A stretch of DNA of 31,239 nucleotides from a virus. Location of the stretch: positions 1 to 31,239 of the IMG/VR virus record IMGVR_UViG_3300046170_000169, one strand, 5' to 3'. Under the pieces are notes generated by a model. It was given only the letters and a program-made list of their open reading frames with translations. It was not told the origin of the DNA and ran no database searches. Both the position numbers and the translations under genes were made by a program. Below, piece after piece: positions 1 through 31,239 of the stretch. How positions within the stretch are numbered: the stretch's first letter is position 1; each line of letters starts with the position of its first letter.

Positions 1-813
1 CCTGATGGCTCCATGAATGCGTCAAAGTTAGTAGCTGATTCTGCTAATAGTAGCATCTTCAATGCGTTCACGGTCGCTTCTGGTACAACATATTCACTTT
101 CTTTCTATCTAAAAACAATAAGCGGTTCGCTGGAAACTACTATAGGATTAGGTTCTCCGGGATTCCCTCAAAATGAAGGCGAGGGGGGACGGTATAAAAA
201 CATCACTGTGACCGATGAGTGGCAAAGATTTACTTTAACCTCTACGGCTGACGCAAGTGCGGACACGGGCATTTCTTTTGGTGGCTTTAACGGTTTTAGC
301 ACAGGCGAAGAAGTCTACATCTGGGGCGCACAGCTAGAGACCGGAAGCGTAAGCACAAGCTACATACCGACATCAGGTTCCACCGCGCAACGAGCCTCTG
401 ACGAGCTTGTGATTTCCGGCAGTGACTTTAGTGACTTCTTTAATGGAAGCGCGGGAACATTTTTCATCCAAGCCCAGAATAGAACTCCCGAACTTAACGG
501 TGCAGTCTTGATGGGACAAAATAGCAATAAGTTATTTTTCTACAAATCAAATCCGAACCGTCTCTCTACGTATGATGGAGGTAGCTTTACACATCACGAT
601 GGACTTGTAGCTAATCAACTGTTTAACGCTGCCGTGACTTTTAACACGTCAAACCGAAGTTCATCTTTAGACGGCTCGGCTTTAGATACAGACACTATTA
701 ACACACAATGGGCAGGAGCTGACATTTTAAAAATAGGCTTTGGATACTCAAATAATTTTAATGGTCACTATCGCAGAATCCTCTTTTGGCCTTATCACTC
801 AGACTCTCTATAA
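1..813 (+). CDS. Tail fibre/receptor-binding protein, lectin-like (5' partial)
   Basis: The reading frame is open from the first base of the window, so the gene probably begins upstream; the first ATG is at position 13. The N-terminal half is a Ser/Thr/Gly-rich beta-sandwich-like segment ending in YIWGAQLETGS...SYIPTSGSTAQRASD, a signature I know from carbohydrate-binding modules of phage tail proteins. The second half resembles a concanavalin/LamG-type lectin fold. No catalytic motif is seen. It sits three bases upstream of a second large tail protein. Role in host surface recognition is inferred from family resemblance and position; it could also be a structural tail appendage rather than the adhesin itself. 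Confidence 0.7.
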   Translation, partial: PDGSMNASKLVADSANSSIFNAFTVASGTTYSLSFYLKTISGSLETTIGLGSPGFPQNEGEGGRYKNITVTDEWQRFTLTSTADASADTGISFGGFNGFSTGEEVYIWGAQLETGSVSTSYIPTSGSTAQRASDELVISGSDFSDFFNGSAGTFFIQAQNRTPELNGAVLMGQNSNKLFFYKSNPNRLSTYDGGSFTHHDGLVANQLFNAAVTFNTSNRSSSLDGSALDTDTINTQWAGADILKIGFGYSNNFNGHYRRILFWPYHSDSL

Positions 814-816
814 CAA

Positions 817-3657
817 ATGGCACTCAATCTATCCACACTGACCAGCCCAGCGACATCTGGTGACGTTCTAGCAGAAGCCCTGACGACCGCTGACTTCCTT
901 GAGAACGTCCCAGTGTTACGCAACTTGGCTCGGGGTTCACAAAAGGGCGGCGATGCGAAACAAGACGTTGCCCTAAACCAGCCTAAAGCGTTGCCGCTGA
1001 TTGATGGTAAAGGCTATTGTTATCTTCCGGTCACCACTGGGAACGCTCCGGCTGTTACCTTTCCGACTATTGGAGCCAACGATGACTTCGTGTTAGAGAT
1101 GGATGTTTATTTAGTTAGTGGCACTAATCTACACTTTGTGAGTGGAGCTAACGGAGACCATAGATTAGCAATTTATAACGGTTCTTTCTACATTGGCGGT
1201 TTTAGTGCTTCTTTAAGTTCACCTTTAGCTTTGGGAGTTTCAAATATTAAAATTGAAAGGACTTCTGGAACAATCACCCTAAAACAAAACGATGCTGTGA
1301 TAGCGTCAAGGGCTAGTAGCTCGGCTTTAACTTTTACACACCTTTCTTTCAACGGTCAGTTTTCAACAAGTATTCTTCCACTAAACGGATACATCCAGAA
1401 AGCCACGTTATCTATCGGCGGCACTGAGCAACTCAACATCGACTTCACGGCCATTGGTCGCCACGGGGACACCAAGATAAAATGCGACTCCGGCCAAGTG
1501 GTAACAATCAACCAATCCGGCAACGACCCCGCCACGGTTATCAAGAAGCCTGTCTTGCGGTTCGATGGGACTAACGATGGTCTTCAAGGCCTGTTCAATC
1601 AGACAATTACAGAGGGCGCTTATATGTTCGCGGCATTTAGTGTGCTTGGAGACGGCGGTGAGCAATACACTAGAGTTTTTCAAACGCTGAACGCTGGAAA
1701 CAATACTCCAATTTTATTTAGTTCAAGGAATCAGTCAGAGAATAATATATACTGGTATAGTTCTAACAATACGTGGCAAAAAGCGCACGATGGAATGTAT
1801 GACGATGAACGAGGAGACATTTTACATGAATTGTCATTCACAGATGGACTTCAAAAGAGTCGAGTAAACAATGCCGATGCTTATTCAGCTACGCTGTCGG
1901 AAAGCAACACCGAAATGTTTTCTTACGGCATAGCTAACAATCACTCAAGCGGCTCTTTAAGCGCAGCCATCGACCTAGAATACCTCGCTCTCTTCCCTGC
2001 AACCATCACCGACGCTCAAGCTGACGACGTTCGTAATTATATTAATAATAGGAACAACGTGTTTGACCTAAAGGACGGCTTTGGCTACTACTTCTTTGAC
2101 CCGCAGATTTTCCCTATCGTTGACCCTGCTGATTTTGTTTCTTACTGGAACGGTAATATTGTTGGTTCTGATCTCACACTTAACGCTTCTGTTAGCCAAT
2201 CTGTAGTCAACCACCGACCAACACGGGATGGCTACAAGGTTACATTTAACGACAACGCTGACCACCTTGTGGTTGCAAGTCCACTGTCAGGAGGGCAAGC
2301 TGGCTGGCAAATCGTAGGCACGTCACTCGGAACCTTTGCGTATCGCGTGAATGCAAATGCGGTCACTGAGCTGAATCTTTTGGGTAACGCTGGAACTACA
2401 CGGAGGGTAGGAGAATCTTTTGGTATGCTACTTTTACCAGAATCGGCGACAGGTGCTGACATCGAGGCGGCAAGGAAGCTTCTGATTGACCGAGGCGCGG
2501 CTGATTCAGTGGTTTCAGGCAGCTATGGGTCAGTGTGGAATAATAGAACAGACATTGTTGAATTTAGACATAGTAGTTTTCAAAATGCATTAAATTTAAT
2601 TAAAGCTTTTAAGGGCCAAACCGCTCTCACCTCATTCAGCGCGATACATGCTGAAATCTGTACTAATTTTTCCCAAACATGGCAAGACTGCTCCTCACTT
2701 CAACAATTTCCGGCGGGCGCCAAGCTAGGCACGGAGGCGACAGGCACCGTAATATTTGATAACGCATGGAACTCTAGTGGTATTACGTCGTTTAGCACAC
2801 CGTTGCCTACAGCGACTTCAGTAAGTGTCGCATGGGGTTACTGTTCAGCTTTAGCTGAGTTCAATTTAGATTCATTGCCGCTAGTTTTAAACGTTTCTCA
2901 GGCTTGGCGTAACACCGGATTGACCAGTTTTAATACAAATTTACCCTCTACAAATACAGTGACCTTTGCGTGGTATCAAGCTACATCACTAAGTTCATTT
3001 GGAGCGGTAGACATCAAGAGCTGCACTGACTTTAACAGCGCATGGCGGGATTGCTCGGCCCTTACATCATTTCCAAGCGGCGCAAAGCTAGGAACTTCGG
3101 CGAGCAATGTGAACTTTACGGCTGCATGGCGAAACACTGGACTTACAAGTTTCCCTAACGACATCGATTTAAGTAAAGGTAATAATTTCCATGCGACATG
3201 GCTTGGCGATCCAATAACTAGTTTTAGCACGCCCTTGCCCGCTGCTTTAGATATAAGTTACGCTTGGTATCAATGCTCTTCTTTATCTAGTTTTTCGACA
3301 CCCGTGATAAAATCAGAAACTTTAGGGTTCGCTTGGTTAGGATGCAGCGCACTTACAGATTTTGCCGAAGGCTTGTTTGATAACTGGAATCCATCAATTA
3401 TTTCCACCGGAATCTTTAATGGCACATGGGACGGCTGTACATCACTCACCGCAATCAGCGTGGAAAATATACTGGTCAGCATAGATGCATCAAACCAGCA
3501 CGGGACAGACGACGGCACATCCACAGGCAATCCACTACAAGACAGCGGAATAGATATTGACTATGATGGAACGGCGCTCAGTGCCGCGACGAACACCGCA
3601 GTGGACTCACTCAAGGCCAAGGGCTGGAGCATCATTGTTAACAACGTAACACTTTAA
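817..3657 (+). CDS. Large tail adhesin with LamG-like and BspA-like repeats
   Basis: This 946-residue protein starts 3 bases after the previous stop without a Shine-Dalgarno sequence. Roughly residues 60-420 look like one or two LamG/concanavalin-type beta sandwiches. From about residue 605 to 880 there are degenerate repeats of about 22-25 residues with the pattern (S/A)AWxxCSxLxSFP, for example AWRDCSALTSFP, AWYQCSSLSSF and AWRNTGLTSF. This is the BspA/DUF285 type of leucine-rich-like repeat found in bacterial surface proteins and some phage tail proteins. There is no signal peptide. It is probably the distal tail fibre or receptor-binding protein. The repeats would form the interaction surface; that function is inference. 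Confidence 0.75.
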   Translation: MALNLSTLTSPATSGDVLAEALTTADFLENVPVLRNLARGSQKGGDAKQDVALNQPKALPLIDGKGYCYLPVTTGNAPAVTFPTIGANDDFVLEMDVYLVSGTNLHFVSGANGDHRLAIYNGSFYIGGFSASLSSPLALGVSNIKIERTSGTITLKQNDAVIASRASSSALTFTHLSFNGQFSTSILPLNGYIQKATLSIGGTEQLNIDFTAIGRHGDTKIKCDSGQVVTINQSGNDPATVIKKPVLRFDGTNDGLQGLFNQTITEGAYMFAAFSVLGDGGEQYTRVFQTLNAGNNTPILFSSRNQSENNIYWYSSNNTWQKAHDGMYDDERGDILHELSFTDGLQKSRVNNADAYSATLSESNTEMFSYGIANNHSSGSLSAAIDLEYLALFPATITDAQADDVRNYINNRNNVFDLKDGFGYYFFDPQIFPIVDPADFVSYWNGNIVGSDLTLNASVSQSVVNHRPTRDGYKVTFNDNADHLVVASPLSGGQAGWQIVGTSLGTFAYRVNANAVTELNLLGNAGTTRRVGESFGMLLLPESATGADIEAARKLLIDRGAADSVVSGSYGSVWNNRTDIVEFRHSSFQNALNLIKAFKGQTALTSFSAIHAEICTNFSQTWQDCSSLQQFPAGAKLGTEATGTVIFDNAWNSSGITSFSTPLPTATSVSVAWGYCSALAEFNLDSLPLVLNVSQAWRNTGLTSFNTNLPSTNTVTFAWYQATSLSSFGAVDIKSCTDFNSAWRDCSALTSFPSGAKLGTSASNVNFTAAWRNTGLTSFPNDIDLSKGNNFHATWLGDPITSFSTPLPAALDISYAWYQCSSLSSFSTPVIKSETLGFAWLGCSALTDFAEGLFDNWNPSIISTGIFNGTWDGCTSLTAISVENILVSIDASNQHGTDDGTSTGNPLQDSGIDIDYDGTALSAATNTAVDSLKAKGWSIIVNNVTL

Positions 3658-3660
3658 GTA

Positions 3661-3987
3661 ATGACAGACGAAACCCATAGATTCTTCCGGTTCAGCAACG
3701 AAGCATCCTACGAGCAGCTCACGACCGCCGGAAACGAAGCCCGAGGTCTACCAGACGGCAACGGCACTGACAGGTGGTTAGCACTTTGGGATAACACCTT
3801 TCTCGACCCTGAGACCAACAGCGACAGACTCTATTGTGTTAAGCGCAGTGGCATCCTTGAGACCGACGACTTTGACCTAGAGGGCATTCAGGAAATCGAC
3901 CTAGACACGTATCTGCAAAGGTTACGCTGGGAGCCGCCTATCGAAGAAGACCTTGAGCTTCTCGACGAACTTGAACTGATAGACTAA
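3661..3987 (+). CDS. Small acidic protein downstream of tail fibre (paralogue A)
   Basis: Unrecognised 108-residue acidic protein. It starts 3 bases after the tail adhesin stop, and its stop overlaps the next start by one base (TAATG). It shares a plan with its downstream neighbour: an aromatic N-terminal strand (FFRFS), a RGLPDGNGT turn, a middle strand (DRLYCVK), then LEGIQEID. The pair look like a tandem duplication. Position directly behind a fibre gene suggests a fibre-assembly chaperone or fibre-tip protein, but no family signature supports that. Confidence 0.6.
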   Translation: MTDETHRFFRFSNEASYEQLTTAGNEARGLPDGNGTDRWLALWDNTFLDPETNSDRLYCVKRSGILETDDFDLEGIQEIDLDTYLQRLRWEPPIEEDLELLDELELID

Positions 3988-4328
3988 TGGACGAACAACA
4001 AGAACCACTCACAGAAATCGAACAGTCACGAGCTGACACTGGGTTTCGTTATTACGTCGTCAAACCCGACGAACTCTACACGGGACTTGTTAGCGCAGTA
4101 GATGCTGACCGTGGCTATCCTAACAAACAAGGCACAACACTCACCGGACTACCACCTGTTGCTAGCCTTGCTGAAGCCACCGACGGCTCAGGGCGACTTA
4201 TAGCCATCGACTGCTGGAGATTCACCGCTAACGATGACGCGATGCTTGAAGATGCCGAGGGTGTTCAAGAGCTTACTCAGTTAGAGTTCCTGGCGATCAA
4301 GCCTGAGCCTGAAGACGAGCTGGAATAA
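3987..4328 (+). CDS. Small acidic protein downstream of tail fibre (paralogue B)
   Basis: Unrecognised 113-residue acidic protein, a probable paralogue of the gene before it: FRYYVV, then RGYPNKQGT, GRLIAID and AEGVQELT occupy the same order and spacing as the corresponding segments of the upstream copy. Its start and stop both overlap neighbours by one base (TAATG), which suggests translational coupling from the fibre genes into the lysis cassette. A fibre-assembly role is inferred from position only. Confidence 0.6.
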   Translation: MDEQQEPLTEIEQSRADTGFRYYVVKPDELYTGLVSAVDADRGYPNKQGTTLTGLPPVASLAEATDGSGRLIAIDCWRFTANDDAMLEDAEGVQELTQLEFLAIKPEPEDELE

Positions 4329-4504
4329 TGAATAACCATTTAACACACCCGATCACAGGAATGATAGCCAGCTCATGGTCAGCGATCTCGGCCTATTTTG
4401 ACTACTTTGAAATGGCTGTTGGATTTATTTCGGCGGTCATAGCCCTGCTAATCGGAATACTTTCTTTGATAAACCAATGGCGGAGGTTTAAAAAAGGCGA
4501 ATGA
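4328..4504 (+). CDS. Putative holin, single transmembrane segment
   Basis: A 58-residue protein whose ATG overlaps the preceding stop (TAATG) and whose TGA overlaps the next start. Residues about 29-48 form one clear transmembrane helix (MAVGFISAVIALLIGILSLI), followed by a basic tail WRRFKKG; the N-terminal 28 residues are weakly amphipathic. Size, topology and position just ahead of the spanin-like pair and an endolysin fit a small T7 gp17.5-like (class II type) holin that permeabilises the inner membrane. The assignment rests on size, hydrophobicity and context, not on a family motif. Confidence 0.6.
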   Translation: MNNHLTHPITGMIASSWSAISAYFDYFEMAVGFISAVIALLIGILSLINQWRRFKKGE

Positions 4505-4701
4505 TGAAGCTTTTGACAGCAGCGCTTCAAGCCTATGTCGCTTATACAAACTTAAAACTGAGGAGATATATTGATGACCTGGAAGACGAAATTGATAAGC
4601 TGGCTAGCGTTGGGGATGCTGCTTCCGTCTTGCGGATTGAGCGCCTCTCAAGAAGAATTAAACGCGAGCAGCTACGATCCTCCGGTGATAACTCTGACTG
4701 A
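4501..4701 (+). CDS. Lysis-cassette protein, candidate i-spanin-like
   Basis: A 66-residue protein that starts in the holin stop (ATGATG). The N-terminus (residues 3-18) is mildly hydrophobic, followed by a charged helical segment (RRYIDDLEDEIDKL, then RIERLSRRIKREQ) likely to form a coiled coil. A lipoprotein gene is embedded in its +1 frame from position 4574, the arrangement typical of Rz/Rz1 spanin pairs. The hydrophobic segment is weak for a true membrane anchor, so it may instead be a conserved lysis-cassette protein of unknown function. Confidence 0.5.
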   Translation: MMKLLTAALQAYVAYTNLKLRRYIDDLEDEIDKLASVGDAASVLRIERLSRRIKREQLRSSGDNSD

Positions 4702-4804
4702 TGGCCGGCTTTATACATTTCAAGAGGTTTCGATGATCGGTAGAGGCCAGAAGTATTATAGTCAGTATGTCTGGCAACGTGCATTAATTACCGGACAGAA
4801 ATGA
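4574..4804 (+). CDS. Outer-membrane lipoprotein, candidate o-spanin (Rz1-like)
   Basis: A 76-residue protein in the +1 frame relative to the gene it overlaps. ATG 4574 is preferred because AGGAG at 4561-4565 lies eight bases upstream; a TTG one codon earlier is also in frame. Residues 1-20 are a lipoprotein signal peptide: basic start (KTK), hydrophobic core (LISWLALGMLL) and lipobox LPSC with the acylated Cys at 20. The mature part is about 57 residues. Lipid anchoring, overlap with a coiled-coil gene and position between holin and endolysin argue for an o-spanin. It would imply a Gram-negative host. The TGA overlaps the endolysin start (ATGA). Confidence 0.6.
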   Translation: MTWKTKLISWLALGMLLPSCGLSASQEELNASSYDPPVITLTDGRLYTFQEVSMIGRGQKYYSQYVWQRALITGQK

Positions 4805-5407
4805 AATCAATATTTGAAAAGCTAATAGCTATTTTCTCGCGCAAACCAAAGCCGAGGATCAAGAAGGTATTGATTTGTGTGGGCCACTCTAGAATGGGCG
4901 ATAAAGGCGCTGTGAGCCGAGGCAACGTCAGTGAGTGGGCTTATAATCAATACGTGGCTGAAAAGCTACGAGAGAAGCTTACAGAGCGTTCTATATCATC
5001 AACAGTTATTTCCGAGACTCCATTTAAAAGCTATCACAAATCCTGCTCGTATTTAGCTGAACAATCTTGGGGGTTTGATTGCGTGATTGAACTTCATTTT
5101 AATTGTCATAGTCCCTAGTGCTAACGGGTTTGAATATCTGTATTGCGCCGGAAGTAAAGAGGGACAGAAATTAGCAGAGGCATTTCGTAAAATCCACTCG
5201 GAGGTTGTGCCAGGTCAGAAGGATAGAGGCGTTAAGGCGATTAGCCAAGGAGGTAGAGGTTACAGGTTCTTATCAAAGACAAAGCCACCTGCCGCTATAC
5301 TGGAGCCGTTCTTTGCTAGCAATGCCAAGGAGTGGGTTTTATTTGACGGCATGGAGTCAGAGCTAGCTCAGATCTACTGCGATGCTCTAGTCGATTACTT
5401 GGCGTAA
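4801..5407 (+). CDS. Endolysin, N-acetylmuramoyl-L-alanine amidase (Amidase_3-like), split by a +1 frame change
   Basis: Two overlapping frames together encode one amidase of about 201 residues. The first part (4801-5118) has VGHSRMGDKG, with the zinc-binding His and the Gly-rich turn, and ends ELHFNCHSP at a TAG. The second part, read from 5117 in the +1 frame, continues SANGFEYLYC and later carries ILEPFFASN with the catalytic Glu of the family. Joining at CCC-TAG (5113-5118), by skipping T5116 or by one fewer C, gives an uninterrupted family-like sequence. Either the gene is expressed by +1 frameshifting at CCC-TAG, or there is an indel in the gene or assembly. It should cleave peptidoglycan amide bonds; no signal peptide is present, so export would rely on the holin. 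Confidence 0.75.
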
Positions 5408-5438
5408 AACACGCAATTAAAATAATTTAAGAAATATA

Positions 5439-5462
5439 TTTGACTCGGTTCTATTTTTGACT
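5439..5462 (+). promoter_or_regulatory. Tandem TTTGACT repeats ahead of RHH gene (operator and/or -35 box)
   Basis: TTTGACT occurs at 5439-5445 and again at 5456-5462, exactly 17 bp apart, in the AT-rich gap between the endolysin stop and the first early gene. TTGACT resembles a sigma-70 -35 element, but no good -10 box sits at standard spacing from either copy. Tandem short repeats are the usual operator type of ribbon-helix-helix proteins, and such a protein is encoded 37 bp downstream. Autoregulation is inference. Confidence 0.35.
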
Positions 5463-5498
5463 ACGTTTCATTTATCAGCGCAAGGCTGACCTAAAAAA

Positions 5499-5627
5499 AT
5501 GAAACTAATACAAGTTGACCAAGAGACACACCAGGCACTTAAGGTGCTTGCCGTTACAAAGGGAGTAAGCCTTAAAGACTTAGTCCAGAACCTGCTTAGC
5601 AAAGCATTAAAAGGAGCAAGAAAATGA
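5499..5627 (+). CDS. Ribbon-helix-helix (Arc/CopG-type) DNA-binding protein
   Basis: A 42-residue protein: a short beta strand (KLIQVD), then helix (ETHQALKVLAVTKG), then a second helix (SLKDLVQNLLSKALKG). This is the classic RHH pattern in which the strand of a dimer reads the major groove. The length matches minimal Arc-like repressors. It is the first gene after an intergenic region with tandem TTTGACT repeats, which fits an early regulator or autorepressor. Its stop overlaps the next ATG (ATGA). Confidence 0.65.
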   Translation: MKLIQVDQETHQALKVLAVTKGVSLKDLVQNLLSKALKGARK

Positions 5628-5881
5628 AAGAGCTTATGATTGGATTTGCGATCTTTCTTTGCTTAACGACGCTAGTGATGTGGGTGTTCGCCTCGTCTCG
5701 CGCTGTTGAGAAGGCTCGCATTCAAGAGATGGCTTATAAGTTGTATCTGAAGCCGAACTTTGAGCTTCTTGAACTTAAGGAGCTTCTGATCGGAGGATAC
5801 TACGAGCTGGATCAATATGAAGTAAACGAGCGTATTGAGGCAATCAACATTGCTTTAAACGCAAAACAAAGGACATACTAA
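5624..5881 (+). CDS. Small membrane-anchored protein, unknown function
   Basis: 85 residues with one N-terminal transmembrane helix (about residues 5-24, IGFAIFLCLTTLVMWVFA), followed by a charged helical cytoplasmic or periplasmic domain with Glu/Leu-rich segments. GGAGC upstream serves as a Shine-Dalgarno sequence. The stop overlaps the next start (TAATG). I do not recognise the family. Early position and a membrane anchor could fit superinfection exclusion, but nothing in the sequence shows this. Confidence 0.55.
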   Translation: MKELMIGFAIFLCLTTLVMWVFASSRAVEKARIQEMAYKLYLKPNFELLELKELLIGGYYELDQYEVNERIEAINIALNAKQRTY

Positions 5882-6072
5882 TGGACATTTACGAAGAGAG
5901 TAAAAAGGCCGCGCTTATTAAAGACGAGGAACGAAAAGCCAGATACGCTCCTAGTGAGCGCTGGGACGCCATAGAAGCTGGAGTGGCCCGAATCAGGGCT
6001 AATGAGAGCCAGGAATACAAAGCGGCGCGAGAAGCCGCCTACGCGCAAGCTAGAAAGAACCTTGGACTATGA
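5881..6072 (+). CDS. Small charged early protein, unknown function
   Basis: 63 residues, very rich in Glu, Lys, Arg and Ala, and predicted by eye to be almost all helical (EESKKAALIKDEERKARYA; EYKAAREAAYAQARKN). It overlaps the gene before (TAATG) and the gene after (ATGA), so it is embedded in the early operon. No family recognised. Confidence 0.5.
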   Translation: MDIYEESKKAALIKDEERKARYAPSERWDAIEAGVARIRANESQEYKAAREAAYAQARKNLGL

Positions 6073-6266
6073 AAACCAAAACACAAAAGCGTCAGATATT
6101 AGCGCATTTAGAAAACGGTGGAAGCCTCACTACACTTGGGGCATTTAAAAAATTTGGATGCACCCGTCTTGCCGCAAGGGTTTTAGACCTACGCCGCGAA
6201 GGGCATCCAGTAAAATCAGAGCGAATAAGCGTGAACGGAAAACACGTTTCAAAATATTCCATTTAA
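6069..6266 (+). CDS. Helix-turn-helix protein (HTH_39-like)
   Basis: 65 residues with the pattern TQKRQILAHLENGGSLTTLGA, then FGCTRLAARVLDLRREGHPVKSE and a C-terminal strand KHVSKYSI. This is the layout of the small winged HTH domain (HTH_39 type) common in phage early regions beside recombination genes. It probably binds DNA; the target is not visible. Start overlaps the previous stop (ATGA). Confidence 0.65.
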   Translation: MKTKTQKRQILAHLENGGSLTTLGAFKKFGCTRLAARVLDLRREGHPVKSERISVNGKHVSKYSI

Positions 6267-6270
6267 CGAC

Positions 6271-6921
6271 ATGAACGAAATAACACAACAAAAGAAGGGC
6301 AATGCTTTACAAGAGCTTGCAGAGCGATTGGGCAGCAATTCAAAACGCACTGCTGAGATTTTAAAGGCTACAGCTTTTAAGAGCTGCAAGAACGATGAGC
6401 AGTTTGCTAGCCTTGTGATCGTAGCTAATACCTACGGCTTAAACCCTTTACTCAAAGAGCTTTACGCTTTTCCTGGTAAGGGCGGTGAAATTGTTCCAAT
6501 CGTCTCTATTGACGGCTGGCTTCGGATTATTAACGACCATCCGCAAATGAACGGGATGAGCGAGGAGTGGGCCGAGGATGGGTCTTGGTGTGAAATCAAG
6601 ATACACCGGAAGGATCGTGAGCATCCTACCACGCATCGGGAATACCTAGAAGAGGTCAAGAGAAACACTGAGCCTTGGAAACAACATCCTCGCCGGATGC
6701 TTAAATGGAAATCGATCATTCAATGTGGGCGCGTAGCCTTTGGGTTTGGCGGTATCCATGATGAAGATGAAGGACGCGACATCGCTGGGTTCCGTGACGT
6801 AACGCCGGTCAAGCCGGTTACAGGAATACGAGAAATTGCGGTAAATCCTTTTGAGGATATTGTTGAGACCGAGAGCGAGCCTGATACAGAAGATCTTTTT
6901 AGTCAGGAGGTAACTAAATGA
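6271..6921 (+). CDS. bet: Phage recombination protein Bet (RecT/Red-beta family annealase)
   Basis: 216 residues. The core has the family pattern LVIVANTYGLNPLLKELYAFP, followed by PIVSIDGWLRIINDHPQMNGM and a central HRKDREHP segment, then an acidic C-terminal tail (DIVETESEPDTEDLF). Bet proteins bind single-stranded DNA and anneal complementary strands. The next gene is a lambda-type exonuclease overlapping by ATGA, which forms the usual two-component recombination module acting at phage DNA ends and repairing breaks. Length is a little short of lambda Beta but normal for the family. Confidence 0.88.
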   Translation: MNEITQQKKGNALQELAERLGSNSKRTAEILKATAFKSCKNDEQFASLVIVANTYGLNPLLKELYAFPGKGGEIVPIVSIDGWLRIINDHPQMNGMSEEWAEDGSWCEIKIHRKDREHPTTHREYLEEVKRNTEPWKQHPRRMLKWKSIIQCGRVAFGFGGIHDEDEGRDIAGFRDVTPVKPVTGIREIAVNPFEDIVETESEPDTEDLFSQEVTK

Positions 6922-7559
6922 TCGTGCATGACGACATTAAACAAGGCTCGGAAGCTTGGGAGAAAGTTAGACTTGGACGGGCTACGGCTTCTCAGGCTAG
7001 TAATATCCTGACTCCTACCGGTAAGCTATCAGCTAGCAGGTTAAAGTATGCTCAGCAAATTGCGAGAGAATGTTATGCTGATGATCCTTATAAATTTATG
7101 GGGAACGCTGACACTGATAGGGGTCATGAAAATGAAGGCCCAGCCAGAGAGCTTTTTGAGTCAATGATGGGCTACCAGGTCACTGAGGTTGGGTTTGTTA
7201 CCCGTGACGATAAGATTATCGGATGCAGCCCTGATGGATTGATTATGGATGAAAATGGTGAATACACTATGGGCTTAGAAATAAAATCTCCCCGAATTGA
7301 TGAACACACCGATTATTTAATTCAGGGAGTTTTGCCTAAAAAATACAAAATACAGGTGCATTGGAGCATGGCTATCACGGGAATCAAGACGTGGTGGTTT
7401 ATGAGTTATTACCGTGGAGTAAATCCTTTAATTGTTAAAGTCAAAGCTGACGAGTTTACGGAAGTAGTCTCACGCGCTCAGGATGATTTCATCCCAGAAT
7501 ACCGCGAAATTTCCAAAAACGTAAAAGAAGCTTTGTTCGGAAAGGTGGTAATTCGATGA
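6918..7559 (+). CDS. Lambda-type (YqaJ-like) exonuclease
   Basis: 213 residues, preceded by a strong Shine-Dalgarno sequence (AGGAGG). The N-terminus QGSEAWEKVRLGRATAS is the family opening with its conserved Trp and Arg. GHENEGPARELFE (about 69-81) carries the conserved Glu. SPDGLI with Asp106 and GLEIKSP with Glu121 and Lys123 form the PD-(D/E)XK metal site. It should degrade one strand from duplex ends, giving 3' overhangs to the Bet annealase encoded just upstream. The stop overlaps the next ATG. Confidence 0.88.
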   Translation: MIVHDDIKQGSEAWEKVRLGRATASQASNILTPTGKLSASRLKYAQQIARECYADDPYKFMGNADTDRGHENEGPARELFESMMGYQVTEVGFVTRDDKIIGCSPDGLIMDENGEYTMGLEIKSPRIDEHTDYLIQGVLPKKYKIQVHWSMAITGIKTWWFMSYYRGVNPLIVKVKADEFTEVVSRAQDDFIPEYREISKNVKEALFGKVVIR

Positions 7560-7829
7560 CTATTGCAATGAAAAACCTAGTTGAATCCGAAAGGTGGAGG
7601 CGAGCAGGTGTTTCAACATATTACCGAAAGTCTTTGGTTTTAGCGACAGTCTGCGAACCTGGTATCTCAACAGAAGATTTAGCTGCGGTAATCGGAACGA
7701 CCCGTGGATGTATTAACACTGCTGTTCAGCCATCTTGCTAAAAAGAACCTTCTTCGCAAGGAGCTGATAAAATCGACAAAGTTTGGCGAGCCTAGAAAAT
7801 TAGGATCTTACCCTACACCCTTACGCTAA
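7556..7829 (+). CDS. Winged-helix/HTH protein, reading frame broken once (+1)
   Basis: Starts in the exonuclease stop (ATGA). The first frame gives residues up to about 57, with an HTH-like segment ISTEDLAAVIGTTRGCINTAV, then runs into a TAA at 7739. In the +1 frame the sequence continues SHLAKKNLLRKELIKST and a basic tail to a stop at 7827-7829. Skipping C7727 gives a continuous 90-residue winged helix whose recognition helix and wing match the usual layout. The break is either a natural mutation or a sequencing insertion. The likely role is DNA binding in early control. Confidence 0.5.
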
Positions 7830-7856
7830 AGATCTAGCAAACACTATAGAAACAGT

Positions 7857-8162
7857 ATGACGCGCTACGCCTAAACGGGTAGACGCCAATCACTCAGAAG
7901 GTGGTTGCGGAGTTTAAGGAGCTTCTGCCCGAGGCTAGCGTATTTGATTTATCGGGCGCGGGCAGAGGGCATTCCTGACATCCTTGTGGGCTTAAATGGG
8001 TTTAACTACCTGTTTGAGATCAAGGACGGCTCCAAGCCTCCCAGCGCCCGTAAATTAACTAAAGCTCAACAGGAGCTTCACTCGACCTGGAAAGGTCAAA
8101 TATGCGTAATCCACAACGCCGGCCAGATGCTGGCGGAGATCGCGAAAACACAAAACACATAA
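7857..8162 (+). CDS. VRR-NUC-type nuclease, frame broken three times (+1 each)
   Basis: The C-terminal part (7968-8162) reads GIPDILVGLNGFNYLFEIKDG, then KPPSARKLTKAQQELHSTW and GQICVIHN, the VRR-NUC nuclease pattern with catalytic Asp, Glu and Lys. The expected N-terminus is present but scattered over three frames: MTRYA from 7857, KRVDANHSE after skipping T7872, VVAEFKELLPEASVFDLSGAGR after skipping G7900, and GIPD after skipping one G near 7967. The rebuilt protein is about 100 residues, normal for small phage Holliday-junction-resolvase-like nucleases. As given, the frame is not translatable in one piece. Confidence 0.6.
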
Positions 8163-8166
8163 AAAC

Positions 8167-8886
8167 ATGGCAGGAGATTGGATAAAATTTGAAAAGGCTA
8201 CACTAGATAAGCCGGAGGTATTTGAAATGGCAGGAGAGCTGGGCATTGATCCAGATGCAGTCATTGGAAAACTTTTAAGAGTCTGGAACTGGTTTGATGA
8301 TCAGTCAGAAAAAGGTAACGCTCCGCTAACGGTGCGAGCGTTACTAGATCGTTACTCGGGCGTTACCGGCTTCAGTGAGGCTATGGTAAAGGTGGGCTGG
8401 TTGGTTATTGATGGTAATGATATGTTTCTACCTAATTTTGAGCGACACAACGGGCAAACGTCGAAAACACGGGCTTTAACAGCTAAACGAGTAGCTAAAA
8501 AGAAGAGTAAAGATAACGCAGAAGGTAACGGTGACAGCGTTAGTCAAACGTTAGCAGAGAAGAGAAGAAAAGAGAAGAGTAAGAGTACTACTAAAGAGGA
8601 GTTTGTTGAACCCGATTTAAATGAGTTTACCGATTACCTTGTTAATTCACTTCCTAAAATTAATCCAGAATGGACTGAAAATAGATCGAAGCGAGCAGCA
8701 TCACTTCAATACGAGACATATGTCCTTTCAAATTGGCATGACGGGAATGGTAAAAAAATCAAGAACTGGAAAAACAAAGCTCGCAACGCTTTTGCTTACA
8801 AAAAACCAAGCAGCTTTGGAAAAGCTGATAAAGCGCAACAGCTATCAACAACGGAAGGAAATGGAATCTATGTCGCTGAACTATAA
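8167..8886 (+). CDS. Replication initiator protein (lambda O-like), containing the putative origin
   Basis: 239 residues. The N-terminal domain (about 1-100; WIKFEKATLDKPEVFEMAGEL, then KLLRVWNWFDDQ and LVIDGNDMFLPNFERHNG) resembles the winged-helix N-terminal domain of phage replication proteins. A Lys/Arg/Glu-rich linker (about 105-145) follows, and a C-terminal segment ends with ETYVLSNWHDGNGKKIKNWK, a pattern common in initiators that recruit a helicase loader. The next gene is a DnaC-like loader. Two arrays of CGTTA repeats lie within the coding sequence, as lambda ori lies within gene O. The start has an A-rich leader and no Shine-Dalgarno sequence. Confidence 0.7.
   Translation: MAGDWIKFEKATLDKPEVFEMAGELGIDPDAVIGKLLRVWNWFDDQSEKGNAPLTVRALLDRYSGVTGFSEAMVKVGWLVIDGNDMFLPNFERHNGQTSKTRALTAKRVAKKKSKDNAEGNGDSVSQTLAEKRRKEKSKSTTKEEFVEPDLNEFTDYLVNSLPKINPEWTENRSKRAASLQYETYVLSNWHDGNGKKIKNWKNKARNAFAYKKPSSFGKADKAQQLSTTEGNGIYVAEL
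8315..8366. repeat. Iteron array 1 (CGTTA/TAACG, 11-bp phasing), putative origin
   Basis: Inverted copies GTAACG at 8315 and CTAACG at 8326 are followed by direct copies CGTTAC at 8339, 8350 and 8361. Steps are 11, 13, 11 and 11 bp. Because 11 is not a multiple of 3, the copies fall in different codon phases, so protein repeats do not explain them. The array lies inside the replication initiator gene. Confidence 0.6.
8513..8554. repeat. Iteron array 2 (CGTTA/TAACG), same geometry as array 1
   Basis: ATAACG at 8513 and GTAACG at 8525 are followed by CGTTAG at 8538 and 8549. The key steps (13 bp between inverted and direct copy, then 11 bp) repeat those of array 1. A 24-base all-purine run on the + strand (8556-8579) starts directly after it and might be the melting region, though it also encodes the Lys/Arg-rich linker. 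Confidence 0.55.
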
Positions 8887-9440
8887 TGAGATAAAAATCT
8901 GGCTAGCAAAGTGGGGTTTTCCTGCTCGCCACATTGCAAATCTAATGCAGATGCACGGCGATGGGCTAGGGAAAGCGCTGGAGCTTGAGGAGCGAGTAAT
9001 AGGCGGTGATTGCCTGCTCATTCTTTGCGGTGACCGAGGTCCAGGTAAAACTCAAATCGCTACAAAGTGGGCTGAAATGGCAGCTAAAAAAGATAAAGGT
9101 AGTCGATATTTCAAGACGCATGATCTTTTAGAGACAATCCGGCAGCAATTTGGAGATGATAGGCAGCAGAAAGGAACAGCCCGTGACACTCTCCAGCAGG
9201 CCAAGAAGGTCTCACTGCTCATTCTAGACGAATGGTCCGAGCTGGCAGGAACTGACTGGGAGCAAGAGAACGCTAACTAACCTTATTGACCATCGCTACG
9301 ACAACCTTTTAGCGACCGTCATCATTACGAATCACAAACCGAATGAGGCAGCGGCAGCGGTCGGAAGATCTATTTGGTCAAGAGCCGAGGAGACCGGTGG
9401 AGTGGTGAATTGTAACTGGAAATCCTACCGAAATAAATGA
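8870..9440 (+). CDS. DnaC-like helicase loader ATPase, frame broken once (+1)
   Basis: The start at ATG 8870 has AAGGA upstream; ATG 8861 is also in frame. The first frame contains a P-loop-like LCGDRGPGKTQIA and a Walker B-like segment LLILDEWSE, then stops at 9280. In the +1 frame the protein continues LTNLIDHRYDNLLATVIITN, with a sensor-like ITN, and then GRSIWSRAEETGG and WKSYR to TGA 9440. Skipping one base near 9272 gives a continuous AAA+ protein of about 189 residues, typical for DnaC/phage loaders. It would load the host replicative helicase at the phage origin with the upstream initiator. The TGA overlaps the next ATG. Confidence 0.7.
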
Positions 9441-9706
9441 GCGATCAGGAAAATATCGATACCGCGACAGCCATCATACATTGTGTCTGCGATAAATATA
9501 GCTTGACTAGTAAAGAAATCTTAAGCAATACGCGAACTAACAGAATAGCTCACCCGCGCATGATTGCGATGGCGTTAATTAGAAGACACACAACATTTTC
9601 AACAACAAAGATAGCAGAAATCTTTAGAAAGAGAGACCACGGGACTGTCCTCCATGCCACTAAAAGGTTTGGACATATTAACATTATGGAACTTACTCAT
9701 GCCTAG
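9437..9706 (+). CDS. Stand-alone DnaA domain IV-like DNA-binding protein
   Basis: 89 residues. After a short N-terminal part comes KYSLTSKEILSNTRTNRIAHPRMIAMALIRRH, then STTKIAEIFRKRDHGTVLHATKRF. This is the helix-turn-helix of DnaA domain IV, including the RDHGTVLHA signature that reads DnaA boxes in the family. The ATPase domains of DnaA are absent. Encoded directly after a helicase loader, it may direct replication proteins to the origin or compete with host DnaA; that is inference. It overlaps its neighbours at both ends. Confidence 0.75.
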   Translation: MSDQENIDTATAIIHCVCDKYSLTSKEILSNTRTNRIAHPRMIAMALIRRHTTFSTTKIAEIFRKRDHGTVLHATKRFGHINIMELTHA

Positions 9707-10767
9707 ACCAAGATTAACCGAAGATGAGATGCAGGTGTTAAAACGCCTGAGATCCTGGCGGCGCAATGACAGCGCTTATGGAAGAGTGCGATGAGGCCGG
9801 CATATCGCCAAGCTCGGTTAAGCATTTCTGGTATAAATCAAAGCGCATCAGCCTTTTCTCCAAAGCTGAGAACCTTAGCCTAGATGAGCTATTTGAGCCG
9901 GTTCTGGCCGATCTCAGGAAATACTCGCCAAAGTTCAAAGCGTTCAAACGCAAGAAAATCAAAGATGCCCACTGCCTAATACTTGATCCATCGGACATCC
10001 ACGTTGGTAAGCTAGCTGTTGAGGAAGAAACCGGCAGCAACTATAACGTGAAGGAGGCCGTAGCTTGTGTAGATCGCGGGATCGATGACTTGCTGCGGAT
10101 GTCGCAAGGCTGGGAGATCGACCAGGTTTACATGGTGATCGGGAACGACTGTCTGCACATTGACAGCCAGCGCCCAGTCACGAGCGCCGGAACGCCTCAA
10201 GACATGGATGGTCTTTGGTGGCAATCGTTTATTCAATGTAAAGATCTCATGGTTAGGGCGATTGAGAGGCTGCTACCATACGCTAACGTAACGGTCATTC
10301 ATTGCCCCAGTAATCACGATTACGTCGCGGGTTGGATGCTCGCCCAAACGCTCAAAGCTTATTTCCGAAAAAGCAAAAACGTGACGTTTGATATTTCGGT
10401 AAATCATCGCAAATACGTCCAATTCGGATCAAATATGCTCGGATTTAGCCACGGGGATGGAGCGAAATTGGCAGATACGCCATTGCTCATGGCCCAAGAG
10501 GAGCCTGAGATGTGGGCAGCGACTAAGCACAGGACGATTTACTTACATCACCTGCATCACCGATCTGTAACTAAATGGCCCGGACCATGGCAGAGTGCCA
10601 AAGATTACATAGGAGTGACTGCTGAACATATAAGATCGCCATCCGGCACTGATTCATGGCATCACAAAAAGGGATATGTGGGAGTTCCTCGTTGTGTGGA
10701 AGCGTTTATTCATCACAATTCTGATGGACAAGTCGCTAGGTTAACTCATCATATAAAACGTGGATAG
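9699..10767 (+). CDS. Calcineurin-like metallophosphoesterase, N-terminal frame broken once (+1)
   Basis: The main frame (9766-10767, 333 residues) carries metallophosphoesterase motifs in order: DPSDIHVGK (D-x-H), GNDCLH, CPSNHDYV (NHD), SHGDGAK and HHLHHR. Upstream, ATG 9699 overlaps the preceding stop by 8 bases and encodes MPRPRLTEDEMQVLKRLRSWRRNDSA, a plausible N-terminus joined by skipping one base near 9774-9777. A start at ATG 9766 is possible but has no Shine-Dalgarno sequence. Members act on phosphoesters, often as nucleases. Position among replication genes suggests DNA processing, perhaps an SbcD-like nuclease. Confidence 0.75.
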
Positions 10768-10960
10768 AGAGATCAGGGAGGCTTATGCCTCGTTAAAACC
10801 TTGCGTTAAATGTGATGGATACCCACGATTTCGATATGACCCAGGCGCGACCTTTTCTTATTGCGTCAGAAATACTTCAGACTGCCCATGCTTAGCGGCA
10901 GCGCCGGATTACGATCCAGCAGAATTGGCTAGGCGAATCAATAACCAAAATAAAAAATGA
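10760..10960 (+). CDS. Small zinc-ribbon protein (Lar-like)
   Basis: 66 residues from a GTG start overlapping the preceding stop by 8 bases. LKPCVKCDGYPRF, then YCVRNTSDCPCLAA and a C-terminal DPAELARRINNQ match the two-knuckle zinc ribbon and end helix of Lar-like phage proteins. Lar relieves type I restriction in lambdoid phages; here that role is only suggested by resemblance. The TGA overlaps the next ATG. Confidence 0.55.
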   Translation: MDREIREAYASLKPCVKCDGYPRFRYDPGATFSYCVRNTSDCPCLAAAPDYDPAELARRINNQNKK

Positions 10961-11319
10961 GCGAAAGCATGAAACTAACAGGAAGCCTCCACGTTCTGGG
11001 GGATACGCAGACATTTAACTCTGGATTCACCAAGCGTGAGTTTGTGGTGAAGGTGGATGACGGAAAATTTGACCAATTTATTAAGTTGGAGCTGGTCAAG
11101 GATCGGATCAAGGAGATCGACGAGGCAAAAGTCGGCGACGAAATCACGGTTCATTTTAACATCCGTGGCCGAGAGCATGACGGTAGGTTTTTCAATAACC
11201 TTGTCGCGTGGCGAATCGAAAGCGCTTTACCGGCTACAAACGATCCTGGCGAGGCTTATAAGGCCAAGGCAGCGGCACTAGACGCCAGCGCTGCTGATGG
11301 TGACGAGATCCCGTTCTAA
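10957..11319 (+). CDS. OB-fold single-stranded DNA-binding protein (DUF3127-like)
   Basis: 120 residues. MKLTGSLHVLGDTQTFNSGFTKREFVVKV, IKLELVKDRIKEIDEAKVGDEITVHFNIRGREHDGRFFNNLVAWRI (read in two parts) follows the DUF3127 OB-fold pattern, in particular RGREHDGRFFNNLVAWRI. After a flexible Ala-rich linker the protein ends in DGDEIPF, an acidic tip ending in Pro-Phe like that of bacterial SSB, which binds replication and repair partners. It is likely the phage SSB. Confidence 0.7.
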   Translation: MSESMKLTGSLHVLGDTQTFNSGFTKREFVVKVDDGKFDQFIKLELVKDRIKEIDEAKVGDEITVHFNIRGREHDGRFFNNLVAWRIESALPATNDPGEAYKAKAAALDASAADGDEIPF

Positions 11320-11339
11320 AACCAAACTAGAAGAGAGAC

Positions 11340-11570
11340 ATGACAACTTACATAATTGATTGGGGGAAAGATGCAAACGGAGCTAGGTATGCTTTAGTTC
11401 AAGCTAAATCACTAAGGCAAGCATGGTTAGATATTGATTGCACGATTGGAGAGCCGGAAAACATTAAGCCTCTTCGTATCCCGAAGTCTTGGATGGATAT
11501 TCGATATTTAGAAATCGAAAGCCCCGAAGACCCTATTGAGGGAGGTCTTATAAAAGAACTTAACTTTTAA
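11340..11570 (+). CDS. Small early protein, unknown function
   Basis: 76 residues, no family recognised. It reads as a small alpha/beta protein: TYIIDWGKDANGARYALVQA, a helix ARQ-like SLRQAWLDID, then IRYLEIESPED. AGAGAG upstream is a weak ribosome binding site. It lies between the SSB-like gene and a nuclease-like gene. Confidence 0.5.
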   Translation: MTTYIIDWGKDANGARYALVQAKSLRQAWLDIDCTIGEPENIKPLRIPKSWMDIRYLEIESPEDPIEGGLIKELNF

Positions 11571-11629
11571 GCGTTATAAAAGTTGAACTAAACCCTGACG
11601 AGATCGCAATCTGTCAAATTTTAGGCAGA

Positions 11630-12034
11630 ATGCGGTCTCTGATTGCTAGAAACTCAGGCGTCAAAGATGCCAAGGTTGGGACACAGGACGGCGCTAGTGC
11701 AGACGTTTTGGGCGTGATGGCAGAATACGCATTTGCTAAACGCTACAACACTTTCCCAGACCTTGGTTTAACACCTAGAAGCGGTAGCGCTGACGGCATC
11801 CTCAATGGTAAGCGGTATGATATTAAATCAACTACCTACAAAACTGGCAGGCTACTATCTACGCTGAAAGTTAATCCTGATGTTGATATTTATATTTTAG
11901 GAATAGTTGGAGACCTAGATGTTGATTTTATCGGGTGGGCATCAAAGGAGCAGCTAGTGCGTGAAGAAAACATTATTGATCTAGGCCACGGCCAAGGATA
12001 CGCGCTTACTCAAGACAAGTTAACCTGGTTTTAA
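11630..12034 (+). CDS. PD-(D/E)XK-like phage protein, N-terminus probably longer
   Basis: 134 residues from the first canonical ATG. DVLGVMAEYAFAKRYN, SGSADGILNGKRYDIKST and GWASKEQLVREENIIDLGHG are features of a phage family that looks like a restriction-endonuclease fold (Glu in the first helix, Asp and D-x-K in the next strands). The same frame is open upstream to 11564 and reads SVIKVELNPDEIAICQILGR, which resembles the usual N-terminus, but no ATG, GTG or TTG precedes it; codons there are TTA, AGC, GTT, ATA. The stop overlaps the methyltransferase start (TAATG). Possible nuclease; function unproven. Confidence 0.6.
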   Translation: MRSLIARNSGVKDAKVGTQDGASADVLGVMAEYAFAKRYNTFPDLGLTPRSGSADGILNGKRYDIKSTTYKTGRLLSTLKVNPDVDIYILGIVGDLDVDFIGWASKEQLVREENIIDLGHGQGYALTQDKLTWF

Positions 12035-12537
12035 TGAATGAGTTGGCTTTATTCGCAGGCGCTGGTGGAGGAATACTCGGAGGACATCTCCTTGGATGGC
12101 GCACGGTGTGCGCTGTGGAATGGGAAGCATACCCCGCAAGCGTCTTGGTTGCCCGCCAAAACGACAAAACATTGCCAGCTTTCCCAGTCTGGGATGACGT
12201 TCAAACCTTTGACGGAAGACCATGGCGAGGCCGTGTTGACGTCGTTTCTGGAGGCTTTCCCTGCCAAGACATCAGTTGCGCCGGGAAGGGCGAAGGAATC
12301 GAAGGTGAGCGGTCATCCATGTGGAAACACATGGCGCGAATCATTGGAGAAATTCGACCTCGATACGCATACGTGGAAAACTCACCAATGCTTGTGGGAC
12401 GAGGACTTACAACCGTCCTCAGTGATCTTGCCGAAATGGGGTATGATGCTAAATGGGGTATTGTGGGAGCGCATAACTGCTCCGCTCCCCATAAAAGGGA
12501 CAGGATCTGGATCGTGGCCCACACCAAGGAGTTGTAG
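12034..12537 (+). CDS. C5 cytosine DNA methyltransferase, catalytic N-terminal part
   Basis: 167 residues carrying the SAM-binding motif I (FAGAGGG, 7-13), the catalytic motif IV (GGFPCQDIS, Cys77 being the nucleophile), motif VI-like VENSP (Glu115) and motif VIII (HKRDRIWIVA). It stops at TAG 12535-12537 without a target-recognition domain or motifs IX and X. Those are encoded in the +1 frame just downstream, with an ATG at 12542. The whole enzyme is therefore either two subunits, as in M.AquI, or one protein made by +1 frameshifting. It would methylate cytosines in phage DNA against host restriction. Confidence 0.8.
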   Translation: MNELALFAGAGGGILGGHLLGWRTVCAVEWEAYPASVLVARQNDKTLPAFPVWDDVQTFDGRPWRGRVDVVSGGFPCQDISCAGKGEGIEGERSSMWKHMARIIGEIRPRYAYVENSPMLVGRGLTTVLSDLAEMGYDAKWGIVGAHNCSAPHKRDRIWIVAHTKEL

Positions 12538-13273
12538 CGCAATGGCCGCAACCATAACACCAGAATCAGCGAATGACCCTAGTAGGTTTCCAAACCTAGA
12601 AACCGTGGTGGGAAAAGTAACATGGCCAACGCCATGCACTAGAGATTACAAAGGGGCAAACGCAGTCGAAGGTTTGACTCGCAATGATGGCAAGTCTCGC
12701 ATGGATCAATTGCCGAATGCTGTTGCTTATGATCAAAAATCATGGTCAACGCCTCAAGCCAGAGACTGGAAAGGCCCAAGCGGTCGAAGCATGAAGGGTG
12801 AGGAAAACGACTTGCCGAATCAAGTAAAGCAATCAGCACCCACAGGCCAACTCAACCCCTCATGGGTCGAGTGGCTCATGGGTTGGCCAATCGGCTGGAC
12901 TAGCATGGAGGCTATCACCGAGCTAGACTGGCGCGACTGGTCGGACGATCCTGCTGATGAGGATTCAAAGCAAACGTGGGCAACTCCTAGCGCAAACAAA
13001 ACAACTAAAAGCGGCGAAATTGTAAATTCAGACGGCACGGCTTGGGATGGAATTAGCAAACCACACAGCAAAACAACAGGGGAGCCAATTCAAACAGCAT
13101 TGAGTGATCAAGTGGCAATGAACGGCGGGAGCAAACAAGCGAAAATCCCCCGTGTTGCCACAGGCATTAAAAACCGAGTCGGCAGGCTCAAAGCCATTGG
13201 AAACGGCCAAGTTCCAGCAGTGGCAGCGCTTGCATGGGATATTTTAAGCAAAGGTAATCATGCCTCAGAATAA
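12038..13273 (+). CDS. C5 methyltransferase target-recognition/motif X part in the +1 frame
   Basis: This frame is open for 411 codons from ATG 12038; a separate subunit could instead start at ATG 12542, 5 bases after the stop of the catalytic part (243 residues). It contains repeated (W)(P/S/A)TP blocks (SWPTP, TWPTPCTRDYKG, SWSTPQARDWKG, TWATPS), QLNPSWVEWLMGWPIGW, and near the C-terminus VATGIKNRVGRLKAIGNGQVPAVAALAW, the motif X of C5 methyltransferases. The segment before about 12500 overlaps the catalytic gene in another frame yet stays open and reads like a protein (TWKTHQCLW, LPKWGMMLNG). Whether that part is translated is unknown. Confidence 0.7.
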   Translation: MSWLYSQALVEEYSEDISLDGARCALWNGKHTPQASWLPAKTTKHCQLSQSGMTFKPLTEDHGEAVLTSFLEAFPAKTSVAPGRAKESKVSGHPCGNTWRESLEKFDLDTHTWKTHQCLWDEDLQPSSVILPKWGMMLNGVLWERITAPLPIKGTGSGSWPTPRSCSAMAATITPESANDPSRFPNLETVVGKVTWPTPCTRDYKGANAVEGLTRNDGKSRMDQLPNAVAYDQKSWSTPQARDWKGPSGRSMKGEENDLPNQVKQSAPTGQLNPSWVEWLMGWPIGWTSMEAITELDWRDWSDDPADEDSKQTWATPSANKTTKSGEIVNSDGTAWDGISKPHSKTTGEPIQTALSDQVAMNGGSKQAKIPRVATGIKNRVGRLKAIGNGQVPAVAALAWDILSKGNHASE

Positions 13274-13340
13274 AAAACTAAAAAAGTTTAAAATATGCTT
13301 GTGCTTGGTTTGTAGGTGTGCGATTGTCCCTCCGACATGA
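13260..13340 (+). CDS. Cys-rich basic micropeptide, tentative
   Basis: A 26-residue frame overlapping the methyltransferase stop at one end and the next gene start at the other (ATGA at 13337-13340). It is Lys-rich at the start (KKLKKFK) and then has CLCLVCRC, which could bind a metal. The overlap pattern matches real genes of this operon, but no ribosome binding site is seen and the length makes chance possible. Confidence 0.3.
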   Translation: MPQNKKLKKFKICLCLVCRCAIVPPT

Positions 13341-13579
13341 CCAAGAAAACATTACCAATTGAAGTTGCTTTTATCGAACTAGCTAACCTAGAGAAGACTT
13401 TGGGTTACGCCAATCTCTGGGACAAAGTTTGTTATCATCCCGAGACAAAACTATGCTGGGTCACCCACAAGACTCAAAAATCGACAATATTGTATCTAGA
13501 CGCTGATAAATATGGGCCAATCGTTGAGACACTTAACGAGACAGGCGATCTTGAAGAGCATATGTCAGTCTCACTGTAA
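13337..13579 (+). CDS. Small early protein, unknown function
   Basis: 80 residues from ATG 13337; a GTG at 13316 is in frame but the ATG overlaps the preceding micro-frame in the ATGA style used throughout this operon. Mixed alpha/beta with aromatic strands (KLCWVTHKTQKSTILYLDADKYG). No family recognised. Confidence 0.5.
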   Translation: MTKKTLPIEVAFIELANLEKTLGYANLWDKVCYHPETKLCWVTHKTQKSTILYLDADKYGPIVETLNETGDLEEHMSVSL

Positions 13580-13600
13580 CCTTTAACAGGCACATATATT

Positions 13601-13900
13601 ATGAATTACGCTCAACAAGCACACAAACCAGAATGGTATAAGGTCGATGATACCAAGTTACACTATGCCGCCACGTTAGGCTCATCACCGCTTAATGAAT
13701 GGTATGAGTTTGAAGACAGGGCGGAAGCAGTTCAGTTTCTTACAGGTCACCTTCCACATAAAAGGTTCTGCTGGGTGGATGAAGAGATCTGGGACACTGA
13801 TTACATATATCGTGATTATGATACTGATCAATGGGTTTTGCCTTTAGAGCAACCTGCTGACATTCAAGTAATGATCGAAGCTGTAAGTAAATTTTATTAA
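13601..13900 (+). CDS. Small Tyr/Trp-rich acidic protein, unknown function
   Basis: 99 residues rich in Asp, Glu, Tyr and Trp (KPEWYKVDDTKLHY; EEIWDTDYIYRDYDTDQW). The strong acidic and aromatic character is reminiscent of DNA-mimic or inhibitor proteins, but there is no motif to support this. No Shine-Dalgarno sequence is visible before the ATG. Confidence 0.5.
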   Translation: MNYAQQAHKPEWYKVDDTKLHYAATLGSSPLNEWYEFEDRAEAVQFLTGHLPHKRFCWVDEEIWDTDYIYRDYDTDQWVLPLEQPADIQVMIEAVSKFY

Positions 13901-13901
13901 T

Positions 13902-13982
13902 ATGAACATCCAAGAAATTATCCAGTCAGCTATATTTGTAGCCATTCTAGTCCTCATGGCGTGGGCCGGAGGACAACCGTAA
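13902..13982 (+). CDS. Single-pass membrane micropeptide
   Basis: 26 residues beginning one base after the previous stop codon; about residues 9-22 (SAIFVAILVLMAWA) form a hydrophobic segment. It is the last early gene before the promoter and terminator region. Function unknown; too short for firm support. Confidence 0.35.
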   Translation: MNIQEIIQSAIFVAILVLMAWAGGQP

Positions 13983-13989
13983 AAACCCC

Positions 13990-14017
13990 TTGACGATATG
14001 TGAGGATTAGATACAAC
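13990..14017 (+). promoter_or_regulatory. Possible sigma-70-type promoter ahead of terminase operon
   Basis: TTGACG (13990-13995), a 16-base spacer, and TACAAC (14012-14017). The -10 match is moderate. It lies in the only clear intergenic gap between early and late genes but upstream of a terminator, so it might make a short transcript instead. Confidence 0.3.
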
Positions 14018-14070
14018 CTCGGCAGCAGCTTGCTGCTTTGTGTTTAATTCATATTATTAGTGTGTATCAG

Positions 14071-14107
14071 CCGGTCTGAGTATTAAGTTGCTCAGGCCGG
14101 TTTTTTT
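14071..14107 (+). terminator. Rho-independent terminator between early and late regions
   Basis: A 10-bp stem (14071-14080 with 14091-14100, one G-U pair) closes a 10-base loop and is followed by a run of seven T. It ends early transcription before the small terminase gene, unless antitermination or a downstream promoter operates. Confidence 0.85.
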
Positions 14108-14123
14108 GTTTATATTTAAAAGC

Positions 14124-14489
14124 ATGGCAGGAGGGCGTCCAACAAAATACAAACCAGAGTTCTGTGAGACTGTAGTTGATTGCGGTAAAGCTGGAATGGG
14201 AAAGGCTGAGATTGCCTCACAGCTTGGCGTCTGTCGCGATACATTGCTTGAGTGGAGTAAAAGTAAGCCAGAGTTTTCCGACGCCATAAAAAGGGCTGAG
14301 GAGGAAAGCCTAGCTTGGTGGGAAAAACAGGGTAGAACGGCAACCTTCGGGGGGATTGATGGTTTTAATCCAACTAGCTACATATTCCAAATGAAGAACC
14401 GGTTCAGAAACGACTGGAGAGACAAGCACGATCACTCCGTAGAGGTATCAGGAGAGATTGAGATCGTGATCGGAGGAGAGGATGAGTAA
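14124..14489 (+). CDS. Terminase small subunit
   Basis: 121 residues from ATG 14124. MAGGRPTKYKPEF is a common start of this family, followed by an HTH (GKAEIASQLGVCRDTLLEWSK) that would bind the packaging site, then a helical oligomerisation segment (TSYIFQMKNRFRNDWRDK) and an acidic tail. The large subunit lies one gene downstream. No Shine-Dalgarno sequence; the leader is AT-rich. Confidence 0.85.
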   Translation: MAGGRPTKYKPEFCETVVDCGKAGMGKAEIASQLGVCRDTLLEWSKSKPEFSDAIKRAEEESLAWWEKQGRTATFGGIDGFNPTSYIFQMKNRFRNDWRDKHDHSVEVSGEIEIVIGGEDE

Positions 14490-14736
14490 TCTTAAATTTG
14501 AAGAGGTCGAGAAGCTAGGGCAGGTTGAGAGCTACCTAGAGGCTGAAGGCTTCCACAACATCACCTCATTTGCTGAGATTACTGAGGGCGAGAGGATGAT
14601 AGTAATGATCGCTTCAGATACTCCTAAAGAAATTAACGTCTTCGGCATTTGCTGGAGCGCGGATCATTTCCAGAAACTTAGTGTTAGCGATATTCGCAAC
14701 GATTTTATGACCGCATATGGCGACGAACAAGACTAG
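14482..14736 (+). CDS. Small protein between terminase subunits, unknown function
   Basis: 84 residues overlapping the small terminase gene by 8 bases and the large terminase gene by 20. GGAGGAGAGG provides a strong ribosome binding site. Alpha/beta character (ERMIVMIASDTPKEINVFGI). No family recognised; position suggests a packaging accessory protein. Confidence 0.5.
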   Translation: MSNLKFEEVEKLGQVESYLEAEGFHNITSFAEITEGERMIVMIASDTPKEINVFGICWSADHFQKLSVSDIRNDFMTAYGDEQD

Positions 14737-16021
14737 ACTAACGCTGAAGCCTCGGAACTGGGTTAGACCATACCTACAACGGACAGAGGACAGGGCCTGC
14801 TTAGTGGTGCATCGAAGGGGCGGCAAGAGCTTCGGATGTCTGCAGGATCTAATCCTTAAATGCCACACCCATACGCGCAAAGGGTTGAAATCATCGCCTT
14901 TGCGCTACGGATACTTTGCGCCTACACAAGCCCAGGCCAAGAAAATCGCGTGGAGCTACCTTAAAACCTTTACGCATCAGATACCTGGTGTGATCAAGAA
15001 CGAGTCGGAGCTATGGATTCGATTCCAGAACGGGGCAGAGATCGGGCTGTATTCCGGTGAGAACTACGAGCGAGCAAGGGGACTCTATTTTGATGGTGTA
15101 GTATTGGACGAATACGCCGACATTCCACCAGATGCTTGGGAGTCAGTCATAGAACCGTGTCTACTGGATTACAAAGGTTGGGCCACGTTCGTTGGGACGC
15201 CCAAGGGTAAGAATGCCTTCTGGAGAGTCTACCAGCACTCGCTCAAAGACCCTGAGTGGTTCTCCCTCTGTCTAAAAGCATCTGAGAGCGGTCTGATTCC
15301 GCCTGACCAGCTAGCTAGGATGAAGGCTACAAGAGAGAGCAACGTGTTTGAGCGAGAGTTTGAATGCTCGTTTTCATCTGATATACCTGGCACGATCTAC
15401 GCCAAAGAGGTAGAAGATGCGCTGAGACTAGGTCATGTTTGCGACTTTGAGCCTAACAGAGTTCCGGTATGGACGACCTGGGATATTGGGTCTCCAGTGA
15501 ACACTGCAGTGATTTACTTCCAGCTAGAAGGCCTGAGAAGAACGGTAATTGACTGCGACATATCAGCCAGCATGACGTTAGAGGAGCGCGTTGGACATAT
15601 GCAGGCCAAAGGATATGACTATGGCGGTCACCTACTGCCACATGACTCAGCAGCTAGACAGCCTAATGGACTCACGTTCGCAGAGGAGCTACGGAAGGCT
15701 GGCCTGTCAAACGTGCAGACAATCCCTAGAACGCATGACAAGGAGCTTCGTATCAACGCGACGAAGAAAGCATTCCCGAACATCTGGTTTAGAGATAGAC
15801 AAACCACTCATCTCAGAGACGCTCTGAGTCAATACCATTACAAGGAAGCTACCGATGGAACTGGATGGATCACAAACAAGATCTCTCACGGCTGGGAGTC
15901 TCACCCATCTGACGCATTCTCAATGCTTGCGGAGGCAGAGCTTCACGATATGCTGACAGATCAGCAGTCACACGCTAAGCGCCGGCGTAGGCCACGCATC
16001 AATGCTGGAACTGGATACTAA
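14717..16021 (+). CDS. terL: Terminase large subunit
   Basis: 434 residues. The N-terminal ATPase has the modified Walker A HRRGGKS (32-38) and Walker B VVLDEYAD (128-135) with catalytic Glu132, then VGTPKGKN. The C-terminal RNase H-like nuclease begins with TTWDIG (Asp256), and HPSDAFSML near residue 395 supplies a late metal ligand. It cuts concatemers and pumps DNA into the prohead with the small subunit. The length is slightly short but all motifs are intact. Confidence 0.93.
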   Translation: MATNKTRLTLKPRNWVRPYLQRTEDRACLVVHRRGGKSFGCLQDLILKCHTHTRKGLKSSPLRYGYFAPTQAQAKKIAWSYLKTFTHQIPGVIKNESELWIRFQNGAEIGLYSGENYERARGLYFDGVVLDEYADIPPDAWESVIEPCLLDYKGWATFVGTPKGKNAFWRVYQHSLKDPEWFSLCLKASESGLIPPDQLARMKATRESNVFEREFECSFSSDIPGTIYAKEVEDALRLGHVCDFEPNRVPVWTTWDIGSPVNTAVIYFQLEGLRRTVIDCDISASMTLEERVGHMQAKGYDYGGHLLPHDSAARQPNGLTFAEELRKAGLSNVQTIPRTHDKELRINATKKAFPNIWFRDRQTTHLRDALSQYHYKEATDGTGWITNKISHGWESHPSDAFSMLAEAELHDMLTDQQSHAKRRRRPRINAGTGY

Positions 16022-16050
16022 AGTGTCGCTTGCTTGATATTTAAAGATAG

Positions 16051-16077
16051 TTGACATATTTACATAAAAACGATAAA
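16051..16077 (+). promoter_or_regulatory. Possible promoter ahead of portal operon
   Basis: A perfect -35 TTGACA (16051-16056) is followed by AT-rich DNA and GATAAA (16072-16077) at a short 15-base spacing. A transcript from here would have almost no leader before ATG 16085. Confidence 0.35.
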
Positions 16078-16084
16078 GAGCCTT

Positions 16085-16282
16085 ATGGGATTCCTATCGC
16101 CAAAGCCCCCGCCGCCCCCGCCGGCCCCTGCAATGCCAGACGTAGGCCGCACTGAAGCCAAGAAGATTGCTAAGCGTAAGCGTAAGCGGAGCATGAGTGA
16201 GTCTAGCTATGCTCAGTCAACTAGAGGTGGAGCCGTCAATCCAAACTACTCGACGGGATCTAAGACAGCTCAAGGACAATGA
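16085..16282 (+). CDS. Small poly-proline, basic virion-associated protein
   Basis: 65 residues: a poly-Pro stretch (PKPPPPPPAPAMP) near the N-terminus, a basic middle (KKIAKRKRKR) and a Gly/Ser/Thr-rich end. Small proteins of this composition are common next to portal genes in podoviruses and recall T7 gp7.3-like virion proteins; the exact role is not known. The stop overlaps the portal start. Confidence 0.6.
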   Translation: MGFLSPKPPPPPPAPAMPDVGRTEAKKIAKRKRKRSMSESSYAQSTRGGAVNPNYSTGSKTAQGQ

Positions 16283-17925
16283 TCGACGAGAACGTAGACA
16301 CTATTCTCAGAAAGGCTGAGTCACTTGAGAGTGAACTAAACGCTTTCAAGTCTCACTGGGATCTGACTGCTAAGTATTTTAAGCCACAGCTTGATATATT
16401 CACGCAAACTCCCCAGTCGCCTGACGTGACCGGATTCTCTGGACTGTATGACACTACAGGGATTGAGAGTCTAGATACCTACTCCAACGGCATGATAGCC
16501 GAGGTATTCTCGTCAAATGAGAAATGGATGATCTACACGCCCCAGGATGACCACGAGGTCGATGATGCGGGCCGCAAATGGTATAACAAATGTTCAGAGT
16601 TAGCCCTAACTGCTCTTGGACGTAGTAACTTCTACCAGTCGATCAAGCCGGTCGTCACCGATATGGGATGCGGTGGCACTGGATCATTGTATGTTGAGCG
16701 AGGAAATAAGAAGCTACTCAAGTTTTGTTACGACCGTCTAGGCACATTTGCTATTGAGAAGGATGGCGAGGGAGACATTCGGACCGAATACCGGTGGCTG
16801 ACTATGACTGCCTCTGAAATGGCAGATAAGTTTGGAGAGGATAACCTAGGCAAAAAGGCTAAGGCATCGCTAAATGATATGAAAAAGGGCGGTGAGAAGA
16901 CTTATTTCACCGTGATCCATGCTTGCTTTCCTCGCAACAAGAACGGGATCGAAGCTAAGAACAAGCCATTTGCCAGCATCTACGTCTGCAAAGAAGACAG
17001 AATGATTTTAGAGGAAGGTGGATATGATTACTATCCATTCGCCTCACCAAGAGCTGAGATCTGGAACGACTACAACTACGGTCTAGCTCCAGCGTCCAAG
17101 GCGCTACCGGCAATGAGAGAGCTGAATAAGCTCCGTAGAGATGTCCATGAGGGCGTAGCTCTACAGGTCAAGCCACCTTGGTTAGTGCCATCAGACTCAG
17201 TAGATGAGATCTCAACACGGCCTAATGGTGTAACAGTCTTTGATGAGCGCAACGGGATGAAGCCCGAGCAGATGAGACTCTACAACGACATCAACGCCGG
17301 CATGGTATTAATGGAGAACGTGACAGAGCAGGTCCGTGGGTTTTTCCATGCTCAGCTATTTGAGGCCGTAGCTCAGAAGGACAAGCAGATGACAGCCAGA
17401 GAGGTTGCCAGCATCGAAAACGCAGCCCTTCGTCGTTTCCTACCTAATTTCAACCAGATCACTACAGAGCTAACACCAATCTTTCAGAACGTGTTCCTGC
17501 TTCTGTTTAATGAAGGAGTGTTCCCAGACCCACCTGAGTCTGTAAAGCTTTACCCTGATGGCCCAATGAATGCCGGTATCGTGCCGCTTCCAAAGGTTGA
17601 GTTCACCTCGCGCATTGCTCTAGCGATAAGGATGATCGAAAACAACGCTATTGACCGCACTATTGAGCGGATTATGCCAATGATTCAGATCGCTCCAGAG
17701 CTTGCCGACAACTTTGACCTTGACCAGATGCTTAGAGATAGCGCCCGCAATGACGGTATTTCAGAGGATGTCATCAAGAATCTTCAACAGGTAATCGAAC
17801 AGCGCGAGGCCCGCGCAGCAGAGATGGCTCAACAGCAGCAGATGATGATGGCTCAACAAGCTGCCAGCGCTGCCAAGGACGCCAGCCAGGTCGATCCTGA
17901 GAAGCTTCAAGGCATGATGCAATAA
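16279..17925 (+). CDS. Portal / head-tail connector protein
   Basis: 548 residues with the head-tail connector pattern of T7-like podoviruses: ESLESELNAFKSHWDLTAKYFKP at the start, LDTYSNGMIAEVFSSNEKWM, a central PAMRELNKLRRDVHEG stem segment, QMTAREVASIENAALRRFLPNF, and a C-terminal Gln/Met/Ala-rich tail (residues about 515-548). Twelve copies should form the ring through which DNA is packaged and ejected. It lies directly after terminase, as expected. Confidence 0.9.
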   Translation: MIDENVDTILRKAESLESELNAFKSHWDLTAKYFKPQLDIFTQTPQSPDVTGFSGLYDTTGIESLDTYSNGMIAEVFSSNEKWMIYTPQDDHEVDDAGRKWYNKCSELALTALGRSNFYQSIKPVVTDMGCGGTGSLYVERGNKKLLKFCYDRLGTFAIEKDGEGDIRTEYRWLTMTASEMADKFGEDNLGKKAKASLNDMKKGGEKTYFTVIHACFPRNKNGIEAKNKPFASIYVCKEDRMILEEGGYDYYPFASPRAEIWNDYNYGLAPASKALPAMRELNKLRRDVHEGVALQVKPPWLVPSDSVDEISTRPNGVTVFDERNGMKPEQMRLYNDINAGMVLMENVTEQVRGFFHAQLFEAVAQKDKQMTAREVASIENAALRRFLPNFNQITTELTPIFQNVFLLLFNEGVFPDPPESVKLYPDGPMNAGIVPLPKVEFTSRIALAIRMIENNAIDRTIERIMPMIQIAPELADNFDLDQMLRDSARNDGISEDVIKNLQQVIEQREARAAEMAQQQQMMMAQQAASAAKDASQVDPEKLQGMMQ

Positions 17926-18143
17926 TGGACAGACATACACATAACGGGAAGGTTGTTAAAACTCTCCTGTCTACCACAGAAGGGGACGCGCTGTTGGAAT
18001 GGATGAAAGTAAAATTTCAGTTCGACCAGCCGGTGTTCAAAGCAGAAGACGACTACAACGAGACATCCGCGAAACTACGCGAAGGTGGCCGTCACGTAAT
18101 CATAGAACTAGAGAACCTAAAACCAAGAAACCCAGATGATTGA
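17925..18143 (+). CDS. Small structural-module protein (Bbp19-like)
   Basis: 72 residues overlapping the portal stop by one base. The sequence TTEGDALLEWMKVKFQFDQ, then NETSAKLREGGRHVIIELENL resembles the small Bbp19-type proteins found between portal and scaffold genes in BPP-1-like podoviruses, with the REG-R-x-V-I core. Function unknown; assignment by pattern and position. Confidence 0.5.
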   Translation: MDRHTHNGKVVKTLLSTTEGDALLEWMKVKFQFDQPVFKAEDDYNETSAKLREGGRHVIIELENLKPRNPDD

Positions 18144-18483
18144 TCCAAGACTATTTAAACTAGTTGGCGACAAGTTCATTCGACAGACCGACATGAAAGA
18201 GATCGCCACGCTTGTAGACGGCGAGGTTACAGGTCTTCACCACAAGCAGGAGAAGTTCCGAGAGACTCTAGAAAATCTAATAGGTGACGCATCACCAGTA
18301 GAGGTTGAGGTTTCTATTAAGCAACCTAAGACAAAACGGTCTAAAAAGGATGCTCCGGCAGAATATTTCACTAAACGCATGGGCGGGAAGTCAGCTCAGG
18401 TAGTTGAGTGGAGACGCGAGAACTGGAGCGCGAAGCAGTTCAAGGACGAATATGGCGATCTATTTACAGAAGAGAATCTATGA
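18136..18483 (+). CDS. Small structural-module protein, unknown
   Basis: 115 residues overlapping both neighbours (8 bases upstream, ATGA downstream). A helical N-terminal half (QTDMKEIATLVDGEVTGL) leads to a basic linker (KQPKTKRSKKD) and a C-terminal segment with WRRENWSAKQFKDEYGDLF. No family recognised; possibly a scaffold or assembly accessory. Confidence 0.5.
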   Translation: MIDPRLFKLVGDKFIRQTDMKEIATLVDGEVTGLHHKQEKFRETLENLIGDASPVEVEVSIKQPKTKRSKKDAPAEYFTKRMGGKSAQVVEWRRENWSAKQFKDEYGDLFTEENL

Positions 18484-19418
18484 GACAATACGAATTGATT
18501 AGAAACGAAGAAGGAGGAGATGCTGGCGGCGGTGCTGCCGTAGCTGACCCTACAGAAGAATACGGCTCAGACCCATCAACCCCGCCAACCTTTGACGCAT
18601 CAGGAATGTTTGATGCAGATGGTAGGTTTCAAGAGATTGGAGACCGGTTTAAGAACGACAGCGTCGATGCTGACTACATTAACCGCAACTTCAAAGGCAA
18701 GAGTCCATCTGACCTAGCAAAGATGCTCAAGGATAACCAGACGGCAGCGCGAGCAAAGTCAGTCAGTTACCCAGGAGCAGACGCCACCGATGAGGATTGG
18801 AGTCGATTCCGTGAAGCTGCCGGTGTGCCAGAGAGTGCAGACCAAGTGATGCCGGAAGACTTTGAAAGCTTCCAGAACGCTACCGGATGGACTGAAGAGG
18901 TTGCAACTCCAGTAGTTGATGCTTTAATCCAGTCAGGAGCGCCAGGACCAGCAATCACTGCTGGACTAGCGGCTGTTCAAGAAGCAGCAGCAGCACAAGC
19001 CGAACAATGGCAGGCAGAGGCCCAAGAGCGACGAGAAGCCGGTAAACAGCAGCTTCTAGAGGCATTTGGAACAGAAACCGATGCTCGCATTAATGGAGCG
19101 ACTGTTGCAGCCGAAAAGCTCGGAATCCAAGCTGGACTAAGTCAGGAGCAGATTGAAGGCGTCAAGCAGGTAGTATCTCAGATTGATAGCCCAGAGCTTA
19201 CTAGGATGTTTGCTCACTTAAGCGATGCAATCTCAGAGGCTTCCTACCGAGGCCCAGGTCAGACAGCCAAGGTCGATGACTTCCGAGGCCCAGCCGAAAC
19301 AGCTCAAGCAATTATGGAAGATGACCAGCACCCAATGCACGCCAAGTTTATGGCCGGCGACGATGCTGTTCACAAACACGTTGACACTTTGCTAGCAAAA
19401 GCGAGAGATATTGCTTAA
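18480..19418 (+). CDS. Scaffolding protein
   Basis: 312 residues from ATG 18480, chosen because it overlaps the previous stop (ATGA) and follows an AG-rich leader; the frame is open a further 24 codons upstream. The protein is acidic and helix-rich with a long Ala/Gln/Glu coiled region (about 160-215) and a low-complexity Gly/Asp/Pro-rich N-terminus. Composition, size and position directly before the capsid gene fit a T7 gp9-like scaffold that guides prohead assembly. Confidence 0.8.
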   Translation: MRQYELIRNEEGGDAGGGAAVADPTEEYGSDPSTPPTFDASGMFDADGRFQEIGDRFKNDSVDADYINRNFKGKSPSDLAKMLKDNQTAARAKSVSYPGADATDEDWSRFREAAGVPESADQVMPEDFESFQNATGWTEEVATPVVDALIQSGAPGPAITAGLAAVQEAAAAQAEQWQAEAQERREAGKQQLLEAFGTETDARINGATVAAEKLGIQAGLSQEQIEGVKQVVSQIDSPELTRMFAHLSDAISEASYRGPGQTAKVDDFRGPAETAQAIMEDDQHPMHAKFMAGDDAVHKHVDTLLAKARDIA

Positions 19419-19458
19419 CAAATTTCTAGGTGGTCTCTCTCTTCCCATCTAGCACCTA

Positions 19459-19499
19459 GCCTCCTCCTCTTAGTCATGTCAGAGGGGGAGGCTTTTTGT
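19459..19499 (+). terminator. Terminator after scaffolding gene
   Basis: A 12-bp stem (19459-19470 with 19481-19492, one G-U pair) with a 10-base loop is followed by a T-rich tract. A second, smaller hairpin (19426-19432 with 19453-19459) lies directly upstream and shares its last base, so the two may compete. Confidence 0.8.
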
Positions 19500-19702
19500 T
19501 TGACTAAATTGATATTTTAGCTTAGAAGGCTATCCATGACAGCTTACCTAGCTTGCTAGACCTGTCTATACAGCCCCAATTTGGCCGCCCTACATACGCC
19601 CCTCGCATGGCCTACCAGCATTAGCTGCCCCAATTTTAGAGGTTTCCGTTCACAGACAGCGGCTTTCGTGAACCAAAACAAAAACCTAAACCTTAAAATA
19701 TT
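19500..19702 (+). promoter_or_regulatory. Non-coding capsid leader with possible promoter, repeats and hairpin
   Basis: No gene is seen in this stretch. It starts with TTGACT (19500-19505) and a weak -10 TTAGAA (19522-19527) at 16-base spacing. GCCCCAATTT occurs twice (19573-19582 and 19627-19636, 54 bp apart). GTTCAC/GTGAAC (19648-19653 with 19668-19673) can form a 6-bp hairpin 30 bases before the capsid ATG. A separate capsid promoter after a terminator is plausible; the function of the repeats is unknown. Confidence 0.4.
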
Positions 19703-20623
19703 ATGCCAGTTAGTCCAACACTCGCGCTGATCGATCAGTATCAGCCTAAATTTGAAAGTCAGTGGCGTCGTCTTGCCCAGCAGGTCGATAGCCGTCTTAG
19801 CGGCGCTGTTAGCGTCAACTCCAACTGCACCGGTGAGGTAAACTACCGAGACCAGATTAAGCCTATTGACGTTTCGTCACTTGGCACTCCTAGTCAAAAC
19901 CGCATTGCTGCAACCGCAATTTCTCAAATTGAAACCCAGAAGCGCGCAAACTACCCTGAGAAGTTTCAGGCAGTTAAGCACTTTGACGAGTTTGATGAAG
20001 TATGGCTTGCAGAGCAGTCAAAGCCCACATCGCAAACCTTCCTTGAGTTTAAGGCAGGATTTAACCGCAAGATGGATGATCTCATTATTGCCGCTGCTAC
20101 CGGAACTGCAAAGACCGGTAATAATGGCGCTGTAAGCACTGATCTTCCAACTAGCCAAGTTATTCCTGTTAATACTGGAGGCGATGGGTCTGGAATGAAC
20201 CTTGCAAAAATCCTTGATGCCAAGCAGCTCATGGAAGAGAACGAGGTCTTCGGTCAAGACATTGACGGTGATGACGCTTACCTTGTCCTTAACGCCAAAG
20301 CCCTTCGCGGTCTTTATGATGAAGCTAAGATTACTTCTAGTGATTACGCCGGCGAACTCCAAGCTCTCTACAACGGAGAGATTGACCAGTTCCTTGGTTT
20401 CAACTTCATCCGCACCGAGCGCCTTGCAGTCGCTTCCGATGTTCGCACTTGCTTTGCTTTTGTGAAGTCAGGTATCGCACTTGATATTTGGCAGAATCCT
20501 AAGTTTAAGCTTAGCGAGCGTAACGACTTCAATGACGCCGCCCAGCTTCGCGGAACTGCCGCAGCAGGAGCCACTCGCCTTGAGGAAGTCAAGGTTGTAG
20601 AGATTCCTTGCGACGAGTCCTAG
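19703..20623 (+). CDS. Major capsid protein
   Basis: 306 residues. The sequence (IDQYQPKFESQWRRLAQQVDSRL; VNYRDQIKPIDV; DEVWLAEQSKPTSQTFLEFKAGFNRKMDDLIIAAATG; QDIDGDDAYLVLNAKALRGL; FLGFNFIRTERL; FVKSGIALDIWQNPKFKLSERND) matches the phage capsid family used by BPP-1-like podoviruses, with an HK97-type fold expected. It has its own leader and a terminator on each side, as for a highly expressed gene. No Shine-Dalgarno sequence is present; the leader is A-rich (AAAACCTAAACCTTAAAATATT). Confidence 0.88.
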   Translation: MPVSPTLALIDQYQPKFESQWRRLAQQVDSRLSGAVSVNSNCTGEVNYRDQIKPIDVSSLGTPSQNRIAATAISQIETQKRANYPEKFQAVKHFDEFDEVWLAEQSKPTSQTFLEFKAGFNRKMDDLIIAAATGTAKTGNNGAVSTDLPTSQVIPVNTGGDGSGMNLAKILDAKQLMEENEVFGQDIDGDDAYLVLNAKALRGLYDEAKITSSDYAGELQALYNGEIDQFLGFNFIRTERLAVASDVRTCFAFVKSGIALDIWQNPKFKLSERNDFNDAAQLRGTAAAGATRLEEVKVVEIPCDES

Positions 20624-20644
20624 TCCATAGCAACCACAACCAAG

Positions 20645-20685
20645 GGTCCGTCTGTCTTTCGGGGCGGGCGGGCCTTTCCTTTTTA
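20645..20685 (+). terminator. Terminator after capsid gene
   Basis: A 12-bp GC-rich stem with several G-U pairs (20645-20656 with 20663-20674) and a loop TTTCGG is followed by a T-rich tract that runs into the next start codon. It probably terminates part of the transcription, as the T7 terminator after gene 10 does, reducing expression of the tail genes. Confidence 0.75.
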
Positions 20686-21305
20686 TGAGCAAGATCATTA
20701 CCGACATCGACATCGCCAACCAAGCGCTTGGCTATTTGGGAGAGCAGACAATTGCAACAATGTCTGAAAACACCAAGGAGGCACGGCAAGTCTCGCTCCA
20801 CTTTGACCAGACGCTCCGTGAGATCATGGAGAAGCATAGGTGGTCAGTAGGCCGGAAACGAACTAGAATGACGCTATTCGGCGCAACACCAGATTTCGGG
20901 TGGTCTTACGCTCACATTATCCCAGAAGACTGTCTTAGGGTCTTAGATTTGTTTGAGCTTTCAGAAGAGACGCCCACACCAAACCCAGTTCCTATTCGCA
21001 AGTTTGAAAAGGAGCCTGGGCTTATCCTTAGCAACATTAAGCATTGCGGCCTAGTCTACATCAAAGAGGTAATCTCATCAGATCTATCACCACTTCTTGT
21101 TAAAGCTCTAGCAATCAAGCTGGCATCAAAGCTAGCAATTCCCCTCGGTGAGTCCAGACTGGCCGGCGATCTATCTAATATGGCCGACAATGCCATCAAA
21201 GACGCATGGCTGAGCGACGCAAGACAGTCACGATCAGGAGAAAACTCTGACTTCCTCCAAAGATCTGAAGAAAACCACGCCGAAAGCGGAAGATACAATG
21301 CCTGA
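20685..21305 (+). CDS. Tail tubular protein A / adaptor (T7 gp11-like)
   Basis: 206 residues. IDIANQALGYLGEQTIATMSE, then ARQVSLHFDQTLREIMEKHRWSVGRKRTRM and GWSYAHIIPEDCLRVLDLFE are the family pattern of the head-to-tail adaptor that docks below the portal. It sits between capsid and nozzle genes, as in T7. The start lies in the T-tract of the capsid terminator. Confidence 0.88.
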   Translation: MSKIITDIDIANQALGYLGEQTIATMSENTKEARQVSLHFDQTLREIMEKHRWSVGRKRTRMTLFGATPDFGWSYAHIIPEDCLRVLDLFELSEETPTPNPVPIRKFEKEPGLILSNIKHCGLVYIKEVISSDLSPLLVKALAIKLASKLAIPLGESRLAGDLSNMADNAIKDAWLSDARQSRSGENSDFLQRSEENHAESGRYNA

Positions 21306-23964
21306 GTTTTTGCAGTCTAACTTTAATGGTGAGTGGTCTCCGCTCATGCTTGGCCGTGTAGAGCTGTCACGATACGCTACATCGCTAAGAACGATGGAGA
21401 ACTTTGCCCCGACCATACCTGGCGGCGCGAGAAAGCGACCTGGCACTGAATACATTGGCGAAGTCAGAGACTCATCAAAGAAAACACGGCTTGAAAGCTT
21501 CACGTTTTCTAATGAGCAATCTTATTTGCTGGAATTTAGCGATATAAAGTTACGGTTCTGGAGAAACGGGGTGTTATTAGGCGATATTAAAACAACTCCT
21601 TACACTGAGGATGATGTGTTTAGCCTTAGAATGACATCGACAAACGACATTGTTTATATCGCCTCACCTAATCATGCTCCTTATAAGCTAACCAGAACAT
21701 CTGACACTACGTTTGATTTTGCAGCGCTTGAGTTTGAGAACCAGCCGTTTGAAGATCAGAATTTAACAACGACAACAATTACACCCTCTGGGACAACTAG
21801 CTCGGTAACACTTACTTCATCTGCTCCTTTATTTGTGTCTGAAATGGTGGGAAGTTCTTTTGAGATAACTCATTTAAAAGCAAGAGAGGTTTATGAAACC
21901 ACCGCTGATAGAACTAATGGTAGCTATGTTGTTTGGAATTCAACAGGAACTTATTCTCAAGGAGATATTATTTTAGATCAGACTGGAGGAGCATTAGATT
22001 ACTATTTGTGCATTTCTGCTTATAACGGACATAATAATCCAAATAATGATCCTATTTCTAACTATCTTTCTAACTTTGAAGCTGGGATTATTGCAAAAGA
22101 CAAAAACAATAACTCTATTAACTATTATGTAAGAGGTGAGTGGACACTAAGGACTGAGGGAAGCTGGAACAATGAGTGGGTTTTACAAGAGTCTTATGAT
22201 AATCAATCTACTTGGACAACAAGGCATTCATTGGTTTCTGATAATGGTTCTGATAATTACACGAGAGAAGGAGATGAGACAGGAAATCCTGTTTGGTTAA
22301 GACTTATTCTTTTTAGTGGAAACAGTGAAAGAGACCCCGTTACCTTTACTATTGCAGAAACAGAAATATCTGGGGAAGTGTTGATCAACTCTGTTAATAC
22401 AGGCAACAATACCGCAACCGCTACTGTTGTTGCCACAAAACCTTTGTTTAGCACTGATGCTACAAGTCTTTGGGCTGAGAATGAATGGAATCCTAGAAAA
22501 AAGTATCCTAAGCAGGTGTTCTTTAAAAACAACCGGCTTTGTTTTGCTTCTACTAAGGCAGACAACCAAGCTATTTGGGGAAGCGAGGTAGATAAATGGG
22601 ATAACTTTAAGCGTGGCATACAAGAAGACTCGCAGCCATTTAAAGACGTTCTAAGGACCGGCAACCAAGATCCGATACAATGGGTATCCGAGCAGTCAAA
22701 GACGCTTCTAGGGCTATCCTCGCAGATAAGAAACCTAACCGGTGAAGACGGGTCGTCTATTCTAGCGCCAGGTAAAAACAGCTCGGCAAGACAAGCCGGT
22801 CGCGGCGCTGCTGACCTAGAGCCGGTAGAGGTTGATGACTTTACATTTTACGTCCAGCTAGGAGGCAGGATTATTAGAGGTCTGACAAACGATTATGAGC
22901 GTGGCGTTTACGCTGCTGCTGATATGACTAGAGAGGCTGAACATGTAACTAGAGGCGGCGTCAAGCAAATGGCGTTTCAGCTAAACCGTGTTTCTACGCT
23001 CTACGCCGTCACAGGAGAGGGTATCGCTGCTTGCCTAGTGTTTGATCCAGAAGTGGAGAAAATGGGCTGGTATCGCCTTAAAACGCAAGGAGGGACAATT
23101 GAGTCAGTTGCCATCCTTCCGGCTACCGGAGAAGAAGACGAGGTCTACTTTGTAGTAAAGAGAACGATCAACGGAAGCACCAAGCGCTACATTGAGAGGC
23201 TAAAGAACGATCAGATCAGAATTCAAGATGATGGCCTGCAAGACGATATGTTCTATGTCGATTGCGGCACTACAATTACCGGAGCTAATATTTCTACAAA
23301 TTCTACAACTGATGTTACCACTATTGCTGGATCGACTCACCTAGAAGGTAAAGAAATACAGATTCTTTTAGACGGGGACTATTTTGGCAAGAAAACAGTA
23401 AGCAGCGGGTCTGTTACAATACCTACTATTACTAATAATGATTTCAATAACGCATCTTCATACAAAGTCGGGGATCGCGTAAGGTTTTTGGCTAGCGGAA
23501 CCTATACTTATTTTGTTTGTGTTCTTGCATACACTGGAGGTGATTCTTCGCAAACTGATCCGGCATTAGCGGTAGATTCAAATTCAAATCCATACTTTGC
23601 TGCTAGCAAGGCAACTTGTGGCTTATCTATTGAGGCTAAGCTATGGCCAATGCCGTTAGAGGGCATTACAGCGTCAGGAACGACCTCTGGAGACAAGAAG
23701 CGAGTCAAAGAGATTACGATTGACGTTATGAACTCACTCGGAATCCAGACAAAAGACTCACCGGATGACACTAAAGAGCCTACAGATCTTACTCCAAGAC
23801 AGTCTGATGCAGACCTTGGATCATCGCCGGCACTCTACAGCGGCAAGCTTGAAGTCAGAAATACTTTGCCAAGATCGTTTGATGGTAATGTTTTTTATCA
23901 ATCAGATATTCCTTTTGGCGTATTTATCCGTAACATCATTACTAAATGGGAGAAGACCAGCTAA
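21298..23964 (+). CDS. Tail tubular protein B / nozzle (T7 gp12-like)
   Basis: 888 residues, overlapping the adaptor by 8 bases. The N-terminus SNFNGEWSPLMLGRVELSRYATSLRTMENFAPTIPGGARKRPGT is the strongly conserved opening of this family in podoviruses. An inserted beta-rich region (about 160-360) is Asn/Thr/Ser-rich and more AT-rich in DNA than the rest, and may be a later insertion exposed on the tail. The core resumes with PKQVFFKNNRLCFA and includes GVKQMAFQLNRVSTLYAVTGEG. It forms the tail tube tip. Confidence 0.85.
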   Translation: MPEFLQSNFNGEWSPLMLGRVELSRYATSLRTMENFAPTIPGGARKRPGTEYIGEVRDSSKKTRLESFTFSNEQSYLLEFSDIKLRFWRNGVLLGDIKTTPYTEDDVFSLRMTSTNDIVYIASPNHAPYKLTRTSDTTFDFAALEFENQPFEDQNLTTTTITPSGTTSSVTLTSSAPLFVSEMVGSSFEITHLKAREVYETTADRTNGSYVVWNSTGTYSQGDIILDQTGGALDYYLCISAYNGHNNPNNDPISNYLSNFEAGIIAKDKNNNSINYYVRGEWTLRTEGSWNNEWVLQESYDNQSTWTTRHSLVSDNGSDNYTREGDETGNPVWLRLILFSGNSERDPVTFTIAETEISGEVLINSVNTGNNTATATVVATKPLFSTDATSLWAENEWNPRKKYPKQVFFKNNRLCFASTKADNQAIWGSEVDKWDNFKRGIQEDSQPFKDVLRTGNQDPIQWVSEQSKTLLGLSSQIRNLTGEDGSSILAPGKNSSARQAGRGAADLEPVEVDDFTFYVQLGGRIIRGLTNDYERGVYAAADMTREAEHVTRGGVKQMAFQLNRVSTLYAVTGEGIAACLVFDPEVEKMGWYRLKTQGGTIESVAILPATGEEDEVYFVVKRTINGSTKRYIERLKNDQIRIQDDGLQDDMFYVDCGTTITGANISTNSTTDVTTIAGSTHLEGKEIQILLDGDYFGKKTVSSGSVTIPTITNNDFNNASSYKVGDRVRFLASGTYTYFVCVLAYTGGDSSQTDPALAVDSNSNPYFAASKATCGLSIEAKLWPMPLEGITASGTTSGDKKRVKEITIDVMNSLGIQTKDSPDDTKEPTDLTPRQSDADLGSSPALYSGKLEVRNTLPRSFDGNVFYQSDIPFGVFIRNIITKWEKTS

Positions 23965-24350
23965 CCTTGAAACCTTATTTTCCAGAACATTATCCATTGC
24001 TTTGCCAATGGTGGGACTCACACGGCTCTCTGAGGGCTAGTAGGTCTGATTTGGAGTCTGGTATAGGATTGGTGGCAGAAAGCGATTCTAGGCCCGTTGG
24101 AGCGTGTTTCTTGTATGTTACAGGAGCGCTTGGGTTTATTGAGGCTATGGTTATTAGCCCTGACTCGACTGTATCCAAGTCTAGAAAGATAGCTGATACT
24201 TTATTTAAGGAGTTACAAAAGATAGCCAAGGCAGAAGGCGTCAACAAGCTAATCGCTTTTGTTCAGTCTAAAGGCATGGTCAGGGAGTGTTCTCGCTCAG
24301 GTTTCACACAAGTCGGGCCACCTATGGCGCAAATGGTTCAAACAATATAA
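23946..24350 (+). CDS. GNAT-family N-acetyltransferase
   Basis: 134 residues overlapping the nozzle gene by 19 bases. FIEAMVISPDSTVSKSRKIADTLFKELQKIAKAEGVNKLIAF shows the acetyl-CoA-binding strand and helix of the GNAT fold, although the usual R/Q-x-x-G-x-G/A loop is replaced by SKSRKIA. VRECSRSGFTQVG is the typical C-terminal part. GNAT genes at this spot between nozzle and ejection proteins occur in other podoviruses; the substrate is unknown. Confidence 0.7.
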   Translation: MGEDQLTLKPYFPEHYPLLCQWWDSHGSLRASRSDLESGIGLVAESDSRPVGACFLYVTGALGFIEAMVISPDSTVSKSRKIADTLFKELQKIAKAEGVNKLIAFVQSKGMVRECSRSGFTQVGPPMAQMVQTI

Positions 24351-24354
24351 GATT

Positions 24355-24847
24355 ATGGGATTAGATCCAGTATCAATGGCTCTTATGGCCACAAGCACCG
24401 CAATGAAAGCTGGGTGCATCAATTCAACAAGGGCAGATGGCAATGCAGTCTGCTAGGTATAATGCAAAAGTCATTGGGCGCCAGGCTGAGCAAGAGGCAG
24501 AGGCTTCGTTGGAAAGCATGGCTCGCAAAAGAACTGAAAACGAAAGAGCATTATCATCGATCAGGCTACGTATGCAGGAGTCTGGACTTGATACGACTCA
24601 GGGATCTAGCGCGGATTACTTTGATGAGGCCACCTCAAGACTTGAATTACAGATTCTAGACCAAGCCAGACAGTCAAGCTTTAGAGATAGGGCAAGGCGA
24701 AACGAAGCTCAAATGCAGATCTACCAAGGAAAAGTAGCAAGAGCTAACGCTACAGCTACAGCAATTGGTCAACTCATAGGGGGGGCAGCCAAAATTTCCG
24801 GCAAAATGAAAGACATAAAGGACGCAACTCCAGGACCAAAATATTAA
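24355..24847 (+). CDS. Internal virion protein (T7 gp14-like), frame broken once (+1)
   Basis: The start MGLDPVSMALMATSTAMKAG at ATG 24355 is typical of this family's hydrophobic N-terminus. The frame then stops at 24456. In the +1 frame the protein continues ASIQQGQMAMQSARYNAKVIG, with a long helical core (EQEAEASLESMARKR; NATATAIGQLIGGAAKISG), to 24847. Skipping T24415, or removing one G from GGG at 24412-24414, restores a continuous protein of about 163 residues. It should be a small ejection protein forming the outer-membrane part of the DNA channel. Confidence 0.65.
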
Positions 24848-24850
24848 GAT

Positions 24851-26497
24851 ATGCCACAGTTACCAAATTTAACAGGGCCGGCAGTGCCTCCAGAGCAGGC
24901 AGCAGGAATCAGAGTTGGAGTCCCTTCTACTTCTGGTCTGCAAGCAATAGCACAAGCTGTTGGATCGGTAGGCGAGGAAATGCACGCTGCTAAGATGGAA
25001 ATCTTGCAAGAGCAAAACAAAATTGACGTTTTGCGAACTGAAAGCGAATACGGCGCTTTTATGGAGGCTGAGCAGCAAAAACTTAACTTTAATAATCCTT
25101 CTAGCTGGGACGATCAGTTAACAAAAGCATCAAAAGCATTTAAGGACTCCCTAGCCTCTAAGAATCTATCTGCTGACGCAATGAGTTCTCTTAATACGAG
25201 GCTTATGGCGTACGAACAGAAGATTATGAGAAGCGCACAAAGAGACGCTCGCCTTGCTCAAGTTCAAATTATATCTGGAGAGTTTCAAAACCGGCAAGAT
25301 TCTTATCTAAAAAACAGGGATTATGAAGGAGCTATAGAGAACCTTAAAGAGTCAGCATATAGCCTAAAGATGCAAGATCACGAAGTGGAGAGTCGTGTAT
25401 CAAAAATTAGAGAACAACAAACCTTAGATGCATTGCAAGATGCTGCATACGATGGGAATGTTGCTGTTTTTGAAAAAGACATACCTGGTATTTCAAAGGC
25501 TCAACAAAGAGCATTAAAGTCATCGGCAGAAAGCGCTTTAGCTAAAAAGAAAAGAAACCAATCTATTGCTGCAATGGATGGTATTTATGCGAATTCTATT
25601 AACACAAAAGAAGATATTCTTCGCGTAGCTCCAGACCTAGGCGCGGCGCAAACAGCAAAGCTTCTTGGTGTTATTGAGGGTAGAGACAGCGATGAAAGAA
25701 ACAGAATTATCGCTACTCCAGAATACCAAAAACAATTAATTGGAAATGTTTCTGCACTCATACGAGACTATGATCCAAACGGAGAAGATGCGGATGCTAA
25801 TTTTATCAACATACTAGATCTGTCAGAACAGATTGAAAGCAGTAACTACAAAGACCATTTGCAAAATCAAATTGAGGATATTCGCAACGAAGTCAAAGAT
25901 AAGATTAAGACAAAAAAAGATTATATGTTTAACGAAGTTGATGAACTGTTTAAACAAGATTTACCTTTTTTGGAAATTCCAAAAGAACCAATAGGCAAAT
26001 CAAAAAAAGCTTATTTAGATGAAGGGATACTTGAGGATGAAAAAATGTTAGTTGAATTTGGGTTTAAACCAGAACACGCTAAACAAATAGCAGAAGCTGC
26101 AATAGACGAAGCAGAAGCAAAAATAAGTAAAACTAAAAAATACAGTGGACCACCTTCTGAGTATTTATTTAGCAGGTTTTACTCTAGCGGCGGGAAAGCT
26201 ATAGAAGGGTTTAGTCCTAGAAAAAGAGCAGTTTTGGAGGCGATCTATCAAAATAAAGGTCCAACATTTATGATTGTGGACCCTGATGAAACAATAGGAT
26301 ACGAGAAAGCGCTTGACGAATATGAAAAACAAAAAGCAATTGATTATGGATCTTATAAGGGAAAAGTTTCTCAGTGGATTAGACTTCATCCTGATTTTAC
26401 AATTGAAGAAGCTGACAAAGAACTTGAAAGATTGAATCTTGATATTGACGCTCGTTCTAAATCGAAAAGAAATTTAGTAGCGCCTCGTCCAAAGTAA
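24851..26497 (+). CDS. Internal virion/ejection protein (T7 gp15-like position)
   Basis: 548 residues, almost entirely helical and rich in Lys, Glu, Gln and Ala (for example EEMHAAKMEILQEQNKIDVLRTESEYGAFMEAEQQKL in two parts, and LSADAMSSLNTRLMAYEQKIMRSAQRDARLAQVQ). Composition, length and position between the gp14-like gene and a giant terminal protein match the T7 core protein gp15, which builds the periplasmic tunnel for DNA ejection. No enzyme motif seen. Confidence 0.65.
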   Translation: MPQLPNLTGPAVPPEQAAGIRVGVPSTSGLQAIAQAVGSVGEEMHAAKMEILQEQNKIDVLRTESEYGAFMEAEQQKLNFNNPSSWDDQLTKASKAFKDSLASKNLSADAMSSLNTRLMAYEQKIMRSAQRDARLAQVQIISGEFQNRQDSYLKNRDYEGAIENLKESAYSLKMQDHEVESRVSKIREQQTLDALQDAAYDGNVAVFEKDIPGISKAQQRALKSSAESALAKKKRNQSIAAMDGIYANSINTKEDILRVAPDLGAAQTAKLLGVIEGRDSDERNRIIATPEYQKQLIGNVSALIRDYDPNGEDADANFINILDLSEQIESSNYKDHLQNQIEDIRNEVKDKIKTKKDYMFNEVDELFKQDLPFLEIPKEPIGKSKKAYLDEGILEDEKMLVEFGFKPEHAKQIAEAAIDEAEAKISKTKKYSGPPSEYLFSRFYSSGGKAIEGFSPRKRAVLEAIYQNKGPTFMIVDPDETIGYEKALDEYEKQKAIDYGSYKGKVSQWIRLHPDFTIEEADKELERLNLDIDARSKSKRNLVAPRPK

Positions 26498-26532
26498 AAA
26501 ATTTTAATAGGCAATACAAATAATCTAAAAAC

Positions 26533-29500
26533 ATGGAACCTGACTATCAAGGACAGCCAATAACAACTCCTGACGCGCCTCCATTTGTGCCAGGTGTAAC
26601 AGATCAGAGGTATACTCCAGAAAAAGAGAAATCTACTGAGCCTATGACAGTTCCTGATGATCCTCCGTATATTGAAGGGATTACAGATGAAAGGTTTGCT
26701 CCAAAAGTTGAAGAATCTGCAGAAATTAAAAATAAACAGGAAAAACTTGATTATAATCAGTTGTTAAAAGATGCAGAAAACAATATTTCTGATGTTATAA
26801 ATTTTGATGATTCTGTTCAAGAAGAGCCTCAATTGTCCCAAATTGAAAGTGAAAAGCTTGTTGCTCAAAACAATTGGGTAAAAGAATCTTTGGGTAATAT
26901 TGATAGCGCTCTTTTAGATTACGAAAAATTTTTACCAGAATCAACCAAGCCAGTTAAAAACCGAGCATTAATTAGAGCTACTATGGAGGCCGAGCTTGGA
27001 TACGACCCTCCAACAATCTCTGAATACGAAATAGGCAGAGGACAAGCTTACAAGCAATTGTTTGGTAAAGATCTCTCTGAAGACCTAGGAGATCCTGAGC
27101 AAGCTTTTGTTGGCGCTTTAATTAAAAGAGCTACAGAAAAAAGAGATCAAGGTGTTTTTGATGAAACTATCCGTAATGAGGCTTTGCTTTCCACATTAAC
27201 TGGGTGGAGTAAATATGACGCTTCTTGGGGTGAGGCAGCTAAAGGTGATCCTGTTTATCAAAAAGATCCAGCAGCAGCCGCTAATAAATTCAAATCGTTT
27301 AAGCAAGCTTTTGAAGATGAGTTTAATGATGTTATACCTATTGTCAGAAATCTTGATAAGTTTATTAGGAATAATGACATGGATTCTTCTTTGCGTTTAA
27401 TAGAAGATTTAGACGAAGAAGAATTTTCAAGAACCGCTAAACTTTTAGGTTTTATTGAGAAGCAGACCTTGGCAACTAAAGGAGAAGAGGGGCTTTTGTC
27501 TAACTTGGCCAAGTCTACGGGAAGAGATTTTGAAAGCTTTTCAAGAAAATTCAAAGAAGGTTTTTTTGATTTATTGTCAGGCATTTCGGCTGGTTCTACT
27601 GGAGCAGATTTTGTAGCCGAAGATGTTCTCTATCGCGATAAAGTTAATGGGTTTTTAGCCGAGATTAGAAGGTTTAGAGATCAACGTGATCCAATTAAAC
27701 TTTTAGCAGAAGAAGATACCTTTTTATCTAGTGCCGAAAAAGCATTGTATGCCACTCCTGGCGTTGGATTTAGTATTGCCGGAAGTGTTTTAACTGGGCC
27801 TGCTGGAACAATGGGTCTTCTCATGGAGTCAAACCAAGAGGATTACTATTTGAGAGCAATAGACGCTGGGGTTTCTAGGGAAGAGTCTAATAAGCTCGCA
27901 GCTACTGTTGGATCTCCAATTGCGTTACTTCAGTTTATACCTGAGCGAATTGGATTAGGAGCAGTAACTAGAAAGTTACCTGTTTTAGACAATGTTGTTA
28001 ATAAGATTACCCAGAAACATTTTAGGGTAACTTTACAAGCGTTAGCTAGAAGTGGAGCAGAGACCACAACTGAAGAAATCCAAGCAATTCTTTCAGAAGT
28101 TGGAAATGACGTTTTAAATGGTCTAAAAAGCGATATACCAGAAGCTGACTGGGATGCTCACTGGGACAATTTTGGCTCTAGAAATCTGGAAACATTTTTA
28201 TCTATATCTCCATATGCTTCATTGGGGTCTTTTGTTAGAGATAGAGGTGTAGACAAATCAATTGCCATGGCTAATGAGGCAAGCACTGATGAACTTGTTG
28301 CAAGTGGATACAAGAAAGAAAAAGTTCAGAACTTTCAAGAATCAGAGGATATTGGCAAACGCAAAGCGTTTTTTGAGATGCTTGAGTCTCAAGACCCTAC
28401 AAGACCGGAGACTAAAGAAGCAGTTGATAATTTAGCCAAGCTAAACGAAATGGCTAAGAAAACTCAAGCAGAGTATAGTCAGTTAAGAATTTCGCCTGGT
28501 GTCAGAATGGACCCTAAAAAGAAAGGGTATGAAGTTTATAATACAGAAAGTGGCGATATTATCGCTACCTTAGAGACTGCTCAACAGGCTACAGAAACTG
28601 TGTTTGAAATCTTTGGCGTAAAGGAAAGCCAGAGACAGGCAGCGTTTGACGAGCTGCTTTCTAAGTTTGAGGCTGGCAGGCTTGATGTAGATGAGTCTGG
28701 GGAAATGGTGGAGATTGAGACTCGGACGTTTACGCAAGCTGACGCTTTAGTTGAACTACCTGGATCAGATGCTCGCATTGAGACTGAGGCTAAGCTTATT
28801 GAGCAAAGAAACGGCGGGACAGGAGAAGTAACCGAAGAGGTCATGTCTGAGGGACAGACTATTTTTGGTGTTTATATACCTGCTGGTCAGATGGGCCGCA
28901 AAGAAGCTGCCACTAAGATTTTTAATGGATCAAGTATTTTAACGCTTATACATGAGCGAGGTCATGGCAAACGAAGAATATTGATGGCAAATGGCAAATG
29001 GTCTAGGTCTCAGCAAATTGGATCTCTTAAAGCCCTAGACGGAATGCTTGATGAGGGAGATAGGTTTCTTCCGGCTACTTTTGATGAAATGTCAGAAAGT
29101 AATCAAGAGGTAGCTTTAGACGAAGCTGTCGCTGAGCTAGCCGAGGTGTTAGCCCTTAGAACGCGAAATGGGAAGAAGTCTAAAATGAGGCAGCTTCTTA
29201 GTAAAAACCTTTCTGCAATGGTTCGTTCGCGTAGACCTGGCGCGGTTCAGCTAAAGGCATTTGTTGACGCAATAAAAGAATTTTTTGGTTTAGCGCTTCG
29301 CAGGGCAGCAGTAATGAAGAAGGCAGAACGAGAAGGAAAACTTAGCTCTGCCCAGCTTGATGCTCTTTCCGATATGCTTGTTGGCAAAACTTCGCAGGAA
29401 TCATTTGAATCAGAGCGTGATGCCGTGCCTGTTCAGATGGTAGACGGGAAAATGGTGGATACTCCGTTTTCTTTAGCAAAAGATGTTAAGCCTTACAAAG

Positions 29501-31239
29501 ATAGAGATGGAGACGAGCAAGGAGAGCCTCTTACTGAAACAGAAATCAAAGAAGGTATTGAAGATGAGCCTGGGACTTTAGCTGATGTCGAGATTGATGA
29601 TAATAAGTTTAGCGATAGCCAAGCTGGGGAAGTGTCTTTTTCTATTGCGGGAAAAGCCCCAATAATTACAAGAAGCTCATTAAAAGGAAAAAAGAAGTTT
29701 GTTTACTTTTCAGACAGAACAAGAGTTGGTGTTTATACTGGCTTAAATCCAAAAAGTGGAATCAAAATCGATCTTCAAGGTGGTCCAAAGTATCCTTTTA
29801 TTAAAGGACACGGAAAAGCAAAAGCTGGATGGGCTTTTACTACTGAAGGTATGTTTACTAGATTTGCAAAAAGGGTAGCATCTACTGACGGAATTGGTCT
29901 TGTTACTCTTTATTCAAAAGAAAACCTTAGAGCCAATCCTACTTTTTTAAAGGCTTACGTTGAAGAGGTGAAATGGGCAATTAAAGACGGGTCTCTTAAT
30001 GAGGCAGATTTTCTTGAAGTAACAAATAACTTGCGGGAAGCTACGGTAAACTCAAAGAAGTTTAAAGAAAACTCGGAGTGGGCATCTTTGTTTCAAAAAG
30101 AATGGAAAACGGTAAGCGATTTTTCTATTGCTATGGAAACAGCGACCTTTGAAATTAGGTCTGGAATGTTTTTTGCTTACAACGCTAAGAAAGTTGGTGA
30201 AAATAAAGGCTCAAAAATTGGAGGTGATAAACTTGTAGCAAGAGGGTTTCCAAACATTTCTAAAATGGTAGATCTTTTTACTGATCCTGATCTTGATCAA
30301 TTAGAGACTGGAACTATTGTTTCTGCTGTTCAGTTTGAACCTGGTCAAAAATCATCTTCAAAAGCTGAAGAAATTGGAGCTGAAAACCATCTTAGTTACC
30401 CTGTTGTAATTAAAGGCAAAGGGTTAGGTTTTTTTAAAAATCCTATTCATCTTAGGAAAGTATTACCTGTTAAAGCAGGGAAAACTGAGAGAAATATGAT
30501 GCGGTCTGCTGAAACAAGCATGGGATCGGCATCTTTTTCCCTTGGTCGGGCCGAAGTCACGCCTACAGACACTACCCAAACTTTCCCAACTAAGGATGGC
30601 GGGGTTGTTGGTCCTGCTAGTTTTTCAATTTCTGCTTTCCACGGCACTCCACACAAAGTTGATAAATTCAGCACTGAGCATATTGGCACGGGTGAGGGCG
30701 CTCAGGCGTATGGCTGGGGACTTTATTTTGCTCAGGATAAAGATGTTGCACAACAATATCGAATTGCTCTTGCTTATGATCCAGATAAGCAACGTATTAA
30801 CGGCAGACAAATTAACGACGAATACAGCAAATATAATACAGCTACGGCTACTAGTGTAGATTACCAGATCTTAGAGGGTCTTGAGAGGCTAATGATGCAC
30901 GATAGTCCTGCCGAGGTTATTGAAATGTTTGAAGAACAGGGGTATAGCCAAAAAGCAATTAGCTATTTTAAAGATTCAAAATACGAGACATTTGGTGGCC
31001 TCTACACCGTAGAACTCAACGTCGAACAGGACGAGCTTCTTGATTGGAATAAGCCGATGAGTGAGCAAAGTGAGTCAATAAGGTCTAAGATGCTAACCAT
31101 ATTACAAGGAGATGCGTCAATGTTTCTGGATGTGAGGGAAGCCGCTAATCGATTAAAACAAGGTGAATACTTGGACGGTAGACAAGCTTACATCCAACTT
31201 CAATCAACTATAGGGGCAAAAAGAGCTTCCGAAGCCCTT
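26533..31239 (+). CDS. Giant polyvalent ejection protein with zincin-like and ADP-ribosyltransferase domains (3' partial)
   Basis: The frame is open from ATG 26533 to the window end (1569 codons, no stop). Residues 9-29 and 37-57 are a 28-residue-period repeat (PxTxPDxPPxxxGxTDxRxxP). Residues about 390-480 contain Gly/Ala-rich hydrophobic segments (YATPGVGFSIAGSVLTGPAG) that may be membrane-active. HERGH at 807-811, with EAVAELAEV downstream, is a zincin-like HExxH motif. Residues about 1036-1335 are a domain with GGPKYPF and GWAFTT that I recall from other phage polyvalent proteins. From 1368, FHGTPHKVDKF and GTGEGAQAYGWGLYFA are the first two motifs of the polyvalent ADP-ribosyltransferase; the last lies beyond the window. 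Position equals T7 gp16, so it is likely delivered with the DNA to modify host proteins. Confidence 0.8.
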   Translation, partial: MEPDYQGQPITTPDAPPFVPGVTDQRYTPEKEKSTEPMTVPDDPPYIEGITDERFAPKVEESAEIKNKQEKLDYNQLLKDAENNISDVINFDDSVQEEPQLSQIESEKLVAQNNWVKESLGNIDSALLDYEKFLPESTKPVKNRALIRATMEAELGYDPPTISEYEIGRGQAYKQLFGKDLSEDLGDPEQAFVGALIKRATEKRDQGVFDETIRNEALLSTLTGWSKYDASWGEAAKGDPVYQKDPAAAANKFKSFKQAFEDEFNDVIPIVRNLDKFIRNNDMDSSLRLIEDLDEEEFSRTAKLLGFIEKQTLATKGEEGLLSNLAKSTGRDFESFSRKFKEGFFDLLSGISAGSTGADFVAEDVLYRDKVNGFLAEIRRFRDQRDPIKLLAEEDTFLSSAEKALYATPGVGFSIAGSVLTGPAGTMGLLMESNQEDYYLRAIDAGVSREESNKLAATVGSPIALLQFIPERIGLGAVTRKLPVLDNVVNKITQKHFRVTLQALARSGAETTTEEIQAILSEVGNDVLNGLKSDIPEADWDAHWDNFGSRNLETFLSISPYASLGSFVRDRGVDKSIAMANEASTDELVASGYKKEKVQNFQESEDIGKRKAFFEMLESQDPTRPETKEAVDNLAKLNEMAKKTQAEYSQLRISPGVRMDPKKKGYEVYNTESGDIIATLETAQQATETVFEIFGVKESQRQAAFDELLSKFEAGRLDVDESGEMVEIETRTFTQADALVELPGSDARIETEAKLIEQRNGGTGEVTEEVMSEGQTIFGVYIPAGQMGRKEAATKIFNGSSILTLIHERGHGKRRILMANGKWSRSQQIGSLKALDGMLDEGDRFLPATFDEMSESNQEVALDEAVAELAEVLALRTRNGKKSKMRQLLSKNLSAMVRSRRPGAVQLKAFVDAIKEFFGLALRRAAVMKKAEREGKLSSAQLDALSDMLVGKTSQESFESERDAVPVQMVDGKMVDTPFSLAKDVKPYKDRDGDEQGEPLTETEIKEGIEDEPGTLADVEIDDNKFSDSQAGEVSFSIAGKAPIITRSSLKGKKKFVYFSDRTRVGVYTGLNPKSGIKIDLQGGPKYPFIKGHGKAKAGWAFTTEGMFTRFAKRVASTDGIGLVTLYSKENLRANPTFLKAYVEEVKWAIKDGSLNEADFLEVTNNLREATVNSKKFKENSEWASLFQKEWKTVSDFSIAMETATFEIRSGMFFAYNAKKVGENKGSKIGGDKLVARGFPNISKMVDLFTDPDLDQLETGTIVSAVQFEPGQKSSSKAEEIGAENHLSYPVVIKGKGLGFFKNPIHLRKVLPVKAGKTERNMMRSAETSMGSASFSLGRAEVTPTDTTQTFPTKDGGVVGPASFSISAFHGTPHKVDKFSTEHIGTGEGAQAYGWGLYFAQDKDVAQQYRIALAYDPDKQRINGRQINDEYSKYNTATATSVDYQILEGLERLMMHDSPAEVIEMFEEQGYSQKAISYFKDSKYETFGGLYTVELNVEQDELLDWNKPMSEQSESIRSKMLTILQGDASMFLDVREAANRLKQGEYLDGRQAYIQLQSTIGAKRASEAL

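Follow-up and report, generated by a model that had tools for sequence, protein, structure and literature searches.

Background

Among two-polypeptide methyltransferases, M.EcoHK31I recognises YGGCCR and M.AquI recognises CYCGRG, and a 1995 paper on M.EcoHK31I reportedly places its small chain in an alternative frame inside the large-chain gene. To our knowledge, a long same-strand overlap between two conserved proteins is seldom found except in small viruses, and we know of no overprinted N-terminal part or 500-nt overlap in M.AquI. As to the conserved motifs, the large chain of M.EcoHK31I carries I–VIII and X and its small chain IX; in M.AquI, the large chain carries I–VIII and the small chain the distal variable region and IX–X (PMC3404938). 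Our plasmid searches for an EcoHK31I-like restriction-modification (R-M) system returned few matches, none of which read as an R-M system, and our literature searches found no account of the phage overlap treated here.

Here, we analyzed a methyltransferase locus in virus DNA, the 31,239-nt IMG/VR record IMGVR_UViG_3300046170_000169 (hereafter "the window," i.e., the whole stretch analyzed), which also carries RecT, YqaJ, terminase, and head-tail connector genes. A first-pass annotation had described a C5 methyltransferase spread over two overlapping open frames at 12034–13273, with motifs I–VIII in frame 0 and motif X in the +1 frame, and had proposed an M.AquI-like pair whose second chain begins at ATG 12542. 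The two overlapping frames and the motif placement are borne out below, and the layout is more general than was thought; the internal start is not.

Results and discussion

Two overlapping frames at one locus

Alpha (frame 0) runs from ATG 12034 to TAG 12537, and beta (+1 frame) from ATG 12038 to 13273, with its first 166 codons overprinted on alpha and 736 nt beyond the alpha stop. The features of the locus are:

12034..12537, + strand: alpha, catalytic part of a C5-cytosine methyltransferase (ORF, 167 aa; PF00145; phrog_363)
12038..13273, + strand: beta, +1-frame ORF of 411 aa (ORF; phrog_1008; beta profiles)
12038..12537, + strand: dual-coded region, with selection on alpha (frame 0) and on beta (+1) (openness test, substitution tests, GGG column)
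12032..12040, + strand: TAATGAATG, in which the upstream ORF stop, the alpha ATG (12034), and the beta ATG (12038) interlock (sequence)
12439..12441, + strand: alpha Gly136 codon GGG (codon column count)
12515..12997, + strand: beta variable region with WPTP/WSTP/WATP modules (beta alignments)
12526..12544, + strand: AAGGAG and ATG 12542, candidate internal start for a 243-aa short beta (sequence; not conserved)
12851..12901, + strand: motif IX-like segment LNPSWVEWLMGWPIGWT in beta (conserved in beta alignments; actinophage single-chain methyltransferases)
12853..12903, + strand: decayed alpha-frame remnant QPLMGRVAHGLANRLD ending in a stop (MGRVAHGLANRLD and the stop visible), from the former motif X region and facing beta motif IX (dual translation)
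13148..13237, + strand: motif X PRVATGIKNRVGRLKAIGNGQVPAVAALAW, in the beta frame in the window (sequence, dual translation)

Alpha matches PF00145 (E 3.5e-31; alpha residues 4–166 against profile positions 4–164 of 324), a match that covers just the catalytic half, and phrog_363 (E 4e-54). It contains motifs I (FAGAGG), IV (GGFPCQDIS), VI (VENS), and VIII (RDRIWI) and ends directly past VIII; motifs IX and X, which would be on the same chain in a full PF00145 member, are both in the +1 frame, where only X had been placed by the first-pass annotation.

Whole beta matches phrog_1008 (E 7.4e-25) and beta profiles built from distant (E 7.9e-42) and near (E 2e-102) proteins. Its overprinted part reads TWKTHQCLW...LPKWGMMLNG, segments that the first-pass annotation had attributed to database proteins and that do exist there: the overprinted upstream half alone (12038–12520) matches phrog_1008 (E 8.6e-9) and, by tblastn, 13 phage records at 33–52% identity. 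Pfam and NCBIfam hold no beta model, a PDB profile search with beta gave no match among solved structures, and AlphaFold2 models of beta were poor (pLDDT 54 and 59). Toward its C-terminus, beta carries LNPSWVEWLMGWPIGWT and then PRVATGIKNRVGRLKAIGNGQVPAVAALAW. The consensus of motif IX is LxPRExxRLxGFP, which beta LNPxWVEWLMGFPxGW resembles; the putative assignment of motif IX to beta relies on its LMG(F/W)P pattern and on the actinophage fusions described below, rather than on structure, and PF00145 gives this segment no score. A motif IX role leaves unaccounted for the first ~150 overprinted residues of beta, in which no methyltransferase motif is recognisable.

The division of motifs in the window is that of M.AquI (I–VIII against variable region and IX–X), and to this extent the proposed likeness stands; the overlapping architecture is instead that of M.EcoHK31I. 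Compared with M.AquI, beta has ~166 extra overprinted N-terminal residues, which are conserved in relatives, and a 500-nt overlap. The nested small-chain frame that M.EcoHK31I is said to have is found here at 12038–12537, with beta starting four bases after alpha and overlapping all of it; the overlap is near-complete in relatives, whereas in the window beta extends past the alpha stop. The motif split of M.EcoHK31I, with X in alpha, differs from that of the window, whose beta holds X, but it matches by layout that of most relatives (e.g., L006, L009, and L024).

A small gene at 11609–12034, whose stop overlaps the alpha start at TAATGAATG, has a sole match to phrog_18407 (unknown function, E 2e-5), and no homologue of it was found in the other methyltransferase loci compared. 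Elsewhere in the window, ORF 817–3657 (946 aa) has no Pfam or PHROG match, ORF 21298–23964 (888 aa) has no match in the Pfam search, and ORF 26533–31239 (at least 1569 aa) runs past the contig end.

Conservation of, and selection on, the two frames

Searching IMG/VR and GTDB genomes at the protein level yielded 128 relatives. For the window alone, the +1 frame is open in 6.6% of synonymous shuffles (probability 0.066), which is weak evidence, and it is the relatives that make the open frame significant: over 160 codons, the +1 frame lacks stops in 114 of 116 distinct loci, against 6.6 expected from synonymous shuffles, with 2–17 stops in the +2 frame of relatives. Under the same null, 0 of 176 segments of control genes from the same loci were open, and 7.06 stops were observed against 7.19 expected; because the controls come out as predicted, the shuffle null is unbiased. 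Exceptions to openness comprise three indels swapping both frames (L125, L126, and L242), one alpha stop (L100), and a truncated sequence (L128), and a distant methyltransferase (L127) has 14 +1 stops, equal to expectation.

Plain +1 identity measured against the shuffle null was set aside, as +2 identity was raised too because of shared third positions, and a substitution-effect test was used in its place. In this test, which drew on 52 independent close methyltransferase pairs, none of 1310 frame-0-synonymous differences made a +1 stop, against ~77 expected, and in control genes +1 stops appear at the expected rate. With stops set aside, +1 replacements were still less drastic than the expectation (BLOSUM −0.68 vs −1.02 and −1.15 vs −1.59; SE ~0.06). 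Further, alpha Gly136 (12439) is written GGG in 118 of 119 aligned sequences, against ~14% of Gly codons overall, because in the +1 frame it specifies the W-G of beta, which is almost invariant. The frame open across relatives, the substitution tests, and the GGG codon together indicate that the +1 frame is a gene; each frame is conserved and selected, and we regard the dual coding as practically certain. The dual-frame layout is therefore conserved and not an error, as had been suspected at first reading.

Architecture among relatives and re-partition in the window clade

Double coding is kept by hundreds of related phage sequences, usually annotated as one gene only, and phages with the overlap (~170–400 codons) have hosts among Proteobacteria, Firmicutes, Actinobacteria, cyanobacteria, and Bacteroidetes. 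In most relatives, the alpha and beta starts lie 4 bases apart (ATGAATGAG); ATGAATGAG or an equivalent AATGAG is present in ~120 of 130 loci, and the two stops are no more than 34 nt apart in 100 of 121 loci. Relatives do not combine motifs I–X in one frame: most carry I–VIII and X in alpha (frame 0) and IX in the open, overlapping beta (+1). Conserved parts of beta include MSWLFSQALVEE..., CG.TW..S...D..T.SW.T..C...DL..SS.TLP.WGM...G, WPTP modules, and LNPxWVEWLMGWPxGWTDLKPLEMDKF, the last of which is motif IX and is written in relatives by the same 75 bp as alpha motif X (GRVAxGVAxRVDRLKAIGNGQVP). The alpha frame of relatives reads EPNVGRVAHGVAHRVDRLKSIGNGQVP opposite beta motif IX and VA(N/D)A... 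in the WPTP-module region of beta.

Distant phage methyltransferases with a beta (Paenibacillus, Mycobacterium, Synechococcus, and metagenomic phages) mostly start it ~25–60 codons into alpha, and their beta proteins match phrog_1008 with E down to 1e-74 (HB10c2 beta). Annotators kept alpha, beta, or both, the latter in some Paenibacillus phages ("g50 Internal gene"). Like the window, Paenibacillus larvae phages (Rani RANI_51, Tadhana gp55) have a +1-nested beta, there annotated inside the methyltransferase gene and labelled "DNA methyltransferase" or "hypothetical" without interpretation; their beta starts ~59 codons into alpha, whereas that of the window begins together with alpha and includes motif X.

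In the window and L001–L004, alpha stops right past motif VIII, through different stop codons in the relatives, and frame 0 is then full of stops, while beta extends further and has a true motif X at its end. The clade has lost its frame-0 tail to decay and acquired motif X in the terminal part of beta, giving an M.AquI-like split. Motif X is also in beta in L048 and L079, a state independent of the window clade, and its distribution (window, L001–L004, L048, and L079) needs ~3 changes on the tree.

Separately, L100, L099, and L071 have an in-frame alpha stop with beta open, the stop of L100 lying directly after the catalytic PC; these alphas are possibly pseudogenes or sequence errors.

Single-chain enzymes of actinophages

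An actinophage peptide combining a motif IX-like segment with motif X was found in 570 phage records. In Mycobacterium phage ShiLan, the motif IX-like segment is in frame with motifs I–VIII, and the distant-beta profile matches with its C-half in frame 0 (residues 197–353, E 2.8e-16) and its N-half in +1 (E 1.7e-25); the same profile had no match in six control genes (three frames) or in the ordinary methyltransferase L127. ShiLan gp70 shares with the C-half of beta the homologous LPTP modules, LAPAFSEWMMGWPAGWV, and IGNGVVPQQ, but this half is fused into the alpha frame there, and +1 keeps the beta N-half only. That the C-half of beta can be fused to alpha argues for one enzyme.

The reading frame of the LLPTPxxxDGxxGG modules (L245, L246, and L244; Arthrobacter, Gordonia, and Mycobacterium phages) differs between phages, being +1 in one and frame 0 in another, and ShiLan has such modules in both frames along a single gene; the array appears capable of switching frames.

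Two probable chains of one enzyme and the alternatives

In our judgment, the two frames likely specify a pair of polypeptides that make up a single C5-cytosine DNA methyltransferase, a split for which M.EcoHK31I and M.AquI are published precedents, and the two-polypeptide enzyme raised at first reading is the best interpretation available. Alpha would contribute the SAM-binding and catalytic motifs I–VIII, and beta would add motif IX and, in the window clade, also X, along with probable target-recognition elements from its WPTP-module region. Ribosomes at TAATGAATG could start at either ATG, so that one mRNA would yield both chains; alpha and beta would then assemble into an active enzyme modifying phage DNA. 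We infer that beta is translated in this way and that the methylation may serve to protect phage DNA from host restriction (anti-restriction).

It is conceivable, if unlikely, that beta is a real overprinted protein other than a methyltransferase subunit, e.g., a separate phage factor, given that its first ~150 residues match no methyltransferase motif and no sequence of a solved structure. Such a protein would hardly be expected to carry the motif IX that alpha lacks, to have received motif X from alpha ~3 times, or to have its C-half fused to alpha in actinophage enzymes.

We give rather little credence to a programmed +1 frameshift near 12520–12537, which would produce a single chain with I–VIII, recognition region, and IX–X. 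The alpha end after motif VIII in the window and L001–L004 is the exact site for an ordered I–X fusion, and in the window AAGGAG lies just 5′ of the TTG TAG C stop; however, no slippery or stimulatory motif is common to the surroundings of the alpha stops, and a frameshift leaves unexplained both the open +1 frame over 500 bp upstream and the conservation of the beta ATG. Most relatives, moreover, have motif X in alpha, and fusion is therefore not needed.

As the beta start, the first-pass choice of ATG 12542 gives way to ATG 12038 (AATGAG), which is conserved in nearly all relatives and is retained in +1 where alpha begins upstream (L001, L002, L005, and L030). In L001 and L002, with alpha beginning upstream, a Shine-Dalgarno-like GAAAGGG or AAAGGGGGG precedes this ATG, which supports a start at 12038 rather than 12542. 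A short beta of 243 aa from ATG 12542 as the working subunit, with the upstream +1 half a leftover, would have AAGGAG ten bases 5′ of its start and would yield an M.AquI-like pair, but we hold it to be very improbable, for the closest relatives (L001–L003) have no methionine at that position, keep the upstream +1 half conserved and stop-free, and, in L001 and L002, have the Shine-Dalgarno-like sequence at AATGAG instead.

An origin of the open +1 frame in codon bias, in the amino-acid sequence of alpha, or in an assembly error is scarcely credible despite the window-alone probability of 0.066, as the calibrated shuffles (114 open loci) rule out a codon-bias artefact, no +1 stop arose among the synonymous differences, and a layout repeated in independent assemblies and in isolate phage genomes rules out misassembly.

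A possible class of phage methyltransferases encoded in two frames

We lean slightly toward regarding these loci as members of an extensive, ancient, and largely overlooked class of phage methyltransferases, in which both subunits are encoded in the same DNA in two frames, motifs IX and X share bases, and indels and 3′ extensions shift segments between frames, the window clade being one such re-partition. With segments moved between frames by single indels or 3′ extensions, subunits could be split, re-partitioned, or fused. Because annotations usually keep one frame, half of the putative enzyme would be missing from many records, and expressing the annotated "methyltransferase" alone may fail. 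The locus also offers a direct test of the joint optimisation of two frames and of subunit split and fusion.

In the methyltransferase gene of L125, L126, and L242, and in L217, one indel swaps the frames, such that alpha continues as beta and vice versa with both open; these frame-swapping indels are either assembly errors or a natural route moving segments between subunits. In Mycobacterium phage Llama (gp74/gp75; L249), the methyltransferase is annotated in two pieces and the beta match is also in two pieces, a pattern that suggests an indel hitting both frames.
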